NCBI GenBank assembly: GCA_011620585.1
Contig: WOYV01000106.1
Span: 1 to 62,733, forward strand
DNA: 62,733 nt
Source of the DNA: Draconibacterium sp.
GTDB lineage: Bacteria; Bacteroidota; Bacteroidia; Bacteroidales; Prolixibacteraceae
Direction of reading: 5' to 3'
The notes beneath the pieces were generated by a model. That model saw only the letters and a program-made list of their open reading frames with translations. It was not told the DNA's origin and did not search any database. Positions 1 to 62,733 of the stretch are shown piece after piece. The position numbers were made by a program, and so were the translations under genes. Position 1 is the stretch's first letter, and every line of letters starts with the position of its first letter.

Positions 1-845
1 AAACCTGGAAAAATTGCAAGGTGCCCGGAGCTGAAGAAAATGATTTCAGAAGTATTCATGCATGGGACGAAAAACGGGCGATGGTTTTTGGAGTTGCCGG
101 ACCTGATTTTGGCTATAAAACTGAAAACAGCGGCCAAACCTGGGAAATGGTTTATCGGGATACAACGCAAGTTTTGTTTTTTAATTCGCTAAAATTTGCC
201 GATGATTTTAATGGGCTGGCTGTAAGCGATCCTGTGGAAGGGAAATTCTTTGTGATTCGTACCAATGACGGCGGGAGAAACTGGGAACGAGTGGAAGATC
301 TGCCGCCAGTTGAAGACGGGGAAGCCAATTTTGCAGCATCAAATACCTGTATCGAATTTTTACCTTCAGGCAAAGCCTGGATAGCCAGTGGAGGAATGGC
401 TGCACGCGTATTTTTTTCGGAAGATTTTGGGAAAAGCTGGGAAGTTGCCAAAACGCCGATGATTCGTGGCCAGGCTTCATCAGGTATTTTTTCGATCGCA
501 TTTAAAAACCACCTCGAAGGAATAATTGTTGGTGGAATTTATGATCAGCCTGAAATAAATACAAATGTGGCAGCTTATACTGTGGATGGAGGAAAGAACT
601 GGATTTCTTCTGAAAAAATGCCCGGAGGTTATCGCTCGTGTGTGCAATTTGTTTCCGAAAGAAATGAGAACCTGGCTGTTGCCATTGGCAAAACTGGTTG
701 TGACTATTCCACTGATGGGGGAACGAATTGGGCGCCACTTTCGGGAAACGGGTATTATACTTTTCGCCCGGTGCCCGGAAAGTTGCAAGGATTTGTTGCA
801 GGCAGCAACGGAAGAATTGCTTCAGTTCGTCTTCGGCAACCATAA
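1..845 (+). CDS. BNR/Ycf48-like beta-propeller protein, 5' end missing
   Basis: The reading frame is open to the first base of the window, so the N-terminus and any signal peptide lie outside; the GTG at 21 is probably internal. The visible ~280 residues contain at least five BNR-type turns (NSGQTW, DGGRNW, DFGKSW, DGGKNW, DGGTNW), each a strand-loop of the xDxGxxW kind found in sialidase/photosystem II Hcf136-Ycf48-like propellers. Bacteroidota have many such proteins exported to the periplasm or surface; most have no assigned reaction. No catalytic residues or C-terminal sorting domain are visible, and the protein ends shortly after the last blade. The family call is firm; the function is unknown. 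Confidence 0.75.
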   Translation, partial: TWKNCKVPGAEENDFRSIHAWDEKRAMVFGVAGPDFGYKTENSGQTWEMVYRDTTQVLFFNSLKFADDFNGLAVSDPVEGKFFVIRTNDGGRNWERVEDLPPVEDGEANFAASNTCIEFLPSGKAWIASGGMAARVFFSEDFGKSWEVAKTPMIRGQASSGIFSIAFKNHLEGIIVGGIYDQPEINTNVAAYTVDGGKNWISSEKMPGGYRSCVQFVSERNENLAVAIGKTGCDYSTDGGTNWAPLSGNGYYTFRPVPGKLQGFVAGSNGRIASVRLRQP

Positions 846-882
846 ATAGCTTACTTTTACGCCATCATCAAAGTTTTTATCG

Positions 883-1809
883 ATGCAACCAAAAGGCAAA
901 AAATCACCGATAGTTGATCCATCTTCCAAGCCCGACCAGGTTTTTTTGGTAGAAGAGAACTCCATTTTGATGGACTTTCTCATGGCAAAACTTCCGCACA
1001 AAAACCGAAACAATATCAAATCTTTGTTACGAAACAAACAGGTTTGGGTCGACGATCAGTTGATTTCGCAATTCAACCATGTTCTTAAACCCGGACAAAA
1101 TGTGACGATTTCATCCAGCAGAAGCCAAGTAGAAAAAAAATTTACCGAGTTCACCATTATTTACGAAGACAACGATCTGATTGTGATCGATAAATCAGCC
1201 GGCTTATTGTCGATTGCTACAAAAAACGAGAAACGCCGAACAGCTTTCAGCATGTTGAGCGATTATGTAAAACAAAGCGATCCGGATAACAAAATATTTG
1301 TGGTTCACCGGCTCGACCGCGAAACGTCGGGCCTGATGGTTTTTGCCAGAAATGAAGAGGTAAAACATCAGTTGCAGGAAAAATGGAACGAAGCAGATAC
1401 CGCGAAAACGTACGTGGCAATTGTTGAAGGACAGGTGGAGAAGAAGGTTGGAACCATCGTTTCGTATTTATCGGAAGACAAGGTTTTTAAGGTACATTCG
1501 TCGCAAAATCCTAAAAGTGGACAGAAGGCGATTACACAATATTCGCTTATCAATTCGAATGCGAATTATTCTTTGCTGGAGGTAAATATTGAGACAGGGC
1601 GCAAAAATCAGATACGTGTTCACATGCAGGATATTGGGCACAGCATTGTTGGCGATAAGAAATACGGAGCTGTTTCAGGTCCGATTCGGAGATTGGGACT
1701 TCATGCCCAAAAGCTTGAGTTTGTGCACCCTGTTTCGACTAAAAAGCTACGCTTTGAAACAAAAATCCCACCTGCATTCCTTGCCTTGATGAAAGGAAAA
1801 TACAGGTAG
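883..1809 (+). CDS. RluA-family 23S rRNA/tRNA pseudouridine synthase
   Basis: A 308-residue protein that isomerises uridine to pseudouridine in structured RNA. An S4-like RNA-binding domain occupies about residues 25-80 (the RNKQVWVDD loop is typical), followed by the catalytic domain. The RluA signature HRLDRETSG is at 142-150, with Asp145 as the predicted catalytic aspartate; the later GRKNQIRVHM segment is the conserved substrate-binding motif of the family. Length is normal. It follows the BNR gene by 37 bp and could be cotranscribed with it. Which uridines it modifies cannot be read from the sequence, so I give no RluC/RluD symbol. Confidence 0.9.
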   Translation: MQPKGKKSPIVDPSSKPDQVFLVEENSILMDFLMAKLPHKNRNNIKSLLRNKQVWVDDQLISQFNHVLKPGQNVTISSSRSQVEKKFTEFTIIYEDNDLIVIDKSAGLLSIATKNEKRRTAFSMLSDYVKQSDPDNKIFVVHRLDRETSGLMVFARNEEVKHQLQEKWNEADTAKTYVAIVEGQVEKKVGTIVSYLSEDKVFKVHSSQNPKSGQKAITQYSLINSNANYSLLEVNIETGRKNQIRVHMQDIGHSIVGDKKYGAVSGPIRRLGLHAQKLEFVHPVSTKKLRFETKIPPAFLALMKGKYR

Positions 1810-1836
1810 GATTCTTATCTGACCGTTAATGATCTT

Positions 1837-3369
1837 TTATTCCCATGGCACCAGCGCCGACTTGTAATAGTCGATGCCGAGATCTTCGAAACGGTTACCA
1901 TGTTTGCCCAGGCGAGCTTTATATTCATCCCAGTTTCTTTGATCGGGTGCAGTCCAGCCAATTTCGGCATAGCCGGGTAAACGTGGGAAAACCATGTATT
2001 CCACTTCGTCGATATTGGTAACGGTTTCTGACCAAAGCGGAGCTTCTACCCCTAAAATTTTGTCTTTGCCAATACCTGGGACAAGCGAAGCCGGATCCCA
2101 GTTGTAACCGTTATCTACTTCGATATATCCGGCCCAGTGTAGTCCAAGGTGCGTGGTAGAGTCATATTGCATATCAAGGTATGCACGCGCAGCCGGCGAC
2201 ATCAGCACCTGGGCGCCTTTTTCAACTCCCATGGTTGTATTTTCAACATCGGCCCAAAACTGAACAGTGGCCCCTTCAACCGGAGTGGCGTTGGCAATTT
2301 CGTCCCAGCCAATTACTTTTTTACCGTATTTTACAACTATTTCCTGAACACGATTTACAAAAGGGATATAGTCTTCGAGTGGAGTGGAGTGCGATTCATC
2401 GCCGCCAATATGGATGTACGGGCCAGGTGTCAAAGCAGCCAATTCACGAACAACATCATCGATAAACTGGTAAGTCACTTCTTTATCGGTACAAAGCGTA
2501 CTGAACCCAACCCTGGTCCCGGTATAAAGTTCGGTGGCTTTACCGTTGCAGTTGAGTTCGGCGTATGAAGCCAAGGCAGCATTGGTATGTCCAGGCATAT
2601 CAATTTCGGGAACAATCATGATCTGACGATCAGCAGCATATTGTACAAGGCCGGAATATTGTTCCTGTGTATAAAATCCGCCTGTACCACCACCAACTTC
2701 AAGACTTCCACCAATTTCGGCAAGCTTAGGCCACGATTTTATTTCAATCCTCCACCCCTGGTCGTCAGACAGGTGCAAGTGCAGCACATTCATTTTATAC
2801 AAGGCCAGAAAATCAATGAATTGTTTTACTTCTTCTACACTGAAAAAGTGACGGGCAACATCGAGCATGGCACCGCGGTAGCCAAAATCAGGATGGTCGG
2901 TAATCGTACCGGTTGGAATTACAAGAGGTTCTCCGGTATTGCTTTTTACAGGTAAGGTTTGAAGTAAAGTCTGAATGCCAAAGAAACAACCTGCTGCATC
3001 GGCACCGGTGATCTTTACCAATTTTTTGTCGATGTTCAACTCGTACGCTTGCGCGGGCATTCCGCTTGCTACAGAAATATAGATTCCTTTTGCAGGTGCG
3101 GCGCTAACGGTTTCGGTGGTTACTGCACTCCCTGTAAAATTATTTATTTTATTCGACAGAAATTCTGCTGATGACAGTAGTCCATCCACTCCTTCCTGGA
3201 CATATACAACCGTAGCCCCATTTAATTCGAAGGCACTTCCGCTGGCTGTAACGCTCACGGGTTTTGGGATAAAAGCCGTTTGGCTTAGATCGGTTTTTAC
3301 CGATTCGGTACAGGCGCTTAGCATTAAAAATAACGCTGCCAAAGAATACCAGTATTGTTTGATTTTCAT
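1837..3369 (-). CDS. GH20 beta-N-acetylhexosaminidase, lipoprotein
   Basis: An exo-acting glycosidase that removes terminal beta-linked GlcNAc/GalNAc. I start it at the ATG at 3369, giving 510 residues with a lipoprotein signal (LSAC, Cys20); the frame stays open upstream but that extension has no signal-peptide character. A GH20b-like N-terminal domain (about 35-155) is followed by the catalytic barrel, which begins with the typical FGYRGAMLDVARH. The catalytic Asp-Glu pair is D324-E325 in HIGGDES. The Cys anchor suggests action at the outer membrane on chitin-, glycan- or peptidoglycan-derived sugars. It stands alone, without SusC/SusD neighbours, so it is not part of an obvious polysaccharide utilisation locus. 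Confidence 0.92.
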   Translation of the reverse strand: MKIKQYWYSLAALFLMLSACTESVKTDLSQTAFIPKPVSVTASGSAFELNGATVVYVQEGVDGLLSSAEFLSNKINNFTGSAVTTETVSAAPAKGIYISVASGMPAQAYELNIDKKLVKITGADAAGCFFGIQTLLQTLPVKSNTGEPLVIPTGTITDHPDFGYRGAMLDVARHFFSVEEVKQFIDFLALYKMNVLHLHLSDDQGWRIEIKSWPKLAEIGGSLEVGGGTGGFYTQEQYSGLVQYAADRQIMIVPEIDMPGHTNAALASYAELNCNGKATELYTGTRVGFSTLCTDKEVTYQFIDDVVRELAALTPGPYIHIGGDESHSTPLEDYIPFVNRVQEIVVKYGKKVIGWDEIANATPVEGATVQFWADVENTTMGVEKGAQVLMSPAARAYLDMQYDSTTHLGLHWAGYIEVDNGYNWDPASLVPGIGKDKILGVEAPLWSETVTNIDEVEYMVFPRLPGYAEIGWTAPDQRNWDEYKARLGKHGNRFEDLGIDYYKSALVPWE

Positions 3370-3544
3370 TTTTAGATAAGTATTGGTTTTTAAAAATTTT
3401 AAATAGATTACAAATTTAAAGAAAAAAATTAATCTAATTGATGAGGTAACTTGCTTTTGGGAAGATAAAATTTCTGATCTCGTTTTGCGAAATCTGCCTG
3501 GATAACAAACTGGAATTAAGAATATTGAATAGATGATTGAGAAG

Positions 3545-4414
3545 CTATTCCTCCCATTTGAGTGGTTCGGGATGAACGGTGGTAAAAAAACCAAACTCGC
3601 TTTCGATTACTTTTTCGAGGCGTGTACATATTTCGTGCGCATCTTCGATCGACATTTTTGCAGGGAGTTTGATGTGGCAACTCATTTCGGTATGCTTCCC
3701 GTAATTGTGAATGTGGATGTGGTGCAGGTGTAACGGAAAATCAAAACCTTGCTGGGTGGTTTCCCGAATGGACGATAACAAATCGTTAGATGGGCTTTCG
3801 CCTAAAAGAGCGGTCATTTCTTTGGAAAGAATTTCGTAGCAGGCGTACCCAATCATTAGGGCTACAATTATACTTAAAACGGCATCGGTCCACCAAAAAG
3901 AGCTTCCCAGTGCAATCCCGATTAGTACAATTACGGAGGAAAGAGCATCTGTTCTGTGGTGCCAGCCATCGGCAATAAGCATATTCGATTTTATTTTTTT
4001 ACCTGCCCAAAACGAATACTGTGTCATAATTTCGTTTACAACAATCGAAATAATAATTGCAATCCAGGCAAAAGTGCTGTAGTATGTATGCTCCCGAGTG
4101 CCAAATTTTTCGATTCCGCCAATAATAAAATCGAACGCAACAATAGCCAGTACTACCCCAATAATCATCGAGGCAATGTGTTCGGCCCGTCCGTGTCCGA
4201 ATGGATGATCATCGTCAGCTGGTTTTCTCGAAATTTTCCCTCCAATTAAAACAATGGCGGACGTTACTACGTCCGAAATTGAATGCCAGGCATCGGCAAC
4301 AAGTGCCAAAGACCCGGTTGTAATGCCTGCCCAATATTTTAATGCAGAAAGTGTGATATTTCCAATAATAGAAAACCAGCCGGCCCGTAAATTATACTTT
4401 TTACTTTCTTCCAT
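3545..4414 (-). CDS. Cation diffusion facilitator (CDF) divalent metal exporter
   Basis: A 289-residue inner-membrane antiporter of the FieF/ZitB type with six predicted membrane segments and a C-terminal cytoplasmic metal-sensing domain (about 205-285). The two-metal transport site is visible as DxxHxxxD: D41-H44-D48 in TM2 (DAWHSISD) and D149-H152-D156 in TM5 (DGWHHRTD). The HHxxD form in TM5 fits Zn/Fe/Cd better than Mn, where an N/D pattern is more usual, but that is inference. A His/Asp cluster (DDDHPFGHGRAEH) follows TM2, as in FieF. Family assignment is secure; the metal is not. Confidence 0.92.
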   Translation of the reverse strand: MEESKKYNLRAGWFSIIGNITLSALKYWAGITTGSLALVADAWHSISDVVTSAIVLIGGKISRKPADDDHPFGHGRAEHIASMIIGVVLAIVAFDFIIGGIEKFGTREHTYYSTFAWIAIIISIVVNEIMTQYSFWAGKKIKSNMLIADGWHHRTDALSSVIVLIGIALGSSFWWTDAVLSIIVALMIGYACYEILSKEMTALLGESPSNDLLSSIRETTQQGFDFPLHLHHIHIHNYGKHTEMSCHIKLPAKMSIEDAHEICTRLEKVIESEFGFFTTVHPEPLKWEE

Positions 4415-4498
4415 CTATATTGAATTCAGCCTAAAAATACTAAAAAACAGAAAGATTGTTTAATCGAATCGTAATTTTGAACAAGATTGAAAGCAGAG

Positions 4499-5185
4499 TT
4501 ATTTTATTTTATCCGACACTTTGCTGATCAACTTATTCATGCCGGGTTTGTTGCTAAACTTCGCAAACAGGCCTCCTTTCCCAAAATGCAATAAAATATT
4601 TCGGAGATAAACAAAAATGCCAAAACTGTGGGCGGCAAACAGAACCGGATCGAGGCGGGCTATCGAATATGTGAAAATCATTAACGAACCCAGCGTACTT
4701 ATCACCCAGAATCCAACTGGCAGCAACGATTCTTTTTCTTTTTCCGAATAGATCCATTGGTAGAAGAAACGCGAAATAAAAATAAGTTGAGCCAGTGTTC
4801 CCCAGATCATCCAAAATCGGCTGACTTCTTTGTTTTGCAAAATCGAAGAATAATTTCCTGAATAGATCAACCAAAACAGAAAAGCGATCGGAACAATTAC
4901 CGCCAGGATTCGGGAGAGCAGGTGCATTTTCCTCCAGGCATTCTTCAACTGTAGATTACGGATGTAAATGGTATATACCAGGAACTGGCCTACAACGATG
5001 GCAAAGTCGTTACGCAAAATTCCGTAGGTAAGCATAAGTATGGAAGCAACCAGGCTGATTTGCCAGAAAATAATGGGGGAGATGACCTCTCCTTCTTTTT
5101 CCGATTTGAACCACTGTGCAATGGTGCGCAGAAAGAAAAGTATCTGGGCCAGAAAACCCAGCGCTATGATCAGAATGTTGTTCAT
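4499..5185 (-). CDS. Tandem LAB_N-domain (lipid-A-disaccharide synthase N-terminal-like) membrane protein
   Basis: A 228-residue, mostly hydrophobic protein made of two copies of the LAB_N domain: about residues 5-78 and 127-200, joined by a further membrane segment at 91-108. The copies align well: FFLRTIAQWFKSEKEGE in the first matches FISRFFYQWIYSEKEKE in the second, and both continue into a P-x-x-FW motif. LAB_N is otherwise found at the N-terminus of some LpxB-type or glycosyltransferase proteins and belongs to the PQ-loop/MtN3-like fold group. No enzymatic domain is attached here. It lies just after rnc in the same direction. A role in handling lipid-linked sugars is only a guess. Confidence 0.75.
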   Translation of the reverse strand: MNNILIIALGFLAQILFFLRTIAQWFKSEKEGEVISPIIFWQISLVASILMLTYGILRNDFAIVVGQFLVYTIYIRNLQLKNAWRKMHLLSRILAVIVPIAFLFWLIYSGNYSSILQNKEVSRFWMIWGTLAQLIFISRFFYQWIYSEKEKESLLPVGFWVISTLGSLMIFTYSIARLDPVLFAAHSFGIFVYLRNILLHFGKGGLFAKFSNKPGMNKLISKVSDKIK

Positions 5186-5239
5186 GTTAATTTTCGAGAG
5201 AGTAAAAGTATAAAGAATGTTGAGAATAAGGAGCTCTTT

Positions 5240-5974
5240 TTACTCGGTCACCTTAAGTTTTTCGAGGGTTTCTTTAGCTGCATTCTGGTGTGCTTCTTTT
5301 TTCGAGGTGCCACTACCACGTCCAACTTCTTTATTATCGATTTTAATTACAGCGTTAAATTTGGGCTGTTTAAGTGCTTCTTCGATTTCTTCGGTAGTTT
5401 CAAATTCTATCTCGTGTTTGTTTTTTTGACTCCACTCAATCAGTTGACTTTTAAAGTTGGAATCTTCCTGCTCAATTTCGTTCAGATTAACAAAGCGCGA
5501 AAGGATACGTTTTGTAACAAAATATTTAGCCGCCCGGTAATCACGGTCGAGATAAATGGCGCCAATCAAAGCTTCAAGCGCATCACCGTAAATATGGCTT
5601 TTGTCGACTTTTTTTGTGGTGTTCGAGTCAATAAAAACATGTAAGCCCATTTCGTGGGTAAGATTGGTCAGGAATGCCCGGTTTACAAGTTTCGATCGGG
5701 TTTTGGTTAAAAAACCTTCGTCTTCCTGCGGAAACCGATTGTATAAAAAATCGGCAATAATCGCACCCAGAATAGCGTCGCCAAGATATTCCAGACGTTC
5801 GTTATTCACCAGGTTGCCCTGCGAATCGACAGTGGAAGCCGATTTGTGAATAAAGGCAAGATCGTAAAGTTTAAGGTTACGCGGATAAAACCCGAGCAGA
5901 TCCTTTAAAAATAAATAAAACTCTTTCCGATCAGACGAAAAGAGTTTTACTCGTTGTACTATTTTTCTTACCAC
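5240..5974 (-). CDS. rnc: Ribonuclease III
   Basis: A 244-residue double-strand-specific endoribonuclease for rRNA and mRNA processing. The N-terminal RNase III domain carries the signature NERLEYLGD (58-66) with metal-binding E62 and D66, and the second acidic pair D131/E134 in DALEALIGA. The C-terminal double-stranded-RNA-binding domain covers about 172-240 and ends GTSKKEAHQNAAKETLEKL. It lies 6 bp after fabF, in the conserved acpP-fabF-rnc order of many Bacteroidota, and is presumably transcribed from the acpP promoter. Confidence 0.97.
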   Translation of the reverse strand: MVRKIVQRVKLFSSDRKEFYLFLKDLLGFYPRNLKLYDLAFIHKSASTVDSQGNLVNNERLEYLGDAILGAIIADFLYNRFPQEDEGFLTKTRSKLVNRAFLTNLTHEMGLHVFIDSNTTKKVDKSHIYGDALEALIGAIYLDRDYRAAKYFVTKRILSRFVNLNEIEQEDSNFKSQLIEWSQKNKHEIEFETTEEIEEALKQPKFNAVIKIDNKEVGRGSGTSKKEAHQNAAKETLEKLKVTE

Positions 5975-5980
5975 AGTTTT

Positions 5981-7222
5981 CTACAATTTTTTGAAAACCA
6001 AAGTAGCATTGTGCCCACCAAAACCAAAAGTATTGCTGATGGCAATATTGATTACCCGTTGCTTAGCCTTGTTGAATGTGAAATCAAGGCGGCTGTCGAT
6101 TTCCGGGTCATCGGTAAAGTGGTTGATGGTTGGAGGTACTATGCTATTTTGCATTGCCAGCAAACAAGCAAGTCCTTCAACGGCACCGGCTGCACCCAAA
6201 AGGTGACCGGTCATCGATTTGGTTGAACTGATACTTAGTTTGTAAGCATGCTCGCCAAAAGTTTTAAGAATAGCTTTTGGTTCTGCAATATCGCCAAGAG
6301 GGGTAGATGTGCCGTGAACGTTGATATAATCAACATCTCCGACCTGGAGGCCGGCATCTTCCAATGCCCACTTCATTACCAGGCTGGCTCCTCTTCCATC
6401 CGGATCAGGTGCGGTCATATGAAAGGCATCGCTTGACATACCACCACCAGCAAACTCGGCATAAATTTTAGCCCCTCTTTTTATCGCGTGTTCGTATTCT
6501 TCCAATACAAATGCTGCCGAACCTTCAGCAATTACAAATCCGTCGCGGTCTTTGTCAAATGGGCGGGATCCTGTTTTCGGGTCGTCGTTACGGGCCGATA
6601 AGGCCCGCATTGAGCTAAATCCGGCAACTCCAGCTTCATTTACTCCTGCTTCCGAACCTCCCGAAATCATAAGGTCTGCTTTCCCCATGCGAATCATGTT
6701 GAAAGCATCGATCAAGGCATGAGAAGCCGAAGCACAGGCACTAACGGTAGTGTAATTAGGCCCTCTGAATCCGTATTTTATTGAAATTAAGCCTCCTGCG
6801 ATATTGGCGATCATTTTTGGAATAAAAAACGGCGAAAAACGCGGCCGGTCTGGACTGAAGTCTCTAACTTCCTGAAAGAATGTTTCAAGGCCACCTATTC
6901 CGGCGCCCCAAATTACGCCAACGCGGTCACCATCAACAGTTTCCAGATCAAGTTGACTGTCTTCGATTGCCTGGGCCGAACTCGCAAAGGCATACTGGGT
7001 GTATTTGTCGTGTTTCCGAACCTCCTTTTTTTCGATATACAAAAGCGGATCGAAATTTTTTATTTCACACGCAAATCTGGTTGGGAAATTTGAGGCATCG
7101 AAGTGAGTGATAGGACCTGCCCCACTCACCCCGTCCTTTAAATTCTCCCAGTACTCTTGTACCGAGTTCCCCAATGGATTAACAGTACCGACACCGGTTA
7201 TTACAACCCGTTTTAATTCCAT
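5981..7222 (-). CDS. fabF: 3-oxoacyl-[acyl-carrier-protein] synthase II
   Basis: A 413-residue condensing enzyme that extends acyl-ACP with malonyl-ACP during fatty acid synthesis. The Cys-His-His triad is visible: C163 in SACASASHAL, H303 in NVHGTSTPLGD and H340 in KSMTGHLLGAAG. Length and the C-terminal GFGGHNATLVF match FabF. It is 21 bp downstream of acpP, which encodes the substrate carrier, and 6 bp upstream of rnc, forming one leftward operon. Confidence 0.97.
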   Translation of the reverse strand: MELKRVVITGVGTVNPLGNSVQEYWENLKDGVSGAGPITHFDASNFPTRFACEIKNFDPLLYIEKKEVRKHDKYTQYAFASSAQAIEDSQLDLETVDGDRVGVIWGAGIGGLETFFQEVRDFSPDRPRFSPFFIPKMIANIAGGLISIKYGFRGPNYTTVSACASASHALIDAFNMIRMGKADLMISGGSEAGVNEAGVAGFSSMRALSARNDDPKTGSRPFDKDRDGFVIAEGSAAFVLEEYEHAIKRGAKIYAEFAGGGMSSDAFHMTAPDPDGRGASLVMKWALEDAGLQVGDVDYINVHGTSTPLGDIAEPKAILKTFGEHAYKLSISSTKSMTGHLLGAAGAVEGLACLLAMQNSIVPPTINHFTDDPEIDSRLDFTFNKAKQRVINIAISNTFGFGGHNATLVFKKL

Positions 7223-7243
7223 AAAATGAAAAATATGAGAAAA

Positions 7244-7480
7244 TTACTTAACTGCTGATTCGATGTGAGCAATTGCTTCACCTACTGTGGAAATTTTTTC
7301 AGCCTCGTCGTCAGGAATAGCAAGATCGAATTCTTTCTCGAATTCCATGATTAATTCTACGGTGTCGAGTGAGTCAGCACCTAAATCGTTGGTGAATGAT
7401 GCTTCCGGAGTTACTTCACTTTCGTCAACACCTAGTTTGTCAACGATGATTGCTTTTACTTTTGCTGCAACGTCAGACAT
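7244..7480 (-). CDS. acpP: Acyl carrier protein
   Basis: A 78-residue acidic carrier that holds growing acyl chains on a 4'-phosphopantetheine arm. The attachment serine is S37 in [12 protein letters not shown] use the ATG at 7480; the open frame runs further upstream, but that extension overlaps the likely -7 promoter element. First gene of the acpP-fabF-rnc operon and divergent from purN across about 186 bp. Confidence 0.97.
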
Positions 7481-7530
7481 AATAATTCTAATTTTAATTA
7501 ATACTAATTTTTGTTTTAAATAATTCGCTG

Positions 7531-7562
7531 CAAAGTAATACATTTACGCTTTATATTTCCAA
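7531..7562 (-). promoter_or_regulatory. Probable promoter of acpP-fabF-rnc
   Basis: On the minus strand a TTG (7560-7562) is followed after 21 bp by TTACTTTG (7531-7538), close to the Bacteroidota sigma-ABfr consensus TTG-N19..21-TAnnTTTG with one mismatch in the -7 box. Initiation would fall near 7524, leaving a leader of about 45 nt before the acpP ATG. This argues against any start upstream of 7480. Confidence 0.5.
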
Positions 7563-7615
7563 GAAAAACTTGAAAAAAGATGTTAACATGGCAGGTATTC
7601 AATAATCTAAAAACC

Positions 7616-7623
7616 TAAATTTG
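7616..7623 (+). promoter_or_regulatory. Possible -7 promoter element for purN
   Basis: TAAATTTG matches TAnnTTTG exactly and lies about 44 bp before the purN ATG. No clear TTG is seen at the -33 position, so this is a partial match only. Confidence 0.4.
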
Positions 7624-7666
7624 AATACATTGTTTAAATGTTCCAAAACTTTTAAGACCATATAAA

Positions 7667-8236
7667 ATGACTGAAAAAAGAATAGCCATTTTTGCTTCAG
7701 GATCGGGAACAAATGCACAAAATATTTTTGAATACTTTGCTGATAATAAAAGCGTTGTTGTCGATTCGCTATGGGCAAACAAGCCCGATGCTTATGCACT
7801 GGAACGTGCCCGTAAATTTGGCATCGAAAGCTTTGTTTTTAACCGTGATCAATTCTATCAAAACACCGGCATTATCTCAACGTTAAATCAACGTAAAGTG
7901 GACCTGATTGTGCTTGCAGGTTTCCTCTGGTTGATCCCCGATTACCTGGTTCGCAATTTTACTATTGTTAATATACACCCGGCTTTGTTGCCTAAATACG
8001 GCGGAAAAGGAATGTACGGAATGAATGTTCACAAAGCAGTAGTGGAAAACCGTGAAAAGGAGTCCGGTATTTCGATTCATTATGTAAATGAAAATTACGA
8101 CGAGGGGAAATTGATCTTTCAGGCCCGGTGTAATGTGCTGCCAGATGATACTCCCGAACAGGTGGCTGCCAAAGTCCATGAACTCGAATACGCACATTTC
8201 CCGCGGGTGATCGACGAAGTTCTCCGGAAAATGTAA
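7667..8236 (+). CDS. purN: Phosphoribosylglycinamide formyltransferase (GART)
   Basis: A 189-residue enzyme that transfers a formyl group from 10-formyl-THF to GAR in the third step of purine synthesis. The phosphate-binding loop is SGSGTNAQN near the N-terminus. Catalytic N102 and H104 are in VNIHPALLP, and D145 in ENYDEG corresponds to the third catalytic residue of the E. coli enzyme. Length is normal. It stands alone; the PurF-like gene at 51.5 kb is the only other purine-pathway gene in the window. Confidence 0.95.
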   Translation: MTEKRIAIFASGSGTNAQNIFEYFADNKSVVVDSLWANKPDAYALERARKFGIESFVFNRDQFYQNTGIISTLNQRKVDLIVLAGFLWLIPDYLVRNFTIVNIHPALLPKYGGKGMYGMNVHKAVVENREKESGISIHYVNENYDEGKLIFQARCNVLPDDTPEQVAAKVHELEYAHFPRVIDEVLRKM

Positions 8237-8338
8237 GCCTTTGCTAAGTTTTGTCTACCTGCTGGTTAATAAACTTTACATTTATAGTCTTCTTGTTAAA
8301 TAATGTTAAGCTTCATAACCAAGCGATTTCTTTCAAAT

Positions 8339-8346
8339 TATCTTTG
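8339..8346 (+). promoter_or_regulatory. -7-like promoter element directly before the histidine kinase
   Basis: TATCTTTG matches TAnnTTTG exactly but ends only 5 bp before the ATG at 8351, so a transcript from it would begin at or just inside the start codon. Either it is fortuitous, or translation begins at the second Met codon (8363), giving a very short leader. No TTG is found at the expected -33 distance. Confidence 0.35.
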
Positions 8347-8350
8347 ATCC

Positions 8351-9895
8351 ATGAGCCGAAAGATGTTGATAACACTGATTGTTTTGATGGCGATTGTACT
8401 GTCGGGACTGATCCTGGTACAAACTTCCATGATCAAGTCGGCTTCGGATATCAGAGAAGAGCAATTTAATCAGTTGGTGTTGAATGCATTAAATCTGGTC
8501 TCGATACAACTCGATTTGGATGAACAACGTTTGGCCAGGGAATATGCCGAGAGGGGGATTATTCCAGGAGCAAATGATAAATCAGATGGACTTGGTAATG
8601 TTTTTCCTTATAATAGCCAGGCTCGGGGAACTTTAAATTTTAGTTTGAGTTATACTGAGCAAGGTGTGATCCGGAAATTTGAACAGGAATATCAACTCAA
8701 TATAAAAGATACAACGCAAGCTGTTTCTATAGCGGGGATTCAAGAATTTATGAAGAAAAGTCTGGAACAGGAACAACGCAGGAGAGAGTGGTTAAGAAAT
8801 TCAGACTGGACCAATTACAAGATTTTATTCCTTGAAGACAGGCCGTTGAAGGAACGTATAGACTCCACACGACTCGAAATGTTATTGGCAAATGCCATGG
8901 CACAGTTTGATATCGGTTTGGATTATAAATATGCGATAACTAATGCAACTTTAGGGAGTGAAACTATCATTTTGGGAGATAAGAATTATAATCCGAAGAA
9001 AGGTGATAAATATTCTCAGCTTCTGTTTCAGCGTGATTATAGCGGAGCAAAACCTAATTATCTGAATATTTATTTTCCTCAACGAAAACGGTATTTATTC
9101 CAGCAAACCGGGCTAACCATCATTCCAACCATCATTTTGACAGGTTTGCTGATTGCGATTTTTGCCTATACCATTATGGTGATTTTCAGGCAGAAAAAGT
9201 TGTCGAACATCAAAAACGATTTCATCAACAACATGACTCACGAATTAAAAACCCCAATATCGACTATTTCGCTGGCGAGCCAGATGTTGCAGGACGGAAC
9301 TATTTCGAATACGCCATCAACCATCGAACACATTTCAAAAGTAATCAACCAGGAAAGTAAACGTTTGAGTTTTCAGGTTGAAAAAGTGTTGCAAATGGCG
9401 GTATTCAACGAGGGAAGGCTTAAACTCAAATTGCGAGAATTCGACATCAATAAAATGATCGAGACTGTGGCAAGTAATTTTGAGTTACGTGTTAAAAGCA
9501 AAAATGGCACATTAATTACCGAAATCAAAGCAGAGAATGCAATTGTGAAGGGAGATGAAGTGCATATTACAAATGTTATTTTTAACTTGCTTGACAATGC
9601 AATGAAATACAGCAAGGAAAATCCGGAAATTAGGATTGTGACCGAAAATCGAAAGAATCAGATTATGGTTGCTGTACAGGATAACGGAATTGGAATTGCC
9701 AAAGAACATCATAGCCAAATTTTCGATCGCTTTTACCGGGTGCCCACCGGAAACGTGCATGATGTGAAAGGATTTGGGTTAGGATTAAGTTATGTGAAAA
9801 AGATTCTTGATCTTCATAACGGAGTGATCAAAGTTGAAAGTGCAATTAACAAAGGGACCAAGTTTAAACTCTATTTCCCGCAAATAAATAATTAA
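8351..9895 (+). CDS. Two-component sensor histidine kinase (RprX-like)
   Basis: A 514-residue inner-membrane sensor. TM1 is about residues 5-25, a periplasmic domain of roughly 225 residues follows, and TM2 is at about 253-278. The cytoplasmic kinase core has the H box NNMTHELKTP with phospho-accepting H297, the N box FNLLDNAMKYSKE, the G1 box DNGIGIA, an F box IFDRFYR and the G2 box GFGLGLSYV. It is followed 2 bp later by the response regulator, with which it must pair. The arrangement and the regulator resemble RprX/RprY of Bacteroides fragilis. The signal is not deducible. The ATG at 8363 (residue 5) is an alternative start. Confidence 0.93.
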   Translation: MSRKMLITLIVLMAIVLSGLILVQTSMIKSASDIREEQFNQLVLNALNLVSIQLDLDEQRLAREYAERGIIPGANDKSDGLGNVFPYNSQARGTLNFSLSYTEQGVIRKFEQEYQLNIKDTTQAVSIAGIQEFMKKSLEQEQRRREWLRNSDWTNYKILFLEDRPLKERIDSTRLEMLLANAMAQFDIGLDYKYAITNATLGSETIILGDKNYNPKKGDKYSQLLFQRDYSGAKPNYLNIYFPQRKRYLFQQTGLTIIPTIILTGLLIAIFAYTIMVIFRQKKLSNIKNDFINNMTHELKTPISTISLASQMLQDGTISNTPSTIEHISKVINQESKRLSFQVEKVLQMAVFNEGRLKLKLREFDINKMIETVASNFELRVKSKNGTLITEIKAENAIVKGDEVHITNVIFNLLDNAMKYSKENPEIRIVTENRKNQIMVAVQDNGIGIAKEHHSQIFDRFYRVPTGNVHDVKGFGLGLSYVKKILDLHNGVIKVESAINKGTKFKLYFPQINN

Positions 9896-9897
9896 CC

Positions 9898-10587
9898 ATG
9901 GAACAAAAGACAAAATTAATGCTCGCCGAAGATGACGAAAATTTAGGTTTGCTGTTAAAAGAATATCTGGTTGCCAAAGGATATGACGCTGATTTGTATC
10001 CCGACGGTGAAGCCGCTTACAAGGGCTTTATGAAAGAACATTACGATATCTGCATTCTTGATGTAATGATGCCAAAGAAAGATGGATTCACCTTAGCCAA
10101 AGACATCCGGATTGTGAATGCCGAAATTCCGGTTATTTTTCTTACTGCCAAGAATATGAAAGACGATGTGCTGGAAGGGTTTAAACTCGGTGCCGACGAT
10201 TATATTACCAAGCCTTTCAGTATGGAAGAATTAATTATGAGGATCGAGGCGATTTTACGTCGTACTTCGCTGGAAGGGCAGGCCGGCTCGCAACAGGTAT
10301 TTACACTTGGTAAGTTTACTTTCGATACCCGGAAACAAACGCTGAGCGAAGGTGAGGAATCGGTAAAACTAACTACCAAAGAATCGGAACTGTTAAAACT
10401 TTTATGCCAGAATGCCAATAAAGTACTCGAAAGAAATTATGCTTTAAAATCGATCTGGATTGATGATAACTATTTTAATGCAAGAAGCATGGATGTTTAC
10501 ATCACCAAACTTCGCAAACACTTAAAAGATGAGCCATCGATTGAGATCATCAACGTGCATGGGAAAGGATATAAATTGATTATCTGA
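9898..10587 (+). CDS. rprY: OmpR/PhoB-family response regulator (RprY-like)
   Basis: A 229-residue transcriptional regulator. The receiver domain (1-120) has the acidic pocket E11/D12, phosphorylatable D55 (CILDVMMPKKDG) and K105 (TKPFS). The C-terminal winged-helix DNA-binding domain covers about 130-228 and ends VHGKGYKLI. It lies 2 bp after the kinase and is followed by a strong terminator, so the pair forms a two-gene operon. The protein closely resembles RprY of Bacteroides/Porphyromonas from memory; the symbol is a homology-based guess, the family is not. Confidence 0.9.
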   Translation: MEQKTKLMLAEDDENLGLLLKEYLVAKGYDADLYPDGEAAYKGFMKEHYDICILDVMMPKKDGFTLAKDIRIVNAEIPVIFLTAKNMKDDVLEGFKLGADDYITKPFSMEELIMRIEAILRRTSLEGQAGSQQVFTLGKFTFDTRKQTLSEGEESVKLTTKESELLKLLCQNANKVLERNYALKSIWIDDNYFNARSMDVYITKLRKHLKDEPSIEIINVHGKGYKLII

Positions 10588-10591
10588 TATG

Positions 10592-10620
10592 AAAAATCCC
10601 CGCCATCAGCGGGGATTTTT
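10592..10620 (+). terminator. Rho-independent terminator of the two-component operon
   Basis: A perfect 12-bp stem (AAAAATCCCCGC / GCGGGGATTTTT) with a 5-nt loop lies 4 bp after the response-regulator stop. The A/T ends make it usable on both strands, so it may also end lepA transcription from the right. Confidence 0.92.
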
Positions 10621-10672
10621 ATTTTGTATCCGAATATTCTTGAATTTTGAGCGGCATTTAAACAGCCATCTT

Positions 10673-12457
10673 TTAGTCGAGTTTTAGAACAGCAAGGAAA
10701 GCTTTTTGCGGAACCTCCACATTCCCAATCTGTTTCATGCGCTTTTTCCCTTTCTTCTGTTTTTCCAAAAGTTTCCTTTTTCGGGTAATGTCACCTCCAT
10801 AACATTTGGCAGTTACATCTTTTCGAACTGCTTTTATGGTTTCACGTGCAATGATTTTGGCGCCAATGGCAGCCTGAATCGCAATATCAAACTGCTGTCG
10901 CGGTATGAGTTCTTTTAGTTTTTCGCACATCCTTCGGCCAAAATTGTAAGCATTGTCGAAATGGATCAGTGTTGAAAGCGCATCTACCATTTCTCCGTTC
11001 AGCAGTATATCGAGGCGAACCAACTTAGCCGGTTTGTACCCGCTGATGTGGTAGTCGAATGAAGCATAACCTTTCGAAATACTTTTCAGCTTATCGTAAA
11101 AGTCGAAAACGATCTCGCCGAGTGGCATGTTAAAGATCAGCTCTGCGCGTTCGGCCGTCAGGTAATTCTGACTCACCATTTCGCCACGTTTATCGAGACA
11201 AAGCCTCATAATCGGACCGATAAACTCTGATGCAGTAATGATATTCGCACGAATATAAGGTTCGTCGATTTCGTCGATGGTGGTCGATACCGGCATTCCC
11301 GAAGGGTTGTAAACAATTTGCTCGGTACCATCTGTCATATAAATCTTATACGAAACGTTCGGAACCGTGGTAATTACATTCATGTCGAACTCGCGCTCAA
11401 GCCGTTCCTGTATGATTTCCATGTGCAATAAACCAAGGAACCCGCAACGAAATCCAAAGCCCAGGGCGGCTGATGATTCCGGTTCAAAGGTAAGCGAAGC
11501 GTCGTTTAACTGAAGCTTATCCATGGCGGCTCGCAGATCTTCGTAATCCTCAGCATCGATCGGATAAACACCTGCAAAAACCATTGGTTTTACTTCTTCG
11601 AATCCTTCGATAGCTAAGCCCGGATTTTTTACATGCGTAATGGTATCTCCAACTTTAACTTCCTTGGCAGTTTTAATTCCTGAGATAATGTAACCTACCG
11701 CTCCCGGACCCAATACATCGCGAGGGTGTAAGCCCAGTTTCAATACTCCTACTTCGTCAGCATCGTATTGTTTCCCGGTAGCAACAAATTTTACCAGGTC
11801 CTTTTTTCGGATTTCACCGTTCAAAATTTTAAAATAGGCAATAATACCGCGAAAGGAATTGAAAACAGAATCGAAAATCAAAGCTTGCAAAGGGGCATTG
11901 GGATCTCCTTTGGGTGCCGGAATTTTGTTGAGAATGGCATCCAGGATTTCTTCAATGCCTTCACCAGTTTTTCCGCTGGCCCGTATAATGTCTTCGCGGT
12001 CGCAGCCTATCAGGTCAATAATTTGGTCTTCCACCACTTCAGGCATGGCATTCGGTAGATCCATTTTATTGAGGACAGGAATAATTTCGAGGTCGTGATC
12101 AATGGCGAGGTAAAGATTTGAGATGGTTTGTGCCTGAATTCCCTGAGTGGCATCGATGATCAGCAAAGCTCCTTCACAGGCGGCAATCGAACGTGAAACT
12201 TCGTACGAAAAGTCAACATGTCCGGGAGTATCGATTAAGTTAAGTTTGTACGGTACGCCTTCATGCTCATAATCCATCTGGATGGCATGACTTTTAATCG
12301 TAATCCCTCGTTCCTGTTCCAGGTCCATACTGTCGAGTACCTGGTCGTGCATGTCTCGCCCAGTAACAGTTTTTGTGTATTCGAGCAAACGATCGGCCAG
12401 TGTGCTCTTTCCATGATCGATATGTGCGATGATGCAAAAATTTCGTATGTTTTCCAT
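10673..12457 (-). CDS. lepA: Elongation factor 4 (back-translocating GTPase)
   Basis: A 594-residue translational GTPase. The G1 motif is AHIDHGKST at the N-terminus, followed by [12 protein letters not shown] (G3) and NKMDLP (G4); the LepA-specific C-terminal domain ends with [20 protein letters not shown], the lysine-rich segment typical of the family. I choose the ATG at 12457; the upstream TTG at 12463 adds only two residues. It acts on ribosomes stalled under ionic or cold stress. Confidence 0.97.
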
Positions 12458-12506
12458 TCTCAAACCTTTAACAGAAATTCACGGCTTTAATCGCCTTTAT
12501 TTTGCG

Positions 12507-12514
12507 CAAAGATA
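12507..12514 (-). promoter_or_regulatory. -7 promoter element of lepA
   Basis: On the minus strand this reads TATCTTTG, an exact TAnnTTTG, about 50 bp before the lepA ATG. A convincing -33 TTG is not seen. Confidence 0.45.
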
Positions 12515-12616
12515 TTTAAATTTTCATACTACTTAGAGGTGTATAAATATGTGACTTAAATTTAATTACTAAAAAGATCGCGATTTGGCACAATATTTGT
12601 AAAATACATATTAGTC

Positions 12617-12670
12617 ATGAAAACAATTAAACGTGGAAACAGAGAACAGTTATCCACAATATTTTATTAG
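12617..12670 (+). CDS. Candidate 17-residue basic peptide or small RNA unit
   Basis: In the roughly 300-bp gap between two leftward genes there is a short rightward frame, MKTIKRGNREQLSTIFY, 14 bp ahead of a hairpin-plus-T-run terminator (12685-12704) and about 65 bp ahead of a second terminator. An AATATTTG resembling the -7 box lies 18 bp upstream (12592-12599), with no clear -33. The pattern of promoter-like element, short transcript and two terminators suggests a small RNA or peptide gene, but codon evidence is far too short to show translation. Confidence 0.25.
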   Translation: MKTIKRGNREQLSTIFY

Positions 12671-12684
12671 AAAGAAGATACTTC

Positions 12685-12704
12685 ACAGCAATTTGCTGTT
12701 TTTT
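12685..12704 (+). terminator. Small intrinsic terminator in the lepA/aldo-keto reductase gap
   Basis: A 6-bp stem ACAGCA/TGCTGT with a 3-nt loop is followed by five T on the plus strand. It does not serve either flanking gene, which both read left. Confidence 0.5.
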
Positions 12705-12735
12705 CATAAGTTTGGTTTAGTTAGGTTTAGTTAGG

Positions 12736-12766
12736 TCCCGGGGTGTTGACCCCGGGATTTTCTTTT
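12736..12766 (+). terminator. Strong GC-rich terminator at the end of the aldo/keto reductase gene
   Basis: A perfect 9-bp stem TCCCGGGGT/ACCCCGGGA with a 4-nt loop is followed by TTTTCTTTT on the plus strand. On the minus strand it directly follows the aldo/keto reductase stop but has no T-run there, so its polarity is toward the right. It is preceded by the tandem repeat GGTTTAGTTA GGTTTAGTTA (12714-12733). Confidence 0.65.
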
Positions 12767-13769
12767 ATGACTCTTTGCTTTTGAAATATTCCACGGTTCC
12801 ATCCAGTGCAATATTTTTCACTTTGTCAATTAATGTCATTCTGTCTTCTTCGCTTAGTTTTGTAAACGATCGGGCAAGGGCAATCTTTTCGCGCATAAAA
12901 GTGGCATTTTCATTACCTGAAATTAAAACTGAAACAGGCAATGACCATACAAAATACATGGCTTCTTTAATACTCAGGTAATTTGGAATAATAGGGTCGT
13001 TTGATTGCCAGTTTGCTTCTTTTTTATTGGCAAAGAAACGTCCGTCGGCCAACGATTTAATCGATGTAATACCCAAATTCCGGTCGAGCGCTTTTGGTAG
13101 TACGTTTTTAGTGAAACTAAAATAGGAAGGGTCCAATACATTGACTGGCATCAACACCGTGTCAAAAATATCACTTTCCTTTGTTCGCTCAAGCATTTTT
13201 AGATGAGCAAACGGATTTTGGTGGCCAGTGAATCCAAGATACCTGAATTTGCCCTGTGCTTTGGCCTTTAGTAAGTAATCCAGAACACCATTTTCAATTC
13301 TACGATCTACGTCTTCTGGTGTACTAACAGCGTGAACCTGATACAAATCGAGTTGATCGATTTTTAATCTGCTCAATGTTCCTTCCAAATGTTCCTGAAC
13401 TGTTTTTGCATCGGGACCTGTTGTTTTTGATGTAAGAAATATCAGATCGCGATATTTTGGGGTAAGGTATTTACCGTAACGTTCCTCGCTAACTCCATTA
13501 GCGTAACTTTCTGCTGTATCAAAAAAGCGAACTCCACCTTCAAGCGAGGCTTCAATTACTTCATGGGCATCTCTTTCAGTGGTCCACCCAACATGATATC
13601 CCCCGGTTCCCAGCATGGTTACATACTCCCCGGTACGGCCAAGTTTTCGTTTGGGTAAAACTTCGCCCAGACGGTCACTTGAAGGTGTTTGGGAAAAAGA
13701 GACGGAGGAAACCGTCAATCCGGCAGTGGCTCCGGCCAGCGATTTTAAAAAGGTTCGTCTGTCTGTCAT
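12765..13769 (-). CDS. Tat-exported aldo/keto reductase
   Basis: A 334-residue NAD(P)H-dependent oxidoreductase of the AKR fold. The N-terminus DRRTFLKSLAGATAG is a twin-arginine signal, so the folded enzyme should reach the periplasm. The catalytic tetrad is visible as D84 and Y89 (FFDTAESY), K115 (LTSKTTG) and H146 (YQVHAVS). Exported AKR paralogues with Tat signals are common in Bacteroidota and Planctomycetes, usually of unknown substrate and often tied to sugar degradation. It is not linked to a carbohydrate locus here. Confidence 0.9.
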   Translation of the reverse strand: MTDRRTFLKSLAGATAGLTVSSVSFSQTPSSDRLGEVLPKRKLGRTGEYVTMLGTGGYHVGWTTERDAHEVIEASLEGGVRFFDTAESYANGVSEERYGKYLTPKYRDLIFLTSKTTGPDAKTVQEHLEGTLSRLKIDQLDLYQVHAVSTPEDVDRRIENGVLDYLLKAKAQGKFRYLGFTGHQNPFAHLKMLERTKESDIFDTVLMPVNVLDPSYFSFTKNVLPKALDRNLGITSIKSLADGRFFANKKEANWQSNDPIIPNYLSIKEAMYFVWSLPVSVLISGNENATFMREKIALARSFTKLSEEDRMTLIDKVKNIALDGTVEYFKSKES

Positions 13770-13970
13770 AATGTTTAATTTTATATGTTTTATACTTGAA
13801 TTTTCTAATTAGGTTTCTTATCTGTAAACATTCATTATTATAATTTGTGCTCGAAATGCGCAAATAAAATATTTGTCTTTTCAAATCCTTTCAATTTTGT
13901 AACTTAGGATGCATAATAAATGTGCATAAATCAATATTTATTTAGAACTTAACTAATTAAAATAATCAAC

Positions 13971-15272
13971 ATGCAAAAGATTCTTTTTTTCATCTTTTTT
14001 GTGGTTGTAATATCTGCATCAGCCGCAATTGCGCAAACCAAATCCATCCATAAATCCGCACCTCTTAGCGAGGCTTCTCCCGAAAGTGTTGGGATTTCAT
14101 CCGAACGTTTGGCACGGATTGATCAAATGTGTCGGGAGGAGGTTGAAAAAGGTAACCTGCCCGGAATTGTATCACTGTTGGCACGAAATGGTAAGATTGT
14201 ACATTGGAAGGCCTATGGAATGGCGGATAATCAGGAAGAAAAAGAAATGAAACGCGATGCTATTTTCAGGATCGCTTCGCAGACAAAGGCGATTACTTCC
14301 ACTGCGGTTATGATGTTGTGGGAAGAAGGTAAGTTTCAGCTTGATGATCCGATTTCGAAATATATTCCCGAGTTTAAAGACCCAAAAGTTCTTACCGGTT
14401 TTAGTTACAGCGATACTACATGGACGGGCGTTCCGGTGAAAAACGAGATCACGATCCGCCACTTGCTCACACATACATCGGGTATTGGATATGGTATGAT
14501 CGATCCGGATGAACGTTTTAGGATGATTTATCAGAAAGCAGGGATCATTGATGCATTTACAACCGGTAATCAAACCATCAAAGAAAATATCAAGAAGTTA
14601 GCCAAGCTACCGCTCCATCATAATCCCGGCGAAAATTTTGTATATAGCGAAGGTTTGGATGTGTTAGGCTATCTCATCGAAATCGTTTCGGGAATGCCTT
14701 TCGATAAATTTCTGAAAACCCATATTTTCGATCCACTTGGAATGGCCGATACTTATTTTTATCTGCCCGTCAATAAGGCGGAACGAATGGTTACTGTTCA
14801 GTATAAAAAAGACGGGGAATGGCAAAAATTTCCGAAAACACCTGAATACGATCCCGATTACCCGATTAAAGGGGCTAAAACTTTCTTCTCGGGCGGGGGC
14901 GGATTATCAAGTACGGCCAAAGATTATGCAATATTTCTTCAAATGTATTTAAACGGTGGCGAATACAATGGTGTAAGATTACTTAGCCGGAAAACTGTAG
15001 ATGTTGTATTGAGCAACCAGATTGGGAGCATTTGGGGCGATGGCGATAATAAGTTCGGCCTCGCATTTCAGTTGGTAACCCAACTTGGACAAAATAAGGG
15101 CGGAAAAGGAAGTTTCGGGACGTTTAGCTGGGGAGGCTATTTCAATACGCAATATTTTGCCGATCCTGAAGAAAACGTAATTGGCATTATCATGAAACAA
15201 ACACAAGGTCCGGTGGACGATGTTACCGGCTGGAAATTTCAGCAACTGGTTTTTCAAACGATTGACGATTAA
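13971..15272 (+). CDS. Secreted class C beta-lactamase-family serine hydrolase
   Basis: A 433-residue periplasmic protein with a Sec signal peptide (cleavage probably after AIA, residue 21). The nucleophile motif is S103-Q-T-K106 (RIASQTKAITS), and Y225 in VYSEG occupies the YxN position, with Glu-Gly instead of Asn. Such EstB/ClbP/D-aminopeptidase-like proteins act as esterases, peptidases or penicillin-recognising enzymes; true beta-lactamase activity is not implied. It sits 8 bp before deoC and reads the same way, so it could be cotranscribed with the pentose genes, though no functional link is evident. Confidence 0.88.
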   Translation: MQKILFFIFFVVVISASAAIAQTKSIHKSAPLSEASPESVGISSERLARIDQMCREEVEKGNLPGIVSLLARNGKIVHWKAYGMADNQEEKEMKRDAIFRIASQTKAITSTAVMMLWEEGKFQLDDPISKYIPEFKDPKVLTGFSYSDTTWTGVPVKNEITIRHLLTHTSGIGYGMIDPDERFRMIYQKAGIIDAFTTGNQTIKENIKKLAKLPLHHNPGENFVYSEGLDVLGYLIEIVSGMPFDKFLKTHIFDPLGMADTYFYLPVNKAERMVTVQYKKDGEWQKFPKTPEYDPDYPIKGAKTFFSGGGGLSSTAKDYAIFLQMYLNGGEYNGVRLLSRKTVDVVLSNQIGSIWGDGDNKFGLAFQLVTQLGQNKGGKGSFGTFSWGGYFNTQYFADPEENVIGIIMKQTQGPVDDVTGWKFQQLVFQTIDD

Positions 15273-15280
15273 TATATAAC

Positions 15281-16003
15281 ATGAAAAAAATAAAAGAACT
15301 GGCTAAAATGATCGACCACTCGATTCTGCATCCAACAATGACGGATGTAGATTTAAAACGCGAATGCGAGGTGGCGAAAAAATACAATGTGGCATCGGTC
15401 TGTGTAAAACCCTATGCTGTGAAACAAGCCGCTGAATTATTAAAGGGTTCGGAGGTGTTGGTTGGGTGTGTGATTAGCTTTCCGGCTGGTAACTCCGCCA
15501 TCGATGTTAAAGTTTTTGAAACCGAAATTGCCTGCCGCGACGGCGCCGAGGAAATCGATATGGTCATCAATATCGGGAAAGCGCTACAGGGCGATTGGAT
15601 TTATATTGAAAAAGAAATCGGTGCGGTAACTGAAGCGTGTCATAAAAATGGCGCCATCGTAAAGGTGATTTTTGAAACTGACTATGTGTCCCGGAAAGAA
15701 GATATCCGGAAACTTTGTGAAATCTGTACCAAAGTGGAAGCGGATTATGTGAAAACTTCAACCGGCTTTGGATTTGTAAAAGGAGCAGACGGTAAATATT
15801 CTTATGAGGGAGCTACTCTCGAAAACCTGAAAATTATGCGTGAAAGCAGCGGTCCAAAAGTAAAGTTGAAAGCAGCAGGCGGGGTTCGTTCGCTTGATGG
15901 TTTGCTGGCTGTTAAAGAGGCCGGTTGTTCGCGTTGCGGAGCCACAGCTACTATTGCCATATTGGAGGAAGCCCAAAAACGTTTTGTAAACTTGCCTTTT
16001 TAA
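15281..16003 (+). CDS. deoC: Deoxyribose-phosphate aldolase
   Basis: A 240-residue class I aldolase splitting 2-deoxyribose-5-phosphate into glyceraldehyde-3-phosphate and acetaldehyde. The Schiff-base lysine is K158 in VKTSTGFG; D93 (EIDMVIN) and K197 (KLKAAGGVR) fit the other catalytic positions. With the permease and ribokinase downstream it forms a small module for use of deoxyribose or nucleosides. Confidence 0.96.
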   Translation: MKKIKELAKMIDHSILHPTMTDVDLKRECEVAKKYNVASVCVKPYAVKQAAELLKGSEVLVGCVISFPAGNSAIDVKVFETEIACRDGAEEIDMVINIGKALQGDWIYIEKEIGAVTEACHKNGAIVKVIFETDYVSRKEDIRKLCEICTKVEADYVKTSTGFGFVKGADGKYSYEGATLENLKIMRESSGPKVKLKAAGGVRSLDGLLAVKEAGCSRCGATATIAILEEAQKRFVNLPF

Positions 16004-16050
16004 TTTAAACCTGCCCGATTGAGTCATTCGCGGGCCTAAAACTAAAACTT

Positions 16051-17052
16051 ATGTATATTGTTGATTCGTATCCTGTAGCAGTGCTGTTTTGCATTGTCAC
16101 CATGTTGTGCTGGGGGTCGTGGGCAAACACGCAGAAACTTGCTTATAAAGAATGGGGTTTCCCGCTTTTTTACTGGGATTATACATTGGGAGTGATCATC
16201 CTTTCACTGATTTTCGGTTTTACAATCGGAAGCATGGGGGAGAATGGCGAAGCTTTTCTTCCGAACCTGATGGGTGCTTCTTCAAAAGCATTCCTGTATG
16301 CATTACTTGGCGGAGTAATTTTTAATATCGCCAATCTTTTACTGGTAGCTGCCATCGAAATTGCCGGAATGGCCATTGCATTTCCAATCGGTATTGGTTT
16401 GGCTCTGGTTTTGGGTGTTTTTAATAATTATTTGCCAAATCCCGGAGATTATCAAACCTTTTACTTGTTTTTGGGAGTAGCCCTGGTAACGGTTGCTATC
16501 ATCATCAATGCCATGGCCTACAAGAATGTTTCGAAGGGCAGTAAATCAACCAAAGGCATTTTGATATCGCTTGTTGCCGGTATCCTGATGTCGTTTTTTT
16601 ATCGCTTTGTCGCCAATTCAATGTCGCCGGATCTTATCAATATTACTCCCGGAACATTTACTCCTTACAGCGCGGTATTTGTGTTTTCGATCGGGATTTT
16701 TATTTCGAATTTTGTATTTAATTACTATTTCATGCGGAAACCCATTAGTGGAAATCCGCTTACTTTCAGAATGTATTTTCAGCAAGGAACTCCCAGACTG
16801 CATTTAGTAGGAATTTTCGGTGGGATGATCTGGAGTTTGGGAATGATGTTGAGTATTATGTCGGGTGATGTGGCTGGATATGCCATTTCATATGGCCTGG
16901 GGCAAGGGGCAACACTCGTTGCTGCAATCTGGGGCGTTTTTGTGTGGAAGGAATTTTCAGGCGCACCCAAGCGTACCAACCTGATGCTGACTGCAATGTT
17001 TGCCTTTTTTATTATCGGTCTGGCTTTGATTATTCTGGCGCGGCTGGCTTAG
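16051..17052 (+). CDS. DMT-superfamily sugar permease (GRP/RhaT-like)
   Basis: A 333-residue integral membrane protein with about ten membrane segments. The N-terminus CWGSWANTQKLAYKEWGFPLF and the internal pseudo-repeat are typical of the glucose/ribose porter group of the drug/metabolite transporter superfamily. It lies between deoC and rbsK, all rightward, so ribose, deoxyribose or a nucleoside is a reasonable substrate guess. Some relatives are annotated as ureide or multidrug permeases, so the substrate is uncertain. Confidence 0.8.
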   Translation: MYIVDSYPVAVLFCIVTMLCWGSWANTQKLAYKEWGFPLFYWDYTLGVIILSLIFGFTIGSMGENGEAFLPNLMGASSKAFLYALLGGVIFNIANLLLVAAIEIAGMAIAFPIGIGLALVLGVFNNYLPNPGDYQTFYLFLGVALVTVAIIINAMAYKNVSKGSKSTKGILISLVAGILMSFFYRFVANSMSPDLINITPGTFTPYSAVFVFSIGIFISNFVFNYYFMRKPISGNPLTFRMYFQQGTPRLHLVGIFGGMIWSLGMMLSIMSGDVAGYAISYGLGQGATLVAAIWGVFVWKEFSGAPKRTNLMLTAMFAFFIIGLALIILARLA

Positions 17053-17126
17053 TTAGGTGTTCTGAGTTAATGATTCAGATATTTGGAATACTATAACTCA
17101 CCCTGATTGTGACTTCGTAACAATCA

Positions 17127-17150
17127 TCCCTCTCTTTATAAAGAGAGGGA
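17127..17150. repeat. Perfect 24-bp palindrome before rbsK
   Basis: TCCCTCTCTTTA followed by its exact reverse complement, centred about 42 bp before the rbsK ATG, inside a 128-bp gap. No T-run follows on either strand, so it is not a standard terminator. It could be an operator or one copy of a dispersed intergenic palindrome. Confidence 0.6.
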
Positions 17151-17180
17151 AAGATTAAAGGTTGAAATTAAAAATTTAAA

Positions 17181-18107
17181 ATGAAAAAGAAGATTGTTGT
17201 AATTGGCAGTTCAAATATCGATTTGATCATGAAAATGGATCATCTGCCTGAAAAGGGAGAAACAGTTACTGATGCCGTTTTTATGCAGGTTTATGGCGGG
17301 AAAGGCGCTAATCAGGCAGTGGCCGCCTCCCGTGCCGGCGGGAAAGTGACCTTCGTAAACTGTGTCGGTGAAGATGCATACACACCGCAAATGCTTAGGA
17401 ACTTCATGAATGACGGTATCGACACACGTTTTGTTTTTCAAGAGAAAAATATGCCGAGCGGGCATGCTTTAATCATGATTGGAAACGAAGGTGAAAATAT
17501 AATTTCGGTGGCCCCGGGGGCAAATAATTTACTTTTGCCCGGAAAAATTGAAAAGGCTTCCCGGATCTTTGATGATGCAGCCTTGATTGTAATGCAGTTC
17601 GAAATTCCTGAAGAAACTATTAAATATGTGATTGATCTGGCCAACAAAAAAAATATTCCGGTTATGTGGAATGTGGCACCTGCACGGGTTTTCGATTTCT
17701 CGTATATCCCAAAAGTGAATATTTTGGTGTTAAACGAGGTGGAGGCTGGTTTCCTGGCAGAGATTCCTGTTGAAAATGAAACCGATGCTGAAAAAGCAGC
17801 ACAAAGACTTGTAAGCAGAGGGGTAGAAAAGGTAATCATCACCTTAGGTTCGCAGGGAGCATTTGTACTTACCCAAAATGAGAAAGTAAGTGTTCCGGCC
17901 TTTAAAGTGAATGCTGTTGATACCACCGCTGCCGGGGATACTTTTTGCGGCGCACTGGCCGTTGCAATAACCGAGGGTAAGAATCTGAAAGAATCGCTTC
18001 AGTTTGCAAGTGCAGCAGCAGCTATTTCGGTTACCCGAATGGGGGCACAACCCTCTGCCCCAAATCGTCGGGAGATCGAAGAATTTTTAAAAAATAACAA
18101 ACAGTAG
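17181..18107 (+). CDS. rbsK: Ribokinase
   Basis: A 308-residue PfkB-family kinase phosphorylating ribose (or deoxyribose) at O5. The sugar-binding segment YGGKGANQAVAASRAGG is at 38-54, and the catalytic motif DTTAAGDTF gives base D253. It follows the permease in the deoC-permease-rbsK group, so imported pentose can be phosphorylated and, if deoxyribose, cleaved by DeoC. The 128-bp gap with a palindrome suggests it may also have its own control. Confidence 0.93.
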   Translation: MKKKIVVIGSSNIDLIMKMDHLPEKGETVTDAVFMQVYGGKGANQAVAASRAGGKVTFVNCVGEDAYTPQMLRNFMNDGIDTRFVFQEKNMPSGHALIMIGNEGENIISVAPGANNLLLPGKIEKASRIFDDAALIVMQFEIPEETIKYVIDLANKKNIPVMWNVAPARVFDFSYIPKVNILVLNEVEAGFLAEIPVENETDAEKAAQRLVSRGVEKVIITLGSQGAFVLTQNEKVSVPAFKVNAVDTTAAGDTFCGALAVAITEGKNLKESLQFASAAAAISVTRMGAQPSAPNRREIEEFLKNNKQ

Positions 18108-18140
18108 AACAAGGAGGGATCCCTTCATGGACAGATTCGA

Positions 18141-18395
18141 ATGAAGATAGCAATCAGAAAAGCCGGTGAGAAAGATATGCCAGCCTTATTTGGCCTCGTA
18201 AAAGAATTAGCAGAGTTTGAAAAAGGCCTCGACAAAGTGACCAATACCTTGGAACAAATGCAGGAAGAAAAAGATTTTTTCCAATGTTATGTGGCTGAAA
18301 AAGATAATGAAGTAGTAAAAGTAGTACACAACGAAAAAGGGGCCTTTCAGCTCCTTTCGTTATTTTTTCTCTTTCAGATCAAGTTTGATATTTAG
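18141..18395 (+). pseudogene. Truncated GNAT acetyltransferase
   Basis: The first ~60 codons read as a GNAT N-acetyltransferase (IRKAGEKDMPALFGLVKELA, then FFQCYVAEKDNEVV), but the family normally continues for another ~90 residues with the acetyl-CoA-binding core, which is absent. After about residue 62 the frame runs through a terminator hairpin (18330-18368) and into the 3' end of aspS, so the last 20 or so residues are not homologous to anything and the mRNA would end before the stop codon. A deletion between a once complete GNAT gene and the aspS 3' end explains this best. An AAGGAGG lies at 18111-18117. Confidence 0.75.
18330..18368 (+). terminator. Terminator between the GNAT remnant and aspS
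   Basis: AACGAAA..GGGGC pairs imperfectly with GCTCCTTTCGTT and is followed by ATTTTTT on the plus strand. It overlaps the aspS stop codon on the minus strand. It was probably a convergent terminator. Confidence 0.65.
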
Positions 18396-20117
18396 TTCTT
18401 CGAGCTGTTCGTTCGCAATTTCAGAGGGCGAGTCGATCATTACATCGCGGCCGCTGTTGTTTTTCGGGAAAGCAATTACATCGCGAATCGTTTCTTCACC
18501 CGCAAACATCGATACCAGTCGGTCGAATCCGAACGCAATGCCTGCATGAGGCGGAGCGCCAAATTTAAAGGCATTCATCAGAAAGCCAAACTGAGCTTGC
18601 GCCTGCTCGGTTGTAAATCCCAGTTTGTCAAACATTTTTGCTTGCAGTTCCGGGTTATAAATCCGTACCGAACCACCTCCAATTTCAACACCATTGATCA
18701 CCAGGTCATAGGCATTTGCACGGACTTTTCCCGGATCGGTATCCAGCAACGCAATGTCTTCAGGTTTGGGTGAAGTAAACGGATGGTGCATGGCGTAAAA
18801 ACGCTTTGTTTCTTCGTCCCATTCCAACAGCGGGAAGTCAACTACCCACAGCGGTTTGAAAGTATTCTTATCACGCAATCCGAGTTGAGAACCCATTTCC
18901 AGACGAAGCGAACCAAGTGCTACCAGGGTTTTGTCTTTCTCTCCTGACATCACTAAAATGAGATCGCCGGCTTGAGCACTTACTTGTTCTGCAATTTTTT
19001 TCAGGTCTTCTTCGGTATAAAATTTATCCACCGACGATTTAAGCGAACCATCGGTATTGCATTTAATGTACGCCAACCCTTTACCACCGATTTGTGGTCG
19101 TTTTACCCAATCGGTCAAACTATCGAGCTGCTTGCGGGTATATTCCGAACAACCCGTGGCACAAATTGCCCCGATATATTCGGCCGAATCAAAAACGCCA
19201 AAACCCTTTCCTTTCACGCTTTCGCTAATGTCGCTGATTTGCATACCGAAACGGGTGTCAGGTTTATCCGAACCGTATTTTTCCATGGCTTCAGAATAGG
19301 GCATCCATGGAAATTCAGTGACTTCTACATTCAACACTTCTTTGAACATGTGTCGGGTCAGGCCTTCAAACATTTCCAATACATCCTTCTGTTCCACAAA
19401 CGACATTTCGCAGTCGATTTGTGTAAATTCAGGCTGGCGGTCGGCACGCAGGTCTTCGTCGCGGAAACATTTCACAATCTGGTAGTAGCGGTCGAAACCG
19501 GCTACCATCAGCAACTGTTTAAAGGTTTGTGGAGATTGCGGCAGAGCATAAAACTCGCCTGGGTTCATCCTTGAAGGAACTACAAAGTCGCGCGCGCCTT
19601 CGGGAGTCGATTTGATAAGCACCGGAGTTTCGGTTTCAATAAAGTCCTTCGAATTCAGGTACGAACGCACAGCGTGGGCCATTCGGGCACGGAGTACCAG
19701 GTTGTCGCGCACCGGACTGCGTCGCAGGTCGAGGTAGCGGTATTTCATCCGCAATTCGTCGCCACCGTCGGTGTCATCCTGAATCGTAAACGGTGGAACA
19801 TCTGAAGGACTTAAAACTTTCAGTTCGGTAAGTGCAATTTCGATTTCCCCAGTTGGGATGTTTTTGTTCTTGCTCGAACGTTCACGAACCATTCCTTTGG
19901 CTTGCAATACAAATTCCCGTCCCAGCTCATCGAGCTGTTTCGCAACCAATTCCGGGGTGTTTTCATCTACCACCAATTGAGTGATTCCGTAACGGTCGCG
20001 TAAATCAATAAAAGTCATGGCTCCCAGGTCGCGGATGCGTTGCACCCAACCGGCCAGGGTAACTTCGTTAGTAATATTTTCAATTCTAAGCTCGCCGCAA
20101 GTATGTGTTCTGTACAT
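18360..20117 (-). CDS. aspS: Aspartyl-tRNA synthetase
   Basis: A 585-residue class II synthetase of the bacterial type with an N-terminal OB anticodon-binding domain (about 1-105), catalytic motif 2 ([18 protein letters not shown]), the bacterial GAD insertion in the middle and motif 3 ([15 protein letters not shown]) near the C-terminus. Length is normal. Whether it is discriminating cannot be decided without searching the genome for gatCAB. A strong Shine-Dalgarno, unusual for the phylum, precedes the ATG. Confidence 0.97.
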
Positions 20118-20120
20118 AAT

Positions 20121-20126
20121 TCCTCC
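20121..20126 (-). promoter_or_regulatory. Strong ribosome-binding site of aspS
   Basis: AGGAGG lies three bases before the aspS ATG on the minus strand. Most starts in this window have no such site, so it stands out and fixes the start. Confidence 0.6.
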
Positions 20127-20255
20127 TATTTATTAGGGTGCGAAAATAGAAAGATTTTAGCAATTAAAAGATTGATAAATACAGGTTTTCATATTATTCA
20201 GAAAGAATTTGAATCGGAAAGAAAACATAATCGCTTCTTATGCGGAGTGGTTATT

Positions 20256-20263
20256 TATCTTTG
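20256..20263 (+). promoter_or_regulatory. -7 promoter element of tadA
   Basis: TATCTTTG matches TAnnTTTG exactly and ends 18 bp before the ATG at 20282. The longer open frame from 20240 starts upstream of this element, which supports the ATG at 20282. No good -33 TTG is present. Confidence 0.5.
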
Positions 20264-20281
20264 TGCCAGAAAGAAGTGATT

Positions 20282-20725
20282 ATGATTGAACCATTCAACG
20301 ACGAATATTTTATGAAGAAGGCTTTTTCGGAAGCCTTGTTGGCCTACGAAAAAGGAGAAATTCCTGTAGGAGCAGTGGTAGTTGCCAAAGGAAAAATCAT
20401 CGCGCGGGCACACAACCTGACGGAAACACTAAATGATGTGACGGCACATGCCGAAATGCAGGCGATAACGGCGGCGGCCAATTTATTAGGCGGAAAGTAC
20501 CTGAATGATTGCGTTTTATATGTAACACTCGAACCTTGTGTGATGTGTGCAGGCGCTTTGGGATGGTCGCAAATAGGGAAGATTGTGTTTGGCGCTTACG
20601 ACGAAAAGCGCGGATATCAGAATTATGCGGAAGGGGCGCTTCATCCCAAAACAGCGGTGGTGGGAGGTGTGCTTGAAACTGAATGCCGCGAATTAATGCA
20701 GGCCTTTTTTCGCGAAAAAAGATAA
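20282..20725 (+). CDS. tadA: tRNA-specific adenosine deaminase
   Basis: A 147-residue zinc-dependent deaminase that converts A34 to inosine in tRNA-Arg(ACG). The zinc ligands and proton shuttle are H56 and E58 (HAEMQ) with C86/C89 (PCVMC). The C-terminal ALHPKTAVVGGVLETECRELM fits TadA rather than guanine deaminase, though the two groups are close. The start at 20282 gives the usual length. Confidence 0.85.
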   Translation: MIEPFNDEYFMKKAFSEALLAYEKGEIPVGAVVVAKGKIIARAHNLTETLNDVTAHAEMQAITAAANLLGGKYLNDCVLYVTLEPCVMCAGALGWSQIGKIVFGAYDEKRGYQNYAEGALHPKTAVVGGVLETECRELMQAFFREKR

Positions 20726-20758
20726 ACAGGGGAGGATTATCATAAAAGAAAAAATACG

Positions 20759-20766
20759 TATGTTTG
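20759..20766 (+). promoter_or_regulatory. -7-like promoter element before the NagX-like gene
   Basis: TATGTTTG matches TAnnTTTG exactly, 46 bp before the ATG at 20813; the -33 position has no TTG. Confidence 0.4.
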
Positions 20767-20812
20767 CTTTCTGATTTTAAAAAAATTAAAAACATTTAGA
20801 CAAACGTGTACA

Positions 20813-21907
20813 ATGACCGAATTTAAACGACTGATCTCCCTCGACGCATTTCGCGGGTTTACCATCGCTGCGATGATCATGGTAAACAATCCCGGAAGTT
20901 GGAAATATGTTTATCCCCCGCTTGAGCATGCTTCGTGGAATGGTTTGACACCTACCGATTTGATATTTCCCTTCTTTATTTTCATTGTGGGGGTATCGAT
21001 CACGCTGGCTTATGCCAAGCGTCTGAATTCAGGTATCGACAAAGGCCCGATGTATCAAAAAATCGTTTTTCGTTCGTTAAAAATATTTGCAGTTGGCATT
21101 CTGTTGTGGCTTTTCCCAAAGTTTAATTTCGAAACAGTACGTATTGCAGGTGTTTTACAACGAATTGCAATTGTGTTCTTAGTCGGCGCCTTTTTGTTTC
21201 TGAATACAAAATGGAAAACCCAGGCTATTGTTGCCGGCATTTTATTGGTAGGCTATTGGCTAATCATGGTACTTATTCCGACACCAGGTTACGGAAAAGT
21301 AATGCTTGAGCCAGGCGCTAATATCGCAGCCTGGTTCGACAGTAAATTTCTGCCCGGTTATATGTATCAAAAAACCTGGGATCCGGAAGGAATCCTAAGT
21401 ACTTTTCCTGCTATTGCAAATGGAATAATGGGTATGCTCGCAGGACATCTAATCCTGAGCAAAATGACACAGGAGCGCAAAGTTATTTATCTCTTTAGCT
21501 TGTCGTTTTTTGCTTTTATAATTGGTTTTATGTGGAGTTATATTTTCCCGCTAAATAAAAACATTTGGACCAGCTCGTTTGTGCTGGTAACTTCGGGGCT
21601 TGCAGGAATGATATTGGCATTGAGTATATTTTTTGTGGATATTTTAGGGCGTACGCGTTTTACAAAACCGGGGATCATTTTTGGTTCGAACGCAATTACA
21701 GCATATGTTCTGGCCGATATTTTAACCTTGCCTTTTTATCGTTGGAATATTGGAAGTGCAAGTTTAAGCGGACACTGGATGAACATGTTCAGTAATTTTG
21801 GCTGGAGTATGAAGTTTGGCAGTTTTACCTTTGCTGTAATCTTTATTTGTCTGAACTTCATTCCGGTGTGGGTTCTTTATAAGAAGAAGATTTTTATTAA
21901 ACTATAG
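20813..21907 (+). CDS. HGSNAT/NagX-like membrane acyltransferase (COG4299)
   Basis: A 364-residue membrane protein with about ten predicted segments. The N-terminus RLISLDAFRGFTIAAMI and the GLTPTDLIFPFFIFIVGV segment are typical of the family that includes heparan-alpha-glucosaminide N-acetyltransferase and bacterial NagX. In bacteria these proteins are thought to acetylate amino sugars across the membrane, and are often near GlcNAc catabolism genes; here neighbours are tadA and aroA, so there is no contextual support. The GH20 hexosaminidase at 1.8 kb is the only amino-sugar gene in the window. Confidence 0.8.
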   Translation: MTEFKRLISLDAFRGFTIAAMIMVNNPGSWKYVYPPLEHASWNGLTPTDLIFPFFIFIVGVSITLAYAKRLNSGIDKGPMYQKIVFRSLKIFAVGILLWLFPKFNFETVRIAGVLQRIAIVFLVGAFLFLNTKWKTQAIVAGILLVGYWLIMVLIPTPGYGKVMLEPGANIAAWFDSKFLPGYMYQKTWDPEGILSTFPAIANGIMGMLAGHLILSKMTQERKVIYLFSLSFFAFIIGFMWSYIFPLNKNIWTSSFVLVTSGLAGMILALSIFFVDILGRTRFTKPGIIFGSNAITAYVLADILTLPFYRWNIGSASLSGHWMNMFSNFGWSMKFGSFTFAVIFICLNFIPVWVLYKKKIFIKL

Positions 21908-21921
21908 AAAATACTGAAACA

Positions 21922-21941
21922 ATCCCGGTAGCTATCGGGAT
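21922..21941. terminator. Inverted repeat between convergent genes
   Basis: ATCCCG..CGGGAT with an 8-nt middle that itself almost pairs; it sits between the convergent NagX-like gene and aroA. There is no T-run, so it is an uncertain bidirectional terminator. Confidence 0.4.
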
Positions 21942-21952
21942 AGGTTGACATT

Positions 21953-23185
21953 CTAATGTTGGATCATAAATCCAATCTTTTTGAGGTCGTCCCAAAAACC
22001 TGGATAAGACTTGGTGACAACCATCGGATCTTCAATTTCAATGGGTAGCCCGGCAAGTGCCATGGGAGCAAAGGCCAGGGCCATCCGGTGGTCGTGATAA
22101 GTTCCGATACGCGGATAATCTTCTTTCATTTCCATGTCGAATCTTCCGTCCCAGGCAAGTTCTCCGCGCGAAGGTTCTTCGAGCCGTGCGCCGAATTTAG
22201 CAAGTTCGTTTTGAAGCGCTGCAATCCGGTCGGTCTCTTTAATTTTCAAGGTTTTTAATCCGGTAAAATGAAATGGAATTTGTTTGGCCACACACAAACA
22301 GGCCATGGTTTGTGCAACATCCGGGTTCTCAATAAAATTCAGATCGAGCCGGTGTGGTTGAAGATTTCCGGTTTTTTCGAGCAGAACACCATTTTTACTT
22401 TCGGTTGATGATACGCCAAAAGCTTCGAACCAGTCAGCGATGTTCGAATCGCCTTGCAAACTTGTAAGCTGAAGATTTTCGAGAAATACTTTTCCTGAAT
22501 CTGCCAGAGCCATGATTTCGTACCAGTAGGAAGCTCCCGACCAATCGGCTTCGCAGGTGTAATCAAACGGAAAATATTGTTGTGCCGGAACCAGAATTTC
22601 GTTATCGTGCCACTGGTAGCGTATCCCGAATTTAGCCATCAGTTCAAGCGTTAGTCTGATGTACGACTGCGAAGTAACTTCGCCATTTAGTCTGATTGTC
22701 AGACCGTTTTCGATGGTTGGAGCGATAAGTAAAAGCGCCGAAATGTACTGGCTCGAAACGCTTCCATCAAGCTCGATCGTCTTGCCTTCGAGATGCGAAC
22801 CGTATATTTTTAAAGGTGGATAACCCTCTGTTTCCAGGTATTCAATTTTGGCTCCCAACTGAATTAATGCATCCACGAGTATCTGGATGGGACGTTGCTG
22901 CATCCGTTCTGAACCGGTGATTTCCCACTCGCCAACAATTTGCGCAAGAAAAGCAGTCAGAAATCGCATGGCGGTTCCGGCATGTCCGATATCAAACTTG
23001 TTACTGTTCGAAAACAAGGCAGCCTCCAATACTTTGGTGTCATCGCTGTCCGAAAGATTCTGAATGGGATAGGGACTGTAACTTAAAGCGTTAATAATTA
23101 GCGCCCGGTTACTGATGCTTTTTGATGCCGGAAGATGAATATTTTCTTCGATATGTTGCTGAGAAGCTGAAACCGTGTAGATCAT
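21953..23185 (-). CDS. aroA: 3-phosphoshikimate 1-carboxyvinyltransferase (EPSP synthase)
   Basis: A 410-residue enzyme joining shikimate-3-phosphate and phosphoenolpyruvate in the sixth shikimate step. Recognisable motifs are LPASKSISNRALI near the N-terminus, GHAGTAMRFLTAFLA, the KETDRIAAL segment and DHRMALAFAPMAL near the C-terminus. It is slightly shorter than the E. coli enzyme (427), as usual in Bacteroidota. It follows aroB by 44 bp in the same direction. Confidence 0.96.
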   Translation of the reverse strand: MIYTVSASQQHIEENIHLPASKSISNRALIINALSYSPYPIQNLSDSDDTKVLEAALFSNSNKFDIGHAGTAMRFLTAFLAQIVGEWEITGSERMQQRPIQILVDALIQLGAKIEYLETEGYPPLKIYGSHLEGKTIELDGSVSSQYISALLLIAPTIENGLTIRLNGEVTSQSYIRLTLELMAKFGIRYQWHDNEILVPAQQYFPFDYTCEADWSGASYWYEIMALADSGKVFLENLQLTSLQGDSNIADWFEAFGVSSTESKNGVLLEKTGNLQPHRLDLNFIENPDVAQTMACLCVAKQIPFHFTGLKTLKIKETDRIAALQNELAKFGARLEEPSRGELAWDGRFDMEMKEDYPRIGTYHDHRMALAFAPMALAGLPIEIEDPMVVTKSYPGFWDDLKKIGFMIQH

Positions 23186-23229
23186 TATAATAATATTGAG
23201 ATGTTGGAATTTGAGTATTGAAATTTGAT

Positions 23230-24294
23230 TTACAGGTTTTTAAAATATTTCAGAGCTTCAAAAATAAGTTCTTTGCCACAGTTTTGGTTGATTTCGATTT
23301 GCCCGATTTCGGGAAGTAAGGTAAAATTAATTCGTCCCGAGTCGTTTTTCTTATCGTGTGTCATCAATTGATACAGCCGTTCAAAGTCGCTTTCTGTCAC
23401 TTCAAATTTACCGTAGATATTAAGTAACCAGTTGTTGAGTTTCTTTAAATCATTTGATGGAAATCCGCACATTTTCTCCGACAGATACAACTCGGCAATC
23501 ATTCCATAAGCCACTGCGTATCCGTGCAGGATCGGACGTTTCTCTTCCAGTGCAAAGCTTTCGAAAGCATGGCCTACCGTGTGTCCGAAGTTCAGCGCTT
23601 TGCGTATGTTGTTTTCTTTCAGATCGTTGGCAACAAAATATTCTTTAACATTCACCGAATGCCGAATATATTGCTCTAATTCATTGTAATCGATGTTATC
23701 GAAATCAACAGTTTTGAGTTCTTCCAGGTGAGCAAGATCGTGAATCAGTCCATGTTTTACCATTTCGGCAAAACCCGAAATAAGATTTTCGCGGTCGATC
23801 GATTGCAAAAAATCGGTGTTTATGATGACCGCCACAGGTTCTTTAAAAGTACCTATTTCGTTTTTCAATCCGCTAAAATTAATCCCTGTTTTACCTCCTA
23901 CCGAAGCATCAACCTGAGAAAGCAATGTAGTTGGAATATTTAGAAAATCGATACCGCGTTTAAAAGTGCTTGCAGCAAAACCGGCCAGGTCGGTGAGCAT
24001 TCCGCCGCCAATATTTATGAGAAGTGATTTACGGTCGCCTCCGTTTTTCGACAGAAATTCCCAGATTTTTCCAACCGATTCGATTTTCTTGTTATTCTCC
24101 CCAGCCGGAATTACAACCTTCCGAATTTCATTGTCTTCGAGGAATGACTGAATTTTCGATGCCCAAAGTTGATCAACAGTTTCTTCGGTGGCTAAAAATA
24201 CCTTTCCTTTCGGATAATCAGCAATCAGCAAACGAAGTTCATTTTCGTAGTCGCGTGTGTATACTATTTTGGAGTAAATATTTGAATTTCCCAT
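23230..24294 (-). CDS. aroB: 3-dehydroquinate synthase
   Basis: A 354-residue NAD- and metal-dependent enzyme cyclising DAHP to 3-dehydroquinate. GGGMLTDLAGFAASTFKRGI carries the NAD-binding glycines, PTTLLSQVDASVGGKTGIN is the central substrate-binding stretch, and the metal ligands lie in the E-MVKHG, NFGHTVGHAFE and LHGYAVAYGM segments. Upstream partner of aroA in a two-gene shikimate operon. Confidence 0.96.
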   Translation of the reverse strand: MGNSNIYSKIVYTRDYENELRLLIADYPKGKVFLATEETVDQLWASKIQSFLEDNEIRKVVIPAGENNKKIESVGKIWEFLSKNGGDRKSLLINIGGGMLTDLAGFAASTFKRGIDFLNIPTTLLSQVDASVGGKTGINFSGLKNEIGTFKEPVAVIINTDFLQSIDRENLISGFAEMVKHGLIHDLAHLEELKTVDFDNIDYNELEQYIRHSVNVKEYFVANDLKENNIRKALNFGHTVGHAFESFALEEKRPILHGYAVAYGMIAELYLSEKMCGFPSNDLKKLNNWLLNIYGKFEVTESDFERLYQLMTHDKKNDSGRINFTLLPEIGQIEINQNCGKELIFEALKYFKNL

Positions 24295-24388
24295 AAGTAG
24301 CTGCTAAATTGCGTTAAAGTTACAATAAAAATAACTTTTGGTATTTTTCTGCCACTACTGGCTAACACTCTTTGATATTTAGTAACGA

Positions 24389-24841
24389 ATGAAGATATCG
24401 AATAAAAAAATAGCCTTGAAATACAAACGCATTTTTTATCTGGTGAGTATTGCGATTACGTTAGCTACATTGGCTTTGTTTTTACTCGATTTCACCATTT
24501 ACGGATTGGCCGGAGTAGGAGTTTTTTCGCTGTGGTACCTTTATTTCCACGTTGCTGATCTTCAGTTTATCGAATTCAGGGATGAGCAAGACAAAATTGT
24601 TTTACGCTATTACAAAGTCATTAGTTTTGGCTCGAAATCATATCATTCGATCGAGTTTCCACAAAATATTTTACAGAATGCACATTTCGAGGATTCAGTT
24701 TTCGGAAAGCTTTCTGACCTTACTTTTCTGGTTCGCACCAAACGCGGCATTGCTGAATATCCTTCGGTAAGTTTAAGTGCATTAACATTCGAAGACCGTA
24801 AAAAAATGAAGGAGAGTTTATATAAAATCCTTCAACGTTAA
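24389..24841 (+). CDS. Uncharacterised two-TM membrane protein
   Basis: A 150-residue protein with basic N-terminus, two adjacent membrane segments (about 14-34 and 37-56) and a cytoplasmic domain of about 90 residues rich in aromatic and basic residues. The layout resembles PH-like bacterial membrane proteins, but I do not recognise a family. It is divergent from aroB and lies 12 bp before dprA, so the two are likely cotranscribed. Confidence 0.7.
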   Translation: MKISNKKIALKYKRIFYLVSIAITLATLALFLLDFTIYGLAGVGVFSLWYLYFHVADLQFIEFRDEQDKIVLRYYKVISFGSKSYHSIEFPQNILQNAHFEDSVFGKLSDLTFLVRTKRGIAEYPSVSLSALTFEDRKKMKESLYKILQR

Positions 24842-24853
24842 ATTTTCAGTGAA

Positions 24854-25957
24854 ATGGACCCTGAACTAAAATACAAAATTGCGTTGGCCATGTTGCCCGG
24901 AATTGGAGGCATTCTGGCACGAAACCTACTCGCTTACACCGGTAATGTGGAGGAAATTTTCAAAGCTCCTTTGAAATCCCTGGTGAAAATTCCCGGTATT
25001 GGAGAGGGGAATGCTAAAAGAATTCGCAATTCGAACGTACTTGAAAAGGCGGAAGCTGAGATCAAATTCATAGAGAAAAATTCGATCCGGGCTAGTTTTT
25101 ATACCGATGCCGACTATCCTCGCCGGCTGAAAACCTGCATTGATGCACCGGTTATGATTTACGCTCATGGACAAATGAACCTGGACGAGCAACGCGTAGT
25201 TAGTATTGTTGGCACCCGAAACGCAACAGATTATGGGAAACAGGTTATTGAAGAACTGATCAAAGGTTTTGCCGAACGCGGATATAAAGTATTGATTGTT
25301 AGTGGACTGGCTTATGGCATCGACATTCAGGCGCACCGGACCGCTCTGAAATACGGCCTTCCGACGGTTGGAGTTGTTGCACATGGCCTGGACAGGCTGT
25401 ACCCGGCGCTACACAGAGAAACCGCGCGAAAAATGCAGGAGAATGGCGGGTTGTTAAGCGATTTTCCAAGTGAAACTAAAATAGATCCGCAAAATTTTAT
25501 TAAACGAAACAGAATAATTGCAGGTTTGGCCGACGCGACAATTGTTGTAGAATCGGCCGAAAAAGGCGGCGCACTGATTACAGCCGATATTGCCTCGTCG
25601 TATAACCGCGATGTATTTGCATTTCCGGGGCGGGCGGGAGATATCTATTCAAAAGGATGCAACCAACTGATCAGGAACAACGCTGCAAATTTAATTGAAG
25701 GTATCGATGATCTTGAATATTTTATGGGATGGGAAAAGAAGGAAGGAACGCAAGCCATCCAATCCAGTTTGTTTGTCGATCTAAATGAAAATGAACAGCA
25801 AGTTGTCAACCTTCTGCAAAAAGAAGGTGAACTTTTTATCGACCAGATTTCGGCAACCTTTCAGTTACCGGTGAGCAGGGTTTCTGCCATGATGCTAAGC
25901 CTTGAATTCAAAAATGTGATTACGGCTTTACCCGGGAAAATGTATCGGTTGCGTTAA
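24854..25957 (+). CDS. dprA: DNA-processing protein DprA
   Basis: A 367-residue protein that loads RecA on incoming single-stranded DNA in natural transformation. The N-terminus holds helix-hairpin-helix motifs (LVKIPGIGEGNAKRI), the Rossmann-like core begins VSIVGTRNATDYG and continues IVSGLAYGIDIQAHRTAL, and a winged-helix domain closes the protein (about 305-365). Length is typical. DprA is widely conserved, so presence alone does not prove competence. Confidence 0.95.
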   Translation: MDPELKYKIALAMLPGIGGILARNLLAYTGNVEEIFKAPLKSLVKIPGIGEGNAKRIRNSNVLEKAEAEIKFIEKNSIRASFYTDADYPRRLKTCIDAPVMIYAHGQMNLDEQRVVSIVGTRNATDYGKQVIEELIKGFAERGYKVLIVSGLAYGIDIQAHRTALKYGLPTVGVVAHGLDRLYPALHRETARKMQENGGLLSDFPSETKIDPQNFIKRNRIIAGLADATIVVESAEKGGALITADIASSYNRDVFAFPGRAGDIYSKGCNQLIRNNAANLIEGIDDLEYFMGWEKKEGTQAIQSSLFVDLNENEQQVVNLLQKEGELFIDQISATFQLPVSRVSAMMLSLEFKNVITALPGKMYRLR

Positions 25958-25958
25958 A

Positions 25959-25989
25959 TTGCTCAGATTCATTTTACTTGCTATTTTTG
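25959..25989 (+). promoter_or_regulatory. Promoter of the DEAD-box helicase gene
   Basis: TTG (25959-25961), 20 bp spacer, TATTTTTG (25982-25989): a full match to the Bacteroidota consensus. Initiation near 25996 would leave a leader of about 90 nt before the ATG at 26086, a common feature of cold-regulated helicase genes, although no specific fold is evident. Confidence 0.6.
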
Positions 25990-26085
25990 CAGGATGAAAT
26001 GAGCATGAGAAAAATGTTCACCAGGGGCAGTTGTGCTATCTCATGCGAATTACATCTGTTTCCTTTAAATAAACAATTTTAGCAG

Positions 26086-27408
26086 ATGAAAAATTCGTTC
26101 GAACAGCTCAAGGTAGCAAAGTCGATATTAAAGTCGCTCGATGATATTGGTTTTATCACCCCAACTCCTATTCAGCAAAAGGCAATTCCTATTATCAGCT
26201 CCGGAGTGAATTTGGTGGGAGTGGCACAAACGGGCACAGGGAAGACTGCAGCTTATCTGCTACCCTTACTCACGAAACTGAAAAAGCCTGAAGGAGTCGA
26301 TCCGCGCGTCATAATTTTGGTTCCAACACGTGAGTTGGCCATACAGGTTGGAGAAGACATTGCAGAGCTCACAACTTATTCGGATATCCGTCATGCCGCG
26401 ATTTTTGGTGGTATTGGATGGACTAAGCATGCAGCACTTGTTGAACCCGGTGTCGATATCCTGGTGGCTACACCCGGTCGTTTATGGGATCTTTATCAGC
26501 AAGGAGTATTACGATTTAAAAAGGTAAAACACCTGGTAATTGACGAAGCCGACCGCATGATGGATATGGGATTTATGCCGCAGCTTCAACAGTTACAGGA
26601 GATTATCCCAAGCAAGCGTCAAAACCTGTTATTCTCGGCAACCTTTTCAGAGGCTGTTGAAAAACTCACCGAAGAGTTTATCGACTTTTATGAGAAGCTG
26701 GAAATTGCCCCATCAGCAACCCCGGTGCGGCAGGTTACCCAAAAAGCATATGCAGTGCCCAATTTCAGAACCAAACTTAACCTGATCAGGTACTTGCTCG
26801 AAGACGAAGAAAAATTTAACCGGGTCGTCATTTTTGTACGGACCAAAGAACATGCGGAATCGGTATTTAAAGTTATTGAGCGAAAATCGGAAGGTGAGAA
26901 ACGGATCCTGCATTCGAACAAAGCACAAAATACCAGGATCAATGCCATCCAGGCTTTTAAAAGCGGAGATGTCCGTATTCTGATCACGACTGATGTTTCG
27001 GCACGCGGGATGGATGTGAGCGAGGTAAGCCATGTAATTAATTTTGATCTTCCGAAAGATTACGATGATTATATTCACCGAATTGGCCGGACGGCCCGGG
27101 CAGGGAAAAAAGGCGATGCGATCACATTGATCGATCCTTCGGACGAGTGGCACTGGGGAAAAATTGGAAAATTGATGCGTACAGACGTTAAAATTCTACC
27201 TCTTCCATTGGAAGTTGAACTGGTTGAAACCGCTTTTGCCGAGAATCAGGAGCAATTGCGGGAAATCGACCGTCAACGAAAAATTGACGATCCCAGTTAC
27301 CAGGGAGCCTTTCATCAAAAGAAACGTCGTGGTTCGGCAAAACGATCGTTTGAAGATAAGTTCTCAAGGACTAAAGCAAGGCAAAAACGAAATAAACGCA
27401 AAAAGTAA
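26086..27408 (+). CDS. DEAD-box RNA helicase
   Basis: A 440-residue ATP-dependent RNA helicase of the RhlE/RhlB kind. Motifs in order: Q motif TPIQQKAIP, Walker A AQTGTGKT, PTRELA, TPGRL, DEADRMMDMGF, SAT, ARGMDVSEV and HRIGRTARAGKKG. The C-terminal 45 residues are very basic (KKRRGSAKRSF, RQKRNKRKK), fitting RNA binding. It has its own promoter with a long leader and ends at a strong terminator. It probably acts in ribosome assembly or RNA turnover. Confidence 0.95.
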   Translation: MKNSFEQLKVAKSILKSLDDIGFITPTPIQQKAIPIISSGVNLVGVAQTGTGKTAAYLLPLLTKLKKPEGVDPRVIILVPTRELAIQVGEDIAELTTYSDIRHAAIFGGIGWTKHAALVEPGVDILVATPGRLWDLYQQGVLRFKKVKHLVIDEADRMMDMGFMPQLQQLQEIIPSKRQNLLFSATFSEAVEKLTEEFIDFYEKLEIAPSATPVRQVTQKAYAVPNFRTKLNLIRYLLEDEEKFNRVVIFVRTKEHAESVFKVIERKSEGEKRILHSNKAQNTRINAIQAFKSGDVRILITTDVSARGMDVSEVSHVINFDLPKDYDDYIHRIGRTARAGKKGDAITLIDPSDEWHWGKIGKLMRTDVKILPLPLEVELVETAFAENQEQLREIDRQRKIDDPSYQGAFHQKKRRGSAKRSFEDKFSRTKARQKRNKRKK

Positions 27409-27414
27409 TGTAAC

Positions 27415-27443
27415 AAAAAAGGGAAGCATTGCTTCCCTTTTTT
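27415..27443. terminator. Bidirectional terminator between the helicase and the exbD operon
   Basis: AAAAAAGGGAAGC / GCTTCCCTTTTTT, a perfect 13-bp stem with a 3-nt loop, with A and T tracts usable on both strands, between convergent genes. Confidence 0.92.
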
Positions 27444-27461
27444 GTATTGTAGCGTTTTGAA

Positions 27462-27929
27462 TTAATCAGCTTTTTTCCTTGCTGAATAGTTGATGTTCAA
27501 TGCAGCCGATTTCCGCAGTTCCTGCTTTACGTCGTTCACTATCCCCATCTTTGTATTTTCATCAATTTTCAATGAAGTAATCATCATTGGTTGTTCGTTC
27601 TCATCCCTTGCATTCCGTTCAGCGATAATAAAATCCTGTACATCGCCAACATCAGCAAATACGTCGTCCAACTGAATGCGCGGCGCTTTCCCGAATGTCT
27701 TTTGATACATCGGAAGCGGTTCACCTATGTAAATGTAGCTTACCAGGGATTTCTTTTCCAGTTTATCCAGCTCGGTGGCTGCCGGAAGGTGCATCCTAAC
27801 TTTGTAAGTTACTTCACGCATTGTTGTACTAACCATGAAAAAGAATAAAAGCATGAACACAATATCCGGCAATGAGGCCGTTGAAATAGGAGGTAACTCC
27901 TTCCCATCATTTTTTCTAAACTTGCTCAT
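27462..27929 (-). CDS. ExbD/TolR-family biopolymer transport protein (second copy)
   Basis: A 155-residue inner-membrane protein with one N-terminal membrane helix carrying the proton-coupling aspartate in SLPDIVFMLLFFFMV (Asp22), then a periplasmic domain of about 110 residues. It is the last gene of the leftward operon exbB-membrane protein-exbD-exbD. In Bacteroidota such operons energise TonB-dependent transport or gliding-type functions. The two ExbD proteins differ in length and periplasmic sequence, so they are not recent duplicates. Confidence 0.9.
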   Translation of the reverse strand: MSKFRKNDGKELPPISTASLPDIVFMLLFFFMVSTTMREVTYKVRMHLPAATELDKLEKKSLVSYIYIGEPLPMYQKTFGKAPRIQLDDVFADVGDVQDFIIAERNARDENEQPMMITSLKIDENTKMGIVNDVKQELRKSAALNINYSARKKAD

Positions 27930-27940
27930 ATCTTATTCTT

Positions 27941-28513
27941 TTAAATTTTACCTTTTGGTTCAGCTTCAGAAATTTTTTGCGGATAAATCTCACGAATAGC
28001 ATTTTGTTTATCTGCTTCAAGTTCCTTGTAAGGTTTTCCGAATTTATTCTTGGCTAATTCATCTCTTAGTTCATTAATGGCAGCAACCAGCTCGTTTTGT
28101 ACAGCGAGATACGTTCCGTATTTCGTGTCGAGGTCGTTACGCAACGAAATCACCCCTTTACTTACCATAAATTCTCCAAAATATGGAATTTCCTTGGGTT
28201 CTTTCTCAGGCAGGTCTTGGTCGTTAAATGGATTATCCATAAACTCTTTTGCCCTTTCGCGCAGGTTCTCAATACGTTCGTAGTCTCCTTCAACCAAAAG
28301 ATCGTTGTTTTTGTTCACCAGCACCACGAACACGTTGCGTTCGTTAATCTGCTGATCTTCATCCGGCATATCTTTTGGGTCTACCCACTGGGGTAATTTT
28401 CTACGGAGACCGCTGTCAACATCCATCGTGGTTGTTACCAGGAAAAAGATCAGCAACATAAATGCGATATCTGCTAACGATGCTGACGGTATTTCAGGTA
28501 TTTTTTTAGACAT
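27941..28513 (-). CDS. ExbD/TolR-family biopolymer transport protein (first copy)
   Basis: A 190-residue protein with a single membrane helix near the N-terminus containing the key aspartate in SLADIAFMLLIFFLV (Asp15), and a larger, highly charged periplasmic region with Asp/Glu/Lys-rich stretches. It lies 35 bp after the membrane protein gene and 11 bp before the second exbD. It should form the ExbB5-ExbD2 motor with the ExbB at 29.0 kb, possibly as a hetero-dimer with the second ExbD. Confidence 0.9.
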   Translation of the reverse strand: MSKKIPEIPSASLADIAFMLLIFFLVTTTMDVDSGLRRKLPQWVDPKDMPDEDQQINERNVFVVLVNKNNDLLVEGDYERIENLRERAKEFMDNPFNDQDLPEKEPKEIPYFGEFMVSKGVISLRNDLDTKYGTYLAVQNELVAAINELRDELAKNKFGKPYKELEADKQNAIREIYPQKISEAEPKGKI

Positions 28514-28548
28514 AACTTATTTTCCTGTTTTTATTACCACGATTATTA

Positions 28549-29010
28549 TCATCTGAAAAAACGCATTACTGATGATGATGCAACGGCTAAAACTGCCAAT
28601 ACAAGCAGGATATAGGTTGCATATAATCCAGTATCTACTAGTTTCGCAACTTGTTCATTCAGGGTTCCGTCGGCGATGAACTTGTCGACACCTATAAATT
28701 GTGGAATTTCAGGTGATGCAAGTAAATAAGAAATCAACGCAACCACGCCCAGAAATGCAATGGAGATAAGACCTCCTTTTGCCGCTTTTTTATCGGTGAA
28801 CATGTGGAACAGCGATGCAAGGACCGCTACTGCTGCACCAAAAATCACAAGTATGTAAGCCCAGATCAGGTTGGTGTTCACCCAACTCAGCATTGCAGGA
28901 TCGGTTTTTACATCTTCGTTAATGTTAACTACCAACGAAATGATAAGTATAGCCGAAACAATGAGAAGAGCCCACAGTACTATAGTAACTATTTTACCTG
29001 TTTTACTCAT
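28549..29010 (-). CDS. Four-TM membrane protein in the exbB-exbD operon
   Basis: A 153-residue hydrophobic protein with four predicted membrane helices (about 6-27, 47-68, 78-97, 125-146). No recognised domain or polar motif. It lies between exbB (12 bp) and exbD (35 bp), so it is translated with the motor and is probably an accessory subunit. The same gene position occupied by a small membrane protein is something I have seen in other Bacteroidota exbBD operons, but its role is unassigned. Confidence 0.75.
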   Translation of the reverse strand: MSKTGKIVTIVLWALLIVSAILIISLVVNINEDVKTDPAMLSWVNTNLIWAYILVIFGAAVAVLASLFHMFTDKKAAKGGLISIAFLGVVALISYLLASPEIPQFIGVDKFIADGTLNEQVAKLVDTGLYATYILLVLAVLAVASSSVMRFFR

Positions 29011-29022
29011 TTCCCAGTACTC

Positions 29023-29829
29023 CTATTTTTTCATGTTATATTTTACCAACAAGTCAATCAACGAGATGGAAGCATCTTCCATGTTGTTGATGATGCTATC
29101 GATTTTTGCTACACAGTAGTTGTAGAAAATCTGAAGGATGATAGCAACAATAAGACCTGTTACGGTTGTAATCAAAGCAACTTTAATACCACCGGCTACC
29201 AGTGAGGGAGAAATGTCCCCTGCAATCTCGATAGCATCGAAAGCGCCAATCATCCCGATTACTGTACCCATGAAACCTAACATAGGGGCAAGAGCAATAA
29301 AAAGAGCGATCCAGCTCAGGCCTTTTTCCATAAGACCAGCCTGAACGCCACCGTAAGAAATAACTGTTTTTTCGACTACATCGATGCCATGGTCGAAACG
29401 ATCAAGACCCTGGTAAAAAATACTTGCAACCGGGCCACGGGTGTTGCGGCAAACGTCTTTTGCTGCTTCCACACCACCGCTTTCGAGCGCTTCTTCTACA
29501 TTGGCAAGTAATTTCTTAGTGTTGCTGGTAGCCAAGTTCAGATAAAGAACTCTTTCAATCGAGAAAGCCAAACCCAGGATAAGCGTAATCAATACGAATG
29601 TCATGAAAGTAGGGCCACCTTCAATAAATTTTTGTTTTAACTGGCTGTGGAAAGATTTACCTTCTTCAGCAACGGCTGCCGCTTCTTCTTCAGGATCAGC
29701 AGACATATCTACCTGTTCGGTAGTAGATTCTTCTGGAGCAGCAGCTTGTTCTTCCTGAGCAAGTACTACATTAGATGCCATAAAAAACAGCACCCCAAAT
29801 ACGGCTATTAACGCGAATAGTCTTTTCAT
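29023..29829 (-). CDS. exbB: MotA/TolQ/ExbB proton-channel protein
   Basis: A 268-residue protein. The N-terminus is a signal-like hydrophobic stretch (residues 5-24, ending VLAQE) followed by an acidic, Ala-rich periplasmic linker (EEQAAAPEESTTEQVD). Then come the three ExbB helices, the first at about 72-95, the last two in the conserved PMLGFMGTVIGMIGAFDAI and VALITTVTGLIVAIILQ. First gene of the operon, with 135 bp upstream free of genes. The N-terminal extension is typical of the Bacteroidota form. Confidence 0.92.
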   Translation of the reverse strand: MKRLFALIAVFGVLFFMASNVVLAQEEQAAAPEESTTEQVDMSADPEEEAAAVAEEGKSFHSQLKQKFIEGGPTFMTFVLITLILGLAFSIERVLYLNLATSNTKKLLANVEEALESGGVEAAKDVCRNTRGPVASIFYQGLDRFDHGIDVVEKTVISYGGVQAGLMEKGLSWIALFIALAPMLGFMGTVIGMIGAFDAIEIAGDISPSLVAGGIKVALITTVTGLIVAIILQIFYNYCVAKIDSIINNMEDASISLIDLLVKYNMKK

Positions 29830-29962
29830 AATTGATTTGAATTTTTAATTAATAATCTTTTTGATTTTTATTTTATTATTGATCTTGAATTAAATATCCT
29901 TCAATACCACAAAAAACATGCCTTTACAATAACTTCATTATTTAGAACTAAATCCCTCCTTT

Positions 29963-30051
<89 letters not shown>

Positions 30052-30115
30052 AGATTAAACTGGCTCCGAAAACAAGGGCTGCAAATTAATAAAAAAATGC
30101 GAAAAACAAAGGGGG

Positions 30116-31159
30116 CTATTCACTAATTTCCCCTCTCATATTTTTATTGAGATAAATTTTGATTTCGTCCGGTGTCAAATCCTGTCCAAGCAAGAACATG
30201 AGTTTGGTAATGGCTGCTTCTGTGGTCATGTCTTTACCCGAAACAACTCCGGCATTCATCAGTTCGAGACTGGTTTGGTATTGCCCCATAACCACCTTGC
30301 CTCCTTCGCATTGTGTTACATTCAATATAATTAATCCATTTTTAATGGCCCGTTTTATACAATTGGTTAGCCATCTTGACGTAGGTACATTGCCCGATCC
30401 AAAAGTTTCCAAAATTACCCCTTTTAAACCCGGAGTATTCAGAATCGAGTTCATTACGTTTTGGTTAATTCCCGGAAACATTTTTAAAATTACCACATTA
30501 TCGTCGAAATTGGTGTTCACTTTTAGTATTCCCTGGTTCTCCTGGCGGTAAATAAACTCGTTACTGTATTTAATATCGATACCGGCTACTCCTAAAGCCG
30601 GATAGTTTACTGAACGGAAAGCACTGAACATGTCGGCATCGTGCTTTACAGTGCGGTTCCCGCGGTATAACGTAAAATCGAAGTAAATACAAACTTCGGG
30701 GACGATGCTCACACCATTATTTTTGGCCGCGGCGATTTCAACAGCCGTTATCAGGTTTTCCTTTCCGTCGGTACGGATCATGCCAATGGGCAATTGCGAA
30801 CCGGTTAAAATAATTGGTTTGTCGAGATTCTCGAACATAAAACTCAGGGCAGAAGCTGTGTAAGCCATTGTATCGGTTCCATGCAGCACCACAAAACCGT
30901 CGAACTGAGTATAGTTGCGCTCAATGGTTTTTGCGATTTTGATCCAGGTGATCGGATTCATATTCGACGAATCGAGCGCCGGGGTAAAGGTGATGGTTTT
31001 GATAATGAAGTCGAACCTTTTGAGTTCGGGCACCACTTCCTGGATTTTTTCGAAACTAACCGGAACAAGTGTTCGGTTCTGAGGATGTTGCACCATACCG
31101 ATGGTACCCCCGGTGTAGATGATAAGGATGGATGTTTTTTTGTCGGTAGCGCTCTTCAT
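30116..31159 (-). CDS. ansA: Type I L-asparaginase
   Basis: A 347-residue cytoplasmic asparaginase converting asparagine to aspartate and ammonia. The first active-site Thr is in IIYTGGTIGM (T16) and the second Thr-Asp is in HGTDTMAYTASALSFM; a conserved lysine lies in the DGKEN segment. No signal peptide, so it is the type I form. It is 27 bp upstream of the tRNA in the same direction of reading but tRNA and ansA are likely separate units. Confidence 0.94.
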   Translation of the reverse strand: MKSATDKKTSILIIYTGGTIGMVQHPQNRTLVPVSFEKIQEVVPELKRFDFIIKTITFTPALDSSNMNPITWIKIAKTIERNYTQFDGFVVLHGTDTMAYTASALSFMFENLDKPIILTGSQLPIGMIRTDGKENLITAVEIAAAKNNGVSIVPEVCIYFDFTLYRGNRTVKHDADMFSAFRSVNYPALGVAGIDIKYSNEFIYRQENQGILKVNTNFDDNVVILKMFPGINQNVMNSILNTPGLKGVILETFGSGNVPTSRWLTNCIKRAIKNGLIILNVTQCEGGKVVMGQYQTSLELMNAGVVSGKDMTTEAAITKLMFLLGQDLTPDEIKIYLNKNMRGEISE

Positions 31160-31186
31160 TTTGCTCAGGATACGAGTTGCAAGTTA

Positions 31187-31951
31187 TTAAATTTCGAATA
31201 ACTTGCGCGCGTTCTGCGTTGTTATTTCGGCTACGCGGGTGAGAGGAACATTGTATATCTCGGAAAGCTTTTGAGCGATGAAAACCAGGTAAGCGCTTTC
31301 GTTTCGTTTTCCGCGTTTTGGTACTGGGGCCAGATACGGAGAGTCGGTTTCGAGAACAAGATGTTCAAGATTGATTTTGCTGATTACTTCGTCGAGATTA
31401 CTGTTTTTGAATGTTACCACTCCTCCGATTCCCAGGTGAAATCCAACATCGATCACTTTCTGTGCTTCGTTTTCATTTCCGGTAAAACAATGGAATATTC
31501 CTTTCAGGTGGCCATCCTGTTCTTCTTTTACAATTTTGTATGTTTCTTCAAATGAATTCCGCACATGGATAACAACGGGTAGGTTTCTCTGTTTGGCAAG
31601 TTTTATCTGGTATCTGAAAACCTCCTTTTGTTCTTCTTCAAATTTCTTCGCCCAATACAAATCGATCCCAATTTCGCCAATGCCATGAAATTTTCGTTTG
31701 TCGAGCCAATATTCCATGGCCTGAAGTTCATCTTTATAATCCTCTTCAACCGAAGTGGGGTGCAAGCCAATTAATGGGTAGCATAAATGCGGATATGCAT
31801 CAACCAGATCGAGCATGTGCTTGATTGAGCCAGAGTCGATATTTGGAAGAATGATTTTTTTTACACCACTTTCGTAAGCCCGTTGCAGGGCTTCATCGCG
31901 ATCGTGTGTGAAATCTTCCGAATAAATATGAGAATGCGTATCTATCAGCAT
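31187..31951 (-). CDS. tatD: TatD-family metal-dependent hydrolase
   Basis: A 254-residue TIM-barrel hydrolase (3'-5' exonuclease/DNase in characterised members) with the metal motif HSH at the N-terminus (LIDTHSHIY), GEIGIDLYW in the middle and the ETDSPYLAP motif near the C-terminus. I prefer the ATG at 31951; the longer frame starts at a TTG (31969) that sits inside the -7 promoter element. It lies 27 bp before ansA and is probably cotranscribed with it. Confidence 0.92.
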   Translation of the reverse strand: MLIDTHSHIYSEDFTHDRDEALQRAYESGVKKIILPNIDSGSIKHMLDLVDAYPHLCYPLIGLHPTSVEEDYKDELQAMEYWLDKRKFHGIGEIGIDLYWAKKFEEEQKEVFRYQIKLAKQRNLPVVIHVRNSFEETYKIVKEEQDGHLKGIFHCFTGNENEAQKVIDVGFHLGIGGVVTFKNSNLDEVISKINLEHLVLETDSPYLAPVPKRGKRNESAYLVFIAQKLSEIYNVPLTRVAEITTQNARKLFEI

Positions 31952-31966
31952 TTTTTGAAATTTCGA

Positions 31967-31995
31967 CAAATGTAGAAAAGTGTTTTTTTTACCAA
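31967..31995 (-). promoter_or_regulatory. Promoter of tatD-ansA
   Basis: On the minus strand TTG (31993-31995), 18-bp spacer, TACATTTG (31967-31974). It overlaps the alternative TTG start at 31969, so translation must begin downstream, at 31951. Confidence 0.6.
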
Positions 31996-32066
31996 GCCTG
32001 TTTTATATTATCATATATTTAAATTTAACATTGGCTCCGTAATTCTTGTTTTAAAGTAGGGCATAA

Positions 32067-32096
32067 AAAAATCCGCTGGTAATTCAGCGGATTTTT
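32067..32096 (-). terminator. Terminator of gdhA
   Basis: AAAATCCGCTG / CAGCGGATTTTT, a long perfect stem with a 6-nt loop, 21 bp downstream of the gdhA stop, with T-tract on the minus strand. Confidence 0.9.
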
Positions 32097-32116
32097 AATC
32101 TTATGTTTAGATTCTA

Positions 32117-33451
32117 TTATACAACTCCCTGAGCAAGCATGGCTTCTGCCACTTTTACGAATCCGCCCACGTTGGCTCCTTTTACATAGTCGATTTTTTG
32201 ACCATTTTTGCCATATTCAACGCAGGTTTCGTGAATGTTCCGCATAATACCATGCAGGCGGTTATCCACTTCTTCTTTAGGCCAGTTAATACGCATACTG
32301 TTCTGCGACATTTCCAAGCCCGATACTGCAACTCCGCCTGCATTTACTGCCTTTCCCGGTGCGTATATCATATTCTCGGAAAGGTATTCAACGGCTTCTG
32401 CAGTACAACCCATATTTGATGCCTCGGCCAACATTTTACATCCGTTTTTTGCAAGTTCTTTGGCATCTGACAAACAAACTTCATTTTCGGTAGCACAAGG
32501 CATGGCAATATCAACGGGTACTTCCCACGGCCGTTTGTTGGGAACAAAATGAGCTCCAAATTCATCGGCATAAGGAGCAACCACATCGTTGTTGGTCGCA
32601 CGCAGCTCGAGCAAGTAATCGATTTTATCGCCGCTAATTCCTTCTTTGTCGTATATGTAACCATCTGGCCCCGAAATGGTAACAACTTTACCCCCCAATT
32701 CATTTACCTTGGCAATTGCGCCCCAGGCAACATTTCCGAAACCTGAAACCGAAACGGTTTGACCAGCGATGTCAGAACCAATCTCGTGCAACATATGTTG
32801 TGCGAAATAAACGGCTCCAAAGCCGGTAGCTTCGGGACGGATCAAACTTCCTCCCCAGGCCAGTCCTTTTCCGGTAAGCACACCGGTAAATTCGTTTTTC
32901 AGTCGTTTGTATTGTCCGAAAAGATAACCGATCTCGCGGCCACCCACACCGATGTCGCCTGCCGGTACGTCGGTGTTAGGCCCGATGTGGCGATATAATT
33001 CGCTCATAAACGACTGGCAAAATCGCATGATTTCTCCATCGGTTTTTCCTTTTGGGCTGAAATCGGAGCCACCTTTACCACCTCCCATCGGGAGCGTAGT
33101 CAAGCTGTTTTTAAAGGTCTGTTCGAAACCCAGAAATTTTAAGATGCTGAGGGTAACGCTGGCGTGAAAACGCAGACCTCCCTTGTACGGGCCGAGTGCG
33201 GAGTTGAATTCAACGCGGTAGCCACGGTTGATCTGCACTTCTCCACGATCGTCAACCCAAGGTACACGGAACATGATTACCCTTTCGGGCTCGCACATTC
33301 TTTCGAGTATTTTTGCTTTTTGATAACGCGGATTTTTTTTGTAAAAATCCCAAACAGAGGTAATTACTTCTTCCACTGCCTGGTGGAATTCATTTTCCCC
33401 CGGAGTTCTTCTCTCCAAATTCGTAATGAATTCATTTATGTCTGACATCAT
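32117..33451 (-). CDS. gdhA: Glutamate dehydrogenase, hexameric NADP type
   Basis: A 444-residue enzyme interconverting 2-oxoglutarate plus ammonia and glutamate, the main route of ammonia fixation in many Bacteroidota. Substrate-binding PMGGGKGGSDFSPKGK contains the catalytic lysines, followed by PAGDIGVGGREIGYL and the dinucleotide-binding SVSGFGNVAWGA. Two ATG codons in tandem (33451, 33448) are possible starts. It is a single-gene unit with a good promoter and terminator. Confidence 0.97.
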   Translation of the reverse strand: MMSDINEFITNLERRTPGENEFHQAVEEVITSVWDFYKKNPRYQKAKILERMCEPERVIMFRVPWVDDRGEVQINRGYRVEFNSALGPYKGGLRFHASVTLSILKFLGFEQTFKNSLTTLPMGGGKGGSDFSPKGKTDGEIMRFCQSFMSELYRHIGPNTDVPAGDIGVGGREIGYLFGQYKRLKNEFTGVLTGKGLAWGGSLIRPEATGFGAVYFAQHMLHEIGSDIAGQTVSVSGFGNVAWGAIAKVNELGGKVVTISGPDGYIYDKEGISGDKIDYLLELRATNNDVVAPYADEFGAHFVPNKRPWEVPVDIAMPCATENEVCLSDAKELAKNGCKMLAEASNMGCTAEAVEYLSENMIYAPGKAVNAGGVAVSGLEMSQNSMRINWPKEEVDNRLHGIMRNIHETCVEYGKNGQKIDYVKGANVGGFVKVAEAMLAQGVV

Positions 33452-33478
33452 TCGTAGATTATTAATTGATTAACGGGT

Positions 33479-33510
33479 CAAAGGTAGGGAACTTCGGAAT
33501 GAAAAAACAA
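33479..33510 (-). promoter_or_regulatory. Promoter of gdhA
   Basis: On the minus strand TTG (33508-33510), 21-bp spacer, TACCTTTG (33479-33486). Initiation near 33472 gives a leader of about 20-24 nt. Confidence 0.65.
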
Positions 33511-33618
33511 GCGCTAAATCAGAATTATTTAAAACTTAAGTGTCATGTAGTCAATGTGTTATGACAGAATAAAAGATGTTAAAAAACACTGTCTGACGAT
33601 TGTCAGGATTTTGGGCAT

Positions 33619-33652
33619 AAAAAAAGCCCCCCAAAAGATAGGGGAGCCTTTT
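33619..33652 (-). terminator. Terminator of groEL
   Basis: On the minus strand GGCTCCCC pairs with GGGGGGCT (one G-U) around an 8-nt loop and is followed by seven T; it lies about 30 bp after the groEL stop. Confidence 0.85.
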
Positions 33653-33683
33653 ATATGAATAATTTGTCAATTATGATTTATTC

Positions 33684-35342
<1,659 letters not shown>

Positions 35343-35359
35343 TTAAACACTCAATAATT

Positions 35360-35374
35360 CGTCGCTTTGCGACG
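35360..35374 (-). other. Short perfect hairpin in the groEL leader
   Basis: CGTCGC/GCGACG with a 3-nt loop, about 40 bp before the groEL ATG and after the groES relic. It may be an RNA stability or regulatory element, or simply a remnant; no T-run follows, so it is not a terminator. Confidence 0.45.
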
Positions 35375-35401
35375 TCAAAAAAATAATTGGTACATTAATG
35401 T

Positions 35402-35601
35402 TTAACTCCGTACCCGAGTTCTTCCTTTGAATACATGACCTCCGACCTTTATTCCCGTTGGCTCGTCTTTATTATCCGTACCAACATTAACTTAGTCCGG
35501 TTTAGAGTCGGGAATCATATTTCAGGAGGAAGCTTTTTCTTCGGTTCCTGTGTTTTTACCAGGATTTTGCCTGCCAGGATTTTACTTTTGAATTCTGTCA
35601 T
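35402..35601 (-). pseudogene. groES: Decayed groES (10-kDa chaperonin)
   Basis: Directly upstream of groEL on the same strand, the two consecutive frames read as pieces of GroES. From the ATG at 35601: KILAGKILVKTQEPKKK, matching the usual start (K-LA-K/R-VLVKP-EAEEKT). After a stop and a frame change, IPDSKPD matches the IIIPDSAKEKP loop-end motif. After an in-frame TAA, VNVGTDNKDEPTGIKVGGHVFKGR matches V-VG-GKKDEP-xIKVGD-V-YGK. The C-terminal ~25 residues are missing. At least one frameshift, one stop, a lost Gly-Gly-Ile mobile-loop end and a 3' truncation make a working protein very unlikely. Full-length GroES is about 90-95 residues; this is 200 nt. Confidence 0.75.
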
Positions 35602-35734
35602 TAATGTAATTTAATGATTAAACATGTTTTTATTTCGACACGGTGTTTGTATCATATTTTATGCCAAGTGGTAATTTTTGTATATCCGTCTGAAAACAAG
35701 GACAAAATAGCACACGCAACATTTTGCAAATAGG

Positions 35735-35851
35735 ATGAATGGGTGTAATCCTTCTCACAGTCAGATGATTAAGCCGAGTGACAAGTTCTCTGACAGGCTG
35801 GCAGAAGAAATGATATATCGGGTACTTTCCTGCAAAGAAAAGAATCGTTGA
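35735..35851 (+). CDS. Candidate 38-residue small protein, unknown
   Basis: A rightward frame from ATG 35735 to TGA, starting MNGCNPSHSQ and containing SDRLAEEMIYRVLSCKEKN, a plausible amphipathic helix. It lies in the gene-poor kilobase upstream of the groES relic, and two plus-strand terminators follow (35903 and 35996). No promoter of the usual form is clear and I recognise no family, so it may be a relic of a larger gene, a small RNA, or chance. Confidence 0.2.
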   Translation: MNGCNPSHSQMIKPSDKFSDRLAEEMIYRVLSCKEKNR

Positions 35852-35902
35852 TTTTGCGATTAATCGTTATGGATTTTTTAATGCTGAAAAACGCGCTAAA
35901 TG

Positions 35903-35930
35903 AAAAAGCAGCTCAACAGCTGCTTTTTTA
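35903..35930. terminator. Bidirectional terminator in the gene-poor region
   Basis: AAAAAGCAGCT / AGCTGCTTTTT, an 11-bp perfect stem with loop CAAC and A/T tracts on both sides. No recognised gene ends here, which implies an unannotated or lost transcript. Confidence 0.8.
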
Positions 35931-35995
35931 CCTTTAAAACTCATACAAGAGTAAAAAGAATTGTTATGGTGTTGTATTTTCTTTTTCCTGAAAGA

Positions 35996-36024
35996 AGGGG
36001 CAGCTTCAACAAGCGCCCCTATTT
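35996..36024 (+). terminator. Second plus-strand terminator in the gene-poor region
   Basis: AGGGGC-A-GCTT / AAGC-GCCCCT with loop CAAC and one bulged A, followed by ATTTT on the plus strand. It has the same loop sequence as the terminator 70 bp to the left. It again ends no recognised gene. The rest of the gap (36025-36286) shows no gene. Confidence 0.7.
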
Positions 36025-36170
36025 TAACCCCCAAACACACAATAAGTCAGAATGACCTATCGCTACAAAGAACTTATTTTTTTTTGAATTGCTTCCTATC
36101 AATTTTTCCGATTCAGGCAGTTTCATCCAATGCTGATTAGGTTTCAGAAAACCGGAATTTGTCGCCCAGA

Positions 36171-36203
36171 AAAATTTACCTTTCTGCTCAGGAAAATTTA
36201 CCT
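36171..36203. repeat. Two 11-bp direct repeats with 22-bp period
   Basis: AAAATTTACCT occurs at 36171-36181 and at 36193-36203, exactly two helical turns apart, in the gene-poor region. They could be a binding site for a regulator or chance in AT-rich DNA. Confidence 0.35.
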
Positions 36204-36286
36204 AAACCCCGATATTGCTTTTCTGATTTATGGCTTTGAACAGGTGAAATTTAAACGGTGCAGGGTTGGTATCTTTTCAGAAAAAT

Positions 36287-36315
36287 AAAAAGCCACCCGG
36301 GTGACCGAATGGCTG
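36287..36315 (-). terminator. Terminator of the secG operon
   Basis: On the minus strand AGCCATTCGG/CCGGGTGGCT (two G-U pairs) with loop TCAC is followed by TTTTTATTTTT, 24 bp after the secG stop. Confidence 0.8.
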
Positions 36316-36338
36316 TATAAAGTAGAAAAATTTAATTC

Positions 36339-36707
36339 TTAGTTTTCTCCGCCGTCGCTTTCCGGAGTAGCCGGAGTTTCGTTGGTTGCTGGTGGTGGCG
36401 TAGTTGGGAAAGTTGGTACCTGGGTCGGGTCAACCGTTGTTTCAATCTGTTGTTGGACGCGTGACTGATCAACGCCTTCCTGCTGACGTGGAATAAATCC
36501 AGCGCCTATAACCGATAAAAACAACAATGCTCCAGCCAGTGCCCAGGTTCCCTTTTCAAGAAAATCGTTGGTTTTACGAACGCCCATGACCTGACCAGTT
36601 GACTGGAAGTTGCTAGCTAAACCTCCCCCTTTTGAATTCTGTACCAATACAATCAGTACTAAAAGGATACAAATAATGAATAGTAAAACGGTTATTAAAG
36701 TATACAT
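36339..36707 (-). CDS. secG: Preprotein translocase subunit SecG
   Basis: A 122-residue inner-membrane subunit of SecYEG. Two membrane helices (about 2-22 and 54-74) flank the conserved loop QNSKGGGLASNFQSTGQVMG and KTNDFLEKGTW. The C-terminal tail is longer than in E. coli and is rich in Pro, Thr and Gln, as usual in Bacteroidota. Last gene of a leftward operon with the sigma-54 activator, lptE and the TPR-like gene. Confidence 0.95.
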   Translation of the reverse strand: MYTLITVLLFIICILLVLIVLVQNSKGGGLASNFQSTGQVMGVRKTNDFLEKGTWALAGALLFLSVIGAGFIPRQQEGVDQSRVQQQIETTVDPTQVPTFPTTPPPATNETPATPESDGGEN

Positions 36708-36711
36708 CTCG

Positions 36712-37311
36712 CTAATTGTTATTCTTTATTACTTCAATTTCTTTAATTCGGCTTGCAAAGTAAATACTTTTTTCCGGATATTTCAAACTTAATTTTTTAT
36801 AGGCTGAAAGCGCTTTTTCATATTTTTTTTGATCGAAATACAGTTTCGCCAGCGTTTCTGTAATCAGTTCATCATTCTCTGAAACCGATTTTTCGATAAT
36901 TTCCTTATCAACAGTGGTTTCATGTGCTTTCTCGTGTTGAGAAAACCGTTTCAATCCTTTGCGTTCTGTCCGCAAAAAATTATCGATCAACGAATCTCCA
37001 GGCTTATCTTCTTTTTCATCACCCAATTTATAAACCGAGGCTATTCCCGACTGCAGCTCATCAATACTTTCAAACCTAAATTCATCGTTCAGAAACTTGT
37101 AAAGTTGTTTGCGGTTAGGTACCAGCAAGGCAACTTTTTTCAGGACCGTATCAAACTCGGGCGATTGTATTTGTTTCAGATTTCTTAAATACACCATCCA
37201 GCCTGTTTGAAACCACGGATATTGTTCGGTAAGTTCCCTGGTCGATTCAAGAGTACCGGCATCTAAACTGGCCGGATGAAGCAAGTATTTTAAAATCTGG
37301 GTTTTCTCCAT
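36712..37311 (-). CDS. TPR-like protein of unknown function
   Basis: A 199-residue soluble protein without signal peptide. The C-terminal third contains a TPR-like helix pair (LAKLYFDQKKYEKALSAYKK then LSLKYPEKSIYF). I use the ATG at 37311, placed just after the lptE stop; the longer frame begins with TTG inside lptE. The gene is 4 bp from secG. In Bacteroidota this protein is regularly found between lptE and secG, from memory; its role may be in envelope assembly, but nothing in the sequence says how. Confidence 0.8.
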   Translation of the reverse strand: MEKTQILKYLLHPASLDAGTLESTRELTEQYPWFQTGWMVYLRNLKQIQSPEFDTVLKKVALLVPNRKQLYKFLNDEFRFESIDELQSGIASVYKLGDEKEDKPGDSLIDNFLRTERKGLKRFSQHEKAHETTVDKEIIEKSVSENDELITETLAKLYFDQKKYEKALSAYKKLSLKYPEKSIYFASRIKEIEVIKNNN

Positions 37312-37313
37312 AT

Positions 37314-37829
37314 TTACCAATTGGCGATAGTGGCATTAAAAATATCCTCAGTCAGTTTTTCAACAATCGCATCGGTTAACTCATCTTCCACCGAGCTAAT
37401 CGGGAGATTACTGTCGAAATCTTCGTAGGCAGTATAAGTTTGTTCAAAATCATCGTCCGGCACCTTGTGGTTAGTGTATTTCAATTTAATACTTACCGTC
37501 AGACGGGTTTTCGACGAAACATCGTCTTTCTGCACCGCCATTGGTCTGAACTCGTACGCGGTTATCTGACCTTCGTATTCAATATCGCCGTTCTCCGACA
37601 GTTCATTCAGCGAAGTTTGTCGTTCGATCTTCGTCTTTAGCTTTTCTGTAAAGTTTTGGCTAAGAGTAGGGTTGATCAGTTTGGCGCGGTTCGGAAAATA
37701 GTAAACCGTGAATGTACGAACCTCAGGTGATAGATTTGCTCCTGTAAAAGAATAACCTACCGTACACGATGGTATTAAACTGCCCATTGTGGCAAGTAAC
37801 ACAATAATCAAAATAAATTTTTTCAACAT
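37314..37829 (-). CDS. lptE: LptE-like LPS-assembly lipoprotein
   Basis: A 171-residue outer-membrane lipoprotein with lipobox LIPSC (Cys22). The family pattern is visible in GYSFTGANLSPEVRTFTVYYFPN and the later TRLTVSIKLKYTNH. LptE plugs the LptD barrel that inserts LPS. It is translationally close to its neighbours: 3 bp after the sigma-54 activator and 2 bp before the TPR-like gene. Assignment rests on the fold-like pattern and conserved context. Confidence 0.85.
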   Translation of the reverse strand: MLKKFILIIVLLATMGSLIPSCTVGYSFTGANLSPEVRTFTVYYFPNRAKLINPTLSQNFTEKLKTKIERQTSLNELSENGDIEYEGQITAYEFRPMAVQKDDVSSKTRLTVSIKLKYTNHKVPDDDFEQTYTAYEDFDSNLPISSVEDELTDAIVEKLTEDIFNATIANW

Positions 37830-37832
37830 TGG

Positions 37833-39065
37833 TTATCCTTTAATATCATATTCTTTAATTTTCCGGTACAGGGTTCTTTCGGAAATTCCCAATTCCTGTG
37901 CGGCATATTTTCTTTTTCCACGGTGTTTCCCGAGGGCTTTCTGAATGAGTTCGATTTCCTTATCGGCCAGTGAGAGCGATTCTTCAACGAATTCTTCGGT
38001 GTCCTGGATATGCTCCTTTTCAACGTGCGAAATATGAATTGGATTATGAACCGTTTCGCTGGCGGCAAACGGTGCATTATCGGCATTGTACAGATTTTTA
38101 ATAATCCGGGCCTGATCGCCTGAGATGGGTGCATCGCGGTTTTCCATCAGGTCGAGCACCAGTTTTTTCAGATCAGTCATATCTTTTTTCATGTCGAACA
38201 GTACCTTGTAGAGAATTTCGCGTTCGTTCGAAAACGACTGGTTTTCCTGGGCGCGGTTAAAAAGGGCCGGTAAATTCTGGTTTCCTTCAACTGGCAGGTA
38301 GTGCCGGAGTACTTCGCCGGTAATCTCTCGCTCCTGTTCTATGATTGAGATCTGCTCTGTAATATTTTTTAACTGGCGGATATTACCCGGCCATCGGTAA
38401 TTTACCAGTGCCGAACGTGCATCGTCGCTTAATCGTACCGGGGGCATCCGGTATTTCTCGGCAAAATCGCGGGCAAATTTGCGAAACAACAAAATGGTGT
38501 CTTCCGCCCGTTCCCGCAAAGGCAAAATTGTGATTGGTACCGTGTTTAAACGGTAATACAAATCCTCGCGGAATTTACCTTCATCAATGGCTTTCAGGAG
38601 ATTTACATTGGTGGCAGCAATGACGCGCACATTGGTTTTAATCATTTTCGAAGAACCGACCTTAATAAATTCGCCGGTTTCCAGAACCCGCAATAACCGG
38701 ACCTGCGTTGAAAGGGGAAGTTCGCCGATTTCATCTAAAAAGATAGTACCTCCATCAGCTTCCTGAAAATAACCTTTACGATCGGCCAGGGCGCCGGTGA
38801 AAGATCCTTTTTCGTGACCAAATAATTCCGAATCGATAGTTCCTTCGGGAATGGCGCCACAGTTAACAGCAATATATTTACCGTGTTTGCGGCTCGAAAA
38901 CTGATGAATGATTTGCGGAAATATTTCTTTACCTACGCCACTTTCTCCGGTAATTAAAACCGAAAGATCGGTGGGAGCTACCTGGATGGCAACCTCAATC
39001 GCGCGGTTCAAACCGGGTGAGTTGCCTATAATCTCAAATCGTTGTTTTGTTGCTTGTAAATCCAT
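37833..39065 (-). CDS. Sigma-54-dependent activator without receiver domain
   Basis: A 410-residue enhancer-binding protein. It starts almost directly with the AAA+ domain: GESGVGKE (Walker A, 40-47), GSFTGA (87-92, the sigma-54-contacting GAFTGA loop) and the DEIGELPLSTQVRLLRVLE Walker B/sensor region; a Fis-type helix-turn-helix ends the protein (KYAAQELGISERTLYRKIK). No receiver, GAF or PAS domain is present, so activity must be set by level or by a partner. I choose the ATG at 39065; the longer frame begins upstream of the probable promoter. First gene of the operon with lptE and secG. Confidence 0.92.
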   Translation of the reverse strand: MDLQATKQRFEIIGNSPGLNRAIEVAIQVAPTDLSVLITGESGVGKEIFPQIIHQFSSRKHGKYIAVNCGAIPEGTIDSELFGHEKGSFTGALADRKGYFQEADGGTIFLDEIGELPLSTQVRLLRVLETGEFIKVGSSKMIKTNVRVIAATNVNLLKAIDEGKFREDLYYRLNTVPITILPLRERAEDTILLFRKFARDFAEKYRMPPVRLSDDARSALVNYRWPGNIRQLKNITEQISIIEQEREITGEVLRHYLPVEGNQNLPALFNRAQENQSFSNEREILYKVLFDMKKDMTDLKKLVLDLMENRDAPISGDQARIIKNLYNADNAPFAASETVHNPIHISHVEKEHIQDTEEFVEESLSLADKEIELIQKALGKHRGKRKYAAQELGISERTLYRKIKEYDIKG

Positions 39066-39163
39066 ATTTGCCTTGTCTGTTTTCTTTTTCTTCGAAAAAT
39101 CAGGTGCATGATGTGGCGGTTTGTTCCAATTCCCGAAATTAACCACCATTTTTATTAAAAACG

Positions 39164-39171
39164 CAAATTTA
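39164..39171 (-). promoter_or_regulatory. -7 promoter element of the sigma-54 activator operon
   Basis: TAAATTTG on the minus strand, an exact TAnnTTTG, about 99 bp before the ATG at 39065. It excludes the longer frame start at 39188. No clear -33 TTG. Divergent from the kdsB promoter. Confidence 0.5.
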
Positions 39172-39244
39172 CAATTTTTCGGCGGCATTGTAAGTCGCTC
39201 TCCTACAATTAAGATTTTTTAGGCTTTTCACTGTTGGCACAGCG

Positions 39245-39273
39245 TTGAAATCCTCGTCCGAATACTATCTTTG
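39245..39273 (+). promoter_or_regulatory. Promoter of kdsB
   Basis: TTG (39245-39247), 18-bp spacer, TATCTTTG (39266-39273). Initiation near 39280 would give a leader of about 115 nt in front of kdsB, which includes a 22-codon open frame. Confidence 0.6.
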
Positions 39274-39306
39274 TTTAACTTTTAACTTTACTCATTGCAG
39301 TATGAA

Positions 39307-39375
39307 ATGAGCTATGATTATAAAATCACCTATTGGGATGAACTTATTTATGATGGCGAATTCCACGTGACCTGA
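39307..39375 (+). CDS. Candidate 22-residue leader peptide before kdsB
   Basis: A short frame, starting MSYDYKITYW and ending FHVT, lies wholly inside the predicted kdsB leader. It holds four Tyr and one Trp in 22 residues. It may be a leader peptide, a gene remnant or chance; no attenuator-type hairpin is visible after it. Confidence 0.25.
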   Translation: MSYDYKITYWDELIYDGEFHVT

Positions 39376-39396
39376 ATGTAAAATAAATAATAACAC

Positions 39397-40134
39397 ATGA
39401 AATTTATTGGAATTATTCCTGCCCGCTATCAATCCACTCGTTTTCCGGGTAAACCCCTGGCAATGATCAAAAACAAACCAATGATTCGGTGGGTATACGA
39501 AAATGTTTCGAAGGTACTCGACCAGGTTTGTGTGGCAACCGATGACGAGCGGATTATGGAAGCGGTTCAGCGTTTTGGGGGCAAGGTTGTTCGAACAAAA
39601 GCGACACATCAGAGTGGTACCGACCGGTGTGCCGAAGCGGCTTTGTTGCTAAAGGATGAATTTGATTTCGATGTAGTGGTCAACATCCAGGGAGATGAAC
39701 CTTTTATTCAGCCCGAACAAATTGAATTATTGAAAAACTGTTTTAATGATGAGGATGTTCAGATTGCAACGCTTGTAAAAAAAATAGAAACAGGAGAAGA
39801 ACTGATGAATCCGAACCGGCCAAAAGTTGTGCTCGATAAAAGTTGGAATGCAATGTATTTCAGCCGCTCTGCCATTCCTTTTATTCGCGGGAAGGAAGAA
39901 AAGAACTGGTTAGGATCAACTATTTTTTGGTCGCACGTTGGTATGTATGCTTTCAGGGCCGATGTTTTGCAGCGTTTAACCCGGCTTCCTCAAGGGAAAC
40001 TGGAACTGGCTGAGTCGCTCGAACAACTGCGATGGCTCGAAAATGGCTATGAAATTCGGGTTGCCGAAACAACAATACATACTTTAGGAATTGATACACC
40101 GGAAGATTTAGAGGCAGCATTGAAACAATCTTAG
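39397..40134 (+). CDS. kdsB: 3-deoxy-manno-octulosonate cytidylyltransferase
   Basis: A 245-residue enzyme making CMP-Kdo for LPS core synthesis. The N-terminal IIPARYQSTRFPGKPLA motif binds CTP, and VVNIQGDEPFIQPEQI and ESLEQLRWLENGY are typical of KdsB. Length is normal. It has its own promoter, divergent from the operon that includes lptE, so two LPS functions flank this intergenic region. Confidence 0.97.
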   Translation: MKFIGIIPARYQSTRFPGKPLAMIKNKPMIRWVYENVSKVLDQVCVATDDERIMEAVQRFGGKVVRTKATHQSGTDRCAEAALLLKDEFDFDVVVNIQGDEPFIQPEQIELLKNCFNDEDVQIATLVKKIETGEELMNPNRPKVVLDKSWNAMYFSRSAIPFIRGKEEKNWLGSTIFWSHVGMYAFRADVLQRLTRLPQGKLELAESLEQLRWLENGYEIRVAETTIHTLGIDTPEDLEAALKQS

Positions 40135-40204
40135 CTTTCAATCGTCTTAAAAGAGGCACGTTATTTGTAACTTGCACCCACGGAAAACAAGAAAAGGAGA
40201 AGAC

Positions 40205-40555
40205 ATGAAAAAATATTTACTAATTGTTCTGGCGTTACTGCTTCAAATTTCGGTTTTCGCCCAATCCGGTTTTAATCTTTCTTCCGACAGAAAAGACAAG
40301 ATTGAAATGGAATTGAAAATTTATCCCAACCCGGTTAAAAACAACCAGGTTACTATTTCCTTTGAATCGAAACAGATTGCTGAAGTTCATTTTATAAGTA
40401 TTACAGGAAAAGAAGTTCTGAAACAGGTTTACGATTTTCCATCCAACCAGGCTACCCTTTTTTTGAATGATATTCCCAACGGACTTTATATTCTTCAAAT
40501 AAAAACTACTGAAGAACAGGTAATCGCGAAAAAGCTGATGATTTCGAGGAATTAA
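40205..40555 (+). CDS. Small T9SS substrate consisting of a signal peptide and sorting domain
   Basis: A 116-residue exported protein. The signal peptide is MKKYLLIVLALLLQISVFAQ. Residues about 33-116 form a type A T9SS C-terminal sorting domain (IYPNPVKNNQVTISF start, then DIPNGLYILQIKTTEEQ and the final KKLMISRN). Only some 12 residues separate signal peptide and sorting domain, so the mature protein is practically a bare CTD. A purine-rich AAAAGGAG precedes the ATG; the longer open frame upstream adds nothing signal-like. It reads the same way as the PLD-domain protein 71 bp downstream. Confidence 0.85.
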   Translation: MKKYLLIVLALLLQISVFAQSGFNLSSDRKDKIEMELKIYPNPVKNNQVTISFESKQIAEVHFISITGKEVLKQVYDFPSNQATLFLNDIPNGLYILQIKTTEEQVIAKKLMISRN

Positions 40556-40626
40556 TCTTGATCTGATAATTTTCTTTTTGTGCGCACCCGATTTTTCTTA
40601 CATTCGGTCCATCAACAAATTTTGAC

Positions 40627-42852
40627 ATGGGACGAATTACTCTGGGATTTCTTTTTCTTTTTTTAGCCGCCAATTTATTAGCTCAATCAACTATAAGCGA
40701 AGCCCGTAAAAAGGCAGTTGGATCGACAGTTACAGTTTCGGGAATTGTAACCAACGGCGACGAACTCGGACTGATCAAATACATTCAGGATGAAAGCGCC
40801 GGAATCGCGATTTACGATGGTAAACTCGCCAATTCGAAACGCGGCGATTCGATTACTGTTACCGGGGTTTTGGATGATTACTCCAATCTTTTGGAGGTTA
40901 AAGACTTAACAGGTTTCACAACTCTTTCAAGTGGAAATCCAGTTCCTGACCCGATTCTTTTAAGTATTGATAAAATAGGGGAGCAGTACGAAGGTATGCT
41001 CATCAAAATAGAGGGAGTTGAAATTATTGGAAGTACAGGCACATTTTCGGGAAGTCAGAATTATTCTTTTTCTGATGGCGTTCACACAGGTGAACTCCGG
41101 ATCAGCAGTAGCAGCCCGATTGTTGGGCAACCCATTCCATCCGGTTCATTCAACTTAATAGCTATTTGTTCGCAATATTCATTCAGTTCGAACGATACGC
41201 AAACCGGGTATCAACTTTTGCCCAGAACAATGGATGACCTGATTTCGGGGAACGCTGTTAATTTTCTGACCTCAGTAGACGTAATCAATCTAACAAAAAG
41301 TTCGGTCACGCTGGGCTGGGAAACCGATAACGGGGCCACTCCTTTTGTTCGTTACGGGAGTTCAAATCGTGTGGATAGTTTGAAGAATATTAAACAGGGC
41401 GACTCGACCACCTCAGACGAACAGAACATTCACATAGCAGAGATTACAGGTCTTAATCCAGCTGAAATAGTTTTTGCCCAGGTGTTTATGGTATTGGAAA
41501 GCGATACTGTTTATAGTCCGGTGGGAATCTATATAACTGAATCGAATTCAACGGGTGCGATGCATGTCTATTTCAACTCGGCCGTTGATCAAACTCTGGC
41601 TGACGAAACGCCAGCTGTAAATCTTGGTCAGAATATGGAAGATACTCTGGCTGCCTGTATCAACAGGGCAGGGCAAAGCATTGATCTGGCAATTTATAAT
41701 TTCGACAATCAAATGGTGGGTGATGCACTAAACGCTGCCTACGACAGAGGTGTGAAAATTCGTATTATTACTTGTGGATCAACCACCCACGCCAGCATCA
41801 GCGATTTGAATACCGGCATCTCGGTACTTGAGCGACCTGAAGAAATCAATGGCGGGATAATGCATAATAAATTCGCGATTTTCGATGTCAACTCAGTAGA
41901 TCCGGACAAAACGTGGGTTTGGTCGGGTTCAACTAACCTGACTTCTTCACAGTTGTTTTACGATGCCAACAATATGGTTTTTATCCAGGACCAGTCGCTG
42001 GCAAAATCGTATCAGATTGAGTTTGAGGAAATGTGGGGAAGTACGGGCGAAACGGCTAATGCGCTTAAGGCAAAATTTGGTGAAGATAAAAGTGATAACA
42101 CTCCTCATAAATTCATGATTGGCGGGAACCTTGTAGAATCTTATTTCAGTCCGTCAGATAATACCAATCAACGATTGATCGATGCAATCGGGACTGCTGA
42201 CAACGATTTGTATGTGGAAACAATGCTGATTACACGGTCTGATTTATCGGGGGCTATTCTCGATGCTTACGACCGGGGAGCGAATGTTCATGTTATTACG
42301 AATGCCGAACCGGACAATACTACCTATGTGAACGACGCTTTGTTAAATGGTTTGCCGGCGGGTAAATTTGTTTTCGATACCCAACAGTCGGGGATACTGC
42401 ACCATAAACTGGCCATCATCGATGCGTACAAAAAGGATTCCGATCCGCAGGTTATCACTGGAAGTCACAACTGGAGCAACGTGGCCAACGCGGTCAACGA
42501 TGAAAATACACTGATTATTCATAATCCGGATATTGCCAATCAGTACATTCAGCAATTTGCTTATCGTTTTAAACACAACGACGGAACTTTGATTGTGTCA
42601 GCACAAATCGTTCAAACTCCCGAATTAAAGGTATTTCCAAATCCAAGTGCCGGACGCATTCAGGTTCAATCGGCAAAGCCTTTAAAAAGCATACAATTAT
42701 TTAGTTTGAATGGCGAAAAAATCGGTGAGTGGATTTTGTCATCGGAATATGAAATGAACCTTGAATTACCTGTTCAGGTTTCCGGAATGTTTATTCTGAA
42801 AGTTGAAGATGTGTATGGCGTGTCGAATGTTTACAAGATTATAAAACAGTAG
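40627..42852 (+). CDS. T9SS-secreted phospholipase D-like protein
   Basis: A 741-residue surface or secreted protein. Signal peptide (1-19, ending LLAQ); an OB-fold/DUF5689-like domain at about 20-190 (VTVSGIVTNGDELGLIKYIQ); an Fn3-like domain at about 215-310; two PLD half-domains with HxK motifs: H413-N-K415...D420 (MHNKFAIFD) and H592-H-K594...D599 (LHHKLAIID), each followed by the G-S-x-N/H-W-x pattern (WSGSTNLT, TGSHNWSN). A type A sorting domain starts at VFPNPSAGRIQVQ. The two HKD motifs predict phosphodiesterase activity on nucleic acid or phospholipid; with the OB-like domain a secreted nuclease is the better guess. Confidence 0.9.
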   Translation: MGRITLGFLFLFLAANLLAQSTISEARKKAVGSTVTVSGIVTNGDELGLIKYIQDESAGIAIYDGKLANSKRGDSITVTGVLDDYSNLLEVKDLTGFTTLSSGNPVPDPILLSIDKIGEQYEGMLIKIEGVEIIGSTGTFSGSQNYSFSDGVHTGELRISSSSPIVGQPIPSGSFNLIAICSQYSFSSNDTQTGYQLLPRTMDDLISGNAVNFLTSVDVINLTKSSVTLGWETDNGATPFVRYGSSNRVDSLKNIKQGDSTTSDEQNIHIAEITGLNPAEIVFAQVFMVLESDTVYSPVGIYITESNSTGAMHVYFNSAVDQTLADETPAVNLGQNMEDTLAACINRAGQSIDLAIYNFDNQMVGDALNAAYDRGVKIRIITCGSTTHASISDLNTGISVLERPEEINGGIMHNKFAIFDVNSVDPDKTWVWSGSTNLTSSQLFYDANNMVFIQDQSLAKSYQIEFEEMWGSTGETANALKAKFGEDKSDNTPHKFMIGGNLVESYFSPSDNTNQRLIDAIGTADNDLYVETMLITRSDLSGAILDAYDRGANVHVITNAEPDNTTYVNDALLNGLPAGKFVFDTQQSGILHHKLAIIDAYKKDSDPQVITGSHNWSNVANAVNDENTLIIHNPDIANQYIQQFAYRFKHNDGTLIVSAQIVQTPELKVFPNPSAGRIQVQSAKPLKSIQLFSLNGEKIGEWILSSEYEMNLELPVQVSGMFILKVEDVYGVSNVYKIIKQ

Positions 42853-42873
42853 TCAGAAAATAAGAACTTCAGG

Positions 42874-42963
42874 CTACTCGTCTTTAAATTCGTTTAACGT
42901 AGGCAGAGCTTTGTTGCACGATGCCAGGGCAAACACTAAAATTAGTATGGGTTGAGTAATCAT
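42874..42963 (-). CDS. Candidate 29-residue lipopeptide
   Basis: A short leftward frame starting MITQPILILVFALASC, a complete lipoprotein signal with lipobox LASC (Cys16), followed by only 13 more residues and a stop. If expressed it would give a lipid-anchored 14-mer beginning CNKALPTL. It lies in the 180-bp gap between the PLD gene and the convergent acyltransferase and could also be the 5' end of a lost lipoprotein gene. Confidence 0.35.
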   Translation of the reverse strand: MITQPILILVFALASCNKALPTLNEFKDE

Positions 42964-43034
42964 GAAACTATTTACTTTACTAAAATAGGTTTGCATTTTT
43001 TTCTAAATATGTTGGCTGGAAAACCCTTCAAACC

Positions 43035-44378
43035 TTATGCCGTTGTGTACGAATCGAGTTTTTTGAATAGCGTGTTTTTTGCTTCAAACAACTGGCTATA
43101 TTTTACACGATTGAACAGTTTTAAGTTCAGCAAGTTTACTCGCCCCCAGGTTTTTCGAAGTAAAATGTGCCATAAAAATGCCAGTTTTCCTGCAAACGGC
43201 AAAGTAACAATGAAAAGCAGTTTTAACCACCATCCCGGTAAAAACGACGAAACCAGTAAGAGTTCGATCAAATAGAAAAGCGGAAACAGAACGATTCCGG
43301 GAACCAGGAAGAAGGAGCTCCAGAAAGCGATATCTTTTATTTTTTTACGGGTGAAATAATCGATACTAAGAAATGGAATCGCATTAAATATAAATCCATA
43401 GATAAATAACGGCAAGCCTGCTATCAGTACAAGTTTATTTCTGATGATTTTTAGAAAATTGAGCGAAGGATGGTTTATGAGCCAGCTACGCAGATGATGC
43501 TTTTTAAGTAACTTTTTAAAGTTGTGCAATTCATGAACCAGTTCTTTTATTTTTTCGGGAGAAGTACTTTCAAGTTCGTCGAGTTGCCGGCAAAGTTTCA
43601 TGTCGGAAGACAAAAGCTGTAATGGCGAATATTTTTTACCCTGTCGTTTAAGAAAGGTTTTCCCGTAATAATCCCTGATTAATTCAATATCGTGGTAATG
43701 ATCTTTGCTCCTGATGTTCAAAGTTAGCGCATCGATGGCCTCGTACAATTTATCTCGTAGCGCCATGGAGGCTTCGTTTGCATTGGTTTGCGCGGTTTCG
43801 AGAAAATCGTTCACACGCACCGGATCGCCAAAATTTACGATCACCGTTCGGTTGAACTTCCAGTAACTACTGTAGTAAATGCCGGTTGGGATAATATGAA
43901 TATCAATATTTTCTTTCGATTTTTCTTCGGCCATAAAAACAATTCGAGGCACTGCCTTTTTGTGTATCAACATTTGTCGTTTGCCCGAATGCGCAGCTTC
44001 CGGAAACAAGGCCAGCGCTTTGTGGCTTTTCAGAACTTTAATCGATTCGTCGAAGGTTTTGTCGTTGTTGGCCAGTTGCTCTTTCCCATCACGGATCCGG
44101 TAAACCGGCATGATCTTCATGAATTTAAGAACCCCCGCGGCAATTTTGTTTTTAAAAATATCGGCACGGGCGAGCCAGACCGGCTGATAGGGAGTGTACA
44201 GAAGAACTGCCATCGGATCGCTCAATGCATTCTGGTGGTTGGGTGCAAAAACAATGGCTTTGTCGTGTGGGATTTTTTCTTTGCCGTTGATAATGATTTG
44301 TTTGTAAATGAAAAAATCGGCAAGGCGCGCATACATTTTTAGTATCCAATAACCCAGCGACCACTTTTCGTAACTCAT
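43035..44378 (-). CDS. PlsC-like glycerol-phosphate acyltransferase family protein
   Basis: A 447-residue protein with an N-terminal acyltransferase domain (about 20-250) and three or more C-terminal membrane segments (about 315-400). Motif I reads NHQNALSD, with five rather than four residues between His and Asp; motif III is LFPEAAHSGKR. This long form with a C-terminal membrane part is common in Bacteroidota and resembles eukaryotic GPAT-type proteins. It probably acylates a glycerol phosphate or lysolipid at the inner membrane. It lies 17 bp after the BASS transporter gene. Confidence 0.87.
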   Translation of the reverse strand: MSYEKWSLGYWILKMYARLADFFIYKQIIINGKEKIPHDKAIVFAPNHQNALSDPMAVLLYTPYQPVWLARADIFKNKIAAGVLKFMKIMPVYRIRDGKEQLANNDKTFDESIKVLKSHKALALFPEAAHSGKRQMLIHKKAVPRIVFMAEEKSKENIDIHIIPTGIYYSSYWKFNRTVIVNFGDPVRVNDFLETAQTNANEASMALRDKLYEAIDALTLNIRSKDHYHDIELIRDYYGKTFLKRQGKKYSPLQLLSSDMKLCRQLDELESTSPEKIKELVHELHNFKKLLKKHHLRSWLINHPSLNFLKIIRNKLVLIAGLPLFIYGFIFNAIPFLSIDYFTRKKIKDIAFWSSFFLVPGIVLFPLFYLIELLLVSSFLPGWWLKLLFIVTLPFAGKLAFLWHILLRKTWGRVNLLNLKLFNRVKYSQLFEAKNTLFKKLDSYTTA

Positions 44379-44395
44379 ATCTTTTGGTTTACAAC

Positions 44396-45349
44396 TTAAT
44401 TTGAACTTCTCATCCTATACTTCGACATTACATACGAAACACCAAACCCACTCAGGATGTGCCAAACACCCCACCATGCCGCAATGATTGTCATTCCGCC
44501 TAATTCGAGTTCGGGAGGAAAGATTTTGGGATTAAACATTAAAACCAGTGCCAGCCCCGAGTTTTGAATTCCTGTTTCGATGGTAATGGTCCGTCTGTCA
44601 ACACGTTCGAGCCCCATCAGCGAACTGAAAGAGTAACCGGCCAGCAAGGCCAGTCCGTTATGAATTAAAACGATCAGGAAAACAAGGTGCACAAAACTCA
44701 AAAAATTTTGAAAATTGGCGCTTAATAAGGCAATCACAAATCCGATAAAAACAAGGATGGATAATTTGCGGATCGGCTTTTTAATTTTATTGGTAATTTG
44801 GGGCAGATACTGTGCAAAAACCAAGCCTAAAACAACCGGGATCCCTAACAAAACGACCACTGTTTGCACCATTTGCATAAACTCAATTTTGATGGGTACA
44901 AGTAAATCTCCGGCCCCGGAAGAATTGTAAAAGTTGATGTAAAATTTTCCCCAAAGCGCAAAATTTAGCGGTGTCATAAAAGAGGCAGCGAGGGTAGCAA
45001 TTGCCGTTAAACTTACCGAAAGCGCCAGGTTCCCTTTGGCCAAGGCACTCATGAAATTCGATATATTGCCTCCCGGACAGGCTGCAATCAGGATCATCCC
45101 GAGCGCGACGGTTGGTGTTGGGTTTAAAACCAGAATGAAAAGAAAAGTAACTGCAGGCAGAAGAATAAACTGAGAGATAACGCCAACAATCATCGATTTA
45201 GGTTTGTAGAAAATGTCTTTGAAATGTTCAAACTTGATGTCGAGAGCGACGCCAAACATCACAAAAGCGATAGTAACATTTAATGCAAAAAGTCCGGTTG
45301 GGGAGAAATTTAGCCTCACATGGTCCAGAATCTCCAGAGCTTCTCTCAT
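44396..45349 (-). CDS. Bile acid:sodium symporter (BASS) family protein
   Basis: A 317-residue inner-membrane transporter with about nine or ten membrane segments. AACPGGNISNFMSALAKGN is the conserved Na-binding/discontinuous helix motif of the BASS family, and ETGIQNSGLALVLMF is the second. The family moves bile acids, pyruvate, pantoate or other organic anions; the substrate here is unknown. It is the upstream partner of the acyltransferase gene. Confidence 0.9.
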   Translation of the reverse strand: MREALEILDHVRLNFSPTGLFALNVTIAFVMFGVALDIKFEHFKDIFYKPKSMIVGVISQFILLPAVTFLFILVLNPTPTVALGMILIAACPGGNISNFMSALAKGNLALSVSLTAIATLAASFMTPLNFALWGKFYINFYNSSGAGDLLVPIKIEFMQMVQTVVVLLGIPVVLGLVFAQYLPQITNKIKKPIRKLSILVFIGFVIALLSANFQNFLSFVHLVFLIVLIHNGLALLAGYSFSSLMGLERVDRRTITIETGIQNSGLALVLMFNPKIFPPELELGGMTIIAAWWGVWHILSGFGVSYVMSKYRMRSSN

Positions 45350-45436
45350 TTTTCAGTTTTGATTAGATTTTGGCTGCCAAGATAAAAAACTATGTCCAAA
45401 AAACATAAAGCAGGTTGAACATAGGGAAAAGGCATA

Positions 45437-45476
45437 AAAAAACCGGGACTGGTTTTTATCCGGCCCCGGTTTCTTT
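45437..45476 (-). terminator. Terminator of the alkaline phosphatase gene
   Basis: On the minus strand AAACCGGGGCCGG pairs with CCAGTCCCGGTTT (one mismatch) and is followed by TTTTTAT. It lies 15 bp after the phosphatase stop. Confidence 0.85.
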
Positions 45477-45490
45477 ATCGATCGATATAA

Positions 45491-46648
45491 TTACTTACCC
45501 AGCAAAAGTTTTTCCATTTTTTTGTGCAGGTCGGTATTTTCCATTATGCCCATAAATTCTTCGGCTCCCGGACCGTAAGCAAAAACAGGAACCATAACTG
45601 CCGAATGATCTTTTGTGGTATATTCGCCTTTTACCATTCCGGTATTCATATCTCCGCCAAGTATCGACAAGCCACCGGTTTCGTGGTCGGCTGTAACAAT
45701 AACCAGGGTTTCGCCATCTTTGGCTGCAAAGTCGAGCGCTTTACCAATCGCACGGTCGAAATCGAGCATGTCTTCCACAATATAAATGGTACTGTTGGCA
45801 TGTCCGCCCCAGTCGATCTGCGATCCTTCCACCATCAGGAAAAATCCCTTTTTATTATGGTCGAGAATATTGATGGCAGTTTCTGTTGCGCGTGGTAATA
45901 TATCTCCGCGTTCGCTCATTCTTCCGTTGTGCATGCTGGAAGTCAGCCCGGCCAGTTTCCCGTTTTTTACCTGGGAAATTGTATTGATGTCGGTCTCAAC
46001 ACGATAGTCTTTCTCTTTTAATTCTTCCACCAGGTTGCGGCCATCTTCACGTTTGGTAAAATGATCCATTCCCCCACCGATAAAAACATCGATGTCGGTT
46101 TTTAGGAAATCGGCGGCAATGTCTTCATACATTCCACGATTTTTCTGATGCGCGATAAAAGAGGCAGGAGTGGCGTGAGTGATGGCAGAGGTAGAAACCA
46201 ATCCGGTTGCCAGTCCTTTTGTTTCGGCATCTTCCAGGATGGTTTTTACGGCAACTGTATCTGTATTTACTCCAATAGCCCCGTTGTATGTTTTTATGCC
46301 ACACGAGATCGCGGTTCCACCTGCTGCCGAATCGGTAATATAATCGCTGGCCGATTGTGTCTTCGAAAAGCCAATGTATTTCATGTTATCGAGAAACAAT
46401 TTTCCGTGGTTGGCTGTGATGCCCGAAAAAACCTGTGCAACACCCATTCCGTCTCCAATCATCAGAATAATGTTCCTTGGTTTTTTTGCCTTAAATTTCT
46501 GTGGATAATTTTTTACTACGTAGGCAGAGCCGCCATTGTATGTTTTTTCTTTTTCAGCTGCTTCAGCATTCATATATGCATCTTGCGCAAACGAACTCGC
46601 CTGAATTCCGGCGATCAGTAGGAGTATCAATAAAATTCGATTCATCAT
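45491..46648 (-). CDS. phoA: Periplasmic alkaline phosphatase
   Basis: A 385-residue phosphomonoesterase with a Sec signal peptide (MMNRILLILLLIAGI, cleavage near SSFAQ). The metal-binding MIGDGMG segment is near the N-terminus, the nucleophile serine is in YITDSAAGGTAIS, and ADHETGG near the C-terminus carries further zinc ligands. Start at 46648 or 46645 (tandem ATG). Releases phosphate in the periplasm. A single-gene unit with its own terminator; phoA is used in the broad sense of the PhoA-like superfamily. Confidence 0.93.
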   Translation of the reverse strand: MMNRILLILLLIAGIQASSFAQDAYMNAEAAEKEKTYNGGSAYVVKNYPQKFKAKKPRNIILMIGDGMGVAQVFSGITANHGKLFLDNMKYIGFSKTQSASDYITDSAAGGTAISCGIKTYNGAIGVNTDTVAVKTILEDAETKGLATGLVSTSAITHATPASFIAHQKNRGMYEDIAADFLKTDIDVFIGGGMDHFTKREDGRNLVEELKEKDYRVETDINTISQVKNGKLAGLTSSMHNGRMSERGDILPRATETAINILDHNKKGFFLMVEGSQIDWGGHANSTIYIVEDMLDFDRAIGKALDFAAKDGETLVIVTADHETGGLSILGGDMNTGMVKGEYTTKDHSAVMVPVFAYGPGAEEFMGIMENTDLHKKMEKLLLGK

Positions 46649-46736
46649 TTTATTATAAGTTTCAGGCAAAAGTATTTTTAATATTTCTTTTTACAAGGTG
46701 TTAAAACAATAAAAAACGATTAAAGTTTGGTTGCAG

Positions 46737-47423
46737 CTATGCAAATTTTTCGAGTTCTTCCTTGTCGAAATCTGGATTGAGTGCGAAGATCGTTCCTTCG
46801 CTTGTAGTTATTGTTTTAAGGATACCGATCACCAGAAAATTGCTTAAAATATTTCCGGCATCTCTTCTTGAAAGCCGGGCAATTCGCATAAATCTGGAGA
46901 AACTGATTGTCGGGTTCTTTACAAGAAATTCGATAAGCAGGCGTTCGGAGTTGGTGTAGGTAAAATAAATGCCGTGAGCGCTTTTCTCTTTTTCCCAGGC
47001 TTCAACCTGAATCCGGTGCGCCAGGAAATTCTCGTCTTTGATACGGATGTAGGCCAGCCACTTTCCATTTTCATCTTTTGCAAGATAGGGTTTTTTGTTC
47101 CCGGGTTCGACCTCAATCTCAAGTACCGTTTTGCCTTCAACCTGCCATTGTTTTGTTGTAAAATCGATGGGTGGTTTGCTGTAAATTTTTGCTGCCGACT
47201 CGATCATGTAAAATTCTTCGTCGCTACTTATCCCCGCAATCTTGCCGTTGTCTTTTACCCCGATGAGTAAACGACCGCCTTTGGTGTTGGCAAAGGCCAC
47301 CAGCGATTTGGCGATTTTCTTCGAATCGTTGATACAGTATTTAAAATCCTGCTGATCGTGTTCGCCCTGTTCGATTAATTTATACAGATAACGGCTCATT
47401 TTTGGATTGATTCTAACAAGCAT
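46737..47423 (-). CDS. AlbA_2 (Schlafen-like) domain protein
   Basis: A 228-residue protein with the AlbA_2 domain at about 15-120: the GEHDQQDFKYCINDSKKIAKSLVAFANTKGG start and the RLLIGVKDNGKIAGI strand-loop are diagnostic. The C-terminal ~75 residues look like a winged-helix (FLVKNPTISFSRFMRIARLS). AlbA_2 proteins are predicted nucleic-acid-binding or ATP-binding transcription regulators, and some relate to defence Schlafens; a conserved housekeeping regulator is more likely here. No linked defence genes are seen. Confidence 0.85.
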   Translation of the reverse strand: MLVRINPKMSRYLYKLIEQGEHDQQDFKYCINDSKKIAKSLVAFANTKGGRLLIGVKDNGKIAGISSDEEFYMIESAAKIYSKPPIDFTTKQWQVEGKTVLEIEVEPGNKKPYLAKDENGKWLAYIRIKDENFLAHRIQVEAWEKEKSAHGIYFTYTNSERLLIEFLVKNPTISFSRFMRIARLSRRDAGNILSNFLVIGILKTITTSEGTIFALNPDFDKEELEKFA

Positions 47424-47477
47424 TGGGGTTAAAAGTTCATTTTACAAACTTCCCGCCCTCTCCTCCCGGCTTCCTTC

Positions 47478-47924
47478 TTATTTCAACCACTCGAAGGTAA
47501 TGTAATGATCCTGGTTCATTCCGAGGTTTTCGTAGGTTTTGTGCGCTGTCTCGTTCTTTTTATCGGCATAAAGACGAATACCCGCCAATTTTTCGCTGCA
47601 CAGAACCATTGTTTTTAAGTGTGCGTACATTCGGCGGTACACACCACGCCTGCGGTACATCGGCAACACATAAACTGATTGGATCCAGAGAATAGTACCG
47701 TTGCGCCAATCGCTCCATTCAAAAGTTGTCAGTAACGAAGCCACCACCTCGTCGTTAATTTCGGTAACATAATAATTGCCTTTGCCCGGATCTTCAAGCA
47801 CGGCTTTTACACCCGCTTCCAGTGTTTCGAGATGCAGCACGGCTCCCTCTGTTTCGCTTGCCATGGCAATCTGAAATTCGACCAGTTTAGGGTGGTCGTT
47901 CATTGTAGCTTTACGTACCTTCAT
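47478..47924 (-). CDS. GNAT-family N-acetyltransferase
   Basis: A 148-residue complete GNAT protein. The acetyl-CoA-binding motif is VYVLPMYRRRGVYRRMY (R/Q-x-x-G-x-G/A with Val-Tyr variation), preceded by the strand with IQSVYV, and followed by the family's YADKKNETAHKTYENLGM end. Substrate unknown. Gene order with the AlbA_2 gene is leftward with 54 bp between. Confidence 0.88.
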   Translation of the reverse strand: MKVRKATMNDHPKLVEFQIAMASETEGAVLHLETLEAGVKAVLEDPGKGNYYVTEINDEVVASLLTTFEWSDWRNGTILWIQSVYVLPMYRRRGVYRRMYAHLKTMVLCSEKLAGIRLYADKKNETAHKTYENLGMNQDHYITFEWLK

Positions 47925-48181
47925 ATTTCTTTTATTTTTATTTTACTAAAATAACGATTCCGTAGAGTTTGTAGAATTTTCACAAGTGAATATTGTAGTA
48001 AATTATATCCGCCCAACATTATACTTGTTTTCAGAAGGGAAAAGAATCTTGTTAATGAAGATTTCTTAATCTCCATTTTATCGTTTTCATTTTTTATTAA
48101 AATGAATAAACGCTTTTGGCAAAATGCCTACTGAGTCCCGAAATTCTATTAAAATCTGTATTTTTCAGAAAACTTTGTTGG

Positions 48182-48706
48182 ATGAAGATTATTGTTGCCT
48201 CGAAAAACCCGGTAAAAATCAACGCTGTAGCCGAGGGTTTTAATAGTTTTTTTTCTGAAACAGAAGTTCAGGGCGCTTCGGTTGAATCGGGTGTTTCAGA
48301 TCAGCCAATGAGTGATAAGGAGACGCTGGAAGGCGCTTTTAACAGGGCACAAAATGCAAGGAAAAATTTTAAGGATGCCGACTTTTGGGTAGGTATCGAA
48401 GGGGGAGTGGAACGCGATTCAAAAGGGTTAACTGCTTTTGCCTGGATAGTAATTGACGATAGTCTTTATCAAAGCGAAGCGCGAACCACCACATTCCGTT
48501 TGCCTAATGAGGTTACTCGGCTTATCGACGAGGGTTACGAACTTGGAACCGCCAATGATAAAATCTTTAGCGAACACAATTCGAAACAGCATTCGGGAGC
48601 AGTTGGATTACTCACCGGTGATACGATTACCCGCACCGGATTGTACCGGCAAGCGGTCCAACTGGCTTTAATTCCGTTTATAAATAGAAAGTTGTATGAA
48701 ATTTAG
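48182..48706 (+). CDS. yjjX: Inosine/xanthosine triphosphatase (YjjX family)
   Basis: A 174-residue house-cleaning phosphatase that hydrolyses ITP and XTP. N-terminal MKIIVASKNPVKINAV and the middle WVGIEGGVE are family hallmarks; it is distinct from RdgB. I start it at 48182; the longer frame from 48116 adds an unlikely hydrophobic-poor extension. It converges on the NifX-like gene with a 4-bp overlap of stop codons. Confidence 0.92.
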   Translation: MKIIVASKNPVKINAVAEGFNSFFSETEVQGASVESGVSDQPMSDKETLEGAFNRAQNARKNFKDADFWVGIEGGVERDSKGLTAFAWIVIDDSLYQSEARTTTFRLPNEVTRLIDEGYELGTANDKIFSEHNSKQHSGAVGLLTGDTITRTGLYRQAVQLALIPFINRKLYEI

Positions 48707-49026
48707 CGGCGACTGATTCGTTGGATTACTTCTTCAATTTTAATGCGTTCTTCGTGCAATAGTACCAATTGAATTTTTTCTTTTTCAAGTTTGTCGCTTA
48801 CCATCGGCCCCACTTCTCCGGTGATAATAGTGTTCACCCCTTTTTCCTGTAAATACTCAACAAGTGCAATTCCGCTGTGTTCGGCTTCAAGGAATTGGTT
48901 TTCCTGAATAGTGTATTCATTTGTTTCAGGATCGAAAAAAACAATATTGGCACATTTTCCAAAGCGTAAGTCGAGAAACGATTTTTCAGTTTTCCCGGCT
49001 GAAGTTATAGCATAGATTTTCCCCAT
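48703..49026 (-). CDS. NifX/NifB-type iron-molybdenum cofactor-binding domain protein
   Basis: A 107-residue small protein of the dinitrogenase iron-molybdenum cofactor family (RNase H-like fold). Motifs: ITSAGKTEKSFLDLRFGKC at the start and VNTIITGEVGP in the middle. It is not linked to nif genes; in non-diazotrophs such proteins are thought to bind metal clusters. I use the ATG at 49026. It is the last gene of the leftward miaB-CMD-NifX run. Confidence 0.88.
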   Translation of the reverse strand: MGKIYAITSAGKTEKSFLDLRFGKCANIVFFDPETNEYTIQENQFLEAEHSGIALVEYLQEKGVNTIITGEVGPMVSDKLEKEKIQLVLLHEERIKIEEVIQRISRR

Positions 49027-49082
49027 GTTCTTATATTTTAGACCACCTAATATTAACAATTAAAAATCAAAAAAGATCAAAT

Positions 49083-49430
49083 TTAATTATTGTTTATTAA
49101 TTCTTCCCAATATTCAACAGCTCTTCGGGTATGAGGAATAACAATGGTTCCACCCACAAGGTTGGCCACTCCAAACACTTCAAAAACTTCTTCAGTTGTA
49201 AGCCCTTGTTCAAAACATTTTTCAAGATGGTATTTTATGCAGTCGTCGCAACGAAGTACCATCGACGTTGCCAAACCCAACATTTCCTTCACTTTTGTAC
49301 TCAATGCACCTTCCTGGTACGTGAGGGTGTCGAGGCTATAAATCCGTTTCATCACTTTGTTGTCGGAAGCGAGAATCTTTTCGTTCATTTTCGAACGATA
49401 CTCGTTAAACTCGTCCATTAATTTTCCCAT
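49083..49430 (-). CDS. Carboxymuconolactone decarboxylase (AhpD-like) family protein
   Basis: A 115-residue AhpD-like protein. The redox motif C61-DD-C64-x3-H68 is intact (RCDDCIKYH), so a peroxidase or disulfide-relay role is more likely than lactone decarboxylation. It is 6 bp after miaB and in the same direction, followed by the NifX-like gene. The grouping with two Fe-S/metal-linked proteins may reflect oxidative protection, which is inference. Confidence 0.9.
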   Translation of the reverse strand: MGKLMDEFNEYRSKMNEKILASDNKVMKRIYSLDTLTYQEGALSTKVKEMLGLATSMVLRCDDCIKYHLEKCFEQGLTTEEVFEVFGVANLVGGTIVIPHTRRAVEYWEELINNN

Positions 49431-49436
49431 GATTAT

Positions 49437-50768
49437 TTAGTTTGAAATATCACCAATCAATGTAGTTTGCGTGCATTTGGCGATGGTTACATTCACCAGA
49501 TCGCCTTTTTTATAGTGGTAGCGGGGAAACACAACCACCTTGTTTTGCGAACTTCGGCCCACCAGCATCTTATCCGATTTTTTTGAAAAGCCTTCAACCA
49601 GCACTTCAAAAGTTTTACCAATATCGGCACGATTATTCTCCAGCGAAATTTGGTTTTGTAAAGTAATTACTTCATTCAGCCTTCTAACTTTAACCTCTTC
49701 AGGAACATCGTCGTCGAGCCTTTTGTGGGCATACGTTCCGGGCCTTTCAGAATATTTAAACATAAATGCCGTATCGAATCGTACCATTTCCATCAAAGCC
49801 AATGTTTGCTGATGATCGTCTTCGGTTTCGCCACAAAACCCGGTAAACAGGTCGGTGGTAATTCCGCAATCGGGAAGATTTTCACGGATAGCACGAATAC
49901 GGTCGAGATACCACTCACGATCATATTTCCGGTTCATTGTTTTCAGTACATTAGTGCTTCCCGATTGAACAGGAAGATGGATGTGCCGGCAAATATTCGG
50001 ATAAACAGCCATCATGCGCAACACTCTGTCTGACATATCTTTCGGGTGCGAAGTTGTAAAACGTATCCGCATTTTGGGATCGACCCGGGCCACCCTTTCA
50101 AGCAGGTTCCAAAACTTCACAGGTTTGTGTTCTCCTTCGGGAAGCCACTGGAAAGAGTTAACATTTTGCCCCAGCAAAGTAACTTCCTTGTAATTTTTTG
50201 CCGACAGATCGCGAACCTCGTTTAAAATATCCTGTGGATTGCGGCTGCGTTCGCGGCCCCGAGTGTACGGAACAATGCAATAAGTGCAGAAATTGTTGCA
50301 CCCTCGTGTGATGCTGACATAACCCGATATGGCTTCGTCGCCAATCCGAACCGGTGTGATTTTGTCGTAGGTTTCAATGGTCGACAACTCCACGTTAATT
50401 GCAGATTCGCCATCGCTCACTTTGTCGATCAGGTAGGGGAGGTCGCGATAAGCATCGGGCCCGGCCACCAAATCCGCAGCTTTTTTCTCCAGGAATTCAT
50501 TTCCCACGCGTTCGGCCATGCAGCCAAGTACGCCCACTACCAGGTTTTTATTCTTCTTTTTAAGCCCTTTGTAATGTGCCAGTCTTCCCCAAATACGCTG
50601 TTCGGCGTTGTCGCGCACCGAGCAGGTATTCAGGAAAATTGTGTCGGCTTCCTCTGCTTTATCAACCAGCCGATAGTGTTTATCCTGCAAGATTGCAGCC
50701 ACTACCTCGCTGTCGGCCACGTTCATCTGGCAACCATAAGTTTCTATGTATAATTTTCTTTCTTCCAT
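49437..50768 (-). CDS. miaB: tRNA-2-methylthio-N6-dimethylallyladenosine synthase
   Basis: A 443-residue radical-SAM methylthiotransferase acting on i6A37. The UPF0004 domain begins IETYGCQMNVADSE, with three cysteines for the auxiliary cluster (C13, then NTCSVRD and VLGCMAE). The radical-SAM cluster motif is GCNNFCTYCIVPY, and a TRAM domain ends the protein. The product prediction is MiaB rather than RimO based on length and on the TYGCQMN start. Confidence 0.96.
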   Translation of the reverse strand: MEERKLYIETYGCQMNVADSEVVAAILQDKHYRLVDKAEEADTIFLNTCSVRDNAEQRIWGRLAHYKGLKKKNKNLVVGVLGCMAERVGNEFLEKKAADLVAGPDAYRDLPYLIDKVSDGESAINVELSTIETYDKITPVRIGDEAISGYVSITRGCNNFCTYCIVPYTRGRERSRNPQDILNEVRDLSAKNYKEVTLLGQNVNSFQWLPEGEHKPVKFWNLLERVARVDPKMRIRFTTSHPKDMSDRVLRMMAVYPNICRHIHLPVQSGSTNVLKTMNRKYDREWYLDRIRAIRENLPDCGITTDLFTGFCGETEDDHQQTLALMEMVRFDTAFMFKYSERPGTYAHKRLDDDVPEEVKVRRLNEVITLQNQISLENNRADIGKTFEVLVEGFSKKSDKMLVGRSSQNKVVVFPRYHYKKGDLVNVTIAKCTQTTLIGDISN

Positions 50769-51008
50769 ATGCGGAGCGCAAAGTTATCATCAATTTACAA
50801 ATCGGACGAAAAGGAATAAAATTTATTAGGCCTGAATACACGACGAGCCTTAATTAATGGTCCTAAAAAAAGATCAAAAAATGGCAAAAGCACATGAATG
50901 GCCTTGTTGCAGTGTATTAAGCCTGGACAAAGTTTCTGTCCATATTACGTAAAGATTAAGGGCAGAAAACCAATGTTGTTCTTGTTCTTTTTTTATATGT
51001 TTTTAAAC

Positions 51009-51016
51009 TATATTTG
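51009..51016 (+). promoter_or_regulatory. -7 promoter element of the SPOR-PurF operon
   Basis: TATATTTG matches TAnnTTTG exactly, 12 bp before the ATG at 51029 and 21 bp before the ATG at 51038. A good -33 TTG is not found. The upstream gap 50769-51008 shows no gene. Confidence 0.5.
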
Positions 51017-51028
51017 CAGCCTCAACAA

Positions 51029-51502
51029 ATGGAACTGATGAGGATCTTATTTCTCTTAATAATTGCCTGTTTATTTATTCAATCTGCTGTAGCACAGGAG
51101 TTTGAGGAATTAATTGAACAGCCTGATACTACTGAGATTGCAGTTCTTGAGAACCTGCCGGTGGAACGTGATGCACGTCTCGACAAAATGTTGAAGTGGC
51201 ACATCGAAAAAAACGCTGAAAGAGAAGGAATGGAAGGCTACCGGGTGGAGATTTATTTTAGCTCAACACCCGATGCCAAAGAACAAGCGCTGAATACCAA
51301 AGTGAATTTTCTTTCGGAATACCCGGAATACGCTGTACATATTAAATTTATTGCCCCTAATTTCAGGGTCAGGGTGGGCGATTTCAGAACAAAAAATGAA
51401 GCCTGGAAACTGTATAAACAAATTCAAAAAGAATATCCCACCGCTTTTGTGGTGCCCGACATTATTAATTTTCCATTGCTGAAAGAGAACCAATATGAGT
51501 GA
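51029..51502 (+). CDS. Exported SPOR-domain protein
   Basis: A 157-residue exported protein: signal peptide (about 1-20, ending AVAQE), a short linker, and a SPOR domain at about 75-150 (EGYRVEIYFSSTPDAKEQA, then FRVRVGDFRTKNEAWKLYKQ). SPOR domains bind denuded peptidoglycan glycans at division sites. ATG 51029 or 51038 are both possible. The gene overlaps the start of the PurF-like gene by 8 nt, so the two are coupled. Confidence 0.85.
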   Translation: MELMRILFLLIIACLFIQSAVAQEFEELIEQPDTTEIAVLENLPVERDARLDKMLKWHIEKNAEREGMEGYRVEIYFSSTPDAKEQALNTKVNFLSEYPEYAVHIKFIAPNFRVRVGDFRTKNEAWKLYKQIQKEYPTAFVVPDIINFPLLKENQYE

Positions 51503-53393
51503 CCAGATTAAGCACGAGTGTGGCATTGCGATGATCCGACTGTTAAAACCTCTGTCGTATTATCATCAAAAGTACGGGACCTGGAAGTACGGCCTCAACA
51601 AGTTGTACCTGCTGATGGAGAAGCAACACAATCGTGGACAGGATGGGGCAGGGGTGGTGTGTGTAAAGAGTAATCTGGAACCTGGCAATCCATACATTAC
51701 GCGGTACCGATCGATCGAACCAAATCCGATAAAGGACATTTTCGATAAGGTGAACAAACCGCTGAAAAAGGCAAAACGTCACGATACCGATATTAATGAT
51801 CCGGAATGGGCTGAAAAACATTTCCCCTTTGCCGGATCGCTTTATTTAGGACACTTGCGTTACGGTACTTTTGGCAAAAACAGCATCGAGTTTACACACC
51901 CGGTGATGCGCCAGAACAACTGGAAATCGAGGAACCTGGTGTTGGCAGGAAACTTTAATCTGACGAATACCGACGAGTTGTTTGATGTGCTGATCGAGCT
52001 GGGGCAACACCCAAAAGCATACACCGACACGGTAACTGCACTTGAAAAAGTAGGTCACTTTCTGGATGAAGAAAACCAGTTGCTTTTCAGAAAATACAAG
52101 AATGAAGGTTATTCGAACGCCGAGATTTCACCACGTATCGAAAAGAACATCGATATTCAGAATATATTGGAACGGGCTTCAAAAGACTGGGATGGCGGAT
52201 ATGCCATGGCAGGATTGATCGGGCATGGCGATTCATTTGTGGTGCGCGATCCATGGGGCATTCGGCCAGCTCATTATTACTACGATGATGAAATTGTGGT
52301 GGTAGCTTCAGAACGACCGGTTATACAAACCGTAATGAATGTACATGCCGATTTGGTAAAAGAAGTGGCACCCGGTGAAGCGCTGGTCATAAAAAACAAT
52401 GGCGAAATCCAACGTGATATGATCCGTGTCCCACATAAACGGAAATCGTGTTCTTTTGAGAGGATATATTTCTCGCGCGGTAGCGATCGTTCGATTTACC
52501 AGGAAAGAAAGGAACTAGGCCGTTTGCTTACCCAACCCGTTTTGGAGGCTGTTGATTTCGATTTTGAAAATACTGTATTCTCATATATTCCAAATACCGC
52601 CGAAACCGCTTTTTTTGGAATGGTGGAAGGTATTAGAAATTACCTGGTTGATTGGAAGATTGAACAGATAAAAGCAAAAAACGGATCGCTAGATGATAAG
52701 GCGATTAAGGATATTCTTTCGATGGAACCGCGGGTTGAAAAAATAGCTGTGAAGGATGTTAAACTGCGCACTTTTATTGCCGACGATGCCAGTCGCGACG
52801 ACCTCGTGGCCCACGTTTACGATGTAACCTATGGAATCATTAATAACCACAAAGATACGCTTGTAATTATCGATGATTCAATTGTGCGCGGAACAACGCT
52901 TAAAAACAGTATTCTTAAAATACTCGATCGCTTAAATCCGAAAAAAATTATTGTAATTTCTTCAGCCCCTCAAATTCGTTACCCCGATTGTTACGGGATT
53001 GATATGGCAAGGCTCGATAAATTTATCGCGTTTAGCGCGGCTATAGAATTGGTGAAGGACAATGGAATGGAATCGCTGATCCAGGATGTTTACAAAAAGT
53101 GCAAGGACCAGGAAAACCTTCCGAAAGAAGAAATGGTGAATTATGTTCGCGAGATATACAAACCGTTTACTACGGAACAGATTTCAGCCAAAATTGCCGA
53201 GTTGTTAAAACCGGAAGATTGCAGGGCGGAAGTAGAGATTATTTACCAGTCGGTTGAAAATCTGCACAAAGCTTGTCCGAACGATTTGGGAGATTGGTAT
53301 TTCACCGGGAATTATCCAACTCCGGGCGGAAACCGCGTAGTTAATTCATCGTTTATTAATTACGTTGAGGGGAAAGACGAAAGAGCCTATTAG
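51495..53393 (+). CDS. PurF-like amidophosphoribosyltransferase, long form
   Basis: A 632-residue protein of the glutamine PRPP amidotransferase family, catalysing the first step of purine synthesis in characterised PurF. The N-terminal class II glutaminase starts CGIA at Cys9, which would become the nucleophile after loss of an 8-residue propeptide. The PRPP-binding motif VIIDDSIVRGTTLKN lies in the C-terminal half. It is about 130-160 residues longer than standard PurF and has a divergent middle, so it may be a paralogue of the PurF proper; I omit the symbol. Its start overlaps the SPOR gene. Confidence 0.88.
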   Translation: MSDQIKHECGIAMIRLLKPLSYYHQKYGTWKYGLNKLYLLMEKQHNRGQDGAGVVCVKSNLEPGNPYITRYRSIEPNPIKDIFDKVNKPLKKAKRHDTDINDPEWAEKHFPFAGSLYLGHLRYGTFGKNSIEFTHPVMRQNNWKSRNLVLAGNFNLTNTDELFDVLIELGQHPKAYTDTVTALEKVGHFLDEENQLLFRKYKNEGYSNAEISPRIEKNIDIQNILERASKDWDGGYAMAGLIGHGDSFVVRDPWGIRPAHYYYDDEIVVVASERPVIQTVMNVHADLVKEVAPGEALVIKNNGEIQRDMIRVPHKRKSCSFERIYFSRGSDRSIYQERKELGRLLTQPVLEAVDFDFENTVFSYIPNTAETAFFGMVEGIRNYLVDWKIEQIKAKNGSLDDKAIKDILSMEPRVEKIAVKDVKLRTFIADDASRDDLVAHVYDVTYGIINNHKDTLVIIDDSIVRGTTLKNSILKILDRLNPKKIIVISSAPQIRYPDCYGIDMARLDKFIAFSAAIELVKDNGMESLIQDVYKKCKDQENLPKEEMVNYVREIYKPFTTEQISAKIAELLKPEDCRAEVEIIYQSVENLHKACPNDLGDWYFTGNYPTPGGNRVVNSSFINYVEGKDERAY

Positions 53394-53412
53394 ACCAGAA
53401 TTTAGAGAGTAT

Positions 53413-53434
53413 AAAATCCGAAGTTCGGGATTTT
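53413..53434. terminator. Weak terminator after the PurF-like gene
   Basis: AAAATCC..GGGATTTT with a one-base bulge and a small loop, about 20 bp after the stop codon. Confidence 0.4.
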
Positions 53435-53493
53435 AGGTTGAAGTTTTGTCTAAAAGATAATTCTGTCCTTCAATCCTTCATCCCTTCAATGCT

Positions 53494-54186
53494 TCATAGT
53501 TCAAAGTTGAATCCTCCCTGGAGGAGTTCTTCGTATTTGGTTGCGTTGAATTTGTAATAGTAAGCGCCTTTTTTAGAAGTTTCCTTTTCTTTCTCATCCA
53601 GTTTGTCGAGTAACCCCATAGTCAACACTTTTCGGCGGAAATTACGTTTGTCGAAAGGAGCCTGATAAATGGCTTCGTACAACCTTTGCAACTGTGGGAT
53701 GGTAAATTTTTCGGGTAAGAGTTCAAATCCAATCGGTTGTGTGCGGGCTCTTATCCTGAGTTTCCGCAATGCTTTGGATACCATGTCGTTGTGGTCGAAA
53801 ATTAATTTGGGTAATTCTGAAAGCGGAATCCAAAAAGCTCCGTGGTGTTTTGCCAACTCGCGATCGTATTCGTTAATCTTAATCAGCGATACATAGGATA
53901 CCGAAATAATACGTCCTCCGGGGTCACGATCGGGATCACCAAATGAGTAAAGTTGTTCCATGTAAACATTATCGAGGCCGGTCAGTTGCAAAACAATACG
54001 TTGGGCTGCTTCATCGAGACTTTCCTCAGGTCTTACAAATCCTCCCATCAGCGACCATTCTCCTTTTGCAGGTTCAAACTTTCTTTTCAATAACAGTACT
54101 TTCAGTTCCGTATCATTTTCGTTAAACCCAAAAATGATGGAATCGACAGCAACAAGAATTCGGGTATGGTTTGCGTAAAAGTCCAT
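53494..54186 (-). CDS. Nudix-derived winged-helix transcription regulator (NrtR/AraR-like)
   Basis: A 230-residue protein. The N-terminal Nudix fold (about 10-140) has a broken Nudix box: GFVRPEESLDEAAQRIVLQL keeps the first glutamate but has RI for RE and QL for EE, so pyrophosphohydrolase activity is unlikely. The C-terminal ~85 residues form a winged helix with a conserved FDKRNFRRKVL. This is the layout of NrtR and of the Bacteroides AraR regulator. ATG at 54186 gives a start 4 bp after the glsB-like stop; the longer frame overlaps that gene. Confidence 0.85.
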   Translation of the reverse strand: MDFYANHTRILVAVDSIIFGFNENDTELKVLLLKRKFEPAKGEWSLMGGFVRPEESLDEAAQRIVLQLTGLDNVYMEQLYSFGDPDRDPGGRIISVSYVSLIKINEYDRELAKHHGAFWIPLSELPKLIFDHNDMVSKALRKLRIRARTQPIGFELLPEKFTIPQLQRLYEAIYQAPFDKRNFRRKVLTMGLLDKLDEKEKETSKKGAYYYKFNATKYEELLQGGFNFEL

Positions 54187-54190
54187 TTTT

Positions 54191-55153
54191 TTATTCAGGA
54201 TCCGGCCATTCACTATCTTCCTTGCCTCTGATGTAGGTTTCGATATGACGATCCACTTTCACGTTGTAAATGTCCTTTATGGTAACAATAATACCGGTTT
54301 CCAGAACATTTCCGAATTTTTCGTTTCGTATAGTACCAAACGTTTTCATCGAAGGAGACAAATTCATATATGCATTCACCAGCGGTGGAATGTTTTCGCC
54401 AAACTGGCGTACAGACTGAACGAGTATTTTATAGTCCTCGTTGTAATTTTCTCCGTTAAACAGTTCTTTCATTGCATTAATATCGATATCGAACTCAACA
54501 GGCTCTTTCGGATATACCAGGTTTTCCTTATCGCGGAAATATTTTTTAAAAAAATACTGGATCAGGTTTCGGGCTTCGTTATGAAAATGCTCGTACATCG
54601 TGATTTTGCCAAAAAAGTACTTGATCTCGGGATGGTCGACAGTAAGGGCACCCAGTCCGTCCCAAAGATTATCGAGCGCAAAAAGCGCCTTGGCACCTGC
54701 CTTGCTCGACTGGTAAGCTGGCTGAACAAACGACCGGCCTAATTCCAGAGTGTATGGAAGATAATTGTCAACAAAATCTTTTGAGAAATGAAAAACCCGC
54801 GAGGTGGCCATAAAAATATTTCCGTCTTCATCACGTGGAGCTTCTTCGCATAGCATATAGCGGTAGCCTCCAAGAATTTCTTTGGCATCCGGATCCCAGA
54901 CAATAAGCTGTTTGTATGGATTTTGCTGCGTATCGTAGGCATCAATGTCGGTTTCCTTTCCGGTTCCGCCACCGGCATCACGAAATGTTATTTCGCGTAA
55001 GCGACCTAGTTCGTGCATAATGGATGGTGAATCATGGGCAGTTACCACATAAATTTCATTTCCCCCCTTGTTGGTTTTCCTGAGAAGTTTCTCCGGCGTT
55101 AACTCTGCAATAATCTCCTCTCTCGGTAGAGATGATACAATCTCTTTCATCAT
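54191..55153 (-). CDS. glsB: GNAT N-acyltransferase, GlsB-like (glycine lipid synthesis)
   Basis: A 320-residue acyltransferase of the OlsB/hemolysin-like GNAT group. It starts with an N-terminal linker and then VVTAHDSPSIMHELGRLREITFR, the family's typical start, with LGGYRYMLCEEA and FGKITMYEHFHNEARNLIQYF further on. In Bacteroides thetaiotaomicron, GlsB N-acylates glycine with a 3-hydroxy fatty acid and is encoded beside GlsA, which adds the second acyl chain; the same pair is found here in the same relation. The product would be a glycine or serine-glycine lipid of the membrane. Confidence 0.75.
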   Translation of the reverse strand: MMKEIVSSLPREEIIAELTPEKLLRKTNKGGNEIYVVTAHDSPSIMHELGRLREITFRDAGGGTGKETDIDAYDTQQNPYKQLIVWDPDAKEILGGYRYMLCEEAPRDEDGNIFMATSRVFHFSKDFVDNYLPYTLELGRSFVQPAYQSSKAGAKALFALDNLWDGLGALTVDHPEIKYFFGKITMYEHFHNEARNLIQYFFKKYFRDKENLVYPKEPVEFDIDINAMKELFNGENYNEDYKILVQSVRQFGENIPPLVNAYMNLSPSMKTFGTIRNEKFGNVLETGIIVTIKDIYNVKVDRHIETYIRGKEDSEWPDPE

Positions 55154-55284
55154 TTCCTTTGTTTGTTACGACACACTAAACTTTAACTGATTGTCCAGAG
55201 TGCTTTATTTTAATCTCCTCGAAAAATGGATTACAAAATTAAAAAAAATCATCCTATGCATGACATTTAACAGACCTAATTTCT

Positions 55285-56124
55285 TTATTTCATGCCAGCA
55301 GGAAGCAAATAAACTTGTTGTTTTACCCATTCTGCCCATTCCTGGTGCGTTTTGCTGTTGTCGAAAGTAATATACGGAATGGGTTTGCCAAAGTACAAAT
55401 GTACATTGGCATTTCGGTGTCGGTAGGTTTCATCGGGCAGGAAAAACATTTCAAGGTTCCACTTTATCCGAAGAAACTTACGAAGCTTTGCCAGCCGGTA
55501 AAAACGGTTGGTATTCCTTCCGCTGATAAATACCGGTATCACATCGCGTTGATGCTGAATGGCTTTGGAGATGAAATGTTTCTTCCATTCGAGGTCCATT
55601 ATTTTACCGTTAATTTTACGGGATGCGAGTCCTGAAGGAAAAATCAATACCTGGTTTTTTGATTCGTATACCCCGGTAAGTGCACGGGCAGCTTCACGGG
55701 CATGCCCTCCGTGTTTGTTTACAGGTACAAAAACCGGGCTCAGTTGCGGAATATTCATCAAAATATCGTTCGACAGGAATTTAAAAGCTCCGAGTTTTTT
55801 GTCTACATTTTTCATCAGAAGCATCCCGTCGAATCCCCCCAGGGGATGGTTGCTGGCAAAAATATATTTACCGTCAGTAGGTATATTTTCCTCACCATGC
55901 AAATGCTCCGTTACATTGAACATTTTTACCACACGGTCCACAAATTCGATCCCCTCAAAATCTCCGTATTTTACCAATATTTGGTTGATGAAATCGATAT
56001 GAAGGATGTGATGCAGGTAACGATAAACGAAACCCGGAATGAGCTTAGCCAATCCGGGACTTTTGCTGGCGAAAACTTCCCGAATATCAATGGTTTTGAT
56101 CTTGTTTCCCGTTTCAATGGCCAT
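55285..56124 (-). CDS. glsA: PlsC-like O-acyltransferase, GlsA-like (glycine lipid synthesis)
   Basis: A 279-residue lysophospholipid acyltransferase-family protein. Motif I is NHPLGGFDGM, with five residues between His and Asp; motif III is VLIFPSGLASRK. It lies 131 bp upstream of the GlsB-like gene, in the same direction. In B. thetaiotaomicron GlsA is the O-acyltransferase that completes glycine lipids. The alternative is a generic 1-acylglycerol-phosphate acyltransferase; the neighbour decides in favour of GlsA. Confidence 0.7.
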   Translation of the reverse strand: MAIETGNKIKTIDIREVFASKSPGLAKLIPGFVYRYLHHILHIDFINQILVKYGDFEGIEFVDRVVKMFNVTEHLHGEENIPTDGKYIFASNHPLGGFDGMLLMKNVDKKLGAFKFLSNDILMNIPQLSPVFVPVNKHGGHAREAARALTGVYESKNQVLIFPSGLASRKINGKIMDLEWKKHFISKAIQHQRDVIPVFISGRNTNRFYRLAKLRKFLRIKWNLEMFFLPDETYRHRNANVHLYFGKPIPYITFDNSKTHQEWAEWVKQQVYLLPAGMK

Positions 56125-56415
56125 GCAACGTATTTTACAGCAATTAACTAAAATTTGGTCAATTCAAAAAATATTAGCTGTACGAAAAGTATTTCAAATG
56201 TAAAATCAATTCATCGCGATAAACCAGTTGGGTGGTAATTAATGCAAATAGGTAATGGATATCAGTGTTTTTTGAGTTATCAACGACTGTTAATACTATT
56301 ATTAAATTTTCATTTATACCAGATAATCAATGCATTAGGCATGGGGTCGAGCTTATAGGCTATGTTTATCAACAAGTTAGGCACAGGATATTAACAAAGA
56401 TTTCAAAAATCATAG
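56125..56415. other. AT-rich gene-free stretch upstream of mraZ
   Basis: About 290 bp between the divergent glsA-like gene and the mraZ operator contain no plausible gene. Two 9-mers close to the DnaA box, TTATCAACG (56276-56284) and TTATCAACA (about 56367-56375), are present but unconvincing. Confidence 0.5.
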
Positions 56416-56484
56416 TGGAACGTTTTGGAATAATATGGAATAATATGGAATAAAATTGTATTTTTACAATTCATAAAAGTGGAA
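56416..56484 (+). promoter_or_regulatory. Probable MraZ operator: TGGAA repeats
   Basis: TGGAA occurs four times at exactly 10-bp spacing (56416, 56426, 56436, 56446) and once more at 56480, 9 bp before the mraZ ATG. MraZ is known to bind arrays of short TGGG/GTGG-type direct repeats with 10-bp period upstream of its own gene in E. coli, Mycoplasma and others. The array lies directly in front of mraZ, so autoregulation of the dcw cluster is expected. Confidence 0.7.
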
Positions 56485-56492
56485 TCTCATTT

Positions 56493-56954
56493 ATGGCAAC
56501 TTTTGCTGGACAATACAATGCAACCATCGACGACAAGGGAAGAGTCGTACTCCCTGCTTCGTTTAAAAAAGCGATGGGCGAGATGCAGCTCGATTTTGTC
56601 GTGGTGGAAAGAAACCGTCGAAGCAAATGTTTGGATATCCACACCGTAGATTCCTGGAAAAAGGGTGTGGCAAAATTCACGGAAAAACTTAACCCTGAAA
56701 CCAACCCAATGCACGACAAATTGCTTCAACTCTATTTCCAGAATTTTGTGCACGTAGCTGTGGCTGCAAACGGAAGGATAAATATTCCAAACGATTTTCT
56801 GGAATATGCCAATCTGAAAGACAAGGTAACTTTCCTTGGTATGCAGACTTCAATTCGTTTAAGTGCAGCCAGCAGTGTTGTTGAGGCAGAGGTAAGCGAT
56901 ACCGATTACCTGGAATTATTAAAAATGATTGATGGGCAAAGCGGGAAGGAATAA
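56493..56954 (+). CDS. mraZ: Transcriptional regulator MraZ
   Basis: A 153-residue DNA-binding regulator, first gene of the dcw cluster. Two AbrB-like MraZ repeats, each with a D-x-x-x-R element: DDKGRVVLPASFKKA near the N-terminus and NGRINIPNDFLEYA in the second half. The direct-repeat array upstream is its probable operator. It ends 1 bp into the rsmH start. Confidence 0.96.
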   Translation: MATFAGQYNATIDDKGRVVLPASFKKAMGEMQLDFVVVERNRRSKCLDIHTVDSWKKGVAKFTEKLNPETNPMHDKLLQLYFQNFVHVAVAANGRINIPNDFLEYANLKDKVTFLGMQTSIRLSAASSVVEAEVSDTDYLELLKMIDGQSGKE

Positions 56955-57859
56955 TGATGACAGGAGTCTACCACATACCGGTTTTGGCTGAAGAGAGTAT
57001 CGATGCTCTCCAAATTCAGTCGGGCTACGAAGTAATGGATGCTACTTTTGGCGGTGGCGGACATTCGCGGCTCATTCTCGACCAACTTGGGAACGGCAGG
57101 TTATTTGCCTTCGATCAGGATGAAGATGCTGCCGGGAATGCCCTTGAGGATGACCGGCTTTTTTTTATCAGGCATAATTTCCGTTACGCAAAGAATTTTC
57201 TTCGTCATTTTGGGGTCGAACAACTCGATGCCATTTTTGCCGACCTCGGCGTCTCTTCTCACGATTTTGATGTGGCCGAACGCGGATTTTCATTCCGCTT
57301 CGAAGGTACCCTCGATATGCGCATGAACAGAAATGCAAAAGTGGATGCCACTGCTGTGGTGAATGAATACGCGGAAGAAAAGTTACAGGAGATTTTTCGT
57401 TTATATGGCGAAATCAAAAATGCAAGACGGCTTGCTAACGAAATCGTAAAAGCACGGAATGCACAACGAATTGCTACCACAACCCAACTTAAAGAAATAG
57501 TTGCCCTTTGTGCCCCGCGAGCTACCGAGAACAAGTACCTGGCCCAGGTTTTTCAGGCTTTACGAATTGAAGTGAACGAAGAAATGGAAGCGTTGAAAGA
57601 GTTTCTGGAAGCTTCGCTCGGCTTATTGCGTCCCGGTGGCCGGCTGGCCATTATAACCTACCACAGTTTGGAAGACCGGCTGTGCAAAAATTTTATGAAA
57701 ACCGGGAATTTCAAAGGAGAAGTGATCAAGGACTTTTACGGAAATATACAGACGCCTTTCGAGGTGATTACCCGGAAAGTAATTACACCCTCGGAAACCG
57801 AACTGGCGGAAAATCCCCGTTCGCGGAGTGCCAAACTTCGAGTGGCAGAAAAAATTTAG
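56954..57859 (+). CDS. rsmH: 16S rRNA (cytosine(1402)-N4)-methyltransferase
   Basis: A 301-residue SAM-dependent methyltransferase modifying C1402 of 16S rRNA. The SAM motif is DATFGGGGHSRLIL; LGVSSHDFD and GGRLAIITYHSLEDR complete the pattern. Its ATG overlaps the mraZ stop, showing translational coupling; a second ATG follows directly. Confidence 0.97.
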   Translation: MMTGVYHIPVLAEESIDALQIQSGYEVMDATFGGGGHSRLILDQLGNGRLFAFDQDEDAAGNALEDDRLFFIRHNFRYAKNFLRHFGVEQLDAIFADLGVSSHDFDVAERGFSFRFEGTLDMRMNRNAKVDATAVVNEYAEEKLQEIFRLYGEIKNARRLANEIVKARNAQRIATTTQLKEIVALCAPRATENKYLAQVFQALRIEVNEEMEALKEFLEASLGLLRPGGRLAIITYHSLEDRLCKNFMKTGNFKGEVIKDFYGNIQTPFEVITRKVITPSETELAENPRSRSAKLRVAEKI

Positions 57860-57861
57860 AA

Positions 57862-58212
57862 ATGGCAGGTTCAATAAAAAATACAAAAAAGAGGCCTGGG
57901 ATGAAATCGTTCATCGGGGGAACCATCCTCACCGACGAGCGCATCTCGCGTCAATTCCCTTTTGTGGTTTTGCTTGCCTTTTTTGCCCTGGTGTTGATTA
58001 TGAACCGAAACTGGTCGGAAAAAACGATCCGACAGATTGGCGATATGCAAAGCGAAGTGGAAGCTTTACGTGCCGAACAGGCCACTATTTCAGCGAAACT
58101 AATGGACGCCAGCCGACCGTCGGAAGTGGCCAAAAAAGTGAAAGAAGCCGGAATTGATTTGCAGGAGCCTTTAAAGCCACCAAAAAAGTTGAACGTTAAA
58201 ACCGACGATTAA
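57862..58212 (+). CDS. ftsL: FtsL-like cell-division protein
   Basis: A 116-residue bitopic protein: a short basic cytoplasmic part, one membrane helix (about 31-48), and a periplasmic coiled coil with heptad-like leucines (QIGDMQSEVEALRAEQATIS). This is the usual FtsL layout and position, between rsmH and ftsI. Sequence conservation is low in this family, so the call depends on position and topology. ATG at 57862 comes 2 bp after the rsmH stop. Confidence 0.85.
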   Translation: MAGSIKNTKKRPGMKSFIGGTILTDERISRQFPFVVLLAFFALVLIMNRNWSEKTIRQIGDMQSEVEALRAEQATISAKLMDASRPSEVAKKVKEAGIDLQEPLKPPKKLNVKTDD

Positions 58213-58215
58213 GCT

Positions 58216-60312
58216 GTGGGAATAAGGAAAACCATATTGACCCGTTTTGCCCTGGTATATTTTTTACTCTTGGTTTTTGTATTGGTAGTTATCGCCAAAC
58301 TGGTATCGGTGCAGCAAATTAAAAACGACCGCTGGCAGCAGATCGAGGAAAACCTGAATAAAAACACCGTGGTGATTGCACCAACCCGTGGCAATATTTG
58401 TGCCGACGACGGGAGTGTTCTTGCCACATCGGTTCCTGGTTATTTTGTTCGGATGGACCTGGCAGCCGAAGGTGTAAAGAAGGTGTTTAAAAACCAAAGC
58501 GATTCGCTGGCCTGGTATCTGTCGAACTTTTTTAAAGATGCCTCGAAAAATGTATACCGTTCGCGACTGAATGCCGCCTACAACGCGGGCAATCGCGGAT
58601 TCCTGATCACGCCACGTAAAATCGATTACATGGAACTTCAACAAATGAAGAAGTTCCCAATTTTAAGAAAAGGACGTTTTGGCGGCGGAATGATCGTAGA
58701 GCAGGAAAACAAACGCGTGAATCCGCTGGGTTCGCTTGCTTTGCGTACCATCGGCAGTTTAAATAAAGGCGAATACGAAGAAATTGTTGGTCCGATTGGC
58801 TACACCGGATTAGAGCGTGCTTACGAATCGTATCTGAAAGGTCAGGACGGGATTAGCTATAAGCAGAACTTGTCTGGTCGCTGGGTCATTCGGACCGAAA
58901 TCGAACCCAAGGCCGGAATGGACGTGGTTACCACCATCAGCGCCAAACTCCAGGATATTGTGGAAAGTTCGTTGTACGGACAATTGATGTTGGAACAGGC
59001 GGATTGGGGAACAGCCATTTTAATGGAGGTGAAAACCGGGCAGATAAAGGCAATTGCCAACCTCGGGAAAGCCGAAGGTGGTTATTACGAAAAGGACAAT
59101 TATGCACTTGGACACCGCGGTTGTTTCGAACCCGGATCTTCGTTCAAGTTGGTTTCATTGATGGCAGCTCTCGAAGATGGTGTGGTAGATACCAGCGATG
59201 TGGTAGATACCGGAAATGGTACATGGGCCACTAACGGACGAATTATTAGAGACACCCATGGCCATGGAAAGATCACTGTAAAGGAAGTTTTTGAGTTGTC
59301 GTCGAACATCGGGACCGCCAAGATCATTACCGAACACTACGCCAAAAATCCAAAGAAATATGTCGACAGGGTGTACAGCTTTGGGATACAAAAGCCGCTC
59401 GGAATAGAAATCGAAGGAGAAGGTCAGCCATATTTCAAATACCCGGGAGACGCCGATTGGTGGGGAACTACGCTGGCCAGCATGGCTTATGGGTACGACA
59501 GTAAAATGACCCCGCTTCAGATCCTCACTTTTTACAACGCGGTTGCCAACAATGGCCGTATGGTAAAACCTCATTTAGTAAAAGAAATTCGCGATAATGG
59601 CTTATTGGTAAAACGTTTCGAACCCGAAGTCCTGAATCCGATGATCGTATCGAAAGAGACGATTGGAAAGGCACAGGCCATGCTTCAGGGGGTTTGCGAA
59701 GAAGGTACCGGTAAAGACATTCAGGGAAAATATTTTAAGGTGGCAGGTAAAACCGGAACCGCCCGTATTGCAACAAGCAGTGCAGGATACACCCAGGGAA
59801 TGTACCTCGCATCGTTTACCGGATATTTCCCGGCGGAAGATCCAAAGTACTCACTGATTGTAACCATGAACAATCCGCGAAGGACCATTTACGGTGCTTC
59901 TGCAGCGGGTCCTGCATTTAAGGAAATTTCGGAAAAAGTATTTGCCAGTCAAATTCTTTCAGGTTTGGATGAAGAGACAGAGGCCGGTAAAAAACTTCCT
60001 GTTACAATTGGCCCGACTGAACACATTTTGGAAGTAGCCGACGAACTGGGGCTCAAAAACGTCGAAGGAGAACCCAGGACAAAGCTCGCCCAGGTAGAAA
60101 ACGTAGATGAAAGAATGGTACTCACAGCCGAAGAGATTCAAATGGGCCAGGTTCCGGATGTTACCGGAATGGGTGCCAGCGACGCGGTTTTCTTTCTCGA
60201 GAATGCAGGCTTAAAAGTGATAATGAACGGAGTAGGAAAAGTACAAAAACAGTCGTTGAAAGCGGGAACAAGTTGCAAGCCCGGACAAACGATTTACATA
60301 GCGTTAGGATGA
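58216..60312 (+). CDS. ftsI: Penicillin-binding protein FtsI (PBP3-type) with PASTA domain
   Basis: A 698-residue septal transpeptidase starting at GTG (58216). One N-terminal membrane helix (about 10-30), a dimerisation/pedestal domain, then the transpeptidase domain with S308-S-F-K311 (PGSSFK), S362-S-N364 and K512-T-G514. A single PASTA domain closes the protein (about 635-698: GQVPDVTGMGASDAV), typical of Bacteroidota and Firmicutes forms. Acts with FtsW at the divisome, cross-linking septal peptidoglycan. Confidence 0.96.
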   Translation: MGIRKTILTRFALVYFLLLVFVLVVIAKLVSVQQIKNDRWQQIEENLNKNTVVIAPTRGNICADDGSVLATSVPGYFVRMDLAAEGVKKVFKNQSDSLAWYLSNFFKDASKNVYRSRLNAAYNAGNRGFLITPRKIDYMELQQMKKFPILRKGRFGGGMIVEQENKRVNPLGSLALRTIGSLNKGEYEEIVGPIGYTGLERAYESYLKGQDGISYKQNLSGRWVIRTEIEPKAGMDVVTTISAKLQDIVESSLYGQLMLEQADWGTAILMEVKTGQIKAIANLGKAEGGYYEKDNYALGHRGCFEPGSSFKLVSLMAALEDGVVDTSDVVDTGNGTWATNGRIIRDTHGHGKITVKEVFELSSNIGTAKIITEHYAKNPKKYVDRVYSFGIQKPLGIEIEGEGQPYFKYPGDADWWGTTLASMAYGYDSKMTPLQILTFYNAVANNGRMVKPHLVKEIRDNGLLVKRFEPEVLNPMIVSKETIGKAQAMLQGVCEEGTGKDIQGKYFKVAGKTGTARIATSSAGYTQGMYLASFTGYFPAEDPKYSLIVTMNNPRRTIYGASAAGPAFKEISEKVFASQILSGLDEETEAGKKLPVTIGPTEHILEVADELGLKNVEGEPRTKLAQVENVDERMVLTAEEIQMGQVPDVTGMGASDAVFFLENAGLKVIMNGVGKVQKQSLKAGTSCKPGQTIYIALG

Positions 60313-60313
60313 T

Positions 60314-61771
60314 ATGATACTGAACCGGCTTATTGAAAATATAAACGCATTGCAGGTTGTGGGGGACTTGTACAACGAAGTCAGCTCGCTTGAATTTGAT
60401 TCCAGAAAAGTAGTTCAGGGCTCGGCTTTTGTTGCACAGCGCGGCGTGCACGTCGACGGGCATAAATTCATTGGCGCCGCACTCGAAAACGGGGCCTCGG
60501 TTATATTTTGCGAGGAGTTACCAACAGGGCTTTCAGAAAAAGTGACCTATGTGAAGATCGCTGATTCGAACCAGGTTTTGGGAGAGCTGGCAGCCGCTTT
60601 TTACGATTATCCTTCCGGGAAAATAAAAGTAGTGGGTGTAACCGGCACCAACGGAAAAACCAGCATTGCAACACTTTTGCATCGTTTGTTTCGCTGGCAG
60701 GGTTATAATGTGGGGCTGATTTCAACCATTTCTTACAAAATAAATGAAAGAGAAGAAACCGCATCGCATACCACACCCGATGCTTTAAAAATTCAAAAGC
60801 TCCTGGCTGAAATGGCAGATGCAGGTTGCGAATATTGTTTTATGGAAGTGAGTTCTCATGCAGCGCATCAAAAACGGATTGCCGGGATTGATTATGCAGG
60901 TGCCATTTTTACAAATATCACACACGACCACCTCGATTATCACCATACGTTTGCCGAATATATCAAAGCGAAAAAGCTGTTTTTCGATGGATTGAAATCG
61001 GATGCTTTTGCGATAACCAACCTCGATGATAAAAACGGGCTGGTAATGATTCAGAATACCAAAGCTCAAAAATATACATACTCAAACCGCTCGATGGCCG
61101 ATTTCCGTTGCAAGGTGCTTGAAAGTCATTTCGACGGCATGTTGCTGAACCTTGACGGACAGGAAATCTGGACACGTTTTGTTGGTCTATTCAATGCATC
61201 CAATCTGCTTGCTGTTTACGCTACGGCGGTTTTGTTGGGACAGAATAAAGAAGAAGTGCTGGCACACATGAGCAAATTACAGCCGGTTCAGGGAAGGTTT
61301 GAAACCATACGCAGCCTCGACGGGAAATATGCAATTGTAGATTATGCGCACACACCCGACGCGCTCAAAAATGTATTGGGAGCCATTGCCGAAATCCGCA
61401 CCCGAAACGAACAGGTAATTACAGTGGTAGGCGCCGGTGGCGACCGCGATAAAACAAAGCGTCCCGAAATGGCGCGCGAAGCGCTGTTGGCCAGCGATAA
61501 AGTTATTCTCACCTCTGATAATCCGAGAACAGAAAACCCTGAACAGATTATCCGCGACATGGAAGCCGGAGTAGAACCTCAGTATAAGAACAAAGTGGTA
61601 TCGATTGAAAATCGGCGAGAGGCGATAAAAACCGCCGCTTTACTTGCACAACCGGGCGATATCATTCTGATTGCCGGGAAAGGACACGAGAATTACCAGG
61701 AAGTTAACGGGGTGAAACATCACTTCGACGACAGGGAAGAGATAAAAAAATGTTTTGGACTTGACGATTAA
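60314..61771 (+). CDS. murE: UDP-MurNAc-L-Ala-D-Glu:meso-DAP ligase
   Basis: A 485-residue Mur ligase adding the third stem residue. The ATP loop is GTNGKTS (111-117). The substrate-specifying motif is D402-N-P-R405, which selects meso-diaminopimelate over lysine. The lysine for carbamoylation lies in the middle domain. It begins 1 bp after the ftsI stop. Confidence 0.97.
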   Translation: MILNRLIENINALQVVGDLYNEVSSLEFDSRKVVQGSAFVAQRGVHVDGHKFIGAALENGASVIFCEELPTGLSEKVTYVKIADSNQVLGELAAAFYDYPSGKIKVVGVTGTNGKTSIATLLHRLFRWQGYNVGLISTISYKINEREETASHTTPDALKIQKLLAEMADAGCEYCFMEVSSHAAHQKRIAGIDYAGAIFTNITHDHLDYHHTFAEYIKAKKLFFDGLKSDAFAITNLDDKNGLVMIQNTKAQKYTYSNRSMADFRCKVLESHFDGMLLNLDGQEIWTRFVGLFNASNLLAVYATAVLLGQNKEEVLAHMSKLQPVQGRFETIRSLDGKYAIVDYAHTPDALKNVLGAIAEIRTRNEQVITVVGAGGDRDKTKRPEMAREALLASDKVILTSDNPRTENPEQIIRDMEAGVEPQYKNKVVSIENRREAIKTAALLAQPGDIILIAGKGHENYQEVNGVKHHFDDREEIKKCFGLDD

Positions 61772-61780
61772 AATTTGGAT

Positions 61781-62733
61781 ATGATTTTTTGGCTATATAA
61801 TTTATTATCAGGATACGACATACCGGGACTCGGAATGTTGCCGGGTATCTCTTTCCGCGCTGCGTCGGCAATCATTATTTCATTGCTGATCACCACTGTT
61901 TTTGGGAAAAAGCTGATTCGCATTCTTCAACAGAAACAAATTGGAGATGAGGTTCGCGATTTGGGGCTCGAAGGTCAGATGCAAAAACAGGGAACTCCAA
62001 CCATGGGTGGTATTATAATTTTGGCGGCCATTATTATCCCAACACTGTTATTTGCCCGACTCAATAATGTGTACGTGTTGCTGATGCTCGTAACTACGGC
62101 TTTTCTTGGTCTTATCGGCTTTGTCGACGACTATATTAAGGTTTTCAAAAAGAATAAAAAAGGCCTGGCGGGCCGATTCAAAATTTTAGGCCAGGTGGGT
62201 TTGGGCTTACTTGTGGTGGCCACGCTTTTTATCAGCGACGATGTAAAAGTTCGCGAACATGTAAAAGACGAGAACGGGAAACACGCTACCATTCAAACCA
62301 TTGACCCGCAAACCGGCGAAGCAAAGCATGTATTTGTTACCAAGGATGTTAAGTCAACAAAAACTACTATTCCGTTTGTGAAGAGAAACGAATTTGATTA
62401 TGCATGGCTGGTTGCTTTTGCCGGAGATGCAGCAAGCTGGTTAAAGTGGGTGGTTTACGCCATTGCGATCATCCTAATAATTACTGCCGTGTCGAATGCA
62501 GCCAATCTTACCGATGGGATTGACGGACTGGCGACAGGAACCTCAGCAATAAGCGGCGCAACCCTCGGGATTCTGGCTTATGTAAGCGGTAACATTATTT
62601 ATGCCGATTACCTGAATATCATGTACATCCCAAACATTGGCGAATTGACCGTTTTTATTGCAGCATTTATTGGTGCAACTGTTGGCTTTTTGTGGTACAA
62701 CTCGTATCCGGCACAGGTTTTTATGGGCGATAC
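61781..62733 (+). CDS. mraY: Phospho-MurNAc-pentapeptide transferase, 3' end cut by the window
   Basis: The frame from ATG 61781 runs to the window end, 317 residues of a protein usually about 360-420 long. It makes lipid I on undecaprenyl phosphate. Visible motifs are GTPTMGG, FVDDYIKVFKK (the DDxxK aspartates) and AANLTDGIDGLATG. Between the second and third motifs there is a hydrophilic insertion of about 50 residues (ENGKHATIQTIDPQTGEA) that is usual in Bacteroidota MraY. Confidence 0.95.
   Translation, partial: MIFWLYNLLSGYDIPGLGMLPGISFRAASAIIISLLITTVFGKKLIRILQQKQIGDEVRDLGLEGQMQKQGTPTMGGIIILAAIIIPTLLFARLNNVYVLLMLVTTAFLGLIGFVDDYIKVFKKNKKGLAGRFKILGQVGLGLLVVATLFISDDVKVREHVKDENGKHATIQTIDPQTGEAKHVFVTKDVKSTKTTIPFVKRNEFDYAWLVAFAGDAASWLKWVVYAIAIILIITAVSNAANLTDGIDGLATGTSAISGATLGILAYVSGNIIYADYLNIMYIPNIGELTVFIAAFIGATVGFLWYNSYPAQVFMGD

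Follow-up and report, generated by a model that had tools for sequence, protein, structure and literature searches.

How does a bacterium with a single groEL gene manage when the groES gene beside it is broken? According to excerpts of PMC5406781, groES counts as essential, and in bacteria that have just one groEL it always lies upstream of that gene; the same excerpts count 834 groEL genes without a neighbouring groES in 770 of 4,861 genomes and link them to groEL duplication. The genome studied here, in which a search of the assembly returned one GroEL match, is an exception to the rule that these excerpts give for single-groEL bacteria. Its groE locus lies in a stretch of 62,733 nt (the window), which is one contig (C33) of an assembly of 3.94 Mb. 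Below, type A denotes the groES linked to groEL, and types B and C two further Cpn10 genes of the same genome.

A groES pseudogene adjoins the sole detected groEL

Along the minus strand of the window, secG comes first, then the groE promoter region, and after it a groES that is broken and a groEL that is intact (Table 1). A search profile made from 28 intact groES proteins of the same genus matched the remnant in three pieces, which are collinear, lie immediately upstream of groEL and differ in frame; the runner-up segment of the window reached 6.1 bits, and the top of 10 shuffled control windows 7.5 bits. Three-frame translation likewise recovered GroES pieces in order, in different frames and with stops between them. 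A Pfam scan of two of the remnant pieces, both short, returned no match.

Table 1. Features of the groE region, numbered along the window.
Feature	Position	Strand	Details
groEL, intact, 545 aa	33684..35321	(-)	TIGR02348 848.7 bits, cut-off 582.1
groES (type A) pseudogene	35343..35601	(-)	start codon at 35601; small deletions and in-frame stops; seen in profile pieces, alignment and three-frame translation
Remnant profile piece 1	35518..35610	(-)	22.1 bits, profile 1-23
Remnant profile piece 2	35405..35491	(-)	19.1 bits, profile 44-67
Remnant profile piece 3	35346..35468	(-)	12.5 bits, profile 66-89
Sigma-54-like groE promoter motif	35650..35667	(-)	conserved in genus; retained beside dead groES
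TGTCA-type repeat, candidate activator site	35779..35795	(-)	upstream of promoter
secG	36339..36707	(-)	
Sigma-54 activator gene	37833..39188	(-)	PF00158 Sigma54_activat 1.4e-68, and HTH_8

The DNA of relatives is alignable across the remnant as far as the promoter. Measured against four of them, the aligned part (35381-35601) carries three one-base deletions, one 18-base deletion and in-frame stops. At codon positions 1 and 2 the remnant mismatches the groES of the related genome G019 at 30 of 148 sites, compared with 47 of 1088 for groEL in the same pair and 10 of 184 for the intact groES genes of G019 and G010. In order and position the remnant shows homology to groES, it has disabling lesions and its constraint is relaxed; this part of the window is a groES pseudogene adjoining the only groEL detected in the genome. 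Judging from the broken frame, it would give no functional product.

The profile pieces, the DNA alignment, the lesions and the 545-aa groEL together bear out the original prediction of a decayed groES beside an intact groEL. It had also described a frameshift, an in-frame stop and loss of the C-terminus between 35402 and 35601; the first two are present, the DNA of the C-terminus is still alignable but out of frame, and the stretch given was too short, since the remnant covers about 35343-35601.

The groE promoter is retained

Sigma-54 promoters have elements at −24 and −12. In the motif upstream of groEL the TTGGCA element fits, and the −12 part is TGATA in this genome and TGCTA in the relative G004; rpoN is present in the genome. 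Across the genus the exact motif was found upstream of groEL in 26 of 35 groE loci, and the strict pattern went unmatched in the other nine, one of which (G022) is clipped by a contig end. In many relatives, though not in all, repeats similar to the TGTCA-type repeat lie 120-140 bp upstream of the motif. The gene for a sigma-54 activator, which is found four genes before groEL and points the same way, is a candidate regulator of groE; in this lineage, promoter, repeat and activator gene may together form the regulator-promoter pair of groE. Excerpts of PMC12316311 describe the groES of Bacteroides thetaiotaomicron as sigma-54-dependent.

A second, unlinked GroES-like gene is intact

A Cpn10 search of the genome gave two matches, types B and C, and no intact type A; within the assembly, no type A match was found outside the remnant. 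Type B is an intact gene for 95 aa on another contig (C37), unlinked to groEL and downstream of thioredoxin and glutaredoxin-like genes. In the four genomes compared, types A and B are 38-45% identical. The mobile loop of GroES carries a hydrophobic tripeptide, and the type B of this genome has the loop SGIIIPDSAKEK, which is the type A loop of its relatives; the segment after the loop differs between the types. GIIIP in the mobile loop is invariant in all 18 type B sequences of the genus.

Pfam Cpn10 (PF00166) spans the whole type B protein (6e-23, 81.1 bits, cut-off 21.1). The protein falls below every NCBIfam GroES cut-off (72.4 bits at best, against 109), whereas type A passes NF001531 (103.1 bits, cut-off 96), and type B is therefore filed as a Cpn10 family member and not under the curated GroES subfamilies. 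An AlphaFold monomer of the type B of a relative (L094; pLDDT 76.9, pTM 0.63) has as its best PDB match the GroES chain 8wuw_a (E 5.2e-7, TMq 0.66), and a type-B profile run against solved structures retrieved Cpn10-family chains (15 sequences at E <=1e-5). By this model, type B has the Cpn10 fold. Redox control through GroES cysteines was considered and rejected, as none occurs in the 26 type B and 28 type A proteins compared; any redox link would thus run through partners or regulation.

Type B sits behind redox genes and, in other families, near groEL

Of the 80 type B loci from named records, 76 have a gene for a Trx-Grx protein on the same strand and no more than 1.5 kb upstream, and 31 of those 76 have a thioredoxin gene as well; two of the remaining four (L101, L168) are near a contig start. 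The 18 type B loci of the genus show a glutaredoxin-thioredoxin-type B cluster wherever the contig reaches, with common neighbours on the glutaredoxin side and different ones on the other. Elsewhere type B stands in the groE cluster itself: the gene order is type A-groEL-glutaredoxin-type B in G151, groEL-glutaredoxin-type B in G379 and G245 (the latter cut at a contig end), and broken type A-groEL-type B in G184, with type B directly behind groEL. The Trx-Grx neighbours, together with this placement in other families, tie type B to both GroEL and redox proteins.

The groE promoter motif had no match at any of the 18 type B loci of the genus, so that co-regulation of type B with GroEL is not evident and the idea that type B had gained this motif was rejected. 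That type A decayed because type B had only recently arrived is likewise unsupported, given the conserved cluster and the wide distribution of type B in Bacteroidales. As a side observation, the FGGY-family carbohydrate kinase gene beside type B (L004 4758-5905, contig C37) is decayed: its N-terminal piece matches PF00370, and the rest has stops and frameshifts.

Type A was lost repeatedly within the genus

Comparison of the same locus in close relatives, where the DNA is alignable, further substantiates the prediction. Our genus sample comprised 37 genomes, including that of the window (G000), and 29 of them have a type A without internal stops at the groE locus. Type A is absent in six: in the present genome; in G016, whose remnant is decayed more deeply; and in G014, G020, G021 and G024, where it is cleanly deleted and the promoter stands 66-107 bp from groEL. 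The search for the groE region gave no match in the other two (G013, G023). One genus thus holds a graded series, from intact groES through a fresh remnant and a deeper one to clean deletions, and the remnant described here is the least decayed type A loss in it.

Type B was found in 18 of the 37 genomes, namely 13 of the 29 with type A and five of the six without. In the sixth, G021, type B is unreadable, because the contig ends inside hutH, the gene that borders type B in its sister G014, and a close thioredoxin match was not found. The thioredoxin locus could be located in 15 of the 16 genomes that have type A and lack type B (the exception is G025); at those 15 loci type B matches were at chance level only, and three of these fell within an adjoining peptidase-like gene.

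In a groEL tree the present genome falls in a clade with G010, G019, G017 and G004. The type A state changes three times on this tree, and the type B state four times with G021 left out. A single loss of type A was rejected (p-AU 0.00066), and uniting G016 with the four clean deleters was borderline (p-AU 0.034); the tree therefore points to at least two losses in the genus, and probably three.

In the wider order, type A losses fall in genomes with type B

We then extended the comparison to the family Prolixibacteraceae (Marinilabiliales at NCBI). Judged on score and on profile boundaries, a type-A-like match is present in 91 of its 95 genomes, the exceptions being G000, G016, G020 and G021. 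A larger sample of 392 genomes, an "order" in the search collection's own grouping, was scored for type A with profile A2 and for type B with profile A1. A type A or type B match was obtained in 385 of these genomes, and type B at E <=1.4e-30 in 100. Searching the 26 genomes with weak or no scores for groEL gave 16 matches, of which 14 nearly full-length loci were examined. Type A is absent from the 1.5 kb upstream of groEL in five genomes of family f94 (G197, G281, G348, G447, G489), a family in which G401 keeps it, and in G379 (f48) and G269 (f81).

Related genomes being counted singly and kinship ignored, type A has been lost in 9 of 95 usable type B genomes (the present one and G016 included) and in 0 of 284 without type B (Fisher 2.9e-6); for the latter, and for most of the former, presence of type A was judged from a profile score in a search that reads through stops. 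No stops occurred among the type A matches listed, which were the best-scoring ones. In G184 (f81), the type A that precedes an intact groEL (L175 1182-1454) is interrupted by an in-frame stop, and its loop is altered; this is a second recent type A decay, and with it the counts, made in the same way, become 10 of 95 against 0 of 284 (Fisher 6.8e-7). For five losses treated as independent events, the probability that every one occurs in a type B genome is about 0.001.

Six genomes were set aside before the count: G396, G254, G319 and G329, which have type B but gave no groEL match at E 1e-40; G245, whose groEL is close to the end of a contig; and G257, in which groEL was not matched. In G114, G152, G303, G334, G338, G360 and G382 no type A or B match was found, and groEL was unmatched or cut by a contig end. 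Weak type A scores were counted as presence in G113, G151, G219, G322, G430 and G474, the locus being inspected for G151 only. Separately, a partial type-B-like match with an internal stop occurs in G180 (C105:8783-8977), a genome with type A, and is possibly the reverse situation, a decaying type B.

These comparisons qualify the description of the locus as a rare snapshot: the remnant is the freshest loss in its genus, but loss recurs in both genus and order, and that in G184 is recent too.

Type B as the probable lid of this GroEL

Taken together, we think it very probable that type A is dead, that groEL is still on its old promoter and that type B supplies the lid in trans. In this Maribellus-like bacterium, groEL would be transcribed from the old groE promoter with the dead groES as a message leader, and the GroES lid would come from type B, the old paralogue behind the glutaredoxin-like and thioredoxin genes. 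Type B would form a ring, presumably now caps this GroEL, and would carry the essential function; redundancy between types A and B may have permitted the decay of type A. Lid and barrel would then no longer be co-transcribed, for which a cost is predicted. Observed are the decay of type A, the single groEL, the intact type B, the kept promoter motif and the repeated loss of type A in lineages bearing type B.

The original prediction had offered three ways out: a functional groES moved elsewhere, a second groESL operon, or another co-chaperonin. A second operon is rejected, with one GroEL match in an assembly that is 99.73% complete. Relocation is not quite right, as the likely replacement is an older paralogue and not a moved groES, to judge from its 38-45% identity to the linked type and its coexistence with type A in 13 genomes of the genus. 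Another co-chaperonin comes closest of the three, an unlinked type B of that divergence being present.

Among the competing explanations, the best placed is that type C, not type B, is the working lid, although we regard it as improbable. Type C is an intact, divergent Cpn10 of 127 aa on contig C7 (C7:192-512; gene L005 156-539), it passes Pfam Cpn10 with 57.7 bits, and it occurs in most genomes of the genus. However, it is common whether or not type A has been lost, whereas type A losses track the presence of type B; it is also longer and divergent in sequence, its loop reads SGLYLPP, and its Pfam score is the lowest of the three types. With type B as the preferred lid, some contribution could still come from type C, which the genome has as well.

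It is very unlikely that GroEL functions in this lineage with no GroES at all. Excerpts of PMC5406781 do propose stand-alone GroELs acting without GroES, but the proposal concerns extra GroEL copies, and here there is only one. A GroES paralogue with a canonical loop has been kept, and the GroELs of losers and keepers show no consistent difference: in an alignment of the six type A losers with 29 keepers no column fully separates the groups, which is what one would predict if GroEL still binds a loop of the same kind. Compensating GroEL changes were rejected on the same alignment. An intact type A in an unassembled part of the genome has just as little chance of being the answer; an assembly in 132 contigs has gaps, but completeness is 99.73%, type A has no match beyond the remnant, and one groE locus per genome is typical among the relatives. 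That the groES is in fact healthy and its lesions are errors of sequencing or assembly is scarcely credible even for a draft assembly, as the remnant shows coding-position drift and an 18-base deletion besides frameshifts, relatives lost the same groES in other ways, and the rest of the window is intact and densely coding (60 open reading frames of at least 90 aa, 91% coding, no other gap above 500 bp), which makes poor sequence unlikely.

Relation to known systems

The relatives share the layout of the canonical groESL operon (PF00166), with promoter, groES and groEL, and the remnant is homologous to its groES; here that gene is dead, which leaves groEL by itself downstream of the old promoter. 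According to excerpts of PMC5406781, groEL2 of Myxococcus xanthus likewise lacks an adjoining groES and depends on GroES encoded elsewhere, but it is a duplicate in a genome with a complete groESL operon, unlike the single groEL here. Stigonematalean cyanobacteria, in excerpts of PMC5381637, similarly have chaperonin paralogues with differential loss among lineages; there the duplicates consist of groESL operons and additional groEL genes, in contrast to the lone groES in a glutaredoxin cluster here. A search of the open-licence literature found no report of a Bacteroidales groES pseudogene or of a glutaredoxin-linked GroES. What is new is the probable recurrent substitution by a GroES paralogue of a redox operon, not a new machine.

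A broader reading, which we offer tentatively and with some doubt, is that an old GroES class in the glutaredoxin/thioredoxin cluster of many Bacteroidales serves GroEL under redox stress and was repeatedly left as the sole GroES of ordinary size once the groE-linked copy had died. The lid would thereby be uncoupled from the sigma-54-like promoter, and capping would come under redox-operon control. The graded series of type A losses in one genus, with a second GroES wherever the locus is readable, makes it possible to ask by experiment for what reason both co-chaperonins are retained, whether co-transcription of lid and barrel is needed, and what a GroES does whose gene lies with those for glutaredoxin and thioredoxin. 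Surveys that seek groES only next to groEL would misread such genomes.

At 3.94 Mb, the genome is smaller than those of its nearest relatives in the groEL tree (G010, 5.6 Mb; G017, 5.8 Mb; G019, 5.0 Mb; G004, 6.1 Mb), a difference that would fit ongoing gene loss.
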